Origin: Streptomyces sp. cg36
GTDB lineage: Bacteria > Actinomycetota > Actinomycetes > Streptomycetales > Streptomycetaceae
Direction of reading: 5' to 3'
Length of the DNA: 64,000 nucleotides
Assembly (NCBI RefSeq): GCF_041080675.1
Contig: NZ_CP163520.1
Location: 6,167,501-6,231,500 of the forward strand
The notes under the pieces are model-generated. The model worked only from the letters and a program-made list of their open reading frames with translations, had not been told where the DNA came from and ran no database searches. Of the stretch, positions 1 through 64,000 are shown piece after piece (position 1 is the first letter of the stretch; every line of letters begins with the position of its first letter). The position numbers were made by a program, and so were the translations under genes.

Positions 1-2604
<2,604 letters not shown>

Positions 2605-2709
2605 TCAGTTGCTCGCGTCCACTGTGTTAGTTCTGAAGCAACGAACAGTTGCTGGTTGAGCAGAACCCACTTAATTGAAAAGTGTGCTTGTTCGCTCGAA
2701 ACCGATAGG

Positions 2710-2826
2710 GTTTCGGTGGTCATAGCGTTAGGGAAACGCCCGGTTACATTCCGAACCCGGAAGCTAAGCCTTTCAGCGCCGATGGTACTGCAGGGGGGAC
2801 CCTGTGGGAGAGTAGGACGCCGCCGA
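2710..2826 (+). rRNA. 5S ribosomal RNA
   Basis: About 117 nt with the actinobacterial 5S pattern: a GTTTCGGTGG-type 5' end pairing with a GCCGCCGAAC-type 3' end, and the internal conserved CCGAACCCGGAAGCTAAG block. It lies directly after 23S in the canonical 16S-23S-5S order and is followed by a strong terminator. End coordinates may be off by 1-3 nt. Confidence 0.95.
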
Positions 2827-2838
2827 ACAATCTTTCAA

Positions 2839-2890
2839 AGGACCCTTGGTCCCAGCGTTCACGCTGGGACCAAGGGTCCTTTTTTGTTTT
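2839..2890 (+). terminator. Rho-independent terminator of the rRNA operon
   Basis: A near-perfect inverted repeat with a 19-bp stem (2839-2857 with 2862-2880) and a 4-nt TTCA loop is followed by a T-rich run at 2881-2890. It sits 12 nt after the 5S gene and is a classic intrinsic terminator. Confidence 0.93.
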
Positions 2891-2968
2891 TGATTCAATT
2901 TCCCGAAGCGCGTCGGGCCGCCGACTGCGCGAGAATGACCGCAGTACCCGAAGACAGGAGTCGCACCA

Positions 2969-5251
2969 ATGTCCACCAACTCTCCCGAGGACCGTCCGCA
3001 GCGCGAGTGGCGCAGCCGTGACGGCGGTGACAGGGGCGGCTACCGAGGCGGTCGCGACGACCGTGGCGGTCGTCCGTCCGGTGGCGGCTACGGCCGCCGC
3101 GATGACAACCGTGGTGGCGGCTCGGGTGGCGGCTTCCGCCGCGACGACCGTGCCCCCCGTCGCGACGACGACCGTCCGTCCTTCCGTCGTGACGACCGTG
3201 ATGACCGTGGTGGCCGTCCCTCCGGTGGCGGCGGCTATGGCCGTCGTGACGACAACCGTGGTGGCAGCACCGGCGGTGGCTTCCGCCGTGACGACCGCCC
3301 CAGCTTCCGCGATGACCGTGGTCCCCGTCGTGACGACGACCGTGGTGGTTCCTTCCGCCGCGACGACCGGGGCGACCGCCGTGATGACCGTGGTGGCCGT
3401 CCCACTGGCGGTGGTGGCTACGGCCGCCGCGATGACAACCGTGGTGGCGGCACCGGTGGCGGCTTCCGCCGCGACGACCGTGCCCCGCGTCGCGACGACG
3501 ACCGGGGTGGCTTCGGCCGTCGTGACGACAACCGTGGTGGCGGCTCGGGTGGCGGCTTCCGCCGCGACGACCGCGCGCCCCGTCGTGACGATGCCCGTCC
3601 GTCCTTCCGTCGTGACGACCGTGATGACCGTGGTGGCCGTCCCTCCGGCGGTGGCGGCTACGGCCGTCGTGACGACAACCGTGGTGGCAGCACCGGCGGC
3701 GGCTTCCGTCGCGACGACCGTCCCAGCTTCCGTGACGACCGCCGCGATGACCGTGGTCCCCGTCGTGACGACGACCGTGGTGGTTCCTTCCGCCGCGACG
3801 ACCGGGGCGACCGCCGTGATGACCGTGGTGGCCGTCCCTCCGGCGGTGGCGGCTACGGCCGCCGCGATGACAACCGTGGTGGCGGCTCGGGTGGCGGCTT
3901 CCGCCGTGACGACCGCCCGAGCTTCCGTGACGACCGCCGTGACGACCGTGGCCCGCGTCGCGATGACGACCGTGGTGGTTCCTTCCGTCGTGACGACCGT
4001 GATGACCGTGGTGGCCGTCCCACCGGTGGCGGTGGCTACGGCCGTCGTGACGACAACCGAGGTGGCGGCACCGGCGGCGGCTTCCGTCGCGACGACCGTC
4101 CCAGCTTCCGTGACGACCGTGGCCCGCGCCGTGACGACGACCGTGGTGGTTCCTTCCGCCGCGACGACCGGGGCGACCGTGGTCCCCGTCGCGATGACGA
4201 CCGTGGTGGTTCCTTCCGTCGTGACGACCGGCGCGACGACCGCGGTGGCTTCCGCCGTGACGACCGTGGCCCGCGCCGCGACGACGACCGGGGCGGCTAC
4301 CGCGGCCGTGACGACCGCGGTGACCGCGGCGACCGCGGTGGGTTCCGCGGCGGCGACGACCGCCGTGAGCGCGACCGCGACCGCGAGCCGATCCGGCGCC
4401 TGCCGATCGACGAGGACGTCACGGGCAACGAGATCGACGAGGACGTGCACCAGGAGCTGCTGAGCCTGCCCAAGACCCTCGCCGAGGACGTAGCCCAGAA
4501 CCTGGTCATGGTGGCCCGGCTGATCGACGAGGAGCCCGAGCAGGCGTACGCGTACTCGCGCATCGCGCTGCGGCTCGCCTCCCGTGTGGCGGCGGTCCGC
4601 GAGGCGGCCGGGTTCGCCGCGTACGCGACGCAGAAGTACTCCGAGGCGCTGGCCGAGTTCCGTGCCGCGCGCCGGATGACCGGGCGCGTCGAGCTGTGGC
4701 CCGTCATGGCCGACTGCGAGCGCGGCCTCGGCCGGCCGGAGCGGGCGCTGGAGATGGCCGGCGCGCCCGAGGTGCAGAAGCTCGACAAGGCGGGCCAGGT
4801 CGAGATGCGCCTGGTCGCGGCCGGTGCGCGGCGGGACATGGGGCAGCTGGACGCCGCCATCGTGACCCTGCAGAGCCCGGAGCTGGCCTCCAACTCGGTA
4901 CAGCCGTGGACCCCGCGTCTGCGGTACGCGTACGCCGACGCGCTGCTCGCCGCCGGTCGCGAGGACGAGGCGCGCGAGTGGTTCGCCAAGGCGCTGGAGT
5001 CCGACAAGGACGGCGCGACCGACGCGTCGGACCGGCTGGCCGAGATGGACGGCGTGGACTTCGTGGACGCCCTCGACGAGGAGGGTGACGAGGACGCCGA
5101 CCTCGCCGACGAGCGGGACGCCGAGGACGCCGCCGACGAGCCGGAGGACGCGCCCGACGCGGACGACGAGCGTGCGGACGTGGACGCCTTCGACGACGCC
5201 GACGTCGATGTCGACGACGAGGACGCCAAGGGCCGGGCCGACAAGGCGTGA
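2969..5251 (+). CDS. RGG/DDRG tandem-repeat protein with C-terminal TPR-like domain and acidic tail
   Basis: 760-aa predicted protein. Residues about 1-470 are low-complexity tandem repeats built from GGYGRRDDNRGG, GGGFRRDD and PRRDDDRGG motifs, rich in Arg, Asp and Gly. Residues about 475-690 are an alanine-rich helical region resembling tetratricopeptide repeats. The last about 70 residues are mostly Asp/Glu. RGG-type segments in general bind RNA or mediate condensate-like assembly; the position just after an rRNA operon makes an RNA or ribosome role attractive, but that is inference. The start is supported by an AGGAG at 2956-2960, 8 nt before the ATG. The gene has its own start region after the rRNA terminator and ends at a bidirectional terminator. 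No precise function is recognised; related Streptomyces proteins are usually called TPR or hypothetical proteins. Confidence 0.9.
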   Translation: MSTNSPEDRPQREWRSRDGGDRGGYRGGRDDRGGRPSGGGYGRRDDNRGGGSGGGFRRDDRAPRRDDDRPSFRRDDRDDRGGRPSGGGGYGRRDDNRGGSTGGGFRRDDRPSFRDDRGPRRDDDRGGSFRRDDRGDRRDDRGGRPTGGGGYGRRDDNRGGGTGGGFRRDDRAPRRDDDRGGFGRRDDNRGGGSGGGFRRDDRAPRRDDARPSFRRDDRDDRGGRPSGGGGYGRRDDNRGGSTGGGFRRDDRPSFRDDRRDDRGPRRDDDRGGSFRRDDRGDRRDDRGGRPSGGGGYGRRDDNRGGGSGGGFRRDDRPSFRDDRRDDRGPRRDDDRGGSFRRDDRDDRGGRPTGGGGYGRRDDNRGGGTGGGFRRDDRPSFRDDRGPRRDDDRGGSFRRDDRGDRGPRRDDDRGGSFRRDDRRDDRGGFRRDDRGPRRDDDRGGYRGRDDRGDRGDRGGFRGGDDRRERDRDREPIRRLPIDEDVTGNEIDEDVHQELLSLPKTLAEDVAQNLVMVARLIDEEPEQAYAYSRIALRLASRVAAVREAAGFAAYATQKYSEALAEFRAARRMTGRVELWPVMADCERGLGRPERALEMAGAPEVQKLDKAGQVEMRLVAAGARRDMGQLDAAIVTLQSPELASNSVQPWTPRLRYAYADALLAAGREDEAREWFAKALESDKDGATDASDRLAEMDGVDFVDALDEEGDEDADLADERDAEDAADEPEDAPDADDERADVDAFDDADVDVDDEDAKGRADKA
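3020..4350 (+). repeat. In-frame tandem repeats encoding the RGG/DDRG region
   Basis: The DNA of the N-terminal half of this gene consists of imperfect repeats. Units such as GGCGGCTACGGCCGYCGYGA and CGTGACGACCGTGGTGG recur many times, giving a composite protein repeat of roughly 75-80 residues present about five times. Copies differ mainly at third codon positions. Such DNA is prone to slippage, so repeat number probably varies between strains and is at risk of mis-assembly from short reads. Confidence 0.85.
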
Positions 5252-5269
5252 GCCGTGAGTGAGTGACGA

Positions 5270-5303
5270 GAAGGGCGGTACCCCGGCCGGGGTACCGCCC
5301 TTC
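5270..5303. terminator. Bidirectional terminator between convergent genes
   Basis: A 15-bp perfect stem (5270-5284 with 5289-5303) and a 4-nt loop lie 18 nt after the RGG/TPR gene stop and 54 nt from the end of the convergent DUF1015 gene. A is-rich left flank and T-rich right end allow use from both directions. Confidence 0.75.
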
Positions 5304-5357
5304 TTCATGTCCGGGGCGTCGCCGGGACCACGTCCGTGTCAGGCCCGGGGCCGTTGG

Positions 5358-6665
5358 TCAGGACACCGCCAGGCTGCGCAGGACCAGGCCGGTGGCGGGC
5401 TTGGGGCCGAACGACGTCGATTTGCGGGGCATGGTGACGCCCTGACGGGCGAGGTCGCGGACGACGTCCTCGCGTACGGGGTGCATGAGCACCGCCGTGC
5501 CGCCGCGCCGTTCGGCCTGCTCCACGGCGGCTGCCGTGTCGTGGATGTACATGATGTCCTCGGGCGCGTCCGGGATCCGCCAGACGTGGTCCAGGAGCGT
5601 GGAGTGCAGCACGGTGGCGTCCAGGCGCCGCCAGGCCGGGGGGCGGTCCGTGCGGATCGTCCGGGCGAGGAGGCCCTCGTCGGGGCGGTCCAGGAGGTGG
5701 AAGCGGCCGTCGCCCGCCAGCAGGAAGGCGTTGCCCGTCTCGCTCGCCTCCGCCAGCGCGTCCAGTGCGTCGGGCAGCGGCACCGCCAGCGAGCGGACGC
5801 GGAAGGCATGGGTTTCGGCCACAGCGGCGAGGGCGTCGCTGACCGGAAGCCGGTGCAGCAGACGGTGGATCGCGCGGACCCGGAGCGGATAGCGGGCGGT
5901 GTCGACGAGCAGCACCAGGCCGAAGTCCCAGGGGCCGGGGGCGGACTGTTCGGAGCGCAGCCGCAGATAGGTGGCCCAGCGGTGGTGGCCGTCGGCGATG
6001 ACGGCCTGGTGGTGGGTCAGGTCCGCCTGGATCTCGGCGAGGTCGGCGGGGTCGGTGACCGCCCACAGCCGGTGGCTGTAACCGTCCTCGGTGGTCGTCG
6101 ACAGGAGCGGCTCGCGGCGGACGGTGCGCTCGATGACCGCGCCCGCGCCCCTCGGCGTACTGCCGTTGGTGCCCGTGTCGCCGTGGTAGGTCAGCAGCAG
6201 CGGCTCGAAGTGGGCCGCCGTGGTCCGCATCAGGTCGGCGCGGTCCTCGACGACGTGCGGCATCACGTCCTCGTGCGGCAGCACCACGCCCTCGGCGGGC
6301 TCCGAGAGGGCCAGGGCGCCGATCAGGCCGCGCTGGAGCAGGCCGGCGCCGCGCTGTTCGTGCTGCTCGTACACGTAGAGCGCGGGCTCCGGGTCGGGGG
6401 CGAGGACGCCCTCCGAGAGCCAGTCGTCGAGGGTGAGCGCGGCCTGCTGGTGGCGGGCCGCGGGGGTGGCGGCCTGCGGGAGGATCAGCCGGACGATGTT
6501 GTACGGGTCGGCCGACTCCAGGTGGAGGAGCCCGTCGGGGCGCACCACCACGTCGTACGGCGGCGAGGTCACCGCCGCGAGGCTGCCGACGCGCTCCGGT
6601 ACGTAGCGCAGCCCTCGGAAGGGGATCAGGCGCAGCCCGTCGTCCGCACGCCCTGTTGTGGTCAT
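5358..6665 (-). CDS. DUF1015 family protein
   Basis: 435-aa protein matching the DUF1015 family (Pfam family of unknown function, usually 400-450 aa). N-terminal landmarks are the RLIPFRGLRY start, SPPYDVV and ADPYNIVRL. A central DGHHRWATYLRLR segment is the family's most conserved motif. The start chosen at 6665 begins MTTTG and excludes a 17-residue in-frame extension that would run into the divergent HAD gene promoter. The SD sequence is weak. No biochemical role is established; the DGHHR motif is shared with a ParB-like/serine kinase SbnI-type fold, so a nucleotide-dependent enzyme is possible, but that is inference. It is divergent from the HAD gene, with about 70 bp between them. Confidence 0.85.
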   Translation of the reverse strand: MTTTGRADDGLRLIPFRGLRYVPERVGSLAAVTSPPYDVVVRPDGLLHLESADPYNIVRLILPQAATPAARHQQAALTLDDWLSEGVLAPDPEPALYVYEQHEQRGAGLLQRGLIGALALSEPAEGVVLPHEDVMPHVVEDRADLMRTTAAHFEPLLLTYHGDTGTNGSTPRGAGAVIERTVRREPLLSTTTEDGYSHRLWAVTDPADLAEIQADLTHHQAVIADGHHRWATYLRLRSEQSAPGPWDFGLVLLVDTARYPLRVRAIHRLLHRLPVSDALAAVAETHAFRVRSLAVPLPDALDALAEASETGNAFLLAGDGRFHLLDRPDEGLLARTIRTDRPPAWRRLDATVLHSTLLDHVWRIPDAPEDIMYIHDTAAAVEQAERRGGTAVLMHPVREDVVRDLARQGVTMPRKSTSFGPKPATGLVLRSLAVS

Positions 6666-6736
6666 TGGTGCATGGTAAGTGGGGTGCGGGCATGCGCGAT
6701 GATCGGGGGAGAGCATCGAGCGAGGAGTGGATGAGG

Positions 6737-7765
6737 ATGAGCCAGCCGAGCAGGACCCGGCCGAGCGGCAGCGCGCGGGCGCTGAGCGAGGTGTACGACA
6801 CGGCTCTGCTGGATCTCGACGGGGTGGTGTACGCGGGTGGTGAGGCGATCGGGCACGCGGTGGACTCGCTGGGCACCGCGCGCGAGGGCGGGATGCACCT
6901 CGCGTACGTCACCAACAACGCGCTGCGGACGCCGGACGCGGTGGCGGCGCACCTCACCGAGCTGGGGGTGCCGGCCGAGCCGGGCGATGTGATCACCTCG
7001 GCGCAGGCGGTGGCGCGGCTGATCTCCGAGCAGGTGCCGGAGGGGGCGCGGGTGCTGGTGATCGGTGGCGAGGGGCTGCGGGTGGCGCTGCGCGAGCGCG
7101 GGCTGGTGCCGGTGGAGTCGGCCGAGGACGGCCCGGCGGCGGTGGCGCAGGGGTACGGCGGGCCGGAGCTGGCGTGGGGCCGGTTCGCCGAGGCGTCGTA
7201 CGCGGTTTCGGCCGGGGTGCCGTGGTTCGCGTCCAACACCGATCTGACGATCCCGAGCGGGCGCGGGATCGCGCCGGGCAACGGGGCGGCGGTGGAGGTG
7301 GTGCGGATCGCGACCGGCGCGGAGCCGCAGGTGGCGGGGAAGCCGCTGCCCCCGATGCACCGGGAGACGATCCTGCGGACGGGCGCGCGCAGGCCGCTGG
7401 TGGTGGGGGACCGGCTGGACACGGACATCGAGGGGGCGTTCAACGGCGAGGTGGACTCGCTGCTGGTGCTCACCGGGGTGACCGACGGTGCCCAGCTGCT
7501 GGCGGCCCGGCCGGAGCACCGGCCGACGTTCGTGGACGCGGATCTGCGCGGGATGCTGACCGGCCAGCCGGAAGTGGCTGAAAACGACGGTGAGTTCGGG
7601 TGCGGCGGGTGGACGGCGTCGGTGCGGGACGAGGGGCTGGTCCTGGACGGCGAGGGCGAGCCACTGGACGGGCTGCGGGCGCTGTGCGCGGCGGCGTGGA
7701 CGTACGCGGGCGAGGGCGTGTGCGAGCTGGACGCGGGGAAGGTGCTGGGGCGGCTGGGGCTCTAG
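6737..7765 (+). CDS. HAD-IIA family phosphatase (NagD/glycerol-3-phosphate phosphatase type)
   Basis: 342-aa haloacid-dehalogenase-like phosphatase. Motif I is D-L-D-G-V at residues 26-30, motif II the YVTNNALRTP segment, and motif IV VVGDRLDTDIEGA near the C-terminal third, with the expected C2B-type cap between them. GAGGAG at 6722-6727 stands 9 nt before the ATG at 6737, which favours this start over upstream Met codons that overlap the divergent gene. From memory, the syntenic M. tuberculosis protein Rv1692 is a glycerol-3-phosphate phosphatase that recycles glycerophospholipid polar heads. That is the best guess here, while other sugar or nucleotide phosphates remain possible. The last 60 residues are an extra tail after the HAD core. 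Confidence 0.88.
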   Translation: MSQPSRTRPSGSARALSEVYDTALLDLDGVVYAGGEAIGHAVDSLGTAREGGMHLAYVTNNALRTPDAVAAHLTELGVPAEPGDVITSAQAVARLISEQVPEGARVLVIGGEGLRVALRERGLVPVESAEDGPAAVAQGYGGPELAWGRFAEASYAVSAGVPWFASNTDLTIPSGRGIAPGNGAAVEVVRIATGAEPQVAGKPLPPMHRETILRTGARRPLVVGDRLDTDIEGAFNGEVDSLLVLTGVTDGAQLLAARPEHRPTFVDADLRGMLTGQPEVAENDGEFGCGGWTASVRDEGLVLDGEGEPLDGLRALCAAAWTYAGEGVCELDAGKVLGRLGL

Positions 7766-7807
7766 GGGCTGTCGTCACGCCCGGGTCCGGCCACCGGCGC
7801 GGGGCGC

Positions 7808-7971
7808 GGGGCCGCCCGGGTCGCGGCGCTTGGGGGCGGGCCCGGGATGAGGGGCCGCCCGGGGTGCGGGGCCGGGGGCCCGATAGCCGGACGAGGAGGC
7901 GCCCGGAGCCGGGCCCCGCGATGCCGTGCGCAGGGCCGCCCGGGGTGCGGCGCTCGGGGCTCGGGCCCGGG
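7808..7971. repeat. GC-only intergenic region with three degenerate about 40-bp repeats
   Basis: The 320 bp between the HAD gene and the siderophore permease hold no convincing gene. Three related blocks start with GGGCCGCCCGGG and contain GGGGCTCGGGCCCGG-like sequence, at about 7808-7847, 7851-7881 and 7932-7971. They can form several competing hairpins and may serve as a terminator region for the HAD gene. No U-tract is present. Confidence 0.5.
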
Positions 7972-8061
7972 GCGCCGCGTGCGGGCCATGGAGCCGCCGC
8001 CCGGCCCCAGGGTCCGGGCGGCCCCGGGAACGGGGTGGGCAACGCCCCTGCCAGGGGATTG

Positions 8062-8080
8062 GCAGGGTAGGCTAACCTAA
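8062..8080 (+). promoter_or_regulatory. Iron box (DmdR/IdeR/DtxR-type operator)
   Basis: The 19-bp sequence GCAGGGTAGGCTAACCTAA matches the actinobacterial DtxR/DmdR iron-box consensus TTAGGTTAGGCTCACCTAA at 15 of 19 positions. It ends 5 nt before the GTG of the first permease gene. By known behaviour of this regulator class, Fe2+-loaded repressor would block transcription when iron is sufficient. A small hairpin (8046-8053 with 8060-8067) overlaps its left edge. Confidence 0.8.
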
Positions 8081-8085
8081 CTTGC

Positions 8086-9138
8086 GTGTTGGTAGACAGC
8101 CCTCCCAAGCCGAGCGCGGCGACCTCGCCCGCGCCCCCGACCACCCGGCGGAACGCCCTGCGCGCCGCCGGACTGTTCGCAGCTGTCGGCGTGCTCGCGC
8201 TCGTGGCCGTCGCGAGCGTCGCCGTCGGCGCGAAACAGATGCCGCTCGCGGACGTCTGGCACGGGCTGTTCCACTACTCCGGCACCGCCAACGACGTCAT
8301 CGTCCACGACACCCGCGTCCCGCGCACCCTGCTCGGGGTGCTCGTCGGGGCCGCGCTCGGTGTCTCCGGTGCCGTGATGCAGGCGCTCACCCGCAATCCG
8401 CTCGCCGAACCCGGCGTCCTCGGCGTCAGCGCGGGCGCGTCCGCCGCCGTGGTCTCCGCGATCAGCTTCTTCGGCGTCACCAGCCTCACCGGCTACGTGT
8501 GGTTCGCCTTCGGCGGCGCCGCCGTCGTCTCCGCGCTGGTGTACGTGCTCGGCGGCAGCCGGGCCGCCACCCCGGTCCGGCTCGCGCTCGCCGGGACGGC
8601 CGTCTCGGCCGCGCTCTACGGCTACATCAGCGCCGTGCAGCTGATGGACTCGGCCGCGCTCGACCGGCTGCGGTTCTGGTCGGTCGGCTCGCTCGCCTCC
8701 GCCAACTCCGACACCGTCACCGAGATCGCGCCGTTCGTGGTGGCCGGACTGGTGCTCGCCGCGCTGATCGCCCGGCCGCTCAACGCGATGGCGCTCGGCG
8801 ACGACACCGCCCGCGCGCTGGGCGCCCACCTCACCCGTACCCGCGTCCTGTCGATGGTGACCGTCACCCTGCTGTGCGGGGCCGCGACCGCCGCGTGCGG
8901 GCCGATCGTCTTCGTCGGTCTGATGGTCCCGCACATCGTCCGGGCCCTCACCGGGCCCGACATGCGCTGGATGCTGGCGTACGCGTGTGTGCTGTCGCCC
9001 GTGCTGCTGCTCGGCTCCGACGTCGTGGGCCGGGTGATCACCCGGCCGTCCGAGCTCCAGGTCGGCATCGTCACCGCGCTCCTGGGCGGGCCCGTCTTCA
9101 TCTTTCTCGTCCGCCGCAAGAGGATGGCCCAGCTGTGA
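8086..9138 (+). CDS. Iron-siderophore ABC transporter permease (FecCD family)
   Basis: 350-aa integral membrane permease of the BtuC/FecCD family. After an about 25-residue cytoplasmic head come about nine or ten hydrophobic helices. Family signatures are visible: RVPRTLLGVLVGAALGVSG, QALTRNPLAEPGVLGVSAGA (the domain that contacts the ATPase) and GPIVFVGLMVPHIVRAL. It probably forms a heterodimeric channel with the next gene product. The GTG at 8086 lies only 5 nt after the iron box and has no SD sequence, so the message is likely leaderless or nearly so. The stop overlaps the next start, indicating an operon. No binding-protein gene is present here. Confidence 0.92.
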   Translation: MLVDSPPKPSAATSPAPPTTRRNALRAAGLFAAVGVLALVAVASVAVGAKQMPLADVWHGLFHYSGTANDVIVHDTRVPRTLLGVLVGAALGVSGAVMQALTRNPLAEPGVLGVSAGASAAVVSAISFFGVTSLTGYVWFAFGGAAVVSALVYVLGGSRAATPVRLALAGTAVSAALYGYISAVQLMDSAALDRLRFWSVGSLASANSDTVTEIAPFVVAGLVLAALIARPLNAMALGDDTARALGAHLTRTRVLSMVTVTLLCGAATAACGPIVFVGLMVPHIVRALTGPDMRWMLAYACVLSPVLLLGSDVVGRVITRPSELQVGIVTALLGGPVFIFLVRRKRMAQL

Positions 9139-10163
9139 AGGCACTGCGCACGCCCGGGGGTTACTCGTTCCGGGCCGACACCCGTTCGCTGGTCGTGGTG
9201 GCCGGCCTGCTGGCCGCGGCGCTCGCCGCCGGGGTGGTCCTGGTCGGCAGCGGCGACTTCGCCGTCTCGCCCCCCGACGTGATCCGCACCCTGTTCGGGC
9301 ACGGCAGCGCCCAGCAGGACTTCATCATCAACGAACTGCGGCTGCCGCGCGTCCTGGTGGGGCTGCTCGTCGGGGCCGCGTTCGGGATCTCCGGCACGGT
9401 CTTCCAGTCCATCTCCCGCAATCCGCTGGGCAGTCCGGACGTCATCGGCTTCGGCCAGGGCTCGTCGGTCGGCGCGCTCGTCGTGCTCGTCTGGTTCGGC
9501 GGGAGCGCCACCCAGGTCGCGGCCGGCGCCCTGGTCGGCGGGCTCGCCACCGGCGTCGCGGTCTATCTGCTCGCCTGGAAGAAGGGCGTGCACGGCTACC
9601 GGCTCGTCCTCGTCGGCATCGGCGCCGCGGCGATGCTCACCGCCTGCATCCAGTACCTGCTCACCAAGGCCCAGCTGGTCGACGCGACCCGGGCCATGGT
9701 GTGGCTGACCGGCTCGCTCGACGGACGCGACTGGGCCCAGGTGTGGCCGCTGCTCGCGCTGTTCGCGGTGCTGGTGCCGGTGATCCTGGTGTACGTGCGT
9801 CCGCTGCGGATGCTGGAGATGGGCGACGACGCGGCGTACGCGCTCGGCGTGCCCGTCCAGCGGACCCGCACCGTGCTGATGCTGGCCGCCGTCCTGCTGA
9901 ACGCGGCGGCGACCGCCGCCGCCGGCCCCATCGCCTTCGTCGCGCTCACCGCCCCGCAGCTGGCCCGCCGGCTGACCCGGGCCACCGGACCCAACGTCAT
10001 GGCCTCGGCGTGCATGGGCGCGACCCTGCTGCTGGTGGCCGACTGGGCCTCCCAGCGGCTCTTCGGCGAGAGCAAGCTGCCGGTGGGCGTGGTGACCGGC
10101 GTGGTCGGCGGGATCTATCTGCTGTGGCTGCTGGTCACCGAGCGCAAGGCGGGCCGGATATGA
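9135..10163 (+). CDS. Iron-siderophore ABC transporter permease, second subunit (FecCD family)
   Basis: 342-aa paralogue of the preceding permease with the same architecture. RLPRVLVGLLVGAAFGISG, QSISRNPLGSPDVIGFGQG and GPIAFVALTAPQLARRL are the corresponding conserved segments. Its GTG start at 9135 overlaps the previous stop (GTGA), so translation is coupled; this start also gives the normal family length. The pair should form the membrane channel for a ferric-siderophore complex in the plasma membrane, powered by the ATPase encoded next and repressed through the iron box upstream of the operon. Confidence 0.92.
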   Translation: MKALRTPGGYSFRADTRSLVVVAGLLAAALAAGVVLVGSGDFAVSPPDVIRTLFGHGSAQQDFIINELRLPRVLVGLLVGAAFGISGTVFQSISRNPLGSPDVIGFGQGSSVGALVVLVWFGGSATQVAAGALVGGLATGVAVYLLAWKKGVHGYRLVLVGIGAAAMLTACIQYLLTKAQLVDATRAMVWLTGSLDGRDWAQVWPLLALFAVLVPVILVYVRPLRMLEMGDDAAYALGVPVQRTRTVLMLAAVLLNAAATAAAGPIAFVALTAPQLARRLTRATGPNVMASACMGATLLLVADWASQRLFGESKLPVGVVTGVVGGIYLLWLLVTERKAGRI

Positions 10164-10222
10164 GCCGCCCGCACCTCCCCGAACCCGGTCCGGAATCCGG
10201 TCCTTCCCCCAGGAGTACGAGC

Positions 10223-11035
10223 ATGCAGCGCCTCAGCGCCGATTCGGTGACCCTCGGCTACGACCAGCGGGTCATCGCCAAGAACCTGTCGGTCCAGATC
10301 CCGGACCACTCGTTCACGGTGATCGTCGGCCCGAACGCCTGCGGCAAGTCGACGCTGCTGCGCGCCCTGTCCCGGATGCTGAAGCCGACCGAGGGACGGG
10401 TGCTGCTGGACGGGCAGACCATCCACGCCATGCCCGCCAAGAAGGTCGCCAAGACGCTCGGGCTGCTGCCCCAGTCCTCCATCGCCCCGGACGGGATCAC
10501 CGTCGCCGACCTGGTGGCGCGCGGCCGTTACCCGCACCAGGGCCTGCTGCGGCAGTGGTCGTCCGAGGACGAGCGGATCGTCCGGGAGTCGATGGCGGCC
10601 ACCGGGGTGGGCGAGCTGGGGGAGCGGTACGTCGACGAGCTGTCGGGCGGCCAGCGCCAGCGGGTGTGGATCGCGATGGCGCTCGCCCAGCAGACGCCGC
10701 TGCTGCTGCTCGACGAGCCCACCACGTTCCTGGACATCCAGCACCAGATCGAGGTCCTCGACCTGTGCTCACAGCTCCACGAGGAGCAGGGCCGCACCCT
10801 GGTGGCGGTGCTGCACGACCTCAACCAGGCGGCCCGCTACGCGACCCATCTGATCGCGATGCGCGACGGCGAGATCGTCGCGGAGGGCCCGCCCGCGAAG
10901 ATCGTCACGGCGGAGCTGGTGCGGCGGGTCTTCGGGGTGCGCTGCCAGGTCATCGACGACCCGGAGACGGGCACGCCCCTGGTGGTCCCGGCGGCCCGGC
11001 AGCGGGACGCGGCGGTGCCTACAGCAGCGTCCTGA
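10223..11035 (+). CDS. Iron-siderophore ABC transporter ATP-binding protein (FepC-like)
   Basis: 270-aa ABC ATPase. Walker A is GPNACGKST, the Q-loop LLPQSS, the signature LSGGQRQRV, Walker B LLLLDEPTTFLD, and the H-loop VLHDLNQA; all key residues are intact. The start at 10223 has an AGGAG at 10211-10215, 7 nt upstream. An alternative ATG at 10160 overlaps the previous stop (ATGA) and would add 21 poorly conserved residues. It energises the two permeases and is the last gene of the iron-regulated operon. The 3' end overlaps the convergent SCP2-like gene by 17 bp. Confidence 0.92.
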   Translation: MQRLSADSVTLGYDQRVIAKNLSVQIPDHSFTVIVGPNACGKSTLLRALSRMLKPTEGRVLLDGQTIHAMPAKKVAKTLGLLPQSSIAPDGITVADLVARGRYPHQGLLRQWSSEDERIVRESMAATGVGELGERYVDELSGGQRQRVWIAMALAQQTPLLLLDEPTTFLDIQHQIEVLDLCSQLHEEQGRTLVAVLHDLNQAARYATHLIAMRDGEIVAEGPPAKIVTAELVRRVFGVRCQVIDDPETGTPLVVPAARQRDAAVPTAAS

Positions 11036-11366
11036 GCCGCAGCAGATCGCGGAAGCCCGCCTCCAGCCGGACCCGGCCGGTGGCCCAGGAGCGGGCGAAG
11101 TCGAGCTCGCCCGCCACCAGCGCCACCAGGTCGTCGCCGCTCATGGCGAGCCGGATCTGGGCGCGCTCGGGCGGCGGGCCCTGGAGCGTGTCGCGCACCT
11201 CGATGCGGCCGTCCTGGAGGCGGCCGGTGAAGGTGACGTCCAGATCGGTGATGTGGCAGCTCAGCGAGCGGTCGAGCGCGGCTGCGGCGTGCACGTCGCC
11301 GCGCGCCCCGGCCAGATTGTCGGAAAGCTTGTCGAGCGCCGCGCGGCACTCCTGTGTGGTCGCCAT
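11019..11366 (-). CDS. SCP2 sterol-binding domain-like small protein
   Basis: 115-aa protein resembling the SCP2 (sterol carrier protein) fold: a helical N-terminus, LSCHITDLDVTFTGRLQDGRI strands, and a LAMSGDDLVALVAGELDFARSWATGRVRLEAG segment typical of SCP2-like lipid-binding domains. It starts at 11366 (ATG); the longer open frame upstream is an artefact over tlyA. A ligand cannot be assigned. It is divergent from the following small gene and converges on the ABC ATPase, overlapping it by 17 bp. Confidence 0.75.
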   Translation of the reverse strand: MATTQECRAALDKLSDNLAGARGDVHAAAALDRSLSCHITDLDVTFTGRLQDGRIEVRDTLQGPPPERAQIRLAMSGDDLVALVAGELDFARSWATGRVRLEAGFRDLLRLRTLL

Positions 11367-11408
11367 CGTGATCGACCGTACCCCAGGGCTTCGCGGTAGC
11401 GTCGTGGC

Positions 11409-11696
11409 ATGAGCGACTTGATGCCGGAGGCGGCGGAGGCCGGCGCGGCGCCCGCCGCGGAGCCGCAGCCCGCCGGTCCGGCGCCCCTGGAGGTGCCCCG
11501 CGCCGCCACCGGCGACGCCCGGGTGGACGCGCTGGTGGAGCGGCTGGGCGACGTGGACCACCTCGGTACGGACGGACACGTCGAGGTGTACGAGGATGTA
11601 CACCGGGGGCTGCGCGAGACGCTGACCGCGCTCGACGCCCGCCCGGGGCCGCCGGCCCCGTCCCCCGCACCACATCCGTACGACAACAGGAGCTGA
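11409..11696 (+). CDS. Small conserved hypothetical protein upstream of tlyA
   Basis: 95-aa protein with Ala/Pro-rich ends and a compact conserved middle (about residues 35-75: DARVDALVERLGDV then EVYEDVHRGLRETL). It lies 7 bp before tlyA in the same orientation, so it is co-transcribed. From memory, the same small gene precedes tlyA in mycobacteria (Rv1693), which supports it being real. The function is unknown, and no membrane segment or signal is seen. Confidence 0.75.
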   Translation: MSDLMPEAAEAGAAPAAEPQPAGPAPLEVPRAATGDARVDALVERLGDVDHLGTDGHVEVYEDVHRGLRETLTALDARPGPPAPSPAPHPYDNRS

Positions 11697-11703
11697 ACCG
11701 AAC

Positions 11704-12519
11704 GTGGCAGGAGTGGCCCGCCGCCGTCTCGACGCCGAGCTGGTGCGCCGAAAGCTCGCCCGGTCCCGTGAGCACGCCGCGCAGCTGATCGCCGCCGGGC
11801 GGGTGACGGTCGGCAAGACCGTCGCCACCAAGTCCGCCACCCAGGTCGAGACCGCCGCCGCGATCCTGGTCGCCGAGGACGACAGCGACCCGGACTACGT
11901 CTCGCGCGGCGGCCACAAGCTGGCCGGGGCACTGGCCGCCTTCGTCCCGCTGGGGCTGGAGGTGGAGGGGCGCCGGGCGCTGGACGCGGGCGCCTCGACC
12001 GGTGGCTTCACGGACGTCCTGCTGCGCTCGGGCGCCGGGCACGTGGTGGCCGTGGACGTCGGCTACGGACAGCTCGCCTGGTCCCTGCAGAGCGATGAAC
12101 GCGTCACCGTCAAGGACCGTACCAACGTACGGGAGTTGACGCTGGAGGCGATCGACGGCGAGCCCGTCGGCCTGGTGGTCGGCGATCTGTCGTTCATCGC
12201 GCTCGGCCTGGTGCTGCCCGCGCTGGTGCGGTGCTGCGCGCCCGACGCCGACCTGGTGCTGATGGTCAAGCCGCAGTTCGAGATCGGCAAGGAGCGGCTC
12301 GGCAGCGGCGGGGTGGTGCGCAGTCCGGAGCTGCGGGCCGAGACCGTGCGGGCGGTGGCCGGGCAGGCCGCGGCCCTCGGACTCGGTGTGCTGGGGGTCA
12401 CCGCCAGCCCGCTGCCCGGGCCGTCCGGCAATGTCGAATACTTTCTGTGGCTGCGGGCGGGCGCGCCCGCGCTGGATCCGGCTGACGTCGAGCGTGCAGT
12501 GGCGGAGGGACCTCGTTGA
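11704..12519 (+). CDS. tlyA: TlyA family 16S/23S rRNA 2'-O-methyltransferase
   Basis: 271-aa TlyA-type protein. An N-terminal S4 RNA-binding domain (residues about 5-65: RRRLDAELVRRKLARSR, AAGRVTVG) is followed by an FtsJ-like Rossmann methyltransferase. In the latter, YVSRGGHKL, DAGASTGGFTDVLL and AVDVGYGQLAW mark the SAM site, and LVVGDLSFIAL and LVMVKPQFE later catalytic strands. The family 2'-O-methylates 16S and 23S rRNA nucleotides at the subunit interface, and its loss gives capreomycin resistance in mycobacteria. The GTG start at 11704 directly precedes the S4 domain. The stop overlaps the NAD kinase TTG start (TTGA). Confidence 0.92.
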   Translation: MAGVARRRLDAELVRRKLARSREHAAQLIAAGRVTVGKTVATKSATQVETAAAILVAEDDSDPDYVSRGGHKLAGALAAFVPLGLEVEGRRALDAGASTGGFTDVLLRSGAGHVVAVDVGYGQLAWSLQSDERVTVKDRTNVRELTLEAIDGEPVGLVVGDLSFIALGLVLPALVRCCAPDADLVLMVKPQFEIGKERLGSGGVVRSPELRAETVRAVAGQAAALGLGVLGVTASPLPGPSGNVEYFLWLRAGAPALDPADVERAVAEGPR

Positions 12520-13466
12520 GTTCATTGGGGAGTACGGCGAAGACGCCGGGTGGGGACGGCGCCGGGGGCGCCGGGGCACGGACCGTCTTCCTGCTCGCGC
12601 ACACGGGGCGGCCCGCCGCCATCCGCAGCGCGGAGCTGGTGGTGCGGGGGCTGGTGCGCTCCGGCATCGGCGTACGGGTGCTGGAGGCCGAGGCGGTCGA
12701 CATCCCGCTGCCGGAGTCCGTGGAGACCGTCAAGGAGGCCACCCCGCGGTGCCTGGACGGGTGTGAGCTGCTGATCGTGCTCGGCGGGGACGGGACGCTG
12801 CTGCGCGGCGCCGAGTTCGCGCGGGCGTCCGGGGTGCCGATGCTCGGCGTCAACCTCGGCCGGGTCGGCTTCCTCGCCGAGGCGGAGCGCGACGACCTGG
12901 ACAAGGTGGTCGACCGGGTCGTGACGCGCTCCTACGAGGTCGAGGAGCGGATGACGCTCGACGTCGTCGTGCACAGCAACGGCGACGTGGTGCACACCGA
13001 CTGGGCGCTCAACGAGGCCGCCGTGCAGAAGGTGTCCCCGGAGCGGATGCTGGAGGTCGTCCTGGAGATCGACGGGCGGCCGGTGACCGGGTTCGGCTGC
13101 GACGGGATCGTGTGCGCGACGCCGACCGGCTCGACCGCGTACGCCTTCTCGGCGGGCGGGCCGGTGGTGTGGCCCGAGGTCGAGGCGCTGCTGATGGTGC
13201 CGATCAGCGCCCACGCGCTGTTCGCCAAGCCGCTGGTGACGTCGCCGAGTTCGGTGCTGGCGGTGGAGGTCCAGCCGCACACGCCGCACGGGGTGCTGTG
13301 GTGCGACGGGCGGCGGACGGTGGAGCTGCCCTCGGGGGCGCGGGTGGAGGTGCGCCGGGGTGCCGTGCCGGTCCGGCTGGCCCGGCTGCACCACGCGTCC
13401 TTCACGGACCGGCTGGTGGCGAAGTTCGCGCTGCCGGTGAGCGGCTGGCGGGGCGCCCCGCACTGA
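12516..13466 (+). CDS. nadK: NAD kinase
   Basis: 316-aa ATP/polyphosphate NAD kinase, the only route to NADP. The GGDG nucleotide-binding motif is at residues 90-93 (LIVLGGDGTLLRGAE), followed by GVNLGRVGFLAE, the conserved CATPTGSTAYAFSAGGP and the C-terminal all-beta domain. The start is TTG at 12516, supported by GGAGGGA at 12503-12509 and by overlap with the tlyA stop; the first 20 residues are a Gly-rich tail. It is in an operon-like series tlyA-nadK-recN, the same order as in mycobacteria. Confidence 0.93.
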   Translation: MSSLGSTAKTPGGDGAGGAGARTVFLLAHTGRPAAIRSAELVVRGLVRSGIGVRVLEAEAVDIPLPESVETVKEATPRCLDGCELLIVLGGDGTLLRGAEFARASGVPMLGVNLGRVGFLAEAERDDLDKVVDRVVTRSYEVEERMTLDVVVHSNGDVVHTDWALNEAAVQKVSPERMLEVVLEIDGRPVTGFGCDGIVCATPTGSTAYAFSAGGPVVWPEVEALLMVPISAHALFAKPLVTSPSSVLAVEVQPHTPHGVLWCDGRRTVELPSGARVEVRRGAVPVRLARLHHASFTDRLVAKFALPVSGWRGAPH

Positions 13467-13591
13467 GGCGCCGGCCCCCTCCGGCCCGCGGACCCCTCGA
13501 TGGGGGGAAAACGGGTCAGGGGGGTCAACCCTCCGGGTGACCGCGTGGGGGGCGTCGCACACAGGGCCCGGGACCTCGTAAGGTCGGGGGC

Positions 13592-15322
13592 GTGTTGGAG
13601 GAGATGCGGATACGGTCGCTCGGGGTCATCGACGACGCTGTCGTCGAGCTGTCGCCCGGTTTCACCGCGGTGACGGGCGAGACCGGCGCCGGCAAGACCA
13701 TGGTCGTCACCAGCCTGGGGCTGCTGCTCGGCGGGCGCGCCGACCCCGCCCTGGTGCGGATCGGCGCCAAGTCGGCGGTGGTCGAGGGGCGGATCGCGCT
13801 GCGCCCGGGCGGCACCGCGGCGATCCGCGCGGAGGAGGCCGGGGCCGAGCTCGACGAGGGCGCGCTGCTGGTCAGCCGGACCGTTTCGGCCGAGGGCCGC
13901 TCGCGGGCGTACCTGGGCGGGCGTTCCGTACCGGTCGGCGTGCTCGCGGAGCTCGCCGACGAGCTCGTCGCCGTGCACGGCCAGACCGATCAGCAGGGGC
14001 TGCTCAGGCCCGCCCGCCAGCGCGAGGCGCTCGACCGGTACGCGGGCGACGCGGTGGCCGGGCCGCTCACCAAGTACGCCGAGGCGTACCGGCGGCTGCG
14101 CGCGGTCGCCGGGGAGCTGGAGGAGCTGACCACGCGGGCGCGCGAGCGGGCGCAGGAGGCCGATCTGCTGCGGTTCGGGCTCGACGAGATCGCGGCGGTC
14201 GAGCCGCTGCCGGGCGAGGACGAGGAGCTCGCGGCGGAGGCCGGCCGGCTCGGTCACGCCGAGGCCCTGGCCTCGGCCGCCGCCCTCGCCCACGCCGCGC
14301 TCGCCGGCAACCCCGAGGATCCCGAGAGCGTCGACGCGACCACCCTGGTCGCCGGCGCCCACCGGGCCCTGGAGGCGGTCCGCTCGCACGACCCGGCGCT
14401 GGCCGCGCTCGCCGAGCGCATCGGCGAGGTGGGCATCCTGCTGGGCGATGTGGCGGGCGAGCTCGCCGGGTACGCGGACGACCTGGACGCCGATCCGCTG
14501 CGGCTGGCGGCCGTGGAGGAGCGGCGGGCCGCGCTGACCGCGCTGACCCGCAAGTACGGCGAGGACATCACGGCCGTCCTCGCCTGGGCGCAGCAGGGCG
14601 CGGCCCGGCTGACCGAACTGGACGGCGACGACGACCGGATCGGCGAGCTGACCGCGGAGCGCGACGGGCTGCGGGCCGAACTGTCGCTGCTGGCGCAGGC
14701 GTTGACGGACGCCCGCACCGAGGCCGCGGCCCGCTTCGCGGACGCGGTGACGGCCGAGCTGGCCTCGCTGGCGATGCCGCACGCGCGGGTGTCGTTCGCG
14801 GTCGGCCAGGTCGAGGACGCCGAGGGCGTCGAGGTGGACGGGCGGACGGTGGCCTACGGGCCGACCGGCGCGGACGAGGTGGAGCTGCTGCTCGCCCCGC
14901 ACCCGGGCGCCCCGCCCCGGCCCATCGCCAAGGGTGCCTCGGGCGGTGAGCTCTCCCGGGTGATGCTGGCGGTCGAGGTGGTCTTCGCGGGCACCGACCC
15001 GGTCCCCACGTACCTCTTCGACGAGGTGGACGCGGGCGTCGGCGGCCGGGCGGCGGTCGAGATCGGCCGGCGGCTCGCCAAGCTGGCGAAGTCGGCGCAG
15101 GTGGTCGTGGTGACCCATCTGCCGCAGGTGGCGGCCTTCGCGGACCGTCAGCTGCTGGTGGAGAAGACCAACGACGGCACGGTCACCCGGTCCGGCGTCA
15201 CCGTCCTGGAGGGCGAGGACCGGGTCCGTGAGCTCTCCCGGATGCTGGCGGGCCAGGAGGACTCCGAGACGGCCCGCGCCCATGCGGAGGAGCTGCTGGC
15301 GACCGCCCGTTCCGAGGGATAG
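13592..15322 (+). CDS. recN: DNA repair protein RecN
   Basis: 576-aa SMC-like ATPase. Walker A GETGAGKT is at residues 29-36 after the RIRSLGVIDDAVVEL start; a central charged coiled-coil region spans about 150-370. The C-terminal half carries the ABC signature-type GASGGELSRVMLA, Walker B TYLFDEVDAGVGG and the VVVVTHLPQVA segment. RecN acts early in recombinational repair of double-strand breaks. It starts with GTG at 13592; an ATG four codons later is an alternative. The 125-bp gap from nadK could hold a separate promoter. Confidence 0.94.
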   Translation: MLEEMRIRSLGVIDDAVVELSPGFTAVTGETGAGKTMVVTSLGLLLGGRADPALVRIGAKSAVVEGRIALRPGGTAAIRAEEAGAELDEGALLVSRTVSAEGRSRAYLGGRSVPVGVLAELADELVAVHGQTDQQGLLRPARQREALDRYAGDAVAGPLTKYAEAYRRLRAVAGELEELTTRARERAQEADLLRFGLDEIAAVEPLPGEDEELAAEAGRLGHAEALASAAALAHAALAGNPEDPESVDATTLVAGAHRALEAVRSHDPALAALAERIGEVGILLGDVAGELAGYADDLDADPLRLAAVEERRAALTALTRKYGEDITAVLAWAQQGAARLTELDGDDDRIGELTAERDGLRAELSLLAQALTDARTEAAARFADAVTAELASLAMPHARVSFAVGQVEDAEGVEVDGRTVAYGPTGADEVELLLAPHPGAPPRPIAKGASGGELSRVMLAVEVVFAGTDPVPTYLFDEVDAGVGGRAAVEIGRRLAKLAKSAQVVVVTHLPQVAAFADRQLLVEKTNDGTVTRSGVTVLEGEDRVRELSRMLAGQEDSETARAHAEELLATARSEG

Positions 15323-15487
15323 GGCCGTCGGTCCCGGCCCGGGAGTTCACCCGTGTGGGTGGTCCCCGGGCCCGGGGTGCCGCCGTCGGCACGGAGAAAC
15401 GTCAGGACGGGGGCGGAACGTCCGTACGGGCTGGCATCCTTGGCCGGGTCCACACCGGCCCACCGCCGCCCCCGGGAGCCTGTTCAC

Positions 15488-16579
15488 GTGTCACAGCTGC
15501 GTACGGTCCAAGTGCTGGGCGGCGGCAGCGCGGGCAGCAGCGCGCATGTGCGCTCGCTGGCGGCGGGTCTCGCCGCGCGGGGCGTGCGGGTCACCGTGTG
15601 CGCCCCGGCGGCCCTTGAGCGCGAGTTCGACTTCACCGGCGCGGGCGCGCACTTCGTGCCGGTGCCCCGGCGCGGTGACCCGGTGGCGATCGCCGCGCTG
15701 CGGGCGGTCTGCGCGGGCGCGGACGTGGTGCACGCGCACGGGGCGCACGCGGCCGTGCGCGGCGCCCTCGCCCTCGGCGGGCGGCGCGGCGTCCCCCTCG
15801 TCGTCACCTGGCACTCCCTGGGCACCCCGCGGCACGCCGACGGCCCGCGCGGGCAGATGCTGCGGATGCTGGAGCGGCGGGCGGTGCGGGCCGCCGCCGT
15901 GGTGCTCGGCACCTCCTCCGACCTGGTCGACCGGGCGCGGCGGCACGGCGCCCGGGACGCCCGGCTCGCCGCGGTCGCGGTGCCCGGCCCGCGCGTCCCG
16001 GCCGGGGACGGCAAGGCGCGGGCCGAACTGGGCGCGGTGGACCGGCCGCTGCTGATGGCCGTGGGCAGCCTGGTCGGGCACCGGGGGTACGGGGTGCTCC
16101 TGGACGCCGCGCACCACTGGCGCGGGCTCGACCCCGTACCGCTGCTCGCGATCGCGGGGGAGGGGCCGGAGCGGGCCGCGCTCCAGCGGCGCATCGAGGC
16201 CGAGGCGCTGCCGGTGAAGCTGCTCGGGCGGCGCGACGACGTCACCGAACTGCTCGCCTGCGCCGATGTGGCGGTCCTCGCCAGCCGCTGGGAGGGGCGC
16301 TCGCTGCTGGCCCAGGAGGCGCTGCGGCTGGGCGTGCCGCTGGTGGCGACGGCCGTGGGCGGGGTGCCCGAGCTGGTCGGGGACGCCGCCGAGCTCGTGC
16401 CGTACGGGGACGCGGGCGCGCTCGCGGGGGCGGTGACGGCCCTGCTGGGCGACCCCGGGCGGCGCCGGGAGCTGGCCCGGGCCGGGCTCGTCCAGGCGGC
16501 CGACTGGCCCACCGAGGACGAGACGGTGGCCCAGGTGCTCAGCGTCTACGACGAGTTGACGCAGCGTCAGGCGACGTGA
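15488..16579 (+). CDS. Glycosyltransferase family 4 protein
   Basis: 363-aa GT-B fold glycosyltransferase. The N-terminal Rossmann domain begins VQVLGGGSAGSSAHVRSLAAGLA and includes the DVVHAHGAHA segment. The C-terminal domain has PLLMAVGSLVGHRGYGVLLDA, LLAIAGEGPERAALQ and the GT4 sugar-nucleotide motif (SRWEGRSLLAQEALRLGVPLVAT, with the E-x7-E pattern). GTG at 15488 has GGGAG 9 nt upstream. The acceptor and sugar are unknown; from its place it may act on the cell envelope. It occupies the place between recN and pyrG where related genomes often have membrane/division genes. The 3' end overlaps the convergent PucR gene by 13 bp. Confidence 0.87.
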   Translation: MSQLRTVQVLGGGSAGSSAHVRSLAAGLAARGVRVTVCAPAALEREFDFTGAGAHFVPVPRRGDPVAIAALRAVCAGADVVHAHGAHAAVRGALALGGRRGVPLVVTWHSLGTPRHADGPRGQMLRMLERRAVRAAAVVLGTSSDLVDRARRHGARDARLAAVAVPGPRVPAGDGKARAELGAVDRPLLMAVGSLVGHRGYGVLLDAAHHWRGLDPVPLLAIAGEGPERAALQRRIEAEALPVKLLGRRDDVTELLACADVAVLASRWEGRSLLAQEALRLGVPLVATAVGGVPELVGDAAELVPYGDAGALAGAVTALLGDPGRRRELARAGLVQAADWPTEDETVAQVLSVYDELTQRQAT

Positions 16580-18201
16580 CGGCGGGCCCGCAGGGCCAGG
16601 GACAGCGCCAGAACGGTCTGCGGGTCGTCCAGATCGGTGCCGAGCAGCTCCGAGATCCGGGCCAGCCGGTTGTAGAGCGTCTGGCGGTTCAGATGCAGCT
16701 CGCGGGCGGTCTCCGCCTTGCGGCCCGCGTGCGCCAGATAGGTCTCCAGGGTGGGCAGCAGCGGCGGGCGCGAGGCCGCGTCGTGGGCGCGCAGCGGGCC
16801 GATCGCCCGTTCCACGAAGGCCGCCAGGTCCGGGTGCTCGCGCAGCCGCCACAGCAGCAGGTCGATGTCCAGGCGCCGGGCGTCGTACCAGGGGCGCTCC
16901 GGCAGGCCCTGGGCCGCCGCGGCCGTCTCCGCCGCGTGCCGCAGCCCCGCCGAGGCCGCCGCCCAGCCGCCCGCCGCCGCGACCACCACCACCGGCTGCG
17001 CCCCGGCCCGGGCCAGCCCGGCCCGCTCCACGCCCGCCCGCAGCGCCGCCGCCACCCGGTCGGCCACCGCCGTGCGCTCGGTCTCGGTGCGCAGCCCGAG
17101 CAGCAGCGGCACCCGGCCCTCCACCGGCCGCACGCCGAGCAGCACCGGCACCCCCACCGACGCCAGCTCCTCCAGGACCGCGCGGGCCAGCACCGCCCAG
17201 TTGCCGGTGGGGGAGGAGCCCGACAGGTCCGAGGCCAGCCGCATCACCACCGGCAGCAGCGGGCCCTCGCCCGGCCGGAAGCCCAGCACCTTCGCCTGCC
17301 CCGGCGCGTCCTCGGCGCCGATCCGGCCCTCGGCGAGGTCGGTGAGGAAGTCGCCGCGCCCGCGCGCGGCCAGCTCCTCCTCCTGGCGCGCCTGCATCAG
17401 CACCACCGCGAGGATGCCCGCCGCCCGCTCGGCCGCCATCCGGTGCACCGGCAGCAGCGGCGAGGCGACCGCGAGCAGCACCATCCGGGCCCGGACCGCG
17501 CCGGCGCCGTGGCCGCCGCCGGGCACGTCCACCAGGACCGCCCCGGACGGCGGGCCCGCCTCGCGGGACTCGCGCTGGCCGCGCAGCCCCTCCCACACCT
17601 GGAGCGGATCCGCGCCCGCGCCGCCCGCCCCGCACGCCGCCGCGTACAGGAGCTGGCCGTCGGGGGTCTCCAGGAACACCGGGTTGCCGGTGAAGTCGGC
17701 GAGGATCGACAGGACCTGCGGCACCCCGCCGCCCGAGAGCAGCGCCCCGGTACACCGCCGGTGCACCTCCTCGGCCCGCTGGAGCAGCGCGTAGTGGCCG
17801 TTGACGATCTCGGTGTGGATCTCCTCGGTGACCGTCACGAACGGCACCTCGCGGTGGAGCGCGACCAGCGGCAGCCCGGCCGCCCGCGCGGTGTCCACCA
17901 AGGTGGCGGGCAGCCTGCTGAAGCGCGGGCCGAGCTCGACCACCAGGGCGGCGATGCCGCGCTCGGCGAGCCGCGTCACGAAGGCGCGCTGCTCGGCGGG
18001 GCGGGTGCCCAGGCCCAGGCCGGTGGTCAGCAGCAGCTCGCCGCCCTTGAGCAGCGAGGCCATGTTGGGGACCTCGCCCGCGTGCACCCAGCGCACGGTC
18101 CGGCCGAGCCGGTCGGCGCCCGCCACCACTTCGGGCAGTCCGCCGCGCAGCCCCGGCAGCTCCAGCGCCCGCTGCACGGTGATCCCGCCCTGGGTGTCCA
18201 A
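16567..18201 (-). CDS. PucR family transcriptional regulator
   Basis: 544-aa regulator. The N-terminal PucR sensory domain (about residues 8-135: ITVQRALELPGLRGG, WVHAGEVPNMASLLKGGELLLTTGLGLG) precedes a GAF-like/linker centre. A C-terminal PucR helix-turn-helix follows (about residues 475-535: TLETYLAHAGRKAETARELHLNRQTLYNRLARISELLG). The start codon is TTG at 18201, supported by GAGGTG 7 nt upstream; this is the last start before the divergent space. Family members control purine, amino-acid or secondary metabolism genes. The neighbouring FAD oxidase, transcribed the same way upstream, is a possible target, but this is inference. Confidence 0.87.
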   Translation of the reverse strand: MDTQGGITVQRALELPGLRGGLPEVVAGADRLGRTVRWVHAGEVPNMASLLKGGELLLTTGLGLGTRPAEQRAFVTRLAERGIAALVVELGPRFSRLPATLVDTARAAGLPLVALHREVPFVTVTEEIHTEIVNGHYALLQRAEEVHRRCTGALLSGGGVPQVLSILADFTGNPVFLETPDGQLLYAAACGAGGAGADPLQVWEGLRGQRESREAGPPSGAVLVDVPGGGHGAGAVRARMVLLAVASPLLPVHRMAAERAAGILAVVLMQARQEEELAARGRGDFLTDLAEGRIGAEDAPGQAKVLGFRPGEGPLLPVVMRLASDLSGSSPTGNWAVLARAVLEELASVGVPVLLGVRPVEGRVPLLLGLRTETERTAVADRVAAALRAGVERAGLARAGAQPVVVVAAAGGWAAASAGLRHAAETAAAAQGLPERPWYDARRLDIDLLLWRLREHPDLAAFVERAIGPLRAHDAASRPPLLPTLETYLAHAGRKAETARELHLNRQTLYNRLARISELLGTDLDDPQTVLALSLALRARRHVA

Positions 18202-18275
18202 TGGGGTTCACCTCGTGATGTGTCGTACCGGACCGCGTGATGCCGGTCACGGTACGACACCCGTGCGCCTCTCGG

Positions 18276-19655
18276 TCAGGCCGGGGCGATGTTGTGGTTG
18301 TAGCGGAAGACGTTGTCGGGGTCGTAGCTCCGTTTCACCTCGGCGAGCCGGTGGTAGTTCGCCTCCCCGAGTCCGGCGATCACCCGGTCGTGGCCCTCCT
18401 CGCCGATGAAGTTGAGGTAGACCGCGCCCGTGGACCAGGGCCGGACGTCGGCGCGGACGTCCCTCACCCACTGGGCGCAGCGCTCGTCGTCCGCCGGGTC
18501 CGCCCAGATCGCGAACGGGTGCACGGCCCACGGCGCGTCGCGGTAGGGCACCGGGTACGCGGACGGGCCGTCGGCGACGGCGCCGCCCAGCGGGAACAGC
18601 ACGTGCTGGACCGTGGGCGCCGGGAGGCTGTCGGCGCGGGCGCAGAACACGTCGACCAGCTCGTCGGGCAGCCCGGTCAGGTACTCGGCCGACCAGTGGT
18701 TGCGCATCCCCGGCGGGTCGTCGAGCATGCACTGCATCTGCGGGTACGGCAGGTCGGTGAGGACCTCGGCCTCGTGCGGCAGCGCGAGCAGCGGCTGGGC
18801 GAGCTTGGTGAGTTCGTCGGCCGGGCCCGCGTACGTCACCAGGGCGCCGGCGAGCAGCTCGCCGACCAGGTGCTCGGGGACGAACTCCTCGGGCGGTCCG
18901 GTGAGGTAGATGACCCCGCCGCTCGCCTCGGGCGGCCCGGTCTCGATCAGCTCCCGGTAGACGCGCGTCACCTCGGGGCCCCGGTCGGGCCGGTAGAGCA
19001 GCAGCGCCATCGAGAACGCCGGCAGTTCGTGCAGGCGCAGGGTGAGGGAGGTGGCGACGCCGAAGTTGCCGCCGCCGCCGTGCAGCGCCCAGAACAGCTC
19101 GGGGTTCTCCTCGGCGGTGGCGGTCACCGACGTGCCGTCGGCGGTGACCAGGTCGACGCCGAGGAGGTTGTCGACGGCCAGCCCGAAGGCCCGGTCCAGC
19201 CAGCCCGAGCCGCCGCCGAGGACGAAGCCGCCGACGCCGGTGGTGGAGGCCCGGCCGCCGGTGGTGGCGAGGCCGTGGGGCGCGGTGGCCCGGTCGAGGT
19301 CGCTCATGGTGGCGCCGCCCTGGATCCGTACGGCGCGGGCGGCGGGGTGGACGGTCACCTCGCGCATCCGGCGCAGGTCGATGACGAGCCCGTTGTCGTT
19401 GACGGCCTGGCCGGAGACGCTGTGGCCGCCGCCCCGGACGGCGATCTTCAGATCGAGCGCGCGGCCGAAGCGCACGGCCGTGGCCACGTCCGCCTCGGAC
19501 TCGCACTGGGCGATCACGGCGGGGTGCCGGTCGATCATGGCGTTGAAGACCTGCCGGGCCCCGTCGTATCCCGGGTCGCCCGGTGCGAAGACCTCGCCGG
19601 AGAGGTCTTCGCGGAGCTCGACCAGGGCCGTGCCCGCCTTGGAGGGGGAGGTCAT
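18276..19655 (-). CDS. FAD-binding oxidoreductase, berberine-bridge/PCMH type
   Basis: 459-aa flavoprotein. The PCMH FAD domain (about residues 35-210) contains KIAVRGGGHSVSG, whose His is the usual covalent 8-alpha-FAD attachment site, and GGATMSDLDRATAPHGLATTGG. The C-terminal berberine-bridge domain ends YDPDNVFRYNHNIAP. A second covalent Cys is not apparent, so attachment is probably through His only. No signal peptide is visible, so the protein is cytosolic. ATG at 19655 is preceded by a GGGGGG SD. Substrates of this family are sugars, alcohols or secondary metabolites and cannot be inferred here. Confidence 0.88.
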   Translation of the reverse strand: MTSPSKAGTALVELREDLSGEVFAPGDPGYDGARQVFNAMIDRHPAVIAQCESEADVATAVRFGRALDLKIAVRGGGHSVSGQAVNDNGLVIDLRRMREVTVHPAARAVRIQGGATMSDLDRATAPHGLATTGGRASTTGVGGFVLGGGSGWLDRAFGLAVDNLLGVDLVTADGTSVTATAEENPELFWALHGGGGNFGVATSLTLRLHELPAFSMALLLYRPDRGPEVTRVYRELIETGPPEASGGVIYLTGPPEEFVPEHLVGELLAGALVTYAGPADELTKLAQPLLALPHEAEVLTDLPYPQMQCMLDDPPGMRNHWSAEYLTGLPDELVDVFCARADSLPAPTVQHVLFPLGGAVADGPSAYPVPYRDAPWAVHPFAIWADPADDERCAQWVRDVRADVRPWSTGAVYLNFIGEEGHDRVIAGLGEANYHRLAEVKRSYDPDNVFRYNHNIAPA

Positions 19656-19732
19656 GATGCCCCCCTTTCGGAGGGGAACAGGACAATTCCACTGTAGGCG
19701 GGCACCCACCCGGGGGCGCGGCGAACCGGGCG

Positions 19733-21535
19733 CTAGCCCCCGTACGCCCCCGAGGCCGTGAGCCGCAGGGCCGTGTCGATCAGCGGGACGTGGCTGAACG
19801 CCTGCGGGAAGTTGCCCACCTGGCGCTGGAGCCGCGGGTCCCACTCCTCGGCGAGCAGTCCCAGGTCGTTGCGGAGCGCCAGCAGCTTCTCGAAGAGCCT
19901 GCGGGCCTCGTCCACCCGGCCGATCATGGCCAGGTCGTCCGCCAGCCAGAACGAGCAGGCCAGGAACGCGCCCTCGTCGCCCTCCAGGCCGTCGCAGCCC
20001 GCCTCCTCGCCCGCCGTCGGATAGCGCAGGATGAACCCGTCGGGCGTGGACAGCTCGCGCTGGATCGCCTCGATGGTGCCGATGACCCGCTTGTCGTCCG
20101 GCGGCAGGAAGCCCATCTGGGGGATCAGCAGCAGGGAGGCGTCCAGCTCCTTCGAGCCGTACGACTGGGTGAAGGTGTTGCGCTCCTTGTCGTACCCCTT
20201 CTCGCAGACGTCGCGGTGGATGTCGTCGCGCAGCTGGCGCCACTTCTCCAGCGGCCCGTCCGCGTCGCCCGACTCGATCAGCTTGATGGTGCGGTCCACC
20301 GCGACCCAGGCCATCACCTTGGAGTGCACGAAGTGGCGGCGCGGGCCGCGCACCTCCCAGATGCCCTCGTCCGGCTCGTCCCAGTGGTCCTCCAGATAGC
20401 TGATCAGCTTCAGCTGGAGCAGCGAGGCGTAGTCGTTGCGGGCCAGGCCCGTCATATGGGCCAGGTGCAGGGCCTCGGTGACCTCGCCGTACACGTCCAG
20501 CTGGAGCTGGTGGGCCGCGCCGTTGCCGACCCGGACCGGCGCCGAGTTCTCGTACCCCGGCAGCCAGTCCAGCTCCGCCTCGCCCAGCTCGCGCTCGCCC
20601 GCGATCCCGTACATGATCTGCAGGTTCTCGGGGTCCCCGGCGACCGCCCGCAGCAGCCACTCCCGCCAGGCGCGGGCCTCCTCGCGATAGCCGGTGCGCA
20701 GCAGCGAGGAGAGGGTGATGGCGGCGTCGCGCAGCCAGGTGTAGCGGTAGTCCCAGTTGCGCGAACCGCCGATGTCCTCCGGCAGCGAGGTGGTCGGCGC
20801 GGCGACGATTCCGCCGGTCGGGGCATAGGTGAGGGCCTTGAGCGTGATCAGCGAGCGGACCACGGCCTCCCGGTAGGGCCCGTGGTACGTGCCGTGCTCG
20901 ACCCACTCGCGCCAGAAGTCCTCGGTCGCCGTCAGGGCCGCCTCCGGCTCGGGGAGCGCGGGCTGCTCCCGGTGCGAGGGCTGCCAGCTGATGGTGAAGG
21001 CGATCCGCTCACCGGGCGAGACGGTGAAGTCGGCGTAGGTGGTGAGGTTCTTGCCGTAGGTGTCCACCGGCGTGTCCAGCCACACCGAGTCCGGCCCGGC
21101 CACCGCGACCGTGCGGTTGTCGACCTTGTGGACCCAGGGCACGACACGCCCGTAGCTGAAGCGCATCCGCAGGGCGCTGCGCATCGGCACCCGGCCGCTG
21201 ACGCCCTCCACGATCCGGATCAGCTGCGGCGCGCCGTCGCGCGGCGGCATGAAGTCGGTCACGCGGACCGTGCCGCGCGGGGTGTCCCACTCCGACTCCA
21301 GGATCAGGGAGTCGCCCCGGTAGCGGCGCCGGTCCGCCCGGGGTGGCGGCGCGTCGGCCGCGTGGGCCGGGCCGATCCGCCAGAAGCCGTGTTCATCGGT
21401 GCCCAGCAGTCCCGCGAAGACGGCGTGCGAGTCGAAGCGTGGCAGGCACAACCAGTCCGTCGTGCCGTCCCGGCAGACCAGCGCTGCGGTCTGCATGTCT
21501 CCGATGAGTGCGTAATCCTCGATGCGCCCGGCCAC
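19733..21535 (-). CDS. Glycoside hydrolase family 15 protein (glucoamylase/trehalase-like)
   Basis: 600-aa protein of the GH15 architecture: an N-terminal beta-sandwich (RIEDYALIGDMQTAALVCRDGTTDWLCLPRFDS) followed by an (alpha/alpha)6 barrel. The barrel carries TTSLPEDIGGSRNWDYRYTWLRDAA, GIWEVRGPRRHFVHSKVMAWVA, and GCDGLEGDEGAFLACSFWLADDLA. Actinobacterial members include cytosolic trehalases, and no signal peptide is seen, so an intracellular alpha-glucoside or trehalose role is plausible (inference). The start is GTG at 21535 with GGAG 7 nt upstream; the longer upstream open frame has no support. It stands alone, divergent from pyrG. Confidence 0.88.
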   Translation of the reverse strand: MAGRIEDYALIGDMQTAALVCRDGTTDWLCLPRFDSHAVFAGLLGTDEHGFWRIGPAHAADAPPPRADRRRYRGDSLILESEWDTPRGTVRVTDFMPPRDGAPQLIRIVEGVSGRVPMRSALRMRFSYGRVVPWVHKVDNRTVAVAGPDSVWLDTPVDTYGKNLTTYADFTVSPGERIAFTISWQPSHREQPALPEPEAALTATEDFWREWVEHGTYHGPYREAVVRSLITLKALTYAPTGGIVAAPTTSLPEDIGGSRNWDYRYTWLRDAAITLSSLLRTGYREEARAWREWLLRAVAGDPENLQIMYGIAGERELGEAELDWLPGYENSAPVRVGNGAAHQLQLDVYGEVTEALHLAHMTGLARNDYASLLQLKLISYLEDHWDEPDEGIWEVRGPRRHFVHSKVMAWVAVDRTIKLIESGDADGPLEKWRQLRDDIHRDVCEKGYDKERNTFTQSYGSKELDASLLLIPQMGFLPPDDKRVIGTIEAIQRELSTPDGFILRYPTAGEEAGCDGLEGDEGAFLACSFWLADDLAMIGRVDEARRLFEKLLALRNDLGLLAEEWDPRLQRQVGNFPQAFSHVPLIDTALRLTASGAYGG

Positions 21536-21957
21536 GTGCAATCTCCAGTCGAACGGCCACGTCCGCCCCGCGGGGCGCTTACTACTGCTGCGACTGCGGT
21601 CAAGGGAACGCCAACGAGCGCATGTTGTGGGTGACGGCCGGGGTGGTGCCGTGCTACCAGCGGCTCGGCGGCGAGTGTCCGAGCAGGATACGACGCACGT
21701 GGGTGATCCGCCGATGCCTTCCGGCAACGCCACTGGGCCGTATGGGTGACAGGTGTACACAGGGGTGCCCGGGCGTGTGCGGAGCGTGGCCGGAAGCGGT
21801 CCGCCGCACTCGCTGATACCCTGGTAGCCCGTGGCCGGGTGGTGAAAATCCCCCCGAACCGCAGCGACGGCGCCCCCGGAATCTCGTACGGCACTTGTAC
21901 AAGATCCACAGAGGGTGACCGGCACGCACTCCAGACAGCGACCACGGGAGCCCCCTC
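21536..21957. promoter_or_regulatory. Divergent intergenic region between GH15 gene and pyrG
   Basis: 422 bp without a convincing gene. It holds a 14-bp GC palindrome at 21564-21577 and a 10-bp palindrome CTTGTACAAG at 21894-21903 in the pyrG leader. A moderately AT-richer patch follows around 21795-21850, where the pyrG promoter is likely, but no clear -35/-10 pair could be fixed. Open frames crossing it have atypical codon use and were not called. Confidence 0.4.
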
Positions 21958-23649
<1,692 letters not shown>

Positions 23650-23664
23650 CAGGCGATACGGTTG

Positions 23665-23710
23665 CCGGGGTACGGGTCCTGATCGGACGCGTACCCCGGT
23701 TTCTGTTTTG
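23665..23710 (+). terminator. Terminator after pyrG
   Basis: A 10-bp inverted repeat CCGGGGTACG/CGTACCCCGG (23665-23674 with 23690-23699) is followed by TTTCTGTTTT. It lies 15 nt after the pyrG stop and before the Nudix gene, so some read-through is likely. Confidence 0.6.
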
Positions 23711-23723
23711 CGGGAGGACATCG

Positions 23724-24350
23724 ATGCAGCTCCAGGACACCCCCGAGGAATGGCGGGTCATCGCCGGCACGACCCCGTTCCGGGGCAACAAGACCAGCGT
23801 CCGCACCGACGACGTGGTCATGCCCGACGGCACGGTCGCCCGCCGCGACTACCAGGTCCACCCGGGCTCCGTGGCGGTCCTGGCCCTCGACGACGCCGGC
23901 CGGGTCCTGGTGCTGCGCCAGTACCGCCACCCGGTGCGCCACAAGCTGTGGGAGATCCCGGCCGGGCTGCTGGACGTGCCCGGCGAGAACCCGCTGCACG
24001 CCGCCCAGCGCGAGCTGTACGAGGAGGCGCACGTCAAGGCCGAGGACTGGCGGGTCCTCACCGACGTCTACACCACGCCCGGCGGCTGCGACGAGGCCGT
24101 ACGCATCTTCCTGGCCCGCGATCTGTCCGAGGCGGAGGGGGCGCGCTTCGAGGTCTCCGAGGAGGAGGCCGACATGGAGCTGGCGCGGGTGCCGCTCGCG
24201 GAGCTCGTCCGGGGGGTGCTCGCCGGTGAGCTGCACAACAACTGCCTGGTGGTGGGGGTTCTCGCGCTGACGGCCGCGCAGGCGGGAGCGGGCCTGGAGG
24301 CTCTGCGCCCGCCCGAGGCGCCTTGGCCGGCCCGCCCGTTCGAGAAGTAG
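23724..24350 (+). CDS. Nudix hydrolase, ADP-ribose pyrophosphatase type
   Basis: 208-aa Nudix protein. The Nudix box (around residues 78-101: AGLLDVPGENPLHAAQRELYEE) has the E-x7-REL-x-EE core intact; a one-residue longer G-to-E spacing is seen that is also known in actinobacterial ADP-ribose pyrophosphatases. The N-terminal beta-domain (DYQVHPGSVAVLALDD, VLRQYRHPVRHKLWEIPAG) and DVYTTPGGCDEAVRIFLA are typical of NudF-type enzymes that split ADP-ribose into AMP and ribose 5-phosphate. The SD GGGAGG precedes the ATG. The gene follows pyrG as in mycobacteria (Rv1700). It may connect functionally with the ADP-ribose cluster at 33.6 kb, but this is inference. Confidence 0.9.
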   Translation: MQLQDTPEEWRVIAGTTPFRGNKTSVRTDDVVMPDGTVARRDYQVHPGSVAVLALDDAGRVLVLRQYRHPVRHKLWEIPAGLLDVPGENPLHAAQRELYEEAHVKAEDWRVLTDVYTTPGGCDEAVRIFLARDLSEAEGARFEVSEEEADMELARVPLAELVRGVLAGELHNNCLVVGVLALTAAQAGAGLEALRPPEAPWPARPFEK

Positions 24351-24360
24351 CGGGCACCGG

Positions 24361-24540
24361 GACCGATCTTTGCCCGCGGGCCGTCGGTGGCCGCGTGCGC
24401 AGTTCCCCGCGCCCCTTTGGGCCCGGTTTTCGTCTGCGGGCCGTGCCGGCTTACTCGCGCAGTTCCTCGCGCCCCTATCGGGCCGGTCTTTGTCTGCGGG
24501 CCGTGTCGGGCTGGTCGCGCAGTTCCCCGCGCCCCTGAAG
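24361..24540 (-). repeat. Three tandem 60-bp repeats, reverse-oriented array
   Basis: Three units of exactly 60 bp begin at 24361, 24421 and 24481. Each contains a GGTCTTTGTCTGCGGGCCGTG-like half and ends with a core close to TCGCGCAGTTCCCCGCGCCC (24396-24416, 24455-24476, 24515-24536). The core is the reverse complement of the core in the array at 24663-24900. No coding function is supported. The core resembles a short intergenic sequence recurrent in Streptomyces genomes (recollection). Confidence 0.85.
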
Positions 24541-24662
24541 GCTGGTGGCTGAGCCGGGTTCTCCGGCTGCGGGTACCCCCTAGGGGCGCGGGGCTGTGAC
24601 ATGGTGCGGCTCCGCCGCGTGGGCGCGAGAAGCGGGCACGGTCGGCGGACGACAGCGGGTTG

Positions 24663-24900
24663 AGGGGCGCGGGGAACTGCGCGACGAGCGAGCACGGTTC
24701 GCGAACGAACGAAGGTTTTAGGGGGCGCGGGGAACTGCGCGAGGAGCGGCCACCGGGCCGCAGACGAACGACCGGCCCGATCAGGGGCGCGGGGAACTGC
24801 GCGACCAGCCCAGCACGGTCCGCGGATGAACACCCGGCCCGAATGGGGCGCGAACAACCGGCCGGCGGCCCACGGACGAACACCCGGCCCCAAAGGCCCG
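24663..24900 (+). repeat. Four repeats of about 60 bp, forward-oriented array facing the previous one
   Basis: Units with the core GGGGCGCGGGGAACTGCGCG start at about 24663, 24721 and 24783, and a degenerate fourth at 24845. Each is followed by an ACGGTCCGCGGACGAACACCCGGCCC-like half. A further worn core lies at 24581-24596. Together with 24361-24540 this makes a large imperfect inverted repeat separated by about 120 bp, within a 727-bp stretch with no gene between the Nudix and NTPase genes. Confidence 0.85.
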
Positions 24901-25077
24901 CTCGCACGCCGCGCGGCCCGCGGCCGACACTCCGGACGGTCGGACCATCCGCTGATCCGATCGGGCGACCTGACCGCCGCGCTCCGCCAAGCCCCTGACC
25001 ACGCGTGAACTACGCTCGGAACGCCCGTGCGGAGACCCGCCGGGCTCGGCTCGTGCGCAGCGGACGGAGCGTGGCCC

Positions 25078-27168
25078 GTGACGGATCAGGCGGTGGACGT
25101 GGGCGGCGCTGCCGCACAGTGCGGACCGGCCGGGCCCGAGCCGAGTGGCCGTCAGTTCTTCGGCCGCCGCCGCGAGTTGAAGGAACTGCGCGAGGACGTG
25201 GAGCGGGCCGGGCTCGACACCCTGTCCGGCCGCAAGTCGCCGCGCGCCCGGGTCCTCCTGATCGCCGGACGCCCCGGCTCCGGGCGCACCGCGCTCGCCG
25301 AAGAGCTGGTCCGGCTGCTCGCCGACGACTACCCCGACGGGGTCCTGCGGGCCCGGCTGACCGAGCCGGGCGGCGCCCCCGTACCCACCGAGCGGGTCGC
25401 CCGCGATCTGCTGGACCTGCTCGACGTACCGGTGCCGCCCGGCGGTGACGGGGACGAGCTCGGCGGGCTGGTCCGCGAGGCCCTGGCGGCCCGGCGGGCG
25501 CTGCTGCTGCTCGACGACGCGGCCGATGCCGAGCAGGTCGACCCGCTGCTGCCGGAGAACGCCGACTGCCTGGTGGTGGCGACCGCGCGCGGCCCGCTCA
25601 CCGGCATCCCGGACGTGCGCCCGTGCGTGCTGGGCGGGCTCGACCCCAAGTCGGCCGTGGCGTTCCTGGAGGAGTTCGCCGGGTCGGTGCGGATCACCGT
25701 GGACCCGCTGGCCGCCGCGAACCTGGCCGAGGAGTGCGGCGCCCAGCCCGCCGCCCTGGCCCTGGTGGGCGGCTGGCTGCGGGACCGGCCGCAGTCGGCC
25801 GTGGCGGACGTCACCAAGCGGCTGCGCGCGCTGCCGGAGGACGGCGGGGTGCTCACCGCCCGTCTCCCGGCCGCCGACCGTCCGCTGGTCCACGCCTTCC
25901 GGCTGGTCTACGAGGGGCTGCCGGGGCCCACCGCCCGGCTGCTGCGGCTGCTCTCGCTGGCCCCGGCGGGCCTCGCCGACGCCCAGACCGCCTCCGCGCT
26001 GGCGGGCTGCTCGGTCTCGGCGGCCCAGAACACCCTGGACGACTTCGTCGCGTACGGGCTGCTCGCGGTGGCGGGCGAACCGCACGAGCGGCCCGCGCAG
26101 TACGTGGTGCCCGGCTGGCTGGCGCCGCTGCTCGGCAGGCTCGCGGAGGCCGCCGACCGGCCCGCCGAGCTCCAGCTGGCCCGCGCCCGGATGCTGGAGC
26201 GGACCGTACGGCTGCTGCAGTCCTGCCGGGCGGTCACCGAGCCGGACGGTTCCCCGGCCCGCAAGAAGCTGGCCGGGCTGCCCCGGGCGCTGCGCTTCCC
26301 GACCGCCCCCCTGGCCGCCGAGTGGCTGCGCACCCGGCGTCCCGCGCTGCTCGCCGCCGCCCGGCTGGCCGTCGAGGACGGCGAGCTGGACACCCTGGCC
26401 CGGCGGCTGGTGGCGGCCCTGGTGCGGGCGCTGGCCGCCCACCGGGGCACCGCGGCGGCGGCCCCCGACCTCTACGGTCTGCACCAGCTGGTTCTCGACG
26501 TCGCCGAGCGCCGCGAGCTGCCCCGCGAGCAGGCCGCGGCCCTGCTCAATCTGGGCGATCTGGACGCGGAGGCCGGGCGCACCCGGGACGCGCTGGTCCG
26601 CTACCGGGCCGCTCTGGACGCGGGCCGGGCGGCCGGCGACCCGTACGCCACGGGCCGCGCGATGGAATCCGTAGGCGGCGCCCACCAGGAGCTGGGCGAC
26701 TGGACGCGGGCCGCCGACTGGTACGGGCGGGCGCTGGCGCAGCGGCTGGCCCGGGGCGAGCGGGCCGACGAGACCCGGCTGCACGGACGGCTCGGCGCGG
26801 TGCTCACCTACGCGGGCCGCTACGGCGAGGCGCTCCGCAGTTGGCGCGCCGCGGTGGCCGGATTCCGGCGGCTGGGAGACCTGCCCGGGCAGGCGCGGGC
26901 GCTGAGCGAGGTGGCCCGGGTGCAGGAGTACGCGGGCCGCCCCGAGGAGTCGCTGCGGACCTGCCGGGAGGCGGTGGAGTGGGCGCGCCAGGCCGGTGAT
27001 CTGCGTCTCCAGGCCGCGCTCCAGCTGCGGCTCGCGGACACCCTCGACCGGCTCGGCGACCCGGCCGGGGCCAGGCAGCACCGGGGCGCGGCCGAGAGAT
27101 TGCTGGAGCCTGCCAGGGAAGGAGCCGCTCCGGCCTACGAAATCCGCAGTGCTTCGGCCAAAGATTAG
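25078..27168 (+). CDS. STAND/NB-ARC-like NTPase with C-terminal TPR domain
   Basis: 696-aa protein. After FFGRRRELKELREDVE comes an NTPase domain with a variant Walker A (GRPGSGRT, Arg in place of the usual Lys), Walker B RALLLLDDAADAEQV and ARGPLTGIPDV. A winged-helix-like middle follows (LRLLSLAPAGLADAQTASALAGC). The C-terminal third (about residues 480-680) is TPR-like repeats (LLNLGDLDAEAGRTRDALVRYRAALDAGRAAGD and similar). The architecture is that of AfsR/SARP regulators without the DNA-binding head. GTG at 25078 is chosen because GGAG lies 9 nt upstream and the domain starts soon after. A role as a signalling scaffold or regulator is inferred; the partner is unknown. Confidence 0.85.
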   Translation: MTDQAVDVGGAAAQCGPAGPEPSGRQFFGRRRELKELREDVERAGLDTLSGRKSPRARVLLIAGRPGSGRTALAEELVRLLADDYPDGVLRARLTEPGGAPVPTERVARDLLDLLDVPVPPGGDGDELGGLVREALAARRALLLLDDAADAEQVDPLLPENADCLVVATARGPLTGIPDVRPCVLGGLDPKSAVAFLEEFAGSVRITVDPLAAANLAEECGAQPAALALVGGWLRDRPQSAVADVTKRLRALPEDGGVLTARLPAADRPLVHAFRLVYEGLPGPTARLLRLLSLAPAGLADAQTASALAGCSVSAAQNTLDDFVAYGLLAVAGEPHERPAQYVVPGWLAPLLGRLAEAADRPAELQLARARMLERTVRLLQSCRAVTEPDGSPARKKLAGLPRALRFPTAPLAAEWLRTRRPALLAAARLAVEDGELDTLARRLVAALVRALAAHRGTAAAAPDLYGLHQLVLDVAERRELPREQAAALLNLGDLDAEAGRTRDALVRYRAALDAGRAAGDPYATGRAMESVGGAHQELGDWTRAADWYGRALAQRLARGERADETRLHGRLGAVLTYAGRYGEALRSWRAAVAGFRRLGDLPGQARALSEVARVQEYAGRPEESLRTCREAVEWARQAGDLRLQAALQLRLADTLDRLGDPAGARQHRGAAERLLEPAREGAAPAYEIRSASAKD

Positions 27169-27181
27169 TTGTTTGTAAGGG

Positions 27182-27209
27182 TAGACAGCTGGAAAACCTT
27201 CATTAGACT
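27182..27209 (+). promoter_or_regulatory. Candidate promoter of ald
   Basis: TAGACA (27182-27187), a 16-bp spacer and TAGACT (27204-27209) resemble a vegetative -35/-10 pair. They lie about 100 bp before the ald start, in one of the few AT-richer patches here. This gives a leader of roughly 95 nt. Confidence 0.45.
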
Positions 27210-27313
27210 GGCTCCGCCGCATCTTCTTGCGGTGTCTCCCGGTGCGCCTTGTTGCGTCCGGGTATGTATCAGTTGCACCCCCTTCATCCCCTGAGCCAAG
27301 GACCGTGATCGAC

Positions 27314-28429
<1,116 letters not shown>

Positions 28430-28494
28430 GCCGCCACGCCGTGACGACACCCTGACGAATCGGTTCGTCAACGTACGTCGTCAACCTCACTCAC

Positions 28495-28527
28495 CCGGCC
28501 GGACCTTGTCGACCAAGGTCCGGCCGG
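28495..28527. terminator. Hairpin after ald (terminator-like)
   Basis: A perfect 14-bp stem (28495-28508 with 28514-28527) has a 5-nt loop and begins 66 nt after the ald stop. It lacks a T-tract, as is common in Streptomyces. Confidence 0.6.
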
Positions 28528-28696
28528 ATGTGTATCGCGACACTTCCCCCGGAGTGTCGCAGGCTCGCTCAACTCGCCTCGAACGTAACTCTTTAACCGT
28601 TTCGCGCACCCCTGAAACCCGCGCTCTGATGCCCGTACGCCCTTGACAGAGCGGTGTTCGGTTGCCGACACATCCGGCCGGGTCCGGCGGATTGTG

Positions 28697-28724
28697 TTGC
28701 TGCGGACCGGTGACACGCCATAGA
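28697..28724 (+). promoter_or_regulatory. Candidate promoter of the parA-scpAB operon, in a 372-bp gene-free stretch
   Basis: The 28430-28802 interval has no supported gene. TTGCTG (28697-28702), a 16-bp spacer and CATAGA (28719-28724) form a possible promoter about 80 bp before parA. A TTGACA at 28643-28648 upstream is a second possible -35 but lacks a good -10. The strong SD AAGGAGGT at 28785-28792 belongs to parA. Confidence 0.35.
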
Positions 28725-28802
28725 GTCGCCAACCGTCGGCATGGTGCCACGCTGACCTATCGATAAAGTTTCCTGGTCACTTCCAAGGAGGTAAGACGAC
28801 TT

Positions 28803-29966
28803 GTGAATGAGTCGACATTTACTCCCGGAGGTGGTCAACCAGGGATGCCCGAACGGGGCCATGGCCCTTCGGGGCCTGCTGAGGCTGTCGGCTCCGTCGC
28901 GGTCCGCACCTTCGCAACCACCCCGCACATGACGACAGCCCCACGGATGATGGACGGCCTACACGTGAACGCCATGGCCGGCAACGAGAGCGGCCGCGAG
29001 ACCGCCGCTTTCGCCGACTACGACGAGGTGCCCCAGGGGCACTTCTACGACCCCGACGCCGAGTACGAGCCCGACCCCGAGTACGCGGCCACCCTCGCCC
29101 CCGACGCCGCGCGCCAGCGCCGCGAGCGGATCGGCCCCACCGGACGGCCGCTGCCGTACTTCCCGATCCCGGGTCCGCTGACCGACCACGGACCCGCGAA
29201 GATCATCGCGATGTGCAACCAGAAGGGCGGCGTCGGCAAGACCACGTCGACCATCAACCTGGGTGCCGCGCTCGCGGAGTACGGACGCCGCGTGCTGCTC
29301 GTGGACTTCGACCCGCAGGGCGCCCTCTCGGTCGGCCTCGGGGTGAACCCGATGGAGCTCGACCTCACCGTCTACAACCTGCTCATGGAGCGGGGCATGT
29401 CGGCGGACGAGGTGCTGCTCAAGACCGCGGTCCCCAACATGGACCTGCTGCCGAGCAACATCGACCTCTCCGCCGCCGAGGTGCAGCTGGTCAGCGAGGT
29501 CGCCCGGGAGTCCACGCTCCAGCGCGCCCTGAAGCCCCTGATGGCCGACTACGACTACATCGTGATCGACTGTCAGCCCTCGCTCGGCCTGCTCACCGTC
29601 AACGCCCTGACGGCGGCTCACAAGGTGATCGTGCCGCTGGAGTGCGAGTTCTTCGCGCTGCGCGGTGTCGCCCTGCTGACCGAGACGATCGAGAAGGTCC
29701 AGGAGCGGCTCAACCCCGACCTGGAGCTCGACGGCATCCTCGCCACCATGTACGACTCCCGTACGGTGCACAGCCGCGAGGTGCTGGCCCGGGTCGTCGA
29801 GGCGTTCGACGACCACGTCTACCACACGGTGATCGGCCGGACCGTGCGCTTCCCGGAGACCACCGTCGCCGGCGAGCCGATCACGACGTACGCGTCCAAC
29901 TCCGTCGGTGCCGCCGCCTACCGCCAGCTCGCCAGGGAGGTGCTCGCCCGGTGTCACGCCGAGTGA
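28803..29966 (+). CDS. ParA/Soj-like chromosome partitioning ATPase (orphan, scpAB-linked)
   Basis: 387-aa Walker-type ATPase. The deviant Walker A is CNQKGGVGKTTSTINLGAALAEYG (about residues 139-162), followed by VDFDPQGALSVGLG, the IVIDCQPSLGLLTVNAL switch and VPLECEFFALRGVALL. The first about 130 residues are an acidic, low-complexity head not found in the oriC-linked ParA. GTG at 28803 has AAGGAGGT 10 nt upstream. It heads an operon with an RHH-like gene, scpA, scpB and rluB. The same ParA-ScpA-ScpB order is known in mycobacteria (Rv1708-Rv1710). A role in chromosome organisation or positioning is inferred. It is not the main ParA, which sits by the origin. Confidence 0.9.
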   Translation: MNESTFTPGGGQPGMPERGHGPSGPAEAVGSVAVRTFATTPHMTTAPRMMDGLHVNAMAGNESGRETAAFADYDEVPQGHFYDPDAEYEPDPEYAATLAPDAARQRRERIGPTGRPLPYFPIPGPLTDHGPAKIIAMCNQKGGVGKTTSTINLGAALAEYGRRVLLVDFDPQGALSVGLGVNPMELDLTVYNLLMERGMSADEVLLKTAVPNMDLLPSNIDLSAAEVQLVSEVARESTLQRALKPLMADYDYIVIDCQPSLGLLTVNALTAAHKVIVPLECEFFALRGVALLTETIEKVQERLNPDLELDGILATMYDSRTVHSREVLARVVEAFDDHVYHTVIGRTVRFPETTVAGEPITTYASNSVGAAAYRQLAREVLARCHAE

Positions 29967-30481
29967 GTCTGCCCGGGGCCGACGAACTGTTCCGTACGAC
30001 CGGAGGGATGGCGCTCCAGTCCTCCACCCCCAGGCGGGCCAACGGCGAGGCCAAGGTGCCCGGACCGGCGGGCGAGAGCGACCCGGCGGCCGAGGAGGCC
30101 GCGCCGCAGGCCGAGCACACGGCGGCCGAGGAGGAACCGGCGTCGGGTGAGCCGCGCAGCCGCTCGGCCGCCGCCGAGGCCGCCAAGGGCGCGCGCCCGG
30201 CGGCTGCCCAGGCCGCTCCCAGCACCGCGCAGCAGCGCCGCCGGGCGCGGGCGGCCAACCGCCGCCCCAGCGGGCGCGAGCGGCACGACGAGAAGATCAC
30301 GGTGTACGTCTCCGCCGAGGAGCTGATGGACCTGGAGCACGCGCGCCTGGTCCTGCGCGGTGAGCACGGGCTCGCCGTGGACCGCGGGCGCATCGTGCGC
30401 GAGGCGGTCGCCGTCGTCCTCGCCGACCTGGAGTCGCGGGGCGACGCGAGCATTCTCGTACGGCGCCTGCGGGGGCGGTAG
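29951..30481 (+). CDS. Hypothetical protein with ribbon-helix-helix-like C-terminus
   Basis: 176-aa protein. Residues about 25-100 are Ala/Glu/Pro-rich and disordered. The C-terminal about 60 residues (from DEKITVYVSAEELMDLEHARL to IVREAVAVVLADLE) read as one beta-strand plus two helices, the pattern of a ribbon-helix-helix DNA-binding domain. It overlaps parA by 16 nt. GTG 29951 has AGGGAGG 10 nt upstream, while GTG 29963, overlapping the parA stop, is the alternative. By analogy with ParA-partner pairs it could be the DNA-binding partner of the ParA, but this is inference from fold pattern and position. Confidence 0.75.
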   Translation: MSRRVSLPGADELFRTTGGMALQSSTPRRANGEAKVPGPAGESDPAAEEAAPQAEHTAAEEEPASGEPRSRSAAAEAAKGARPAAAQAAPSTAQQRRRARAANRRPSGRERHDEKITVYVSAEELMDLEHARLVLRGEHGLAVDRGRIVREAVAVVLADLESRGDASILVRRLRGR

Positions 30482-30496
30482 CCGCTAGCCTGCGGC

Positions 30497-31669
30497 GTGC
30501 GGCCGTGCGCCGCCCGCGCCCCCGTACCGCCCGCTCCCCGTCTGGAACGCCTCTTGCCCAACGCCGACGACCCGCACGTTCCCGCAGCGCGGGGGGCTCG
30601 CCGTGCGCTCGGGCGGGGGCCGGGGGCCGCCCCCGCCCCGCCCCTTCCCGAAAGCCCCGCCGCTGCGGGCAGTGGGGCCGCCGAGGACGGCACGGGTGGG
30701 CACGGCGGCCCCCCGTCCCGCAGTCCCGCGCAACCCGCCCCCGTCGAGGCCCCTGATCCCCCGCCCGCGGACGCGGACCGTCCCGGGCCGGTCGCCCCGC
30801 TCCCCGCGCCGCTTGAGGCGCGGCCCGACGCGGAACTCCCCGCGGTGGGGGCCGCCCCCGGCGACGGCCGCTTCACGGTGCGCCTCACGAACTTCGAGGG
30901 CCCCTTCGATCTGCTGCTCCAGCTCATCTCGAAGCACAAGATGGACGTCACCGAGGTGGCGCTCTCCAAGGTGACCGACGAGTTCATGGCCCACATCCGG
31001 GCCATGGGCGCGGACTGGGACCTCGACCAGACCACCGAGTTCCTGGTCGTCGCCGCCACCCTGCTCGACCTCAAGGCGGCCCGGCTGCTGCCGGTCGCCG
31101 AGGTGGAGGACGAGGCGGACCTCGCCCTCCTTGAGGCGCGGGACCTGCTGTTCGCGCGGCTCCTCCAGTACCGCGCGTACAAGCGGATCGCGGAGATCTT
31201 CACCGAGCGGCTGGACAGCGAGGCGCGCCGGTACCCCCGTACGGTCGGCCTGGAGGCGCACCACGCCGAGCTGCTGCCCGAGGTCGTCATCAGCATCGGC
31301 GCCGAGGGGTTCGCCAAGCTCGCCGTGAAGGCGATGCAGCCCCGGGCCAAGCCCCAGGTGTACGTCGACCACATCCACGCGCCGCTGGTCTCCGTGCAGG
31401 AGCAGGCCGCCGTGGTGGTCGCCCTGCTGCGCGAGCGCGGCGGCGCCAGCTTCCAGGAGCTGACCAGTGACGCCCCGGACACCCTGACCGTCGTCGCCCG
31501 GTTCCTCGCCCTGCTGGAGCTCTACCGCGAGAAGGCCGTCGTCCTCGACCAGGACGAGGCCCTCGGGGAGCTCCTGGTGCGGTGGAGCGGCGGGAACGGG
31601 GACGCGGACGGGGGCGGGGCGCTCGTCACCGACGAGTTCGACCGGATCGTGCAGGAGGAGAAGGCGTGA
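30497..31669 (+). CDS. scpA: Segregation and condensation protein A
   Basis: 390-aa ScpA (kleisin of the bacterial condensin). Residues about 125-385 match the family: FTVRLTNFEGPFDLLLQLISKHKMDVTEVALSKVTDEF, TTEFLVVAATLLDLKAARLLP, then a variable linker and the C-terminal winged helix that binds the SMC head. The first about 120 residues are Pro/Ala-rich and not conserved, so the true start may be later (for example TTG 30554); the GTG at 30497 is simply the first available. It works with ScpB and SMC in chromosome compaction. It overlaps scpB (GTGA). Confidence 0.9.
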   Translation: MRPCAARAPVPPAPRLERLLPNADDPHVPAARGARRALGRGPGAAPAPPLPESPAAAGSGAAEDGTGGHGGPPSRSPAQPAPVEAPDPPPADADRPGPVAPLPAPLEARPDAELPAVGAAPGDGRFTVRLTNFEGPFDLLLQLISKHKMDVTEVALSKVTDEFMAHIRAMGADWDLDQTTEFLVVAATLLDLKAARLLPVAEVEDEADLALLEARDLLFARLLQYRAYKRIAEIFTERLDSEARRYPRTVGLEAHHAELLPEVVISIGAEGFAKLAVKAMQPRAKPQVYVDHIHAPLVSVQEQAAVVVALLRERGGASFQELTSDAPDTLTVVARFLALLELYREKAVVLDQDEALGELLVRWSGGNGDADGGGALVTDEFDRIVQEEKA

Positions 31670-32295
31670 CCGAGATGGCCGAGGCGCCCGCGCTCAAGCC
31701 CGCCCTGGAGGCCGTCCTGATGGTCGTGGACGAGCCCGCGACCGAGGAGCACCTGGCGAAGGTCCTGGACCGGCCCCGGCGGGCCGTGGCGGACGCCCTG
31801 CGCGAGCTGGCGGACGAGTACACCGTCCAGGGCCGCGGCTTCGAGCTGCGGCTGGTGGCGGGCGGCTGGCGGTTCTACAGCCGGGCCGAGTACGCGGAGG
31901 CCGTCGAGGGCTTCGTCCTGGACGGCCAGCAGGCCCGGCTCACCCAGGCGGCCCTGGAGACGCTGGCGGTCGTCGCCTACCGCCAGCCGGTCAGCCGTTC
32001 CCGGGTCTCGGCGGTGCGCGGAGTCAACTGCGACGGGGTCATGCGGACCCTGCTCCAGCGGGGTCTGGTCGACGAGGCGGGCGCGGAACCCGAAACAGGT
32101 GCGATCCTGTACAGGACGACGAACTACTTTCTGGAGCGGATGGGCCTGCGCGGCCTGGACGAGCTCCCGGAGCTCGCGCCCTTCCTCCCCGAGGCGGACG
32201 CGATCGAGTCCGAGACCCTGGAAGGTGTGCCGTCGTTCGATCCGGACGCGCTGGACGCCCCGGAGACCCCCGCAGACGACAAGACGGAACTTTGA
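31666..32295 (+). CDS. scpB: Segregation and condensation protein B
   Basis: 209-aa ScpB, two winged-helix domains: ALKPALEAVLMVVDEPATEEHLAKVL at the N-terminus and LTQAALETLAVVAYRQPVSRSRVSAVRGVNCDGVMRTLLQRGLV in the second. It dimerises on the ScpA linker in the SMC-ScpAB complex. GTG 31666 overlaps the scpA stop and has AGGAGGAG 5 nt upstream. An acidic 40-residue tail follows the second domain. The stop overlaps the rluB start (TGATG). Confidence 0.92.
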   Translation: MTEMAEAPALKPALEAVLMVVDEPATEEHLAKVLDRPRRAVADALRELADEYTVQGRGFELRLVAGGWRFYSRAEYAEAVEGFVLDGQQARLTQAALETLAVVAYRQPVSRSRVSAVRGVNCDGVMRTLLQRGLVDEAGAEPETGAILYRTTNYFLERMGLRGLDELPELAPFLPEADAIESETLEGVPSFDPDALDAPETPADDKTEL

Positions 32296-33446
32296 TGCGA
32301 AGCAGCAGCGGCAGGAACAGCAGCGGAAACAACGGCGGGAGCCGTGGTGGCAACAGCGGCGGCCGCGGCAGCAGCGGCGGTGGCGGCCGGGGCGGCGCCG
32401 GCGGCGGCCGGGACGGCCACCGCCAGGGCGGCGGCCCGCGCCAGAGCGGCAGCGGCAAGCAGCGCCCCCTCCGCCCCGAGGAGCGCACCTACGACGTGGG
32501 CGGCGACGCCCCCCGCGGTGGTCGCGGCGCGTCCGCGCGCGGCGGCGCCAAGGGCGGCCCCAAGGCGCCCCAGGGCGGCGGCCAGCCGCGCCGCGGCCCG
32601 CACGGCCAGCGCCAGACCCCGGCCCGCTCGCGCGAGCTGGACGCCAAGATCGAGCAGCGCAACCGCGACCGGTACGCGGACAAGCCCGACATCAAGCTCC
32701 CCAAGACCTTCCCGGGCGCCGAGCAGGAGGGCGAGCGGCTGCAGAAGGTGCTCGCCCGCGCCGGCATGGGCTCGCGGCGCGCCTGCGAGGAGCTGATCGA
32801 GCAGGCCCGCGTCGAGGTCAACGGCGAGATCGTCCTCGAACAGGGCATGCGCGTCGACCCGGAGAAGGACGAGATCAAGGTGGACGGTCTGACCGTCGCC
32901 ACCCAGTCGTACCTGTTCTTCGCGCTGAACAAGCCGGCCGGTGTCGTCTCCACCATGGAGGACCCGGACGGCCGGCAGTGCCTGGGCGACTACGTGACCA
33001 ACCGGGAGACGCGGCTCTTCCACGTCGGCCGGCTGGACACCGAGACCGAGGGCATCATCCTGCTCACCAACCACGGTGAGCTGGCACACCGTCTCACCCA
33101 CCCCAAGTACGGCGTGAAGAAGACCTACCTGGCGGCCATCACGGGCCCGCTGCCGCGCGAGATCGGCAAGCGGCTCAAGGAGGGCATCCAGCTGGAGGAC
33201 GGCTACGCGCGCGCGGACGCCTTCCGGGTCGTGCAGCAGACCGGCAAGAACTACCTGGTGGAGATCGAGCTCCACGAGGGCCGCAAGCACATCGTGCGCC
33301 GCATGATGGCCGAGGCCGGCTTCCCGGTCGAGAAGCTCGTCCGGGTCTCCTTCGGCCCGATCGCGCTGGGCGACCAGAAGTCCGGCTGGCTGCGCCGCCT
33401 CACCAACACCGAGGTGGGCATGCTGATGCGCGAGGTCGGCCTGTAG
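32295..33446 (+). CDS. rluB: 23S rRNA pseudouridine synthase, RluB/RsuA family
   Basis: 383-aa enzyme. The first about 140 residues are Gly/Arg/Ser-rich (GGRGSSGGGGRGG-like) and probably RNA-binding or disordered. An S4 domain follows (about 148-200: GERLQKVLARAGMGSRRACEELIEQARVEVNG), then the catalytic domain with the RsuA-family Asp motif VGRLDTETEGIILLTN and the LHEGRKHIVRRMM segment. Family members make pseudouridine in helix 89 of 23S rRNA. ATG 32295 overlaps the scpB stop. The Gly-rich head is much longer than in E. coli RluB. The gene ends at a strong terminator. Confidence 0.9.
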   Translation: MRSSSGRNSSGNNGGSRGGNSGGRGSSGGGGRGGAGGGRDGHRQGGGPRQSGSGKQRPLRPEERTYDVGGDAPRGGRGASARGGAKGGPKAPQGGGQPRRGPHGQRQTPARSRELDAKIEQRNRDRYADKPDIKLPKTFPGAEQEGERLQKVLARAGMGSRRACEELIEQARVEVNGEIVLEQGMRVDPEKDEIKVDGLTVATQSYLFFALNKPAGVVSTMEDPDGRQCLGDYVTNRETRLFHVGRLDTETEGIILLTNHGELAHRLTHPKYGVKKTYLAAITGPLPREIGKRLKEGIQLEDGYARADAFRVVQQTGKNYLVEIELHEGRKHIVRRMMAEAGFPVEKLVRVSFGPIALGDQKSGWLRRLTNTEVGMLMREVGL

Positions 33447-33465
33447 CCGCCCGCCACCGCTGAAC

Positions 33466-33508
33466 CGAAAGGGCCCGGCCCCCGACCGACGGGGGCCGGG
33501 CCCTTTCG
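33466..33508. terminator. Terminator closing the parA-rluB operon
   Basis: A perfect 18-bp stem (33466-33483 with 33491-33508) has a 7-nt loop and A/T-containing ends, 20 nt after the rluB stop. Confidence 0.85.
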
Positions 33509-33570
33509 TGCCGTGGGCGGCTGTCACGCGGAGCCGCGCACGGCTGTTGTGCGGACCGCCCGCGACCTTT

Positions 33571-33587
33571 ATAGTCAAAATGACTAT
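33571..33587. promoter_or_regulatory. Perfect palindromic operator, candidate NrtR box
   Basis: ATAGTCA-AAA-TGACTAT is a 17-bp perfect dyad in an otherwise GC-rich intergenic region, 26 bp before the first gene of the operon. Its left arm contains TATAGT, a plausible -10. The second gene of the operon encodes an NrtR-type Nudix regulator, so autoregulation at this site is the natural reading. The assignment is inference from position and symmetry. Confidence 0.65.
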
Positions 33588-33613
33588 TAAGAAGCGGGCG
33601 GGGGTGACGACGG

Positions 33614-34384
33614 ATGAAGCGGTACGGGCACGGGCTGGTGATCGGCACGTTCTGCCCGCCGCACGCCGGTCACCACCACCTCGTACGGACCGCCGAGGAC
33701 CGCTGCGGTGCGCTGACCGTGCTGGTGTGCACGGCGGCCGGGGAAGCCGCGGCGGCGCGGACGCGGGCGCGCTGGATGGCCGAGGTCCATCCGCGCGTCC
33801 GCGTCGTCCGCTCCACGCGCTCACTGGCGCGGGTGGACGCGGTCTTCACCTCCGAGCGGCACGGCGAGCGGCTGGCGCGGCGGTTCGGGGCGGAGCACGA
33901 GTGCGTCGACCCCGAGCGCGCGCTCTTCCCCGTCTCGGCCGCCGCCGTCCGCAAGGACCCGGTCGGGTGCTGGGACTTCCTGGAGCAGCCGGTACGGGCC
34001 TGGCTGACCCGCCGGGTCGCGGTGCTCGGCCCCGACCCGGCCGCCACCACCCTGGCCCGCTCGCTGGCCGAGCGCTACCAGCGGCGCGGCGGGGTCTGGG
34101 CCGGGACGCGCTGGGTGCCCCCGTGCGGCGCGGCCCGCGAGGAGCAGGCCGCGCGCACGGGCGCGCCGGTGCTGTTCTGCGCCGCCGGCGACGCCCGGGC
34201 CCGGCGCCATCTGTGGCTGCTCGCCGACCCGTCGGGCCGGGCCCGGCCGCCGCGCCCGGACGGCCGGTGCGCGGTGCTGCGGGGCGCCTCGCCCGCCCGG
34301 ACGCTGGCCGCCGCCGTCGACGCGGTGGACGCCTTCCTGGGCGAGGACTGGGGCCTGACCGAACCGTTCGGGGGGCGGCCGTGA
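33614..34384 (+). CDS. NadR-like nicotinamide-nucleotide adenylyltransferase with degenerate kinase half
   Basis: 256-aa protein. The nucleotidyltransferase domain (residues 1 to about 120) has GLVIGTFCPPHAGHHHLVRTA with the catalytic HxGH (17-20) and the ISxTxxR-like VSAAAVR (107-113). The second half resembles the ribosylnicotinamide kinase domain of NadR (VAVLGPDPAATTLARSLAERYQRRG) but its P-loop is broken: the Gly-Lys of Walker A is replaced. It is therefore probably an NMN adenylyltransferase with an inactive or altered kinase half, acting in NAD salvage. It is first in a three-gene operon with NrtR and an ADP-ribosylglycohydrolase; the stop overlaps the next start. Confidence 0.82.
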   Translation: MKRYGHGLVIGTFCPPHAGHHHLVRTAEDRCGALTVLVCTAAGEAAAARTRARWMAEVHPRVRVVRSTRSLARVDAVFTSERHGERLARRFGAEHECVDPERALFPVSAAAVRKDPVGCWDFLEQPVRAWLTRRVAVLGPDPAATTLARSLAERYQRRGGVWAGTRWVPPCGAAREEQAARTGAPVLFCAAGDARARRHLWLLADPSGRARPPRPDGRCAVLRGASPARTLAAAVDAVDAFLGEDWGLTEPFGGRP

Positions 34385-35127
34385 GCCCGGCGGGCCCGGC
34401 CAGGGTGCCGGAGGGGTACGACCCGTACGCCTTCGAGCCGTTCGCCGTCACCGTCGACCTCGCGGTCTGCACGGTCCGCGACGGCGTGCTGCACCTGCTG
34501 CTCATCCGCCGCGGCGAGGAGCCGTACAAGGACGAGTGGGCGCTGCCCGGCGGATTCGTGCTGCCCCGCGAGAGCGCCGGACAGGCGGCGCGCCGGGAAC
34601 TGGCCGAGGAGACCGGGCTGCCCGACGACGTGGTGGCGGGCCTGCACCTGGAGCAGCTGCGCACCTACAGCGACCCGGACCGCGATCCCCGGATGCGGGT
34701 GGTGTCGGTCGCCTACACCGCGCTCGTGCCCGATCTGCCCGAGCCGCACGGCGGCGGGGACGCGGCGCACGCGCAGTGGGTGCCGTTCGGCGGGTACGAC
34801 GGCCTCGCCTTCGACCACGAGCGGATCGTCGCCGACGCGTACGAGCGGATCGGCGCCAAGCTCGAATACACCTGCCTGGCCACCGCGTTCTGCCCGCCCG
34901 AGTTCACGCTCGGCGAGCTGCGGCAGGTCTACGAGACGGTCTGGGGCACGCCCCTGGACCGCCCGAACTTCCGACGCAAGGTCCTGGCCACGCCCGGCTT
35001 CGTGGAGCCGGTCGACGGAGCCGCGCGTCTGACCGGCGGTCGGGGCAAGCCGGCCGCGCTGTACCGGGCGGGCGCGGCGACCGCGCTGCACCCGCCGCTC
35101 CTGCGCCCGGAAGGACGAGCCTCATGA
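34381..35127 (+). CDS. nrtR: NrtR-family Nudix transcriptional regulator of NAD metabolism
   Basis: 248-aa protein. The N-terminal Nudix domain (about residues 20-155) carries GGFVLPRESAGQAARRELAEETG, in which the G-x5-E-x7-REL-x-EE box is complete, so hydrolase activity on an ADP-ribose-like ligand is possible. The C-terminal winged-helix (about 160-230: LEYTCLATAFCPPEFTLGELRQVYETVWGTPLDRPNFRRKV) is diagnostic of NrtR, which represses NAD genes and is released by ADP-ribose. GTG 34381 overlaps the previous stop. The neighbouring genes and the upstream palindrome fit an NAD/ADP-ribose-responsive autoregulated operon. Confidence 0.88.
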   Translation: MSPAGPARVPEGYDPYAFEPFAVTVDLAVCTVRDGVLHLLLIRRGEEPYKDEWALPGGFVLPRESAGQAARRELAEETGLPDDVVAGLHLEQLRTYSDPDRDPRMRVVSVAYTALVPDLPEPHGGGDAAHAQWVPFGGYDGLAFDHERIVADAYERIGAKLEYTCLATAFCPPEFTLGELRQVYETVWGTPLDRPNFRRKVLATPGFVEPVDGAARLTGGRGKPAALYRAGAATALHPPLLRPEGRAS

Positions 35128-36149
35128 ACAGTCGTGCGAGCAGCCGAGCGAAGCAGGCGGCCACCGGCTCACTGATCGGCCTGGCGCTGGGGGACGCGCT
35201 GGGCTTCCCGACCGAGTTCAACTCGGTGCCCACGATCCTGTCGAAGTGCGGCCCCTGGCGCGAGATGCGGCTGCCCCGGCCCGCGACGGTCACCGACGAC
35301 ACCCAGATGACGCTGGCGGTCGGCCGGGGCATCAGGGCAGCGATGGACCGGGGGCTGCTGGACGCGCGGCGCCTGGAGCGCCCGGTCCGCGCCGAGTTCG
35401 TCCAGTGGTACCACTCGCCCGAGAACAACCGCGCCCCCGGCCGCACCTGCCTGGTCGCCTGCGGCCTGCTCGACACCGACCTGCGCTGGCAGCAGGCGAG
35501 CCAGCTCGGTTCCAAGGGCTGCGGCGCCAACATGCGGGTGGCCCCGGTGGGCCTGGTGCCCGGACTGAGCGACGCGCAGCGGGCGGGCGCGGCCCAGCTC
35601 CAGTCGGCCCTGACCCACGGCCACCCCACGGCGCTGGCGGCCAGCGATCTGACGGCCCGCGCGGTGTTCCTGCTCGCCCGGGGCGCGGACCCGGTCGGCC
35701 TGGTCGGCCAGCTCCGCTCGTACGCGTACGAGAACCGCACCCGCTACCACGAGCGCTGGCTGGGCGACCTGTGGACCTATGCCCACGACGAGTCGCCCGA
35801 CCTCTTCATGGCGCGCGGCTGGGACGAGTGCCTGGACGCCCTGGACCGGGTCCTCAAGGCGCTGCACGACCCGTCGCCGGAGACCGACCCGTGCCTGGTG
35901 ACGGGCGACGGCTGGGTGGCCGAGGAGGCCCTGGCCACGGCCCTGGTCTGCTTCCTGCTCTTCCCCGGCGACCCCCTGACGGCCCTGCGCCGGGCCGCCT
36001 GCACCCAGGGCGACTCCGACTCCATAGCCTGCCTCACCGGCGCCTTCGCGGGCGCCCACCTGGGCGCCTCGGCCTGGCCGAAGGAGTGGGCGGAACGGAT
36101 CGAGTACCGCAGCGAACTGCTCACCCTCGGGGCGCTCTGGGATTCATGA
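35124..36149 (+). CDS. ADP-ribosylglycohydrolase (ARH/DraG family)
   Basis: 341-aa all-alpha ARH-fold enzyme. The start GSLIGLALGDALGFPTEF is the family opening. TVTDDTQMTLAVGRGI supplies the metal-binding Thr-Asp-Asp, and CTQGDSDSIACLTGAFAGAHLG near the C-terminus the second Mg site (Asp-x-Asp/Ser). These enzymes remove ADP-ribose from proteins or small molecules. ATG 35124 overlaps the nrtR stop and has GGAAGGA 8 nt upstream. In the operon it would generate the ADP-ribose that both signals to NrtR and feeds NAD recycling; that loop is inferred. Confidence 0.9.
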   Translation: MNSRASSRAKQAATGSLIGLALGDALGFPTEFNSVPTILSKCGPWREMRLPRPATVTDDTQMTLAVGRGIRAAMDRGLLDARRLERPVRAEFVQWYHSPENNRAPGRTCLVACGLLDTDLRWQQASQLGSKGCGANMRVAPVGLVPGLSDAQRAGAAQLQSALTHGHPTALAASDLTARAVFLLARGADPVGLVGQLRSYAYENRTRYHERWLGDLWTYAHDESPDLFMARGWDECLDALDRVLKALHDPSPETDPCLVTGDGWVAEEALATALVCFLLFPGDPLTALRRAACTQGDSDSIACLTGAFAGAHLGASAWPKEWAERIEYRSELLTLGALWDS

Positions 36150-36170
36150 TCCACGCGGTGGACCCGGTCG

Positions 36171-36911
36171 CTACTGCCCGGGGTGGCGGGTGGGGGCGAC
36201 GCGTTGCACGATCTCGTCGTGCGGGTGCGGTCGGTGCGCCGAGGCGCGGCGGGTCCGGAACAGGAAGTCCGCCACGCGCGCGTGGTCCGGGTCCGGTGGC
36301 AGGGGTGTGCGGGTGGCCGCCTCTTCCGTCTCCTGGGCCAGGCGGGTCATCCGGGTCTCGACCTCCGCCCAGGTCACCTCGCCGTTCCTGACCGCCAGCA
36401 GCCGGTCGCGTTCGGCGCCGACGTCGATGTCGAGGACGCCGGTGCGCAGCAGGTCGCGGCAGTCGGCCAGCAGGCGCAGCAGGTGCATCGCGTGCTTCCA
36501 GCGCGGCGCGCCGTGCAGGCGCACGTCCGCCTCCAGCTTCTTGCGCTGGCCCAGGGCGTAGCGCGTGAAGGTGTCGTGGACGCGGCGGGAGAGGAAGGCG
36601 CCGCGCAGGTCCAGGAGTTCGCGGCCGGTGTCGTCGATCCGTTCGACGAGGGGGGAGTGCAGGCACTCCAGGATGTTGGGGTTGGCGCGCAGGGCCAGTT
36701 CGCAGAACCGTTCCAGCTCCCAGCTGAACTGCTCCTCGGCCGGGCCCTCCACATGGGTCGGCGGCTTGTCGAAGCGCCAGAACAGCGGGGTCGGCGCCAG
36801 ATAGACGCCCCGCCGGTCCGTGTCGCTCGCGGCGGTGGCCAGACCGAAGGCGCGCGAGCCCATCACACAGGAGTAGACGGTGTGGTCGCGGACCAGCTGC
36901 TCGGGCGTCAT
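36171..36911 (-). CDS. Nucleotidyltransferase-fold protein (PF10127/RlaP-like)
   Basis: 246-aa protein. YSCVMGSRAFGLATAASDTDRRGVYLAPT near the N-terminus is the pol-beta-type GSR/S...DxD motif of the predicted nucleotidyltransferase superfamily sometimes linked to RNA ligases. A helical C-terminal half follows (ERFCELALRANPNILECLHSP, RWKHAMHLLRLLADCRDLL). It starts with ATG at 36911. Substrate and partner are unknown, and no RNA ligase gene is nearby in this window. It converges on the ADP-ribosylglycohydrolase gene with 21 bp between the stops. Confidence 0.75.
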   Translation of the reverse strand: MTPEQLVRDHTVYSCVMGSRAFGLATAASDTDRRGVYLAPTPLFWRFDKPPTHVEGPAEEQFSWELERFCELALRANPNILECLHSPLVERIDDTGRELLDLRGAFLSRRVHDTFTRYALGQRKKLEADVRLHGAPRWKHAMHLLRLLADCRDLLRTGVLDIDVGAERDRLLAVRNGEVTWAEVETRMTRLAQETEEAATRTPLPPDPDHARVADFLFRTRRASAHRPHPHDEIVQRVAPTRHPGQ

Positions 36912-36928
36912 CCGCCGATTCTCGCCGG

Positions 36929-37378
36929 TCAGGCCAGCCGGATCGAACCGTTTTCGACCGTGATCCGCTCGGCCGGGAGCGGCCGGGGCGCCGGGCCCGC
37001 CGCCACCGAGGCGTCGGCCACGCGGTACTTGCTGCCGTGGCAGGGGCAGTTGATCGTCCCGCCCGAGACGTCCTTGACCGTGCAGCCCTGGTGGGTGCAG
37101 ATCGCCGAGAACGCCTTGAAGGTGCCCGCCTCGGGCTGGGTGACCACGACCTTGCGGTCCGCGAAGACCGTGCCGCCGCCCACCGGGATCTCCGACGTGG
37201 TGGCCAGCACCGCGCCCCCGGCGGACGAGCTCGGCGCGGACGCGACCGGGGGAGAGGTCCGGCCGCCGGTGGGCGTGGCGTCCGTACCGCTGCTCTTGTC
37301 GCCGCCGCCGCAGCCGGCCAGCGCGGCCGTGCCCGCGGCCACCGCGAGCACCGCGCGGCGGGAGGTGGGTGTCGTCAT
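36929..37378 (-). CDS. Rieske [2Fe-2S] lipoprotein, Tat-exported
   Basis: 149-aa protein. The N-terminus SRRAVLAVAAGTAALAGC combines a twin-arginine signal with a lipobox ending at Cys23, followed by a Ser/Thr/Pro linker (about 28-55). The Rieske domain has C94-T-H96...C99 and C111-P-C113-H114, that is the full Cys/His cluster ligands and the disulfide pair. It is likely anchored outside the membrane as an electron-transfer protein; no partner oxidoreductase is adjacent. ATG 37378 is chosen so that the signal peptide starts correctly. It is co-directional with the nucleotidyltransferase gene 17 bp downstream. Confidence 0.85.
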   Translation of the reverse strand: MTTPTSRRAVLAVAAGTAALAGCGGGDKSSGTDATPTGGRTSPPVASAPSSSAGGAVLATTSEIPVGGGTVFADRKVVVTQPEAGTFKAFSAICTHQGCTVKDVSGGTINCPCHGSKYRVADASVAAGPAPRPLPAERITVENGSIRLA

Positions 37379-37436
37379 GGGCGCCATCCTGGTGCAACCC
37401 CGCGGCGAATTCCGTGACGCGCGCGTGCCGTACGCC

Positions 37437-37754
37437 CTATGGCCCAACCCAGGCGCCGGCCTCCCGGCGCAGCTCGCGCACCTCGGCCACCGCCTCGCGC
37501 CCGATCGGCCCGTACACGTGCGGGAACGCCTGCCCCGCCCCCTCCCAGCGGACCTCGGCGGCCAGCCGTGCCTCGTCGATGCCGACCAGCAGCAGCGGGG
37601 CGGGCGCGTCGCGGTAGTGGGCGTTGGCGACCGTCAGCGCCGCCCCGGGGTCGGCCGAGCAGTGGACGAAGCCCTCGGCGGCGAGCGAGGGCGGGGCGTA
37701 GGGGGCCGCTCCGGCGGCCGTCCACTCCGGCGCGGGAACCACATGGAAGATCAT
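37437..37754 (-). CDS. DUF952 family protein
   Basis: 105-aa protein with the DUF952 pattern: MIFHVVPAPEWTAA, SLAAEGFVHCSADPG, LLLVGIDEARLAAEVRWE and AFPHVYGPIGREAVAEV. The family is small, cytosolic and of unknown activity. It starts with ATG at 37754. It is upstream of and co-directional with the Rieske gene, 58 bp apart, so may be co-transcribed. A 30-bp tandem duplication lies directly upstream. Confidence 0.8.
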   Translation of the reverse strand: MIFHVVPAPEWTAAGAAPYAPPSLAAEGFVHCSADPGAALTVANAHYRDAPAPLLLVGIDEARLAAEVRWEGAGQAFPHVYGPIGREAVAEVRELRREAGAWVGP

Positions 37755-37761
37755 CCGACCG

Positions 37762-37821
37762 TTCTACCGCACCTTGACGCACGGTGACCGGCTCTACCGC
37801 ACCTTGACGCACGGTGACCGG
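37762..37821. repeat. Exact 30-bp tandem duplication in a divergent promoter region
   Basis: The 29-bp sequence beginning TCTACCGCACCTTGACGCAC occurs at 37763-37791 and again, identical, at 37793-37821 (period 30 bp). Each copy carries TTGACG, a possible -35, and CGGTGACCGG. It lies between the divergent DUF952 and YidB-like genes and is probably a recent duplication of a promoter or operator element. Confidence 0.85.
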
Positions 37822-37891
37822 CCGAGTGGCGCGCCACCGGCGCCAGGGTGACATTGACCGTGTCCCCACCCACCTCTCGAAGGGCAGGACC

Positions 37892-38323
37892 ATGGCGGGA
37901 AACGATCTCGGCGGACTTCTGGGCGGGCTCCTCGGCGGCAGCGGTTCCGGGACCTCGTCGAGCGGCGGCGCCGGGAACATCCTCGGCGCGCTGCTGGGCG
38001 CGCTCGGCGGCGGTGGCCAGTCGAACGGAGGCAATCCGCTCGGCGGGCTGATGGACATGCTGACCAGGTCCGGGCTGACCGACCAGGCGCAGTCCTGGAT
38101 CGGCCCGGGCGACAACCAGCAGGTCACCGGCGCCCAGATCCAGGAGGCCGTGCCGGACGAGACGCTCCAGCAGGTGGCCCGGGAGGCCGGCGTCTCGCCG
38201 CGGGAGGCCGCCGACCAGCTCGCCCAGAGCCTGCCGCAAGCGGTCGACAAGCTGACCCCCGGCGGTGAGCTCCCGCAGGCGGGCACCTCGCTGGAGGACC
38301 TGATCAGGCAGCAGAACCTGTAG
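37892..38323 (+). CDS. YidB-family (DUF937-like) protein
   Basis: 143-aa protein. Residues 1-50 are Gly/Leu/Ser-rich (DLGGLLGGLLGG, NILGALLGALGGGG). The conserved part is GGLMDMLTRSGLTDQAQSWIGPGDNQQVTGAQIQEAVPDETLQQVAREAGVSPREAADQLAQSLPQAVDKLTPGGELP, the YidB/DUF937 signature. No signal peptide or membrane helix is clear. The function is unknown; some homologues affect biofilm or envelope traits. ATG 37892 follows a weak AGG at 37886-37888. The gene is monocistronic. Confidence 0.8.
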   Translation: MAGNDLGGLLGGLLGGSGSGTSSSGGAGNILGALLGALGGGGQSNGGNPLGGLMDMLTRSGLTDQAQSWIGPGDNQQVTGAQIQEAVPDETLQQVAREAGVSPREAADQLAQSLPQAVDKLTPGGELPQAGTSLEDLIRQQNL

Positions 38324-38674
38324 GAGCCGGCTTCGGCTGTGCCCCGGGCCCGGAGCGGGCTACCGGCGCACCCCGGTGCCGGTCCGGCGGCCCGTGCGGT
38401 CGCCACCCCGCCGGGCGGGCCCGGAGACGGCGACCGGCGCGGCACCGCCGCCGCTCCGGCGGCCCGGACCGGCCGGGTGCCCTTCGGTCGTGCACCGGGC
38501 CCGGTCCGTACGGATGCCCGCACGGGTGCCTTCGGTCGTGCCCCGGCCCGGATGCGGTGGCCGCCGCGCACCGATGCCGGGCCCACTGGCTAGGCTGGCC
38601 GGGGGGCCCGTACGGGTACCTCCGGCCGTGCCCCGAGCCCGGACGGCCGCCGCACTGCGCAAGGACACCACCCC
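38324..38674. other. Gene-free 351-bp stretch with degenerate direct repeats
   Basis: No gene is supported. Four related blocks of the form CCTTCGGTCGTGCCCCGGGCCCGG occur at about 38330, 38479, 38528 and 38621. The last leads into the tyrA start region, where AAGGA (38660-38664) serves as SD. No terminator with a T-run or clear promoter was seen. Confidence 0.5.
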
Positions 38675-39760
38675 GTGAGGACCGCACTCGTCATCGGCAC
38701 CGGCCTGATCGGCACGTCCGCGGCCCTGGCCCTCGCCGGGCGCGGCGTCGCCGTCCACCTGGTCGACCACGACCCGGCCCAGGCCCGCACCGCCGCCGCG
38801 CTCGGCGCCGGGACGGACGAGATGCCCGGGGGCCGGGTGGACCTGGCGGTCGTCGCGGTGCCGCCCGCCCATGTCGCCGCCACCCTGGCCGAGCTCATCG
38901 GGGCGGGCGCCGCGCGCGCGTACCTCGACGTGGCCAGCGTCAAGGGCGGTCCGCGCCGCGAGCTGGAGGCGCTGGGCTGCGACCTCACCTCGTACATCGG
39001 TACGCACCCGATGTCCGGCAAGGAGCGCTCGGGGCCGCTCGCCGCCACCGCCGACCTCTTCGAGGGCCGCCCCTGGGTGCTCACCCCGACCCGGGACACC
39101 GACACCGAGGTGCTCAACCTCGCCCTGGAGCTGGTCGCGCTCTGCCGCGCGGTGCCGGTGGTGATGGACGCGGACGCGCACGACCGCGCGGTGGCGCTCG
39201 TCTCGCACACCCCGCAGCTGGTCTCCTCCATGGTCGCCGCCCGGCTGGAGCAGGCGGACGAGACGGCGGTGCGGCTGTGCGGGCAGGGCATCCGGGACGT
39301 CACCCGGATCGCCGCCTCCGACCCCCGGATGTGGGTGGAGATCCTCTCCGCCAACCCGGGCCCGGTCGCCGACGTGCTGGCGGGGATCGCCGCCGACCTG
39401 GACGAGACGGTACGGGCGCTGCGCTCCCTGGAGTCCGGCGACGAGCAGAAGCGGCGCGGCGGCGCGGCCGGAGTCGAGGACGTGCTGCGGCGCGGCAACG
39501 CGGGCCGCGAGCGCGTCCCCGGCAAGCACGGCGCGGCCCCCACGGCGTACGAGGTCGTCGCGGTGCTGATCAGCGACCAGCCGGGCGAGCTGGCCCGGAT
39601 CTTCGCGGACGCGGGCCGCGCCGGGGTCAACATCGAGGACGTGCGGATCGAGCACGCGACCGGGCAGCAGGCGGGCCTGGTCCAGCTGATGGTCGAGCCC
39701 GCCGCCGTCCCGGGCCTCACCGCCTCGCTGCGGGAGCGGGGCTGGGCCATCCGGCAGTAG
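38675..39760 (+). CDS. tyrA: Prephenate dehydrogenase with C-terminal ACT domain
   Basis: 361-aa enzyme of tyrosine synthesis. The Rossmann start TALVIGTGLIGTSAALALAGRG is followed by DVASVKGGPRREL and the substrate-binding TSYIGTHPMSGKERSGP, with the helical dimerisation domain after. Residues about 285-361 form an ACT domain (YEVVAVLISDQPGELARIFADAGRAGVNIEDVRIEH), probably for tyrosine feedback. GTG 38675 has AAGGA 10 nt upstream. Order tyrA-cmk-plsC-der is conserved in Streptomyces. Confidence 0.92.
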   Translation: MRTALVIGTGLIGTSAALALAGRGVAVHLVDHDPAQARTAAALGAGTDEMPGGRVDLAVVAVPPAHVAATLAELIGAGAARAYLDVASVKGGPRRELEALGCDLTSYIGTHPMSGKERSGPLAATADLFEGRPWVLTPTRDTDTEVLNLALELVALCRAVPVVMDADAHDRAVALVSHTPQLVSSMVAARLEQADETAVRLCGQGIRDVTRIAASDPRMWVEILSANPGPVADVLAGIAADLDETVRALRSLESGDEQKRRGGAAGVEDVLRRGNAGRERVPGKHGAAPTAYEVVAVLISDQPGELARIFADAGRAGVNIEDVRIEHATGQQAGLVQLMVEPAAVPGLTASLRERGWAIRQ

Positions 39761-39781
39761 CCCCGCCACCGGGGGCGGGGC
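39760..39781. terminator. Hairpin after tyrA
   Basis: GCCCCGCC/GGCGGGGC (39760-39767 with 39774-39781), 8-bp stem and 6-nt loop, begins at the last base of the tyrA stop. There is no T-tract, so it may only attenuate. Confidence 0.4.
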
Positions 39782-39886
39782 CCGCCGGGCGCCGGGCGGG
39801 GGCGCGCGGCCGGGCCGGTAACCTTAGACGCGGGGCGGATGTGTGGCCGCCCAGCCCGTCCCCGTACCAGGAAGGTGTCCGTCACC

Positions 39887-40582
39887 GTGGAAAGCGCCGC
39901 CCGGACCGCTCCGGCAGCTGTGATCGTCGCCATCGACGGCCCGTCCGGCACCGGCAAGTCCAGCACCTCCAAGGCGGTCGCCGCCAAGCTGGGGCTGAGC
40001 TATCTGGACACCGGCGCCCAGTACCGGGCCATCACCTGGTGGATGCTCACCAACGGCGTGGACACCGAGGACCCGGCGGCGATCGCGACCGCCGCCGCCA
40101 AGCCCGTCATCGTCTCCGGCACCGACCCCGCCGCGCCGACCATCACGGTCGACGGCCTCGACGCGTCCGGTCCCATCCGTACGCAGGAGGTCACCGCCAA
40201 GGTCAGCGCCGTCAGCGCGGTCCCGGAGGTGCGGGCGCTGATCACCCAGCTCCAGCGGGACACCGCCGCCTCGGCCGGGGCGGGCATCGTGGTCGAGGGC
40301 CGTGACATCGGCACGACCGTGCTGCCCGACGCCGATCTGAAGGTGTTCCTCACCGCCTCCCCGGAGGCGCGCGCCGCCCGGCGCAGCGGCGAGCTCAAGG
40401 GCGTGGACGTGGCCACCACCCGCGAGGCCCTGATCAAGCGGGACGCGGCCGACTCCAGCCGCAAGACGTCCCCGCTGGCCAAGGCCGACGACGCCGTCGA
40501 GGTGGACACCACCGAGCTCACGCTGGACCAGGTCATCGAGTGCGTGGTCACCCTCGTCGAGGAGAAGCGGGCGGCCAGGTGA
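39887..40582 (+). CDS. cmk: Cytidylate kinase
   Basis: 231-aa (d)CMP kinase. The P-loop VIVAIDGPSGTGKSSTSKAVA and YLDTGAQYRAITWWML are signatures, with IVVEGRDIGTTVLPDADLKVFLTASPEARAARR and the KRDAADSSRKTSPLAKADDAVEVDTTELTLDQVI C-terminus. GTG 39887 is favoured: AGGAAGG at 39869-39875 lies 11 nt upstream and the length then fits the family. An upstream in-frame ATG at 39839 would add 16 unconserved residues. The stop overlaps the plsC-like start. Confidence 0.93.
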   Translation: MESAARTAPAAVIVAIDGPSGTGKSSTSKAVAAKLGLSYLDTGAQYRAITWWMLTNGVDTEDPAAIATAAAKPVIVSGTDPAAPTITVDGLDASGPIRTQEVTAKVSAVSAVPEVRALITQLQRDTAASAGAGIVVEGRDIGTTVLPDADLKVFLTASPEARAARRSGELKGVDVATTREALIKRDAADSSRKTSPLAKADDAVEVDTTELTLDQVIECVVTLVEEKRAAR

Positions 40583-41223
40583 CGGCTCCCACGGAGCGCG
40601 GCGCCGAGGTCGGGCGCCGGATCGGCGTCGGACTGATGTACGGGCTGTGGAAGCCGCGGGTGCTGGGCGCCTGGCGGGTTCCGGCGAGCGGCCCGGCCAT
40701 CCTCGCCGTCAACCACGCGCACAACATCGACGGGCCGATGCTGATGGGGACCGCGCCCCGGCCGGTGCACTTCCTCATCAAGAAGGAGGCGTTCGTCGGG
40801 CCGCTGGATCCGTTCCTGCGCGGGATCGGACAGGTCCAGGTGGACCGGTCGACCGTCGACCGGACCGCGATCGACCAGGCCGTCGGGGTGCTCTCCGGGG
40901 GCGGTGTGCTCGGGATCTTCCCCGAGGGCACCCGGGGCGAGGGAGACTTCGCCTCGCTGCGCGCCGGGCTCGCCTACTTCGCCCTGCGGTCGGGGGCGCC
41001 GATCGTGCCGGTGGCGGTGCTGGGAAGCACCGAGCGCCGGGGACGGTTGATAAAGGCGCTGCCGCCGCTGCGCAGCCGGGTGGACGTCGTCTTCGGCGAC
41101 GCCTTCGAGGCGGGCGACGGCAGCGGCCGGCGGACCCGTACGGCGCTGGACGAGGCGACCGTACGGATCCAGGAGCGGCTCACCCGCCACCTGGAGAACG
41201 CCAGGCGCCTCACCGGGCGCTGA
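40579..41223 (+). CDS. 1-acylglycerol-3-phosphate O-acyltransferase (PlsC-like)
   Basis: 214-aa lysophospholipid acyltransferase. Motif I NHAHNID has the H-x4-D catalytic pair; motif III LGIFPEGTRGEG and motif IV IVPVAVLGS are also present. It would acylate lysophosphatidic acid at the inner membrane face. GTG 40579 overlaps the cmk stop, so cmk and this gene are coupled, the usual arrangement in actinobacteria where cmk, plsC and der form one block. No transmembrane helix is obvious, so attachment is peripheral. Confidence 0.9.
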   Translation: MTAPTERGAEVGRRIGVGLMYGLWKPRVLGAWRVPASGPAILAVNHAHNIDGPMLMGTAPRPVHFLIKKEAFVGPLDPFLRGIGQVQVDRSTVDRTAIDQAVGVLSGGGVLGIFPEGTRGEGDFASLRAGLAYFALRSGAPIVPVAVLGSTERRGRLIKALPPLRSRVDVVFGDAFEAGDGSGRRTRTALDEATVRIQERLTRHLENARRLTGR

Positions 41224-41293
41224 GCGAGACTTGAGACTTGAGTAGTGGACCGGACGCCGGTCCATCGATGACGCAGAACGAGGAACGGACTTC

Positions 41294-42751
41294 ATGAACG
41301 ACCAGCACGACCACGGAGCGCTTGGCGACGCCGAGTACGCGGAGTTCATGGAGCTCGCCGCGGAAGAGGGCTTCGACATCGAGGACGTCGAGGGCGCGAT
41401 CGAGGAGGCGGGCCACGGCCCGCTCCCCGTCCTCGCCGTCGTCGGCCGCCCGAACGTCGGCAAGTCGACCCTGGTGAACCGGATCATCGGCCGCCGCGAG
41501 GCGGTCGTCGAGGACAAGCCGGGCGTCACCCGCGACCGGGTCACCTACGAGGCGGAGTGGGCCGGACGCCGGTTCAAGGTCGTCGACACCGGCGGCTGGG
41601 AGCAGGACGTGCTCGGCATCGACGCGTCCGTCGCCGCCCAGGCGGAGTACGCGATCGAGGCCGCCGACGCCTGTGTCTTCGTGGTGGACGCCAAGGTCGG
41701 CGCCACCGACACCGACGAGGCCGTCGTCAAGCTGCTGCGCCGGGCCGGCAAGCCCGTCGTGCTGTGCGCCAACAAGGTGGACGGCCAGTCGGGCGAGGCG
41801 GACGCCGCCTCCCTGTGGTCGCTGGGCCTCGGCATGCCGCACCCGGTCTCCTCGCTGCACGGCCGCGGCACCGGCGACATGCTGGACGCGGTCCTGGAGG
41901 CGCTCCCGGAGGCGCCCGCGCAGACCTTCGGCGGCGCCGCCCCCGGCGGCCCCCGCCGCATCGCGCTCATCGGCCGCCCGAACGTCGGCAAGTCCTCCCT
42001 CCTGAACAAGGTCGCCAAGGAGGACCGCGTCGTCGTCAACGAGCTGGCCGGCACCACCCGCGACCCGGTCGACGAGCTGATCGAGCTCGGCGGGGTGACC
42101 TGGAAGTTCATCGACACCGCGGGCATCCGCAAGCGCGTCCACCTCCAGCAGGGCGCCGACTACTACGCCTCGCTGCGCACGGCCGCCGCCGTCGAGAAGG
42201 CGGAGGTGGCGGTGATCCTGATCGACGCGACCGAGAACATCAGCGTCCAGGACCAGCGGATCATCACCATGGCCGTCGAGTCCGGCCGTGCCGTCGTCAT
42301 CGCGTACAACAAGTGGGACGACCTCGACGAGGAGCGCCGCTACTACCTGGAGCGCGAGATCGAGACCGAGATGCAGCAGGTCTCCTGGGCCCCGCGCGTC
42401 AACGTCTCCGCGCTGACCGGCCGCCACATGGAGAAGCTGGTCCCGGCGATCGAGACCGCGCTGGCGGGCTGGGAGACCCGGGTCCCCACCGGCCGGCTCA
42501 ACGCCTTCCTCGGTGAGATCGTCGCCGCCCACCCGCACCCGATCCGCGGCGGCAAGCAGCCGCGCATCCTCTTCGGCACCCAGGCCGGCACCAAGCCGCC
42601 GCGCTTCGTGCTCTTCGCCTCCGGCTTCCTGGAGCACGGCTACCGCCGCTTCGTCGAGCGCCGGCTGCGCGAGGAGTTCGGCTTCGAGGGCACCCCGATC
42701 CACCTTTCGGTGCGGGTGCGCGAGAAGCGCGGCGCCAACCGGAAGAAGTAA
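41294..42751 (+). CDS. der: Ribosome biogenesis GTPase Der (EngA)
   Basis: 485-aa protein with two tandem G domains, the Der hallmark. The first P-loop is [14 protein letters not shown] with DTGGWEQD and NKVD; the second [14 protein letters not shown] with DTAGIRKR and NKWD. A C-terminal KH-like domain ends [11 protein letters not shown]. An acidic about 45-residue head precedes the first G domain, typical of actinobacteria. It assists 50S subunit assembly. ATG 41294 has a GAGGAA-type SD. A GC hairpin follows. Confidence 0.95.
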
Positions 42752-42763
42752 CCCCTCGGGGGC

Positions 42764-42789
42764 GGGGCCGGGCCGGAGCGTCCGGCCCC
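42764..42789. terminator. Hairpin after der
   Basis: GGGGCCGG/CCGGCCCC (42764-42771 with 42782-42789), 13 nt after the der stop and 13 nt before the end of the convergent gene. It has no T-tract. Confidence 0.5.
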
Positions 42790-42801
42790 GGTCTCAAGGT
42801 C

Positions 42802-43221
42802 TCAAAGGCCCCTGCGGGGCGCGGGCGGCAGTGCCGCCGGGAGCTGGTGGAGCCCGGTGTACTGCCGCCCCTGCACGGCGCCGCCCGCCATGCCCGCGCC
42901 GCTCATCTGCCAGGCGACGCCGCTGTGCGCGGGGTACGGCTGGAGGCTGGGGACGGGCTGGGGGTGCGGCATCTGCGGGTGCTGCTGGTGGGCGGGGCGG
43001 AAGCTGTGCGCCCCGGTGTGCCCGAGCGCGGCGAAGCCGCGGAAGCCGAGGTCGTCCTCGCCGCTGCGATCGCCCGGCAGCGCCCGGAAGGACCTGCGGT
43101 ACTCGGAGTACAGCGCGTCGTAGATCGGCGTGGGCGAGTGGGCGCCCGTGAAGTCCTGCGCGGGGCGCATGTTGGGGATCTGTGACTGGTACGGCTGGCG
43201 GGAGGGCTCGTATGCGTGCAC
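42802..43221 (-). CDS. Conserved hypothetical protein, Pro/Gln/His-rich
   Basis: 139-aa protein. The N-terminal half is the more structured part (SPTPIYDALYSEYRRSFRALPGDRSGEDDLGFRGFAALG). The C-terminal half is Pro/Gln/His-rich (HQQHPQMPHPQPVPSLQPYP) and likely disordered. The start is GTG at 43221. No known domain, signal peptide or membrane segment is recognised. From memory, a similar gene follows der in other Streptomyces, supporting a real gene. Confidence 0.65.
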   Translation of the reverse strand: MHAYEPSRQPYQSQIPNMRPAQDFTGAHSPTPIYDALYSEYRRSFRALPGDRSGEDDLGFRGFAALGHTGAHSFRPAHQQHPQMPHPQPVPSLQPYPAHSGVAWQMSGAGMAGGAVQGRQYTGLHQLPAALPPAPRRGL

Positions 43222-43533
43222 GTAGGTGCCAACGACCCCGGCAGCCCCGGGATGCGGGCTGACGGCGGATATCGCGCACCACCGGATGCACGGGGCCTTC
43301 CGGGCGCACGCGGGGGCTCGCCGCCGACCGGCCCCGGCCGGAGCCGGACCGGCGGCGGGTGCCGTGACGAAGAGCGGCGCGGCTCCGGGGGAACGGCGGC
43401 GGGCTCTGGACGCACGGCGGCGCGGCTCCGGACGAACAGCGGCGGTCCGGACCGACGGCGGCGGGGGCCCGGACCGGTGCGTGGTCCGGGCCCCCTGCGG
43501 TGCGGGCGCGCCCGTGGCGGTGCGGGGGTCAGC
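43222..43533. other. Gene-free 312-bp stretch with ACGGCGGCGG-rich repeats
   Basis: Between two co-directional minus-strand genes. From about 43380 to 43490 there are short degenerate repeats of GGCTCCGGACGAACGGCGGCGG type and a GGGGCCCGGACC/GGTCCGGGCCCC inverted pair (about 43473-43495) that could terminate the upstream-lying gene or attenuate. Nothing in it codes convincingly on either strand. Confidence 0.45.
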
Positions 43534-44307
43534 TCACGTGCCCGCCAGCGGCATCGCCACCGACACCAGGGTGCCGTCGGAGGCGGCCTTCTCCAGGGCG
43601 TCGCGCAGCAGGTCCTCGCGGGGCTGCTGGCCGATCGCGCCGACCGGGGCGGCGAAGACCAGGACGCGCTGGGTGCGGTTGGCCGCCGCGCGCCAGCCCT
43701 CGGTCACCTGGAGCGGCTGGTGGGCCTGCCACCAGGAGACGGGGCTGGAACCGGCGCCCGTGCCCGGCTGGAGGATCGCGTGCAGCTGGCCCATGGCGAG
43801 CAGCACCGACCAGCCCGAGAGCACCGAGGGCATCCGGCCGACGTCGGTGACCGGCACGAAGCCCTGCTCGATGAGGAGGGGCAGGAACTCGTCCGTCGGC
43901 CCCGTGGAGCCGGGGCGGGCGATGGGGGCGGTCGGCTCCACCACGAGCGCCGGGTGCAGCGCGCCCTCGATCAGGATGAGGCCGCTGGTGATGCCGAGGA
44001 CGGCCTGCCGGGGAGCGGCGCCCCCGAACTCGTCCCCGGTGATGGACCGCACGGCCCCCTGGAGCTGCTCCTCGGAGACCTGGACGACCTGGGAGGGGAT
44101 GCAGGAGGCATGGGCGAAGGCGAGGACCGCGGTCTCCTCGCCGACGAAGAGGACGGTGCTGGTGGCTTCGTTCTCGGAGTCGCCCGGGGTGCGGCAGGAG
44201 GTGCAGTCGTAGCTGCCCGGGGCGTTCTCGCCGGCGAGCAGCCGGTCGGCTTCTTCGTCGCCGATCTCGGCGCGGACGTCCTCGCTGACGTCGAGCATGC
44301 GCGGCAC
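43534..44307 (-). CDS. Conserved hypothetical protein with a Cys-pair segment
   Basis: 257-aa protein of unknown function. The N-terminus EDVRAEIGDEEADRLLAGENAPGSYDCTSCRTPGD contains a CxxC that may bind metal. The centre is a hydrophobic beta/alpha region (TVLFVGEETAVLAFAHASCIPSQVVQ). No signal peptide or membrane helix is seen. GTG 44307 is well supported by AGGAG 7 nt upstream. It resembles a Streptomyces-conserved family found near der and is probably monocistronic. Confidence 0.75.
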   Translation of the reverse strand: MPRMLDVSEDVRAEIGDEEADRLLAGENAPGSYDCTSCRTPGDSENEATSTVLFVGEETAVLAFAHASCIPSQVVQVSEEQLQGAVRSITGDEFGGAAPRQAVLGITSGLILIEGALHPALVVEPTAPIARPGSTGPTDEFLPLLIEQGFVPVTDVGRMPSVLSGWSVLLAMGQLHAILQPGTGAGSSPVSWWQAHQPLQVTEGWRAAANRTQRVLVFAAPVGAIGQQPREDLLRDALEKAASDGTLVSVAMPLAGT

Positions 44308-44498
44308 GGGTGGCTCCTACTGGATGCGTCGCCGGGTGGTTCCCGGCTCTTGAAAGGACAACGGCGGATCTGTGGCAGGGGTCACGCCCCGGGCCGGGCG
44401 TAATCCGACGGCCGTGCGCGGAGGGTGAGAGCGTGGCCGGAATCTCTCACTCCACGTCAACCGGTCGTGCAGGTGCGGAAGTTGGACCGGTGAGGTGA

Positions 44499-45539
<1,041 letters not shown>

Positions 45540-45578
45540 CCGCACCCGCCCGGTGCCCGCGGGCACTTCGGGCGCCAC

Positions 45579-45610
45579 TGCCCCGCCCGGTCGCCCGACC
45601 GGGCGGGGCA
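45579..45610. terminator. Bidirectional terminator between rpf-like gene and ctaD
   Basis: A perfect 14-bp stem (45579-45592 with 45597-45610) with a 4-nt loop, placed between two convergent genes. Confidence 0.75.
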
Positions 45611-45657
45611 CGTGCGTCCGGGCGGGGCGGCGACCGGCCGCCGCACCGCGCCCCGGC

Positions 45658-47364
45658 CTACCGCCCCCCGGTCTCCGCCCCGCTCTCCCGCTCCTTGGGC
45701 CGCTCGGGCGCCAGGTCGTCGCGGAACGGCGCGAACTCGGGGTGGTGCAGGTCGAAGGCGGGCGACTCGGTGCGGATCCGGGGGATGGTCACGAAGTTGT
45801 GGCGCGGCGGCGGGCAGGAGGTCGCCCACTCCAGCGAGCGCCCGAACCCCCAGGGGTCGTCGACCTCCACCTTCGTCCCGTACTTCGCGGTCTTCCAGAC
45901 GTTGTAGAGGAACGGGAAGGTGGACATGCCGAGCAGGAAGGCGCCGATGGTGGAGACCGTGTTGAGCGCGGTGAAGCCGTCGGCGGCCAGATAGTCCGCG
46001 TACCGGCGCGGCATGCCCTCGGCGCCCAGCCAGTGCTGGACCAGGAAGGTGGTGTGGAAGCCGACGAAGAGCGTCCAGAAGTGGATCTTGCCGAGCCGTT
46101 CGTCGAGCATCTTCCCGGTGAACTTGGGCCACCAGAAGTAGAAGCCGCCGAAGGTGGCGAAGACGACCGTGCCGAAGACGACGTAGTGGAAGTGGGCGAC
46201 CACGAAGTACGAGTCGGTCACATGGAAGTCCAGCGGGGGCGAGGCGAGGATGACGCCGGTGAGCCCGCCGAACAGGAAGCTGATGAGGAAGCCGACCGCC
46301 CACAGCATCGGGGTCTCGAAGCTGAGCGAGCCGCGCAGCATGGTGCCGGTCCAGTTGAAGAACTTCACGCCGGTGGGGACCGCGATCAGGAACGACATGA
46401 ACGAGAAGAACGGCAGCAGTACCGCGCCGGTCGCGAACATGTGGTGCGCCCACACCACGACGGAGAGGCCGGTGATCGCCATGGTGGCGCCGATGAGGGT
46501 GAGGTAGCCGAAGATCGGCTTGCGGGCGAAGACCGGGATGATCTCGCTGATGATCCCGAAGAACGGCAGCGCGATGATGTAGACCTCGGGATGGCCGAAG
46601 AACCAGAAGAGGTGCTGCCACAGCAGCGCGCCTCCCCACTGGGGTTCGAAGACCACCGAGCCGAACCTGCGGTCCGCCTCCAGGACCAGCAGCGCCGCCG
46701 CCAGCACCGGGAAGGCCAGCAGCACCAGGATCGAGGTGAAGAGCACGTTCCAGGTGAAGACCGGCATCCGGAACATCGTCATGCCCGGCGCGCGCATCCC
46801 GATGATCGTGGTCAGGAAGTTGACCGCGCCCAGGATCGTGCCGAAGCCGGAGAGCGCGAGCCCCATGATCCACAGGTCGGCGCCGACACCGGGGGAGCGG
46901 GTCGCCGAGTTGAGCGGCGCGTAGGCGAACCAGCCGAAGGCGGCGGGGCCGTCGGGCACGAGCAGCGAGCCCAGCACGATGAGCCCGCCGAACAGGAACA
47001 GCCAGTACGCCAGCATGTTGAGCCGGGGGAAGGCGACGTCGGGGGCGCCGATCTGGAGCGGCATGATCTCGTTGGCGAAGCCGGCGAAGGTCGGGGTCGC
47101 GAAGAGCAGCAGCATGATCGTGCCGTGCATGGTGAACATCTGGTTGAAGGTGTTGTTCGACATGATCTGGAGCCCGGGGCGGGCCAGCTCGGCCCGCATC
47201 AGCATGGCCATCAGCCCGGCGATCAGGAAGAAGCCGAACGACGTGATCAGGTAGAGGTGCCCGATCTTCTTGTGGTCCGTGGTGGTCAGCCAGTCCACGA
47301 CGACCCGGCCCGACGTACGGGCCTCCACCGGTTCCGCCTGCGCGCTCTCCGTCTCCGTACCCAT
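45658..47364 (-). CDS. ctaD: Cytochrome c oxidase subunit I (aa3 type), isolated copy
   Basis: 568-aa heme-copper oxidase subunit with about 12 transmembrane helices. Ligand motifs are intact: MFTMHGTIM (low-spin heme His), the HPEVYI His-Tyr pair and WAHHMFATG for CuB, and [11 protein letters not shown] for the two haem axial histidines. It is the catalytic subunit reducing O2 and pumping protons. No ctaC, ctaE or qcr genes are adjacent, so this is a stand-alone copy; a main operon copy elsewhere is expected. ATG 47364 is chosen over an in-frame GTG four codons upstream. Confidence 0.93.
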
Positions 47365-47826
47365 CGCCGCCCCCACTCAGGTGTCAGGCATCAGGCCGGT
47401 AGCCATGATGCTCGTGCGGTACCCGGTCCGACAGGGTGCCTGGGGGCCCCGATAGGCGCATACGAGCCATCGGGCCGGGGGGTCGCCGAGGGCGGCGGGG
47501 AACCCCCTCCGGTGCGGATCGTGTAAGGATGCGGTGAATTCCCCATGACCCGTCAATTTCCGGCGCGGGGCGACCGGACGGTAATTGTGGCGAGTGTTTC
47601 CGGACCGCTCCCGAGGGAATTCCGCAATAGACTCCGACGGGCCGCACAAGGTTGAGCGATTTCCAGCCGGGGTGCGCGGAACTCCCCGTACGAGTGACCA
47701 AGTTCGAGGTAAACATCGTCCAAGATCCTGTGACACAAGTGTGACCGGCGGGGGACGTGGTACGGACGTGGGTGGGGCAGGGGCCCCGGCTTCCGTCGCC
47801 GCCCGAGGCCCCCTACGGTGGCGGGT
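47365..47826. other. Divergent 462-bp region upstream of ctaD, no supported gene
   Basis: AT-richer than its surroundings. It contains two GGAATTCC-like or GAATTCCCC elements (about 47535 and 47618) and GTGACACAAGTGTGAC at about 47729-47744, two GTGAC-type half-sites that could be an operator. No clear -35/-10 pair was fixed. Open frames across it do not look coding. Confidence 0.4.
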
Positions 47827-48042
47827 ATGGCACCCGTACCGACGCCCCCCGCCCGCCCCGACGACGCCCCCGACGCCTATGTCGGCCTGCCCGGCGAAGC
47901 CGCCGAGCGGCTGGCACGCGCGCGTGGCTGGACCACCGTCAGGTCCCTGCCGCCCGGCTCGGTCATCACCATGGAGTACCTCGAAGGACGGCTGAACTTC
48001 GAGGTCGACCACGGCACGGTGACCCGCTGCTGGCGCGGCTGA
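47827..48042 (+). CDS. Small I78-family protease-inhibitor-like protein
   Basis: 71-aa protein. Its second half, from GLPGEAAERLARARGWTTVRSLPPGSVITMEYLEGRLNFEVD to GTVTRCWRG, follows the I78 peptidase-inhibitor family: a G-W-x-x-V-R start, a strand-loop with LNFEVD, and an ending R-C. No signal peptide is present, so if it inhibits a protease it acts in the cytosol or is exported unconventionally. ATG 47827 is used; GTG 47818 would add three residues. It stands alone, divergent from ctaD and facing a bidirectional terminator. Confidence 0.7.
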   Translation: MAPVPTPPARPDDAPDAYVGLPGEAAERLARARGWTTVRSLPPGSVITMEYLEGRLNFEVDHGTVTRCWRG

Positions 48043-48072
48043 CCCGTCCGCCCCGCCCGCGTCCGCGCGCGA

Positions 48073-48114
48073 CGAAGGCCCCGGCCGCTCCGAGTGGAGC
48101 CGCCGGGGCCTTCG
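48073..48114. terminator. Bidirectional terminator
   Basis: A 12-bp outer stem (48073-48084 with 48103-48114) encloses an inner GCTCC/GGAGC hairpin. It lies between the convergent I78-like and PAP2 genes and has A/T-ended arms. Confidence 0.75.
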
Positions 48115-48179
48115 TGCCGCGGGGGTGGTGTGCGTACCGGATCCCCGCTGTCCTGGGGGCCGTCGGGCGGCCCGGGGCC

Positions 48180-49178
48180 TCAGCCGCCGAGCGGGCGGGC
48201 CGGTGCCGGGCGCGGGGCGCGCTCGGAGTGCTGGGGGCGCCTGCTGGCCGCCGGCGGGACCGGCGGGCGCTCGGGGCGCGGCCCGGCGTGCGGCGGCCGG
48301 GCGGGGCCGCGGACGCCGGCCGGGCGCGAGCCGCTGGCGGCGCCCACCGGCTCGCGCACGGGCGCGTCGTCCTCGCCGGCGCCGCGCTGGGCGAACATCG
48401 CCGGCAGCGCGGCGGCCGGAACGGGCAGTGCGGGAGCGGCCGTTCCGTGTGCGCGCCACTTGGCGCGCAGCATGAGGATCAGGGCCTCGGCACGCGCGAT
48501 CACCGGCTCGCACCAGGGCAGGGCCAGCAGGATGAGCAGCCCGGCCGCCCAGCCGAGGAGCACGTCGCTGACCCAGTGCGTACCGAGGTAGACGGTGGTA
48601 GCGCCGACGCCGAGGGCGACCATCGCGGAGATCACCGAGAGCCAGCGGCGGGCGCGCGGGGTGGTGGCCAGATAGGCGAGGATGCCCCAGGTCACGACCG
48701 CGTTGGCGGTGTGGCCGCTGGGAAATATATCGCCGCCCGCGAAGAGCTCGGCCGAGCCGATCTGCGTCGCGTAGTGCGGACCGAGGCGGCCGAGGCCGAG
48801 CTTGACCGCGCCGACCGTGATGTTGAGGAGCAGCAGCGAGGCGCCGAGCGCGAGCAGCGGGCGCAGGGTGTGCTGCCGCCACGACCGCCAGCCCAGCCAG
48901 GCCGCGACCATCACCGCGGTGGGGCCGCGCTGGCCCAGGACCACGAAGTAGTCGAGGAAGGCGTGCAGCTGCGGCCACTGCTCGTAGGGCCGGAACAGCA
49001 TGACCTTCCAGTCCAGCTCGACGAGCCAGGACGAGGCGAGCACGGCGACGACGATGGCGACGTAGAACGCCATCGTCGCGCTGAAGAGGATCACGCGGTG
49101 ACGGCTCATCCGCGGGATCACTATCTTCGGTGGCTCGGGCTCCCGGTCCAGGCGGGCGAAGATTCGGTCGGTACGCAC
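48180..49178 (-). CDS. PAP2 superfamily membrane phosphatase
   Basis: 332-aa protein with about six transmembrane helices in the first 230 residues. PAP2 motifs: KLGLGRLGP (motif 1, Lys/Arg), FPSGHTAN (motif 2) and GTHWVSDVLLGW (motif 3, His/Asp). It is likely an undecaprenyl-pyrophosphate, phosphatidate or related lipid phosphatase with the active site outside. The C-terminal about 100 residues are Pro/Ala/Arg-rich cytoplasmic tail. ATG 49178. Confidence 0.88.
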   Translation of the reverse strand: MRTDRIFARLDREPEPPKIVIPRMSRHRVILFSATMAFYVAIVVAVLASSWLVELDWKVMLFRPYEQWPQLHAFLDYFVVLGQRGPTAVMVAAWLGWRSWRQHTLRPLLALGASLLLLNITVGAVKLGLGRLGPHYATQIGSAELFAGGDIFPSGHTANAVVTWGILAYLATTPRARRWLSVISAMVALGVGATTVYLGTHWVSDVLLGWAAGLLILLALPWCEPVIARAEALILMLRAKWRAHGTAAPALPVPAAALPAMFAQRGAGEDDAPVREPVGAASGSRPAGVRGPARPPHAGPRPERPPVPPAASRRPQHSERAPRPAPARPLGG

Positions 49179-49707
49179 TCAATCGACGTTACAGCGAGTG
49201 AGTGACGGCCCAGGCCGATCCGGCGGCTTTGTGATGACGATGTGATGTGGAGTATGTCTCACGTCACCGTTTATTCCCGGGCCCCGGAAATGCGCGGATG
49301 ACCTTGGTGTCTATTCCTTCGCGGGTCACCCCGGGAAGGCACTGTGAATCCCGTGAATTGGTTCTCCGGGAAGCGGGCCGGAATTCATCGTTCAGCCATG
49401 GGGCCCGGCACCCCGTGCCGAGATCGTCCGGCACCGGGTGCCAAGATCATTATTGCGGACCGGCGGTGCCCGTGTGCCGTTGGTGACGGATGTGGCGCAC
49501 GCCACACCACGGGCCGGTGGCGGTGAGAGGTGTACCACGTGTCGGTGGCTTGAACTCGCGTACGCTGACGGCTCACTCGCTCGTCGATGCCGGGCCCACA
49601 AGACCGCGCAGGTCCAGGGTCCGCCGAGAGCGGGGAAGACGCGTCACCGCAGGGCACGACGCGTCCCGGGACCCCGGCAGCGGGGCCGCCGTACAGGAGG
49701 TACACAC
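49179..49707. other. Divergent 529-bp region between PAP2 and MFS genes
   Basis: No gene is supported. An inverted repeat GGCACCCCGTGCC ... GGCACCGGGTGCC (about 49407-49435, one mismatch) can form a hairpin. Around 49500-49560 runs a stretch with repeated GGTGGCGGTGA and GTCGGTGGC elements. The AGGAGG at 49695-49700 is the MFS gene SD. Confidence 0.4.
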
Positions 49708-51354
49708 ATGGCAGGAACGACCACGGACGCCGCACGCGCGCGTGCGCAGGCCGACGGTGCCAACCGCTGGGTCGTCCTCGTCGTCCTCTGTGTGAGTCTG
49801 CTGCTGGTCGCGCTCGACGCGACCGTCCTGCACGTCGCCGTGCCCTCGGTCACCGAGGACCTGCGCCCCAGCGCCGTCGCGCTGCTGTGGATCGTCGACG
49901 CCTATCCGCTGGTCTGCGCCGCCCTGCTCATCCTCTTCGGCACCCTCGGCGACCGCGTCGGCCGCCGCCGGGTGCTGCTGCTCGGCTACGGCATCTTCGG
50001 GCTCGCCTCGGCGGTCGCCGCGCTCGCCGGGTCGGCCGAGGTGCTGATCATGGCCCGCGCGCTGCTCGGCGTCGGCGGCGCGATGATCATGCCCGCCACC
50101 CTCTCCATCCTGCGCGCGGTCTTCCCCGACCGCCGCGAGCGGGCCACCGCCATCGGCATCTGGACCGCCACCGCCGCGATCGGCGCCGCCACCGGGCCGG
50201 TCCTCGGCGGCTTCCTGGTCCAGCACTTCTGGTGGGGCTCGGTCTTCCTGGTCAACATTCCGCTGATGGCGCTGATCCTCCCGCTCGGCCGCAAGCTGCT
50301 GCCGGAGTCGAAGGGCAGCAGCGACGGGCCCTGGGACGTGCTCGGCGCGCTGATGGCCGCCGCCGGAGTGCTCACCCTGGTGCTCGGGGTGAAGCGGCTC
50401 GGCGCGGGCCACGGTCCGCTCGACGTGTGGACGCTGGCGCCGCTGTGCGCGGGCACCGCCCTGCTGATCCTGTTCGTACGGCGGCAGAAGCGCCGTGCGC
50501 ATCCGCTGGTGGACATGCGGATGTTCGCCCGGCCCACCTTCTCGACCTCGGTCGGCTGCATCGTCCTGGCCATGCTGGCGCTGGTGGGCCTGGAGCTCAT
50601 AGCCGTGCAGTACCTCCAGCTGGTGCTCGGGCTCGGCCCGCTGGAGACCGGTCTGCGGCTGCTGCCGCTCACCTTCGCGGCGATGGCCGCCGGGGCCACC
50701 GGTTCGTACACCCTGCGCGCGCTCGGCCCGCGGACCATGGTGGTCTGCGGCTTCGCGCTGACGGCCGCGGCCGTCCTGCTGCTCGTACTGATGGGGCAGC
50801 ACGACCGGCCCGCCCTGCTGACCTGCGCGTTCATAGTCCTGGGCTTCGGGCTCCAGACGACCCTCTTCGGGGCGTACGAGTCGATGCTCAGCGAGGCGCC
50901 CGCCGAGTGCGCGGGCGGCGCCGCCGCGATCGGCGAGACCTCCTACCAGCTCGGCGCGGGCATGGGCATAGCCCTGCTCGGCAGCGTGATGAACGCGGCC
51001 TACGGCCCCGCCCTCTCCTCGGTCCCCGGCGTCCCGGGCGAGGCGTCGGCGGGCGCGGCCAACTCGCTGGGCGAGGCGTACGACGTGGCGGACCGGCTCG
51101 GCGGCCCGGCGGGCGCGGCCCTGCGCACCGCCGCCCGGCACGCCTTCGTCCACGGTCTGCATGTGACGCTGCTGGTCAGCGCGGGGCTGCTGGTGCTGGG
51201 CGCGCTGGCCGCGCTGCGGCTGCCCCGGGTGATGGAGTGCGGCGTGCCGTGCGCCGAACCGGCGGCGCTGCCCGAGCAGCGGGCCGAGCTCCAGGTCCGG
51301 GTGCCGGCCGCGGTGGCCGCCGAGGCGGCCGGGTCTGGACGCGCGGGACACTGA
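49708..51354 (+). CDS. MFS multidrug efflux transporter, DHA2 (14-TM) type
   Basis: 548-aa transporter with about 14 hydrophobic helices. The N-terminal motif LDATVLHVAVPSVTEDL is the DHA2 motif D; LGDRVGRRRVLLLG is motif A; WTATAAIGAATGPVLGGFL is motif C of antiporters. It resembles SmvA/QacA exporters for cationic drugs or dyes. ATG 49708 has AGGAGG 7 nt upstream. No adjacent TetR-type regulator gene is seen. Cytoplasmic C-tail of about 50 residues. Confidence 0.9.
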   Translation: MAGTTTDAARARAQADGANRWVVLVVLCVSLLLVALDATVLHVAVPSVTEDLRPSAVALLWIVDAYPLVCAALLILFGTLGDRVGRRRVLLLGYGIFGLASAVAALAGSAEVLIMARALLGVGGAMIMPATLSILRAVFPDRRERATAIGIWTATAAIGAATGPVLGGFLVQHFWWGSVFLVNIPLMALILPLGRKLLPESKGSSDGPWDVLGALMAAAGVLTLVLGVKRLGAGHGPLDVWTLAPLCAGTALLILFVRRQKRRAHPLVDMRMFARPTFSTSVGCIVLAMLALVGLELIAVQYLQLVLGLGPLETGLRLLPLTFAAMAAGATGSYTLRALGPRTMVVCGFALTAAAVLLLVLMGQHDRPALLTCAFIVLGFGLQTTLFGAYESMLSEAPAECAGGAAAIGETSYQLGAGMGIALLGSVMNAAYGPALSSVPGVPGEASAGAANSLGEAYDVADRLGGPAGAALRTAARHAFVHGLHVTLLVSAGLLVLGALAALRLPRVMECGVPCAEPAALPEQRAELQVRVPAAVAAEAAGSGRAGH

Positions 51355-51486
51355 GCCGTAACGTCGGCGCCCGGCGATAACTATCACCGCTAGTTTTGTC
51401 CGGGCCGCACCCCGGCCCCGCACGTCCAGGTAGTGACCCACAGGTTCCGACCCACGGGCTCCGCGCGAGCCTTCGGAGGCATCCTC

Positions 51487-52674
51487 ATGTCCGCACCCGC
51501 CAAGCTGCCCCCCTTCGACCCGGCCGACCCCCTCGGGCTCGACGACCTGCTGAGCCCCGAGGACCTCGCGATCCGCGACACCGTCCGCACCTGGGCCGCC
51601 GAGCGGGTCCTGCCGCACATCGCCCAGTGGTACGAGGACGGGGAGGTGCCCGTCCGCGAGCTCGCGCGCGAACTCGGCGACATGGGTGCGCTCGGCATGT
51701 CCCTGACCGGCTACGGCTGCGCGGGCGCCACCGCCGTCCAGTACGGCCTGGCCTGTCTGGAGCTGGAGGCCGCCGACTCCGGCATCCGCTCGCTGGTCTC
51801 GGTCCAGGGCTCGCTCGCCATGTACGCGATTTGGAAGTACGGCTCCGACGAGCAGAAGGAGCGGTGGCTGCCGTCGATGGCGGTCGGCGAGAGCATCGGC
51901 TGCTTCGGTCTGACCGAGCCCGACATCGGCTCCGACCCGGCCGCGATGCGCACCCACGCCAAGAAGGACGGCACCGACTGGGTGCTGAGCGGGCGCAAGA
52001 TGTGGATCACCAACGGCTCGGTCGCCGCGGTCGCGGTGGTCTGGGCGCGGACCGACGAGGGGATCCGGGGCTTCGTCGTACCGGCCGGCACCCCCGGCTT
52101 CTCGGCGCCGGAGATCCGGCACAAGTGGTCCCTGCGCGCCTCGGTCACCAGCGAGCTGGTCCTGGACGAGGTGCGGCTGCCCGCCGACGCGGTGCTGCCC
52201 GGGGTGGTCGGCCTCAAGGGCCCGCTGAGCTGTCTGTCGCACGCGCGCTACGGAATCGTCTGGGGCGCGATGGGCGCGGCCCGGGCCTCGTTCGAGGCGG
52301 CCGTCGACTACGCCAAGGAGCGCGAGCAGTTCGGCCGGCCCATCGGCGGCTTCCAGCTCACCCAGGCCAAGCTCGCCGACATGGCGGTGGAGCTCCACAA
52401 GGGCGTCCTGCTCGCCCACCACCTGGGCCGGCGCATGGACGCGGGACGGCTCCGCCCCGAGCAGGTCAGCTTCGGCAAGCTCAACAACGTGCGGGAGGCG
52501 ATCGAGATCTGCCGCACCTCGCGCACGATCCTCGGGGCCAACGGGATCTCGCTGGAGTACCCGGTGATGCGGCACGCCACCAATCTGGAGTCGGTGCTCA
52601 CCTACGAGGGCACCGTGGAGATGCACCAGCTGGTGCTGGGCAAGGCGCTCACCGGGCTCGACGCGTTCCGCTAG
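51487..52674 (+). CDS. Acyl-CoA dehydrogenase, glutaryl-CoA dehydrogenase-like
   Basis: 395-aa flavoenzyme. FAD/acyl-CoA motifs: GCFGLTEPDIGSDP, KMWITNGSVA, RYGIVWGAMGAARASFEAAVDYAKEREQFGRPIGGFQLTQAKLADM. The catalytic base Glu is in the C-terminal TYEGTVEMHQLVLGKALTG. Sequence character, for example ELEAADSGIRSLVSVQGSLAMYAI, points to glutaryl-CoA dehydrogenase (lysine/tryptophan breakdown) rather than a fatty-acid type; substrate is inferred. ATG 51487 with GGAGG 7 nt upstream. Monocistronic. Confidence 0.87.
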   Translation: MSAPAKLPPFDPADPLGLDDLLSPEDLAIRDTVRTWAAERVLPHIAQWYEDGEVPVRELARELGDMGALGMSLTGYGCAGATAVQYGLACLELEAADSGIRSLVSVQGSLAMYAIWKYGSDEQKERWLPSMAVGESIGCFGLTEPDIGSDPAAMRTHAKKDGTDWVLSGRKMWITNGSVAAVAVVWARTDEGIRGFVVPAGTPGFSAPEIRHKWSLRASVTSELVLDEVRLPADAVLPGVVGLKGPLSCLSHARYGIVWGAMGAARASFEAAVDYAKEREQFGRPIGGFQLTQAKLADMAVELHKGVLLAHHLGRRMDAGRLRPEQVSFGKLNNVREAIEICRTSRTILGANGISLEYPVMRHATNLESVLTYEGTVEMHQLVLGKALTGLDAFR

Positions 52675-52747
52675 GGCCTTCGCCGGCGGATCCGCCCGCC
52701 GTCGACGTGCCGGGGCCGCGCGGTGCGGGGTCCGGTGAGCGCCCTGC

Positions 52748-53182
52748 TCAGCTCTGGTTGAAGAAGCCGCCGGTGGCCCGGCCCGCGGCCTCGCCACTGA
52801 CGATCTGGGTGTCGGCGGGGGTCAGCAGGAAGACCCTCGTCGCCACGCGCTCGATCGAGCCGCGCAGCCCGAAGGTGAGGCCGGCCGCGAAGTCGACGAC
52901 GCGCTTGGCGTCACCGGGCTCCATGGACGTGAGGTTCACGATGACCGGGACGCCCTCGCGGAAGAGCTCGCCGATGCCGCGCGCGTCCCGGAAGCCGTCC
53001 GGCGTCACGGTGGCGATCCGGCGGCCCTGCTCCTCGGCCGCCTCGGAGGCCACCCGCACCCGCGGGTCGGTCACCCAGGCTTCGCCGGACCCGGCTTCCT
53101 CGGTGTACTCGTCGTCGTAGTAGCGGTCGTCGTTGTCCTCGACAAGCCCCAGCCAGGCACTCGCCTTGCGCACCGATCCCAT
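52748..53182 (-). CDS. sepF: SepF-family cell division protein (paralogue outside the dcw cluster)
   Basis: 144-aa protein. An N-terminal membrane-association segment ([25 protein letters not shown]) and an acidic linker lead to the SepF core (about 60-135: [67 protein letters not shown]). SepF polymerises and anchors FtsZ to the membrane. Streptomyces carry several SepF-like proteins; this one is not beside ftsZ, so is likely a paralogue. ATG 53182 has GAGGAGG 6 nt upstream. Confidence 0.88.
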
Positions 53183-53494
53183 GGACGCCTCCTCTCACAG
53201 CGGACTTCTTCTTGCTTCTTCTCTCGTTCCGCATCCCTATGGTCGTCCATCATGCGGATAGTGCGCCAAGTGGATAGCCGCCGTGCAGGGGATTCGTGAC
53301 GGGACTGGTGCAGAAGATGTGGCGAATCGTCAGCTTTCTTCCGCTGTATGACGGGTAACCGATACAAAATATGAACTTCCGTCCGGACGGGTGAGGGCGG
53401 GGACGTACGGGTGAACGGTTTCGTCGATACGATGCGTGCCGCACTGTAGATCGAAGCGCCGGGCGGGCAGCCCCGCGCCGCCCGGGGGAGCGTC
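53183..53494. promoter_or_regulatory. Divergent 312-bp region between sepF and DUF5685 genes
   Basis: No gene. It contains an unusually AT-rich patch ACCGATACAAAATATGAAC (53358-53376), likely a promoter element, and a perfect 12-bp palindrome CCGTCCGGACGG (53379-53390). Sigma-factor type cannot be decided. Confidence 0.4.
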
Positions 53495-54697
53495 GTGTTC
53501 GGAATCGTCAGGCCCTGTTCGCACCGGCTCACCGAGGGCCTGAAGACCGAGTGGATGGCCCATCTCTGCGGCCTCTGCCTGGCACTTCGCTCCGACCACG
53601 GCCAGTTCGCGCGGGTCGTGACCAACTACGACGGCCTGATCGTCTCGGTTCTGACGGAGGCTCAGAGCGAGCGCACCCCGGCCGCCCGGCGCACCGCCGG
53701 GCCCTGCCCGCTGCGCGCGATGCGCACGGCGCCGGTCGCCCGGGGCGAAGGGGCCAGGCTCGCCGCGGCCGTCTCTCTGGTGCTCGCCTCGGCGAAGGTC
53801 CGCGACCACGTGGCCGACCGGGACGGCCTGTTGAAGCGGCGGCCCGCGGCGCTCGCCGCCCGCCGCGTCGCCACCCGCTGGGACCGGGCGGGCGCGCGCA
53901 CCGGCGCCTCCCTCGGCTTCGACACGGCGGTGCTGGTCGACGCGGTCGACCGGCAGACCGCGATCGAGGCGCTCGCCGGACCGGGCACCTCGCTGCTCAC
54001 CGTCACCGAGCCGACCGAGACGGCCACGGCCGCCGCCTTCGCGCACACCGCCGTCCTCGCCGGACGGCCGCACAACGCCGAGCCGCTGGCCGAGGCGGGC
54101 CGTCTCTTCGGGCGGCTCGCCCATCTGCTCGACGCCGTGGAGGACCAGGGCGCCGACGCGGCGTCGGGCGCCTGGAACCCGCTGACCGCCACCGGGACCG
54201 ACCGCGCCGAGGCCCGGCGGCTGGCCGACGACGCCGTGCACGGCATCCGGCTGGCCCTGCGCGAGGTGGACTTCGTCGACGGCAGGCTGGCGCACGTGCT
54301 GCTCGCGCACGAGCTCACCCAGTCCGTCAACCGCTCCTTCGGCACCGCGGGCTGCGCCCACGGCGACGGCCACGCCGCGCACGGCGCCCACCAGCCGGGC
54401 CCCTACGGCAGCCCGCCGCCGGGCGGCCCGTACGCGCCGGTGCCCGGCAATCCGTACGGGGCCCCGCCGCAGGGCGAGCCGCCCCGGCCGCCCGCGCCGC
54501 GCGGCCTGCTCGCGGGGTGCGGCGTCTTCGCCGGGCTCTGCTGCACCTGTCAGCTGTGCTGCGCCGGTGAGTACGAGGGTCCCTGGTCCCGGCGCAAGCG
54601 CGAGGGCTGCTGCCGGGACTGCGACTGCTGCGATTGCTGTGACGTCTGTGAGTGCTGCGATGGATGTGACTGCTGTGACTGCGGTTGCGACTGCTGA
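53495..54697 (+). CDS. DUF5685 family protein with extreme cysteine-rich C-terminal tail
   Basis: 400-aa protein. The first about 280 residues follow the DUF5685 pattern: MFGIVRPCSHRL, then the conserved HLCGLCLALRSDHG, VVTNYDGLIVSVLTEAQ and GPCPLRAMR, and a long helical body. A Pro/Gly linker with repeated PYG/PPG follows (about 285-340). The last 30 residues contain 16 Cys, mostly as CC, CxC and DCC units mixed with Asp, and about 22 Cys fall in the last 65 residues. Such a tail would bind metal ions or form disulfides; metallothionein-like metal binding is inferred. The start is GTG 53495 with a GGGGGA-type SD. Confidence 0.85.
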   Translation: MFGIVRPCSHRLTEGLKTEWMAHLCGLCLALRSDHGQFARVVTNYDGLIVSVLTEAQSERTPAARRTAGPCPLRAMRTAPVARGEGARLAAAVSLVLASAKVRDHVADRDGLLKRRPAALAARRVATRWDRAGARTGASLGFDTAVLVDAVDRQTAIEALAGPGTSLLTVTEPTETATAAAFAHTAVLAGRPHNAEPLAEAGRLFGRLAHLLDAVEDQGADAASGAWNPLTATGTDRAEARRLADDAVHGIRLALREVDFVDGRLAHVLLAHELTQSVNRSFGTAGCAHGDGHAAHGAHQPGPYGSPPPGGPYAPVPGNPYGAPPQGEPPRPPAPRGLLAGCGVFAGLCCTCQLCCAGEYEGPWSRRKREGCCRDCDCCDCCDVCECCDGCDCCDCGCDC

Positions 54698-54710
54698 CGT
54701 ACCGTCACGA

Positions 54711-54726
54711 ACCCTCTATCGAGGGT
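54711..54726 (+). terminator. Small hairpin after the Cys-rich gene
   Basis: ACCCTC-TATC-GAGGGT, a perfect 6-bp stem with a 4-nt loop, 14 nt after the stop codon. Too small to be certain as a terminator. Confidence 0.35.
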
Positions 54727-55022
54727 CACTTGTGTTCGGGGGGTGAGATCCGCGACGCGGGGGTCGCGGACTCGTCCGGGGTGGTGCGAGGGGAGGGGTG
54801 CGCGGTGCCGGCCGTGTGAAGGCGTGGGGAGACCGGCGCGCCTGGGCGGCCGGGAGGAACGCGGGCAGGGCGGTCGGCTCAACAGGAAGCGGACCACACT
54901 CGACCGAAGTCGATGTGGGAGCGCGTGACCAGCCACTGCTGCGGATGCATGGCCCCAGTGGAACAGGCATTCGCCCGGGGCGTCAACTGCCCCGGGACGG
55001 GGCGCTCACAGTGCGGACGGCC

Positions 55023-55051
55023 TTGACAGCGGACCGTGGGCGCCGCATAGC
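55023..55051 (+). promoter_or_regulatory. Vegetative-type promoter of the FAD/NAD(P)-binding protein gene
   Basis: TTGACA (55023-55028), a 17-bp spacer and CATAGC (55046-55051): a consensus -35 with a fair -10, giving a leader of about 145 nt before the ATG at 55204. The rest of the 506-bp interval 54698-55203 contains no supported gene. Confidence 0.65.
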
Positions 55052-55203
55052 CTCGGGACCGGACCGTGCTGAGGGGCTGGTCCGCGCCGTGTCCGTGAAG
55101 GCACCACCGTGTTCGATCCGCATCCACGGAGCCTTCGCATGCCCCTGCCCACACGCCCCTCCGCACCCGTGCCCGCACGGCCCCCGGCCCCGGCGCGCAC
55201 CCG

Positions 55204-57000
55204 ATGAACGCGACGCACCCCGCGCCGGACACCGCCTCGGTCGTGATCGTGGGCGCCGGTCCGCGCGGCACCGGATTCCTGGAGCGGCTCGCCGCCAACC
55301 TGCCCGAGCTGTACGGGGACCGGCCGCTGGAGGTCCACCTCGTCGACCCGTACCCGCCGGGCGGCGGCCGGATCTGGCGCGCCGGGCAGTCGCCGCTGCT
55401 GTGGATGAACTCCATGGCCGAGGACGTCACCATGTTCACCGACGAGACGGTCGAGCTGGCGGGCCCGGTGCGGCCGGGGCCCACCCTCGCCGAATGGGCC
55501 GGGCTCGACGGCCAGACCTTCCCCGGCCGCCGCACCCAGGGCGCCTATCTGCGCTGGGTCTACGAGCGGGCGGTCCGGGCGCTGGGCCCGGCCGTGACCG
55601 TACGCGAACACCGCACCCGGGTGCTGCGCGTCGGCGGGCCGCGCGAGGGCCGCCAGCGGGTGTGGCTGGAAGGGCGCGCCGAGCCGCTCACCGCCGACCT
55701 CGTGGTGCTCGCCCTCGGCCACCTGGACGCCGAACCCGACGACGAGCAGCGGGAGTTGACCGCCTTCGCGGCCCGGCACGGCCTGGTCCACCTGCCGCCC
55801 GCCTTCACCGCCGACTGCGACCTGTCGGCCCTCGCCCCCGGCGAACCCGTCATCGTGCGCGGCTTCGGGCTCGCCTTCATCGACCTCATGGTGCTGCTCA
55901 CCGAGGGGCGCGGCGGACACCACGACGACAGCGGCGCCTACCACCCGTCGGGCCGGGAGCCGGTGCTGTACGTCGGGTCGCGGCGCGGGGTCCCCTACCA
56001 CTCCAAGATCGGATACGGCTGGCAGGGCGAACGGCCTCCGCTGCCCCGCTTCTTCGGCCCCGAGGCCGTCGGGAAGCTGCTCGGCTCGGCCGCGCCGCCC
56101 GACTTCCGGCGGGACGTGTGGCCGCTCATCGCCAAGGAGCTCGGCTTCGCCCACTACCACCGGCTCTTCACCGCCCACCCCGGCCGCACGGCCATGGCCT
56201 GGAGCGACTTCGAGGAGAAGTACGCGGCGGCCGGACCCGGCGGCCCCGAGTCGGCGGCCCTGGTCGCCGCCGCCGTTCCCGACCCGGCCGACCGCCTCGA
56301 CCTGGAGGCCCTCGACCACCCGCTGGACGGGGTGCGCTACCCCTCCGGCGACGCGCTCCAGGAGGGGCTGCGCGCCTACATCGGCCAGGACCTGGCACGC
56401 CGTCACGACCCGGAGCACAGCGCCGACCTGGCCGTCTTCCTCGGGCTGCTGAGCGCGTACGGACAGCTGCCGGGCCTCGGCGACCCGGGCCCCTGGTGGC
56501 ACGGCTTCTTCAGCTACCTGGCGTCCGGGCCGCCCGGACCCCGGCTGCGCCAGCTGCTCGCGCTCTCCGAGGCCGGGGTGGTCCGCTTCCTCGGGGCGGA
56601 CCTCGTCGTGGAGTGCGACGAGGACGCGGGGGAGTTCCGGGCGGGCGGCGCCAGTGTGCCGGGGGAGTGGACACGGGCGCGCGCCCTGGTCGAGGCCCGG
56701 CTGCCCGAGCCGTCGCTGGAGCGCACCCGGAGCCCGCTGCTGCGCGCCCTGCACCGGGACGGCGCCGCCGCCACCGGGACCGGGCTGCTGCACGTGGACC
56801 CCGGCGACGGGCGGGTCCTGGACCGCGCCGGGCGCCCGCATCCGCGCCGCTTCGCGCTGGGCCCGCACACCACGGCGCGGGCGGCCGGGGCCTTCACCCG
56901 GCCGCGCACCGGCGGCCCCGCGTTCCGGCAGAACGACGCCAGCGCACGGGCCGCCCTGACGCTCCTGCGCGACCTCGCCCGCCATCCCGTCGGCGCCTGA
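55204..57000 (+). CDS. FAD/NAD(P)-binding domain protein (PF13454 type)
   Basis: 598-aa protein. The N-terminal Rossmann SVVIVGAGPRGTGFLERLAANL binds a dinucleotide, and the PPGGGRIWRAGQSPLLWMNSMAEDVTMF region is characteristic of the NAD_binding_9 family. A second nucleotide segment LVVLALGHLDAEPDDEQ and a long C-terminal domain follow. Proteins of this type are predicted oxidoreductases, some linked to secondary metabolism, without a settled reaction. ATG 55204 has a weak SD; no better start is seen. A DUF1684 gene lies 146 bp downstream in the same direction. Confidence 0.83.
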   Translation: MNATHPAPDTASVVIVGAGPRGTGFLERLAANLPELYGDRPLEVHLVDPYPPGGGRIWRAGQSPLLWMNSMAEDVTMFTDETVELAGPVRPGPTLAEWAGLDGQTFPGRRTQGAYLRWVYERAVRALGPAVTVREHRTRVLRVGGPREGRQRVWLEGRAEPLTADLVVLALGHLDAEPDDEQRELTAFAARHGLVHLPPAFTADCDLSALAPGEPVIVRGFGLAFIDLMVLLTEGRGGHHDDSGAYHPSGREPVLYVGSRRGVPYHSKIGYGWQGERPPLPRFFGPEAVGKLLGSAAPPDFRRDVWPLIAKELGFAHYHRLFTAHPGRTAMAWSDFEEKYAAAGPGGPESAALVAAAVPDPADRLDLEALDHPLDGVRYPSGDALQEGLRAYIGQDLARRHDPEHSADLAVFLGLLSAYGQLPGLGDPGPWWHGFFSYLASGPPGPRLRQLLALSEAGVVRFLGADLVVECDEDAGEFRAGGASVPGEWTRARALVEARLPEPSLERTRSPLLRALHRDGAAATGTGLLHVDPGDGRVLDRAGRPHPRRFALGPHTTARAAGAFTRPRTGGPAFRQNDASARAALTLLRDLARHPVGA

Positions 57001-57146
57001 CCGGCCGCACGCAGGACCCGGCCGGCGAGTCCGTCGGCCGGATCGCTTCGCCGCACCAGGGGCGCGGGGTCTTCCGCACGGATCGCTCCGGGCCGACACC
57101 GCGTTCGCCTCTGGGGTTCCCCACCCCCGTATGGAAGGGTTGACAC

Positions 57147-57956
57147 ATGAGCACCGACGCGGCGAGAGACCCGCACGAGGCGGCACAGGAGTGGAAGCAC
57201 TGGCACGAGCACCGCGTCGCCGCGGTCTCGGCGCCCCACGGCCCCCTGGCCCTGACCGGCACCCACTGGCTCGCGGACGCGGTGGAGGGTCGAATTCCGG
57301 CCGTGCCCGGCGAGTGGCGCGAAGACGGCGACGCGCTGGTCCTGCGGGCCGTCGAGCAGGACGGGATCACCCTGGACGGCGAGCCGTTCACGGGCGAGGC
57401 CCGGCTGGGCGCCGACCACGCGCCGGTCGGCGAGTCCCGGCTGGCCCAGGGCGCGCGGCGGCTCGTGGTGCTGCGCCGCGAAGGGCTGTGGGCGGTCCGG
57501 GTCTGGGACCCCGAGGCCCCGGCCCGGCGCGCCTTCGCGGGCATCGGGGCGACGCCGTACGAGGAGCGCTGGGCGGTGCCGGGCACCTTCCGCCCGTACG
57601 ACCGGACGCGGACGGTCCGGGTCGCCAACGCCGACGGGGTCGAGCGCGGTCTGGGGCTCGGCGGCGAGCTCGCCTTCGCGCTCGACGGCCGGAACCACAC
57701 CCTTCAGGTGGCGGTCGAGGAGGACGGCGCGCTCTGGGCGGTGTTCGCGGACGCGACCAGCGGGGACTCCAGCTTCCGGTTCCGTTTCCTGCGCCCCGGC
57801 GCACCCGACGCGCACGGACGCGTGACGGTGGACTTCAACCGCGCGCTGCTGCCCCCGTGCGCCTTCGCCGCGCACTTCATCTGCCCCTTCCCGCCCCCGG
57901 GGAACACCCTGGACACGGCGGTCGCGGCCGGTGAGCGGACCGTCCTCACCAACTGA
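57147..57956 (+). CDS. DUF1684 family protein
   Basis: 269-aa protein of the DUF1684 family: EWKHWHEHRVAAVSAPHGPLALTGTHWL at the N-terminus, RAFAGIGATPYEERWAVPGTFRPYD in the middle, and TSGDSSFRFRFLRP ... VTVDFNRALLPPCAFAAHFICPFPPPGN near the end, the family's best motif. Cytosolic; activity unknown. ATG 57147 with GAAGGG 7 nt upstream. Possibly in an operon with the FAD/NAD(P) gene. Confidence 0.85.
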   Translation: MSTDAARDPHEAAQEWKHWHEHRVAAVSAPHGPLALTGTHWLADAVEGRIPAVPGEWREDGDALVLRAVEQDGITLDGEPFTGEARLGADHAPVGESRLAQGARRLVVLRREGLWAVRVWDPEAPARRAFAGIGATPYEERWAVPGTFRPYDRTRTVRVANADGVERGLGLGGELAFALDGRNHTLQVAVEEDGALWAVFADATSGDSSFRFRFLRPGAPDAHGRVTVDFNRALLPPCAFAAHFICPFPPPGNTLDTAVAAGERTVLTN

Positions 57957-57978
57957 CCCACCCGTCCCCAACTCCCCG

Positions 57979-58020
57979 CGGCCCGGCCGAAAGGCGCCCT
58001 TGCGCCCGGTGGCCGGGCCG
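57979..58020 (+). terminator. Terminator after DUF1684 gene
   Basis: CGGCCCGGCC/GGCCGGGCCG (57979-57988 with 58011-58020) enclosing a second small GGCGC/GCGCC stem, 22 nt after the stop codon. It has no T-tract. Confidence 0.55.
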
Positions 58021-58151
58021 CCGAATACTCCCTAACCAGCGCTTGTCAGGAGCACGGCGGCGCTGCATTGTGCTGCCGCCATCCCTGGCCGCGCCTCACG
58101 GGGTCCCCCCACGCCACCCGGGCCCCTCGATTCCCCTCGGGAGGAAAAGAA

Positions 58152-59057
58152 GTGAGGATCGAGCGCACCACCCCCACCCGCCGCGGCGGTCTCGCGAGAC
58201 GCACCAAGGCAGTCGCCGTCACCACCGGCTTCCTGGCCGCCGCCGCCCTCGCGGTCCCCACCGCCACCGCCAGCCCGCACCAGGTGTTCAGCGCCCACCA
58301 GCTCTCCGCCGCGGGCGACGCCGTGCTCGGCGCCGACGTCGCGGGCACCGCCTGGCACGTCGACCCCGCCGACCACACGCTGGTCGTGACCGCCGACTCC
58401 GGCGTCACCCAGTCGGACATCGCCAGGATCAAGCGGCAGGCGGGCGCCAACGCGTCCGCGATACGCGTCGAACGGACCACCGGGAAGATCAGCAAGCTGC
58501 TCGCGGGCGGAGACGCCATCTACGCGCCGAGCTGGCGCTGCTCCCTGGGCTTCAACGTCCGCAAGGGCAGCACCTACTACTTCCTGACCGCCGGCCACTG
58601 CACCGAGGGCTACCCGAACTACTACACGAGCTCCTCGCACTCGACCTCCATCGGCCCCACGGTCGGCACCAGCTTCCCGGGCAACGACTACGGCCTGGTG
58701 CAGTACACCAACACCTCGCTCGCCCACCCCGGCACGGTCGGCAGCCAGGACATCACCTCGGCCGCCAACCCCACGGTCGGCCAGACCGTCACCCGGCGCG
58801 GCTCCACCACCGGCATCCACAGCGGCCGGGTCACCGCGCTCAACGCCACCGTCAACTACGGCGGCGGCGACGTCGTGTACGGGCTCATCCAGACCACGGT
58901 CTGCGCCGAGCCCGGCGACTCCGGCGGCCCGCTCTACGCCGGCTCCACCGCCCTCGGCCTCACCTCCGGCGGCAGCGGCAACTGCTCCTCGGGCGGCACC
59001 ACGTTCTTCCAGCCCGTCGTCGAGGCCCTCAACGCCTATGGCGTGAGCGTCTACTGA
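58152..59057 (+). CDS. Secreted S1 family serine protease, streptogrisin-like pro-enzyme
   Basis: 301-aa pre-pro-protein. The signal peptide (about residues 1-40: [26 protein letters not shown]) is followed by a pro-region (about 41-115), then the mature chymotrypsin-fold domain starting near [14 protein letters not shown]. The catalytic triad is visible: His in LTAGHC, Asp in [11 protein letters not shown], Ser in [12 protein letters not shown]. Two disulfide pairs are indicated by Cys in SWRCS/GHC and in TVCAE/GNCSS. GTG 58152 has GGGAGGAA 6-8 nt upstream. The length matches streptogrisin B/D precursors. It ends at a strong terminator. Confidence 0.92.
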
Positions 59058-59074
59058 CGGACGGTCCGTGTCGG

Positions 59075-59107
59075 CGGGCCCCCGCCCGTTCACCGGGCGG
59101 GGGCCCG
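59075..59107 (+). terminator. Terminator after the S1 protease gene
   Basis: A perfect 14-bp GC stem (59075-59088 with 59094-59107) with a 5-nt loop, 17 nt after the protease stop. Confidence 0.7.
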
Positions 59108-59201
59108 TCCCCGCGGCCCCGGCGGGGCCGACTGGACGTGATACGCCTTTTTGGGAGGATGTCCAAGGCGGAGAGGGCGAGCGGACACACGGGGTGAGTC
59201 A

Positions 59202-59681
59202 GTGAAACGCATCGGAGTGACCGGTCACCGAGACATCCCCTCCGAGGCGTTGGACGACATCCGCTCCGGGCTGCGGGCCCTGCTGTGCGGCCACGACGGC
59301 TCACTGGAGGCGCTCTCCAGCCTGGCGGCCGGCGCCGACCAGCTGTTCGCCGCGATCGCCCTGGAGTGCGGCGCCTCGCTGACCGTGGTCATCCCCAGCG
59401 GGGACTACGAGAAGGGCTTCGCCGACCCCGCCGAACTGGCCCGCTACCAGGGCCTGAAGCGGCGGGCCAGCCAGGAGGTGCGGATGGACTTCCCGCACTC
59501 CACGGACGAGGCGTACTACGCGGCCGGCGCCTACATCGCGGACAACTGCGACCGGCTGGTGGCCGTCTGGGACGGCCAGCCCGCGCGGGGTCTCGGCGGC
59601 ACCGGCGACATCGTCGCGTACGCCCGCAGCCTGGGGAAGACGGTCACCGTGGTGTGGCGGGACGGGGTGCGCCGCCGGTGA
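59202..59681 (+). CDS. SLOG-like nucleotide-binding protein
   Basis: 159-aa compact Rossmann-like protein. The N-terminus KRIGVTGHRDIPSEALDDI carries a GHR motif; SSLAAGADQLFAAIALECGASLTVVIP follows, and the C-terminal half has ADNCDRLVAVWDGQPARGLGGTGDIVAYARSLGKTVTVVW. This resembles SLOG proteins, a DprA/LOG-related group predicted to make or sense nucleotide ligands in conflict systems. GTG 59202 begins the Rossmann strand directly; a GGTGAG-type SD precedes it. It faces a four-helix SLATT/DUF4231 protein gene, with only 6 bp between the stops. Function as a ligand-generating partner is inferred from known SLOG-SLATT associations. Confidence 0.75.
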   Translation: MKRIGVTGHRDIPSEALDDIRSGLRALLCGHDGSLEALSSLAAGADQLFAAIALECGASLTVVIPSGDYEKGFADPAELARYQGLKRRASQEVRMDFPHSTDEAYYAAGAYIADNCDRLVAVWDGQPARGLGGTGDIVAYARSLGKTVTVVWRDGVRRR

Positions 59682-59687
59682 CGGCGG

Positions 59688-60629
59688 TCAACTGCGGAGC
59701 CGGGCCAGCCAGTCGGTGTGCTGGGGCGACACCACCCGTTCGGTCTCGTAGACCGCGCCGGCCCACTCGCGCTCGCTGACCGAGCTCTCCATCGCCACGT
59801 GCATCTCCATCAGGTCCTGCTCCACCAGCGAGTGGGCCGAGATCAGCGGCTGGTGGCGGCGGATCTCGCTCCACGCCAGACAGGCCGCGGCGGCCGCCGA
59901 GAGCAGCCCCGCCACTTTGACCCCCTGCGCCGCCCCGAACATGTGCAGCGTCGCGAAGAGCAACGCGAGAACGGTGAGCAGGGTGATCGCCGAGGTCCAC
60001 AGCGCGGTCGCCCGCCGGGACGCCTCCTGGCGGCGCCGGTACCAGTTGCGCTGCTCGATAAGACGGTCCCGCACGTACGTCTCCTTGCGTACGGTGAACG
60101 CCTTGGCCCGTAACTCGCGCATCGGCGCGGTGATGAGGGGCGCCCCCGACAGCGGTGACGTGCCCCCTTCGCGCGGGTCCTGCCAGCCGACCTTGCGCAG
60201 CTCCCGCAGCCCTTCCTCCAGACGGAGGGTGAACAATTCTTCGGGATCCGGTGAGTGGGCGTCAAACGGAGCACCGTGGACCGCGTACCGCCAGCACATG
60301 GATTTGATGAACTCCGCGGCCGAACGGTTCAGTTGCCAATGCGATTTCGCGTGCCCGCGGGCGGCGCGGAAGCTCACCGCGAGCACCCCCGCGTACGCCA
60401 GTGCGCTGAGCGCGCTCGTCAGCTGGAAGTCACCACCGAGCGTCATCTTCCACGGCAGGGCCGCCAGCGCCGCCCCCACCACGAGCAGGCACAACTGCCA
60501 GCGGGTGACGTTCACCGCGGCCCGCTGGCGCCCTATCGCGAGTGAGTCCGCGTGATGGAAGAGACCCGGCAGGTCGGCGTTGCGGAAGACCATGCTTTGC
60601 AGAGGACCGGGAATCGCCGTCACATCCAC
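59688..60629 (-). CDS. SLATT-type membrane protein (DUF4231-like)
   Basis: 313-aa protein with two pairs of transmembrane helices: about 45-60 and 68-88, then about 209-230 and 235-253, joined by a basic/helical cytosolic region. After each pair comes a charged helix; the C-terminus SLVEQDLMEMHVAMESSVSEREWAGAVYETERVVSPQHTDWL is the conserved SLATT ending. SLATT proteins are predicted pore-forming effectors activated by nucleotide signals. The start is GTG 60629 without a clear SD; ATG 60593 is the alternative. It is divergent from fxsA and convergent with the SLOG gene. Confidence 0.8.
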   Translation of the reverse strand: MDVTAIPGPLQSMVFRNADLPGLFHHADSLAIGRQRAAVNVTRWQLCLLVVGAALAALPWKMTLGGDFQLTSALSALAYAGVLAVSFRAARGHAKSHWQLNRSAAEFIKSMCWRYAVHGAPFDAHSPDPEELFTLRLEEGLRELRKVGWQDPREGGTSPLSGAPLITAPMRELRAKAFTVRKETYVRDRLIEQRNWYRRRQEASRRATALWTSAITLLTVLALLFATLHMFGAAQGVKVAGLLSAAAAACLAWSEIRRHQPLISAHSLVEQDLMEMHVAMESSVSEREWAGAVYETERVVSPQHTDWLARLRS

Positions 60630-60663
60630 CCCTGTCTGCGGTTTTAGTCATCACTCTTTCGAT

Positions 60664-60760
60664 GGAACGTCTCGTTCCGTACACCTTCCGCCATTGCTGG
60701 GCCACCTGTTCACGGCAACTGGTCGTGCTCAGTTGCCAACAGTGGCCAAGAGAGTAAAGT
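60664..60760 (+). promoter_or_regulatory. fxsA promoter with two perfect dyads
   Basis: The divergent space 60630-60836 has GGAACG-TCT-CGTTCC (60664-60678) and GGCAACTG-8-CAGTTGCC (60714-60737), both perfect. The second overlaps a -35 TTGCCA (60733-60738) that is 16 bp from TAAAGT (60755-60760), so a repressor there would block the fxsA promoter. Regulators are not identified. Confidence 0.6.
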
Positions 60761-60836
60761 CGTCCCGCCGACACTGCAACGGTGCATGTCGTCGGCACCA
60801 CTGTCCACATGCAGGAATTACCCATCAAGGACGGCC

Positions 60837-61004
60837 GTGAAGACCTCTGTGAATTCTCTCTCCTTCGCCCCTGCGAAGAAGAGCCGTGTGCCCCTGGCCG
60901 AGATCGACGTCCGCGGCGCCGACGCCGCCCAGAAGCTCGGCCGCGTGCTGCCCTCGTCAATCGGCCGCCCCGCGCAGGCGTCGACCTTCAACTCCGCTCT
61001 CTAA
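60837..61004 (+). CDS. fxsA: FxSxx-COOH precursor peptide
   Basis: 55-aa precursor of a ribosomally made, modified peptide. It ends T-F-N-S-A-L, so Phe51-x-Ser53-x-x-COOH as the family name requires. The remainder is a leader with SLSFAPAKKSRVPLAEIDVRG. GTG 60837 is preferred: AAGGA at 60827-60831 is 5 nt upstream and the length fits; an in-frame ATG at 60786 lacks support. The FxsB radical SAM enzyme gene follows after 28 bp. Known FxsB-type enzymes join the Phe ring to the residue two places on (cyclophane); here Phe51 to Ser53 is the predicted crosslink. Confidence 0.9.
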   Translation: MKTSVNSLSFAPAKKSRVPLAEIDVRGADAAQKLGRVLPSSIGRPAQASTFNSAL

Positions 61005-61032
61005 CCCTGTCGGAGAGCTCTAGACTGGCGGA

Positions 61033-63270
61033 ATGACTGGACCCGTGGTCCCATTCCGCGAGATCGTTCTCAAGGTTCACAGCAGATGCGATCTTGCCTG
61101 TGATCACTGTTATATCTACGAAGCCCCTGATCAGAGTTGGCGCACCCGCCCCAAGGCAATCTCTGACGAGGCGATTTCCCGGACGGCGCGGCGACTGGCC
61201 GAGCACGCCGGGAGACACGTACTGCCCTCCGTGTCAGTGATCCTGCACGGAGGGGAGCCGCTGCTGGCGGGCCCCGCCCGGCTGCGCCGGGTGTGCGAGG
61301 AGCTGACCGCCGCCCTCGACGGCGTCGCGGAACTCGATCTCCGTGTACACACCAATGGGATCCAGCTCAGCCCCCGCTACCTCGACCTCTTCGACGAGTT
61401 CGGGCTCAAGGTCGGCATCTCCCTCGACGGAGACCGCGCGGCCAACGACCGCCACCGCCGCTTCGCCGACGGCCGCACCAGCCATCCGCTGGTCCTGCGC
61501 GCGATCGACCTGCTCCAGCAGGACCGTTACCGCCACCTCTTCCTCGGCCTGCTCTGCACCATCGACGTCGCCAACGACCCGGTCGCCGTGCACGACGCGC
61601 TGATCGCCCTGGACCCGCCGCGCATCGACTACCTGCTGCCGCACGCCACCTGGGACGCGCCCCCGCCCCGCCCGCGCGGCTCCCGGACGGAGTACGCCGA
61701 GTGGATCCTGGCGGCCTTCGACCGGTGGGAGGAACAGGGGCGCCCCGTTCCGGTCCGGCTGTTCGAGTCCGTACTGTCGACGTTGAACGGCGGCCCCAGC
61801 CTCACCGAGTCCCTGGGCCTGGCCCCCACCGACCTGGTGGTGGTGGAGACCGACGGCACGCTGGAGCAGGTCGACTCCCTCAAGAGCGCCTACGACGGCG
61901 CCGCAGCCACCGGCTTCGACGTCTTCCGGCACTCCTTCGACGACGTCGCCGCCCACCCCGGCGTCCGGGTGCGCCAGCTGGGGCTCGCGGGCGTGGGCCC
62001 CGAGTGCCGCTCCTGCCCGGTGGTCCGCTCCTGCGGCGGCGGGCTCTACACCCACCGCTACCGCTCGTCCCGCGAGGCCGAGGGCCGGGACGCCTTCGAG
62101 GGCCCCTCGGTCTACTGCGACGACCTGGCCGCCCTGGTGCGGGGCGTCGAGGCCCGCACGGCCGCCCGGAGCGTCCCGGAGGCCGTCACCGACCCCGGCG
62201 AACTCGTGGCGGCCCAGCACGAGCTGACCCGCACCCTGCTCGCCCGGCTGCACGCCGATCTGGCCGGGCGCGGCGGCCCCGAGTGGGAGACCACCTGGCG
62301 GCTCACCGCGCTGGCCGACGGTCCGGCCCTGGACGAGGTGCTGGCCCAGCCGTACGCCCGGAGCTGGCTGCTCACCACGCTGGAGGCGCTGCGCGAGGGG
62401 CGGCCCGACGCCCTGGCCCACGCCCACCGGCTGGCGGCCTACACGGCCGCCGCCGCCGTGCGCGGCCGGCTCGACCTGCCGGTCACCGTTCCGTACACCG
62501 ACGGCCGGCTGTGGCTGCCCACCCTCGGCGAACTGCGCGTCGGGGCCCCGGGGGAGTCCGGCCGGATCGAGGTGATCGCGGCCGAGAAGGGGTTTCGCGC
62601 CGGACGTGAGGGGTTCGAGGTTGAGGTGGAGTGCCCGCGCGAGCCGTGCGGCGACTGGCTCCCGGTGCGCGGACTCGGCCGGGACGGGGCGCCCGATCCG
62701 GCCCTGGACGACCTGGACCCGTACCGCGACTGCTTCGGGCGGCCGGTCAGCGCGCGGCTGGGGCTCGCCGCGGCCGACGAGTGGAGCGGGCGGCTCGGCG
62801 CGGCCTGGGGGCTGCTCTCGGCCGCCGCGCCCGCTCACGCCGCTGCCGCGGCCACCGCGCTGACCACGCTCACCCCGCTGGCAGACGGCGGCGAACCGGC
62901 CGTGGGGCGGCACGCCTACGGGGCGCTCGGGGTGCCGGTGGGGCTCACGGGGGAGGCGTTGGCGCTGGGGCTGCTGCGCGGTTCGCGCCGGGCCGCCTTC
63001 CGCGCACTCCTCGACGTCGCGGATCTGTACGCCTTGGACGGCGCCTGGCAGCATGCCGTCGACTGGCGCGCGGAGCCGGTGGAGATCTCCGTCGCGCTGG
63101 CCGAAACGCATGAGCGGGTGGCGGTCGCCGCCTACGACAGGAGTGCGCGCACCCTGGCGGAGACCCGGCGCTCGCTGGAAGCTCTTGAGGAGGCGGCCGA
63201 ACTCACCGTCAGCGGGAAGGCCCTGCTCGCCGCCGTCGTGCTGGAGTGGGAAGAGGCAGCCCGTGGATGA
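61033..63270 (+). CDS. fxsB: FxsB-family radical SAM/SPASM peptide maturase with C-terminal extension
   Basis: 745-aa protein. The radical SAM core has the 4Fe-4S Cys motif at C19, C23 and C26 (C-x3-C-x2-C in SRCDLACDHCYIYE), GGEP at 73-76 and the SDG-like GISLDGD. SPASM-type Cys are at 325, 328, 334 and 362. The second half (about 375-745) is an extension found in many FxsB proteins that normally carries an HExxH hydroxylase motif; no HExxH is present here, and the corresponding place reads ALALGLLRGSRRAAFRALLDVADLY, so that half is probably inactive. It would modify FxsA. ATG 61033 has only a weak SD. The stop overlaps the next gene by 8 nt. Confidence 0.9.
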   Translation: MTGPVVPFREIVLKVHSRCDLACDHCYIYEAPDQSWRTRPKAISDEAISRTARRLAEHAGRHVLPSVSVILHGGEPLLAGPARLRRVCEELTAALDGVAELDLRVHTNGIQLSPRYLDLFDEFGLKVGISLDGDRAANDRHRRFADGRTSHPLVLRAIDLLQQDRYRHLFLGLLCTIDVANDPVAVHDALIALDPPRIDYLLPHATWDAPPPRPRGSRTEYAEWILAAFDRWEEQGRPVPVRLFESVLSTLNGGPSLTESLGLAPTDLVVVETDGTLEQVDSLKSAYDGAAATGFDVFRHSFDDVAAHPGVRVRQLGLAGVGPECRSCPVVRSCGGGLYTHRYRSSREAEGRDAFEGPSVYCDDLAALVRGVEARTAARSVPEAVTDPGELVAAQHELTRTLLARLHADLAGRGGPEWETTWRLTALADGPALDEVLAQPYARSWLLTTLEALREGRPDALAHAHRLAAYTAAAAVRGRLDLPVTVPYTDGRLWLPTLGELRVGAPGESGRIEVIAAEKGFRAGREGFEVEVECPREPCGDWLPVRGLGRDGAPDPALDDLDPYRDCFGRPVSARLGLAAADEWSGRLGAAWGLLSAAAPAHAAAAATALTTLTPLADGGEPAVGRHAYGALGVPVGLTGEALALGLLRGSRRAAFRALLDVADLYALDGAWQHAVDWRAEPVEISVALAETHERVAVAAYDRSARTLAETRRSLEALEEAAELTVSGKALLAAVVLEWEEAARG

Positions 63271-64000
63271 ACGAGCCGCAGCATCGCTGGAGAGCGCCTT
63301 ACTGGACGACCTGGTCGCCATGGGGGTGAGGGAGGGGGACACGCTGCTCGTGCACGCCTCGTTGAGTGGTCTGGGGCACGGCCCGCGCGTCCTGGGGCAG
63401 GCGCTGTGCGCGGCGGTCGGGGGGCGGCTCAAGGGCACCCTGGTGGTTCCCGCGTTCACCCCGGAGAACTCGCTGACCTCGTCCGCCCACCACCGCCGCG
63501 CCCGGCAGGCGCGGGACCCGGCCGCGTACCGGGAGTTCCGCCGCAGGATGCCGGCCTTCGACCCGGAGCACACCCCCAGCCAGGGAATGGGCCGGCTGGC
63601 GGAGTGGGTGCGCACCTCGGAGGGGGCGGTCCGCAGCGGCCATCCGCAGACCTCCTTCGCCGCCTGGGGCAGCCGTTCCCTGGAACTGATGGCGGAACAC
63701 GAACCGGATTGCCACCTGGGGGAGAGGTCGCCGCTCGCGGCGCTCTGCCGCAGCGATGCCAAGGTTCTCATGATCAATGTCCCATTCGCCGTGTGCAGCG
63801 CCTTTCACCTCGCGGAATACCGTTATTGCCGCAACCCGCCGAAGAAGCTGTACAGCTGTGTGGTGCGCGACGAAAGTGGACGCAGGGGATGGTTCCACTA
63901 TCCCGACGTGGATCTCGACGACAGCGACTTCGAGACGATCGGGGCGGACCTTCCGGAGGAAATGCGCATCAAGTGGCAGCTGGGACGGAGAACGGCCCGG
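63263..64000 (+). CDS. AAC(3)-family N-acetyltransferase, partial (runs off the window)
   Basis: 246 residues are visible; the 3' end is outside. Family motifs: LLVHASLSGLG, LVVPAFTPENS, GMGRLAEWVRTSEGAVRSGHPQTSFAAWG and LGERSPLAALC...VLMINVPF, characteristic of aminoglycoside 3-N-acetyltransferase folds. Next to an Fxs locus it could instead acetylate the peptide or be an immunity function; this is inference. GTG 63263 has AGAGG upstream and overlaps fxsB. Codon 13 is a TTA (63299-63301), rare in Streptomyces and read by the bldA tRNA. Codon use becomes AT-richer after about 63750 (Val GTT, Asn AAT, Tyr TAT), unlike the neighbours, which hints at transfer. Confidence 0.88.
   Translation, partial: MDERAAASLESALLDDLVAMGVREGDTLLVHASLSGLGHGPRVLGQALCAAVGGRLKGTLVVPAFTPENSLTSSAHHRRARQARDPAAYREFRRRMPAFDPEHTPSQGMGRLAEWVRTSEGAVRSGHPQTSFAAWGSRSLELMAEHEPDCHLGERSPLAALCRSDAKVLMINVPFAVCSAFHLAEYRYCRNPPKKLYSCVVRDESGRRGWFHYPDVDLDDSDFETIGADLPEEMRIKWQLGRRTAR

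Follow-up and report, generated by a model that had tools for sequence, protein, structure and literature searches.

An Fxs ribosomal peptide locus of Streptomyces sp. cg36 whose FxsB carries a very probably inactive hydroxylase extension

Introduction

Kaur et al. (2020, PMC7159879) described standalone systems for FxSxx peptides that include an AP-ATPase carrying a MinD/ParA-like domain, and they suggest that the FxSxx peptide is a toxin or a signal. SLOG or SLATT is mentioned five times in that paper, in connection with vWA/MoxR proteins and GTPase systems and in a reference. For an HExxH domain joined to a radical SAM enzyme, PMC12636437 reports that it is an alpha-ketoglutarate beta-hydroxylase acting on the preformed cyclophane; the ChlBH paper is cited there as Nat Chem 2024. 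Literature on FxsB proteins with an inactivated extension, or on SLOG or SLATT genes beside FxSxx loci, was not found among the matches listed in our search, which most subscription journals lie outside. We describe here an fxs locus in the window, i.e., the whole 64,000-nucleotide stretch of Streptomyces sp. cg36 DNA that was analyzed, in which FxsB keeps its extension while the residues of the hydroxylase site are replaced.

Results

The features of the locus are collected in Table 1. An earlier note, made from the DNA letters, had placed a 55-aa peptide ending in FNSAL ahead of a 745-aa radical SAM/SPASM enzyme and had called the pair an Fxs locus. Both genes are where it put them, and both products score above the family cut-offs: 34.5 bits (cut-off 28) for the peptide against TIGR04268, "FxSxx-COOH cyclophane-containing RiPP peptide," and 572.1 bits (cut-off 370) for the FxsB core against TIGR04269. 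The cyclophane presumably joins Phe51 and Ser53 of FxsA, a crosslink position that we take from the family.

Table 1. Coordinates of the features of the fxs locus, counted from the first letter of the window
Feature	Position	Strand	Remarks
SLOG-fold protein, 160 aa from GTG	59199..59681	+	Convergent with the SLATT gene; alternative TTG start at 59151 possible
Double SLATT (SLATT_3 + SLATT_1) membrane protein	59688..60629	-	Divergent from fxsA; PF18184 138.5 bits, PF18181 121.6 bits
fxsA precursor, 55 aa	60837..61004	+	GTG at 60837, stop at 61002-61004; C-terminus ...STFNSAL
fxsB, 745 aa	61033..63270	+	Radical SAM/SPASM core aa ~8-373 and pseudo-hydroxylase extension aa ~382-739
CxxxCxxC (Cys19, 23, 26), radical SAM [4Fe-4S] motif, intact	61087..61110	+	Invariant in a 66-row alignment
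HEFQH place, reads R649-G650-S651-R652-R653	62977..62991	+	Alignment to 22nu/22ob and to 108 relatives
R695, replacing the third conserved His (GTYAH)	63115..63117	+	Same two alignments; presumed third metal ligand gone
AAC(3)/FrbF-like acyltransferase	63263..64000	+	GTG at 63263; 8-bp overlap with fxsB; continues past the window end

A third gene, that of the AAC(3)-like protein, also starts within 60837..64000, the range on which the earlier note was made; the note is silent on it. In the whole genome its product has a full length of 271 aa (L006:6764-7579), matches PF02522 with 199.5 bits, and has FrbF (3sma, E 2e-43) as its best solved relative. A role in aminoglycoside resistance is not supported, since the protein stays under each of the five listed cut-offs that NCBIfam has for AAC(3) (at best 130.6 versus 270) and its nearest solved relative is FrbF. 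Further downstream on the same stretch (L006) are FxsC (NF040588/TIGR04276, TIR_2) and FxsT (NF040586), which combines a KGGVGR ATPase with TIR, NB-ARC, and TPR parts; an alpha/beta-hydrolase gene follows FxsT on the opposite strand. FxsT was the sole match of PADLOC at the locus (PDC-M28B, 81.9 bits).

The product of the small gene on the other flank (59199-59681) had no match in profile searches against Pfam and NCBIfam, nor in PADLOC. Its AF2 model has a pLDDT of 94.8, and Foldseek on this model returned YpsA (2nx2, E 9.2e-8) as the best hit, followed by DprA, ShosA, and LOG; the VIA-align listing for the protein consists of these Foldseek hits realigned. YpsA, DprA, ShosA, and LOG make up the SLOG superfamily. 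The predicted structure is of SLOG fold, and nucleotide binding or processing by the protein is only putative. YpsA is likewise called a SLOG protein in the reference list of PMC7159879.

We then come to the extension of FxsB (aa 382-739). It scores 392.7 bits against NF040587 (cut-off 225) and 21.6 bits against TIGR04267 (cut-off 40); by prediction it has the fold of the TIGR04267 domain, and the metal site of that domain (HExxH plus third His) is absent. The motif place was located by eye in a phmmer alignment with the PDB 22nu/22ob sequence, and a 109-row alignment agrees with it. Relative to 22nu/22ob, all three conserved His residues and the Glu are replaced (R, G, R, R), and the aligned place reads RGSRR. 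The missing His-Glu pair of the earlier note is thus borne out, and so is the absence of HExxH when the extension is aligned with HExxH-containing FxsB proteins, as that note had proposed to do. Replacement of the third conserved His is an observation of the present analysis. With all three His and the Glu gone, iron would not be held in the usual way, and the hydroxylase extension is very probably catalytically dead, as had been claimed.

To place the protein among its relatives, we looked for NF040587 matches in 394 genomes belonging to the host family, taken as Streptomycetaceae. Some match was found in 323 of them, and 67 proteins scored over the cut-off. Neighborhoods were examined for 109 FxsB proteins with an extension, i.e., all 67 over the cut-off and 42 lower-scoring ones (41 picked for their high place on the list, and L007, a second FxsB of the same genome as the window). 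HExxH and the third His are kept in 37 of the 109 and lost in 72, the latter being all 67 over the cut-off and five of the 42 below; please note that the survey took proteins of at least 600 aa, so truncated forms would be missed. A loss shared by 72 of 109 fetched proteins is not a matter of chance or artefact. Within the clade of the window's protein (clade A, n = 49), the second His is Arg and the x2 position is Arg in 49/49, the Glu is Gly (43) or Ala (6), and the third His is Arg in 45/49; the first His is not conserved as Arg (Arg 24, Thr 11, Ser 11, Gly 3). A second lost clade (n = 17) has Arg at the first His in 15/17, at the second in 13/17, and at the third in 0/17. We also used a set of 52 named loci, of which 50 gave an FxsB frame (37 lost, 13 HExxH); L175, with too short an FxsB frame, and L198, at a contig edge, were left out. 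The 37 lost ones have Arg at the second His in 31, at x2 in 34, and at the third His in 32. Named relatives with an FxsB identity of 86-91% mark the host as a Streptomyces. The survey and named sets are not independent, because at least some strains are common to both (e.g., L161 and G222:C10).

The descent of the losses was followed in a tree of the core domain with 90 rows, for which 11 HExxH proteins from Micromonosporaceae served as root. In this tree the main lost group, represented by 38 rows, forms one clade (SH-aLRT 95), and its sister is the Streptomycetaceae HExxH clade (97). Three lost proteins fall elsewhere: the HExxH clade itself contains L074 and L080, which stand for one or two later losses; L190 sits beside that clade on a long branch, its placement being unsure. 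A single clade of the main lost group with L074 and L080 is rejected (p-AU 0.0004, on a quick tree from which the long branches L190 and L119 were left out, with the group named after the tree was seen). Read from this tree, the lost proteins represent one ancient loss plus later ones. L074 reads REFQR...YARL, i.e., exactly three His changed to Arg with the neighboring residues unchanged, and a search for its motif (DNA pattern EFQ-Arg(CGN)-VKLG) found it in L074 alone among 70 genomes of its genus. The motif place of L080 reads HGFQL...YAEL.

The precursors were compared next to the enzymes. As precursor we took the best frame ending in F.S.. before fxsB, chosen by a script score, so that some picks may be erroneous; for 8 of 159 proteins there was no such frame. 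Such a frame precedes fxsB in 66 of the 70 main-clade lost survey loci, the window's included. All 34 peptides found for the 37 HExxH survey loci have Ala before Phe, and in 31 the pair is AA; the corresponding residue in the 66 lost peptides is Thr (50), Ile (8), Ser (4), Gly (2), Val (1), or Pro (1), and never Ala. Named lost peptides (n = 36, partly from survey strains) have Thr or Ser there in 36/36. At the later losses the pair before Phe is GA (L074), KG (L080), and SG (L190). Since Micromonosporaceae HExxH peptides (n = 11) mostly have Pro (6) or Leu (2) at this place, with Ala in two and Arg in one, a live hydroxylase does not in general depend on Ala. The earlier note had concluded that the locus gives a product different from that of the type form; this gains support from the precursor residues, which differ between HExxH and lost loci beside the predicted crosslink site, and the interpretation given in the note is supported in part. 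As a lead, an encoded Thr or Ser might replace the enzymatic beta-hydroxyl before Phe; the idea fits 54 of the 66 main-clade survey peptides, but not the eight with Ile, the four with Gly, Val, or Pro, or the GA, KG, and SG of the later losses.

The neighborhoods differ as well. A homologue of the SLOG gene lies within 12 kb in 63/72 lost and 0/37 HExxH survey loci, the search being made by phmmer with one sequence, which more divergent SLOG genes of HExxH loci may have escaped; by lost group the counts are 48/49, 12/17, and 3/6. Among the named loci it is present in 34/37 lost and 0/13 HExxH ones. In the survey SLOG is never found without a SLATT gene, and none of the later losses (L074, L080, L190) has it. 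The SLOG linkage is probably of single origin. Because the loci share descent and the linkage probably arose once, Fisher p-values on neighbor linkage are not proof; with no SLOG at L074, L080, and L190 and the main loss one event, the linkage may reflect lineage and not cause.

Other neighbors do not mark the lost form. In clade A (n = 49), the SLATT gene is divergent and at most 1500 bp upstream in 38 loci, downstream in nine, upstream but further in one, and missing in one. It is not specific to the lost form, as a SLATT homologue (61-119 bits) is downstream in 20/37 HExxH loci; two of these were run against Pfam, which showed a double SLATT in L093, whereas the L103 gene is truncated by the end of its stretch. 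The gap beside the SLATT gene in HExxH loci is mostly filled by the alpha/beta-hydrolase. We rejected the alpha/beta-hydrolase as an HExxH-side counterpart of SLOG, its homologue (at least 80 bits) being found in 69/72 lost and 28/37 HExxH loci, and likewise the AAC(3)-like gene as a mark of the lost form, its homologue lying at most 1500 bp from fxsB in 41/72 lost and 30/37 HExxH loci. In nine loci of clade A, SLATT and SLOG come after fxsT. This was considered as a link that survived a move, and the idea was dropped: there the hydrolase gene is upstream on the fxsB strand, so the gene order fits an fxs block that was inverted while its flanks stayed the same, and the nine add no evidence for the link.

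Discussion

We consider it likely that the locus makes a cyclophane peptide that is not hydroxylated in cis, with an enzyme that retains a pseudo-hydroxylase, within a conflict-type locus. Going by the family, the radical SAM core of FxsB would crosslink Phe51 of FxsA to Ser53, giving a three-residue cyclophane and a change of -2 Da. The second step would not follow in cis, the alpha-ketoglutarate/iron beta-hydroxylase domain, whose fold is predicted, being without the three His and the Glu. The dead domain would be retained by selection as a pseudo-enzyme that most likely binds or positions FxsA or a partner, with arginines at the former metal site. The product may then feed a conflict-type module of SLOG, SLATT, FxsC (TIR-like), FxsT, the AAC(3)/FrbF-like acyltransferase, and the alpha/beta-hydrolase. 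With the dead half kept and the peptide it serves changed, the extension looks repurposed rather than rotting.

The extension could instead be a vestige, kept after the loss of hydroxylation only through its fusion to the core and a need for folding or stability. We think this unlikely. The omega values (estimated for close pairs of the lost form only) are higher for the extension than for the core, as a vestige would have it: in the 26 of 53 disjoint lost pairs with dS 0.1-0.4 they are 0.16-0.60 and 0.06-0.33, respectively. Extension omega exceeds 1 in four of the 53 pairs, all at dS > 0.6 and with core omega raised too, which we read as saturation; the all-pairs medians (0.617 lost, 0.623 HExxH) are themselves saturated. 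The extension is under purifying selection, and the constraint is moderate, because its evolution is faster than that of the core. Clades also differ in the sequence surrounding the former motif, which would suit a vestige, and yet two motif positions are Arg throughout clade A, where 70 extension positions are at least 95% conserved, and all 72 lost proteins have at least 600 aa, though length was a survey filter. Where the extension is invariant in HExxH proteins, half or more of the clade A proteins retain the residue at 40/58 positions outside aa 640-700 and at 11/32 inside, so the scaffold has been kept and the active site remodelled.

A bolder form of the retained pseudo-hydroxylase would be a distinct Fxs subtype in which the pocket was rebuilt with arginine, Ala-Ala before Phe was lost in parallel, and the SLOG-SLATT pair was recruited, the pseudo-hydroxylase serving as sensor or adaptor in a membrane response gated by a nucleotide or a peptide; as a whole we hold this to be distinctly unlikely. 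The same applies, somewhat more strongly, to the narrower proposal that the former iron pocket is an arginine-lined site for an anionic ligand (a peptide carboxylate or a SLOG-linked nucleotide signal), with FxsB as sensor and maturase, which appears quite improbable. Arg652/Arg653 (49/49) and Arg695 (45/49) of clade A, the three His-to-Arg changes of L074 with their surroundings kept, and the SLOG gene at 63 of 72 lost survey loci would all agree with such a site. The ligand is putative, however; the second lost clade has no Arg at the third site (0/17), the named proteins depart from Arg652/Arg653 (34/37 at x2, 31/37 at the second His), and the L074 motif is confined to one of 70 genomes of its genus, with SLOG absent at L074, L080, and L190.

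The genome has two further FxsB loci, L007 and L008; a fifth match is weaker (30% over 179 aa; L005/L009). The FxsB of L008 has no extension; that of L007 carries HEFQH (TIGR04267, 194.1 bits), and its peptide ends in AAFQSSL. Hydroxylation supplied in trans by this intact L007 enzyme is very improbable: although 26 of 47 lost-type genomes checked (clade A genomes G368 and G220 were left out) have a strong TIGR04267 match (at least 140 bits, any protein family) elsewhere, 20 have no match of any strength beyond their own lost FxsB, some of these assemblies being in many contigs, and the two types have different precursor cores (AA ahead of Phe in one, ST, PI, and others in the other).

The earlier note overstated the novelty of the locus, as exactly this form is already catalogued and named in NCBIfam (NF040587); a single finding of it is therefore ordinary. 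The value lies in a natural comparison within a single family of enzymes, whose hydroxylase domain is live in some members and dead in others after more than one loss, and whose precursor changes along with it. The role of hydroxylation and its target residue in Fxs peptides is testable through the two coexisting loci in the genome. Of specialist interest are the retained, arginine-bearing pseudo-hydroxylase, the coupled change of the precursor, and the SLOG linkage.

In comparison with described systems, the extension matches NF040587, "radical SAM/SPASM protein FxsBH, inactivated beta-hydroxylase extension form," and likewise lacks HExxH. We found nothing that separates the window's protein from this class; the neighbor genes and the precursor differences lie outside the model. 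SjiH (PDB 22ob/22nu) and ChlH (8s5f) are HExxH hydroxylase domains fused to cyclophane synthases, whereas in the window's extension the His and Glu are replaced and the active-site stretch is widely changed. ChlB (PDB 9gm3/9gmc) is a multiple cyclophane synthase; the window's precursor is instead an FxSxx-COOH peptide with a C-terminal core. Section 24 of PMC7159879 deals with a system built on a zincin-like metallopeptidase and does not mention SLOG or SLATT. What the standalone FxSxx systems of that paper have in common with the window's locus is the FxSxx peptide, the radical SAM/SPASM enzyme, and the AP-ATPase/TPR protein with a ParA-like domain.

Genes flanking the fxs block

A linked SLOG homologue was found at 63 of the 72 surveyed loci whose FxsB extension lacks the HExxH hydroxylase motif (lost-HExxH), vs none of the 37 HExxH loci. 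In the window, the gene with the predicted SLOG fold, for which neither Pfam nor NCBIfam returned a match, forms a pair with a double SLATT gene. A promoter-like TTGCCA-16-TAAAGT lies between the latter and fxsA, adjoined by a near-direct repeat, TTGCCAA/TGGCCAA.

An alpha/beta-hydrolase gene stands close to fxsT in 69 of the 72 lost-HExxH and 28 of the 37 HExxH stretches. In the Fxs stretches read it usually lies downstream and is encoded on the other strand; we consider it a candidate core component of Fxs loci, perhaps a leader peptidase or an effector.

Features at and around the Fxs loci (L006 and L008, source genome; L074, related genome)
Feature	Position	Strand
Trypsin-like protease with alpha-lytic protease prodomain	window 58068-59057	+
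Predicted SLOG-fold gene	window 59199-59681	+
Double SLATT gene	window 59688-60629	-
Promoter-like sequence, 5' of fxsA	window 60733-60760	
Alpha/beta-hydrolase gene, near fxsT	L006:12975-14294	-
Third FxsB locus of the source genome	L008:5915-13955	
His-to-Arg FxsB	L074:8027-10504	

Variant loci

The fxs block appears inverted between the SLOG-SLATT and hydrolase flanks in L040, L042, L044, L045, L046, L048, L141, L143 and L145. L055, L176 and L177 (the last apparently the same strain as L055) hold a lost-form fxsB and a peptide frame, and fxsC, fxsT, SLATT and SLOG are all without a match inside each available stretch; these are possibly orphan or decaying systems.

The third FxsB of the source genome (412 aa) carries no extension, and its locus also encodes an FxSxx-system TPR protein (NF040586) and a neighbour of 1153 aa.

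The L074 FxsB reads REFQR...YARL, exactly the three conserved His being replaced by Arg with surrounding residues unchanged; the protein groups inside an HExxH clade, and its motif turned up in one of 70 genomes of the genus.
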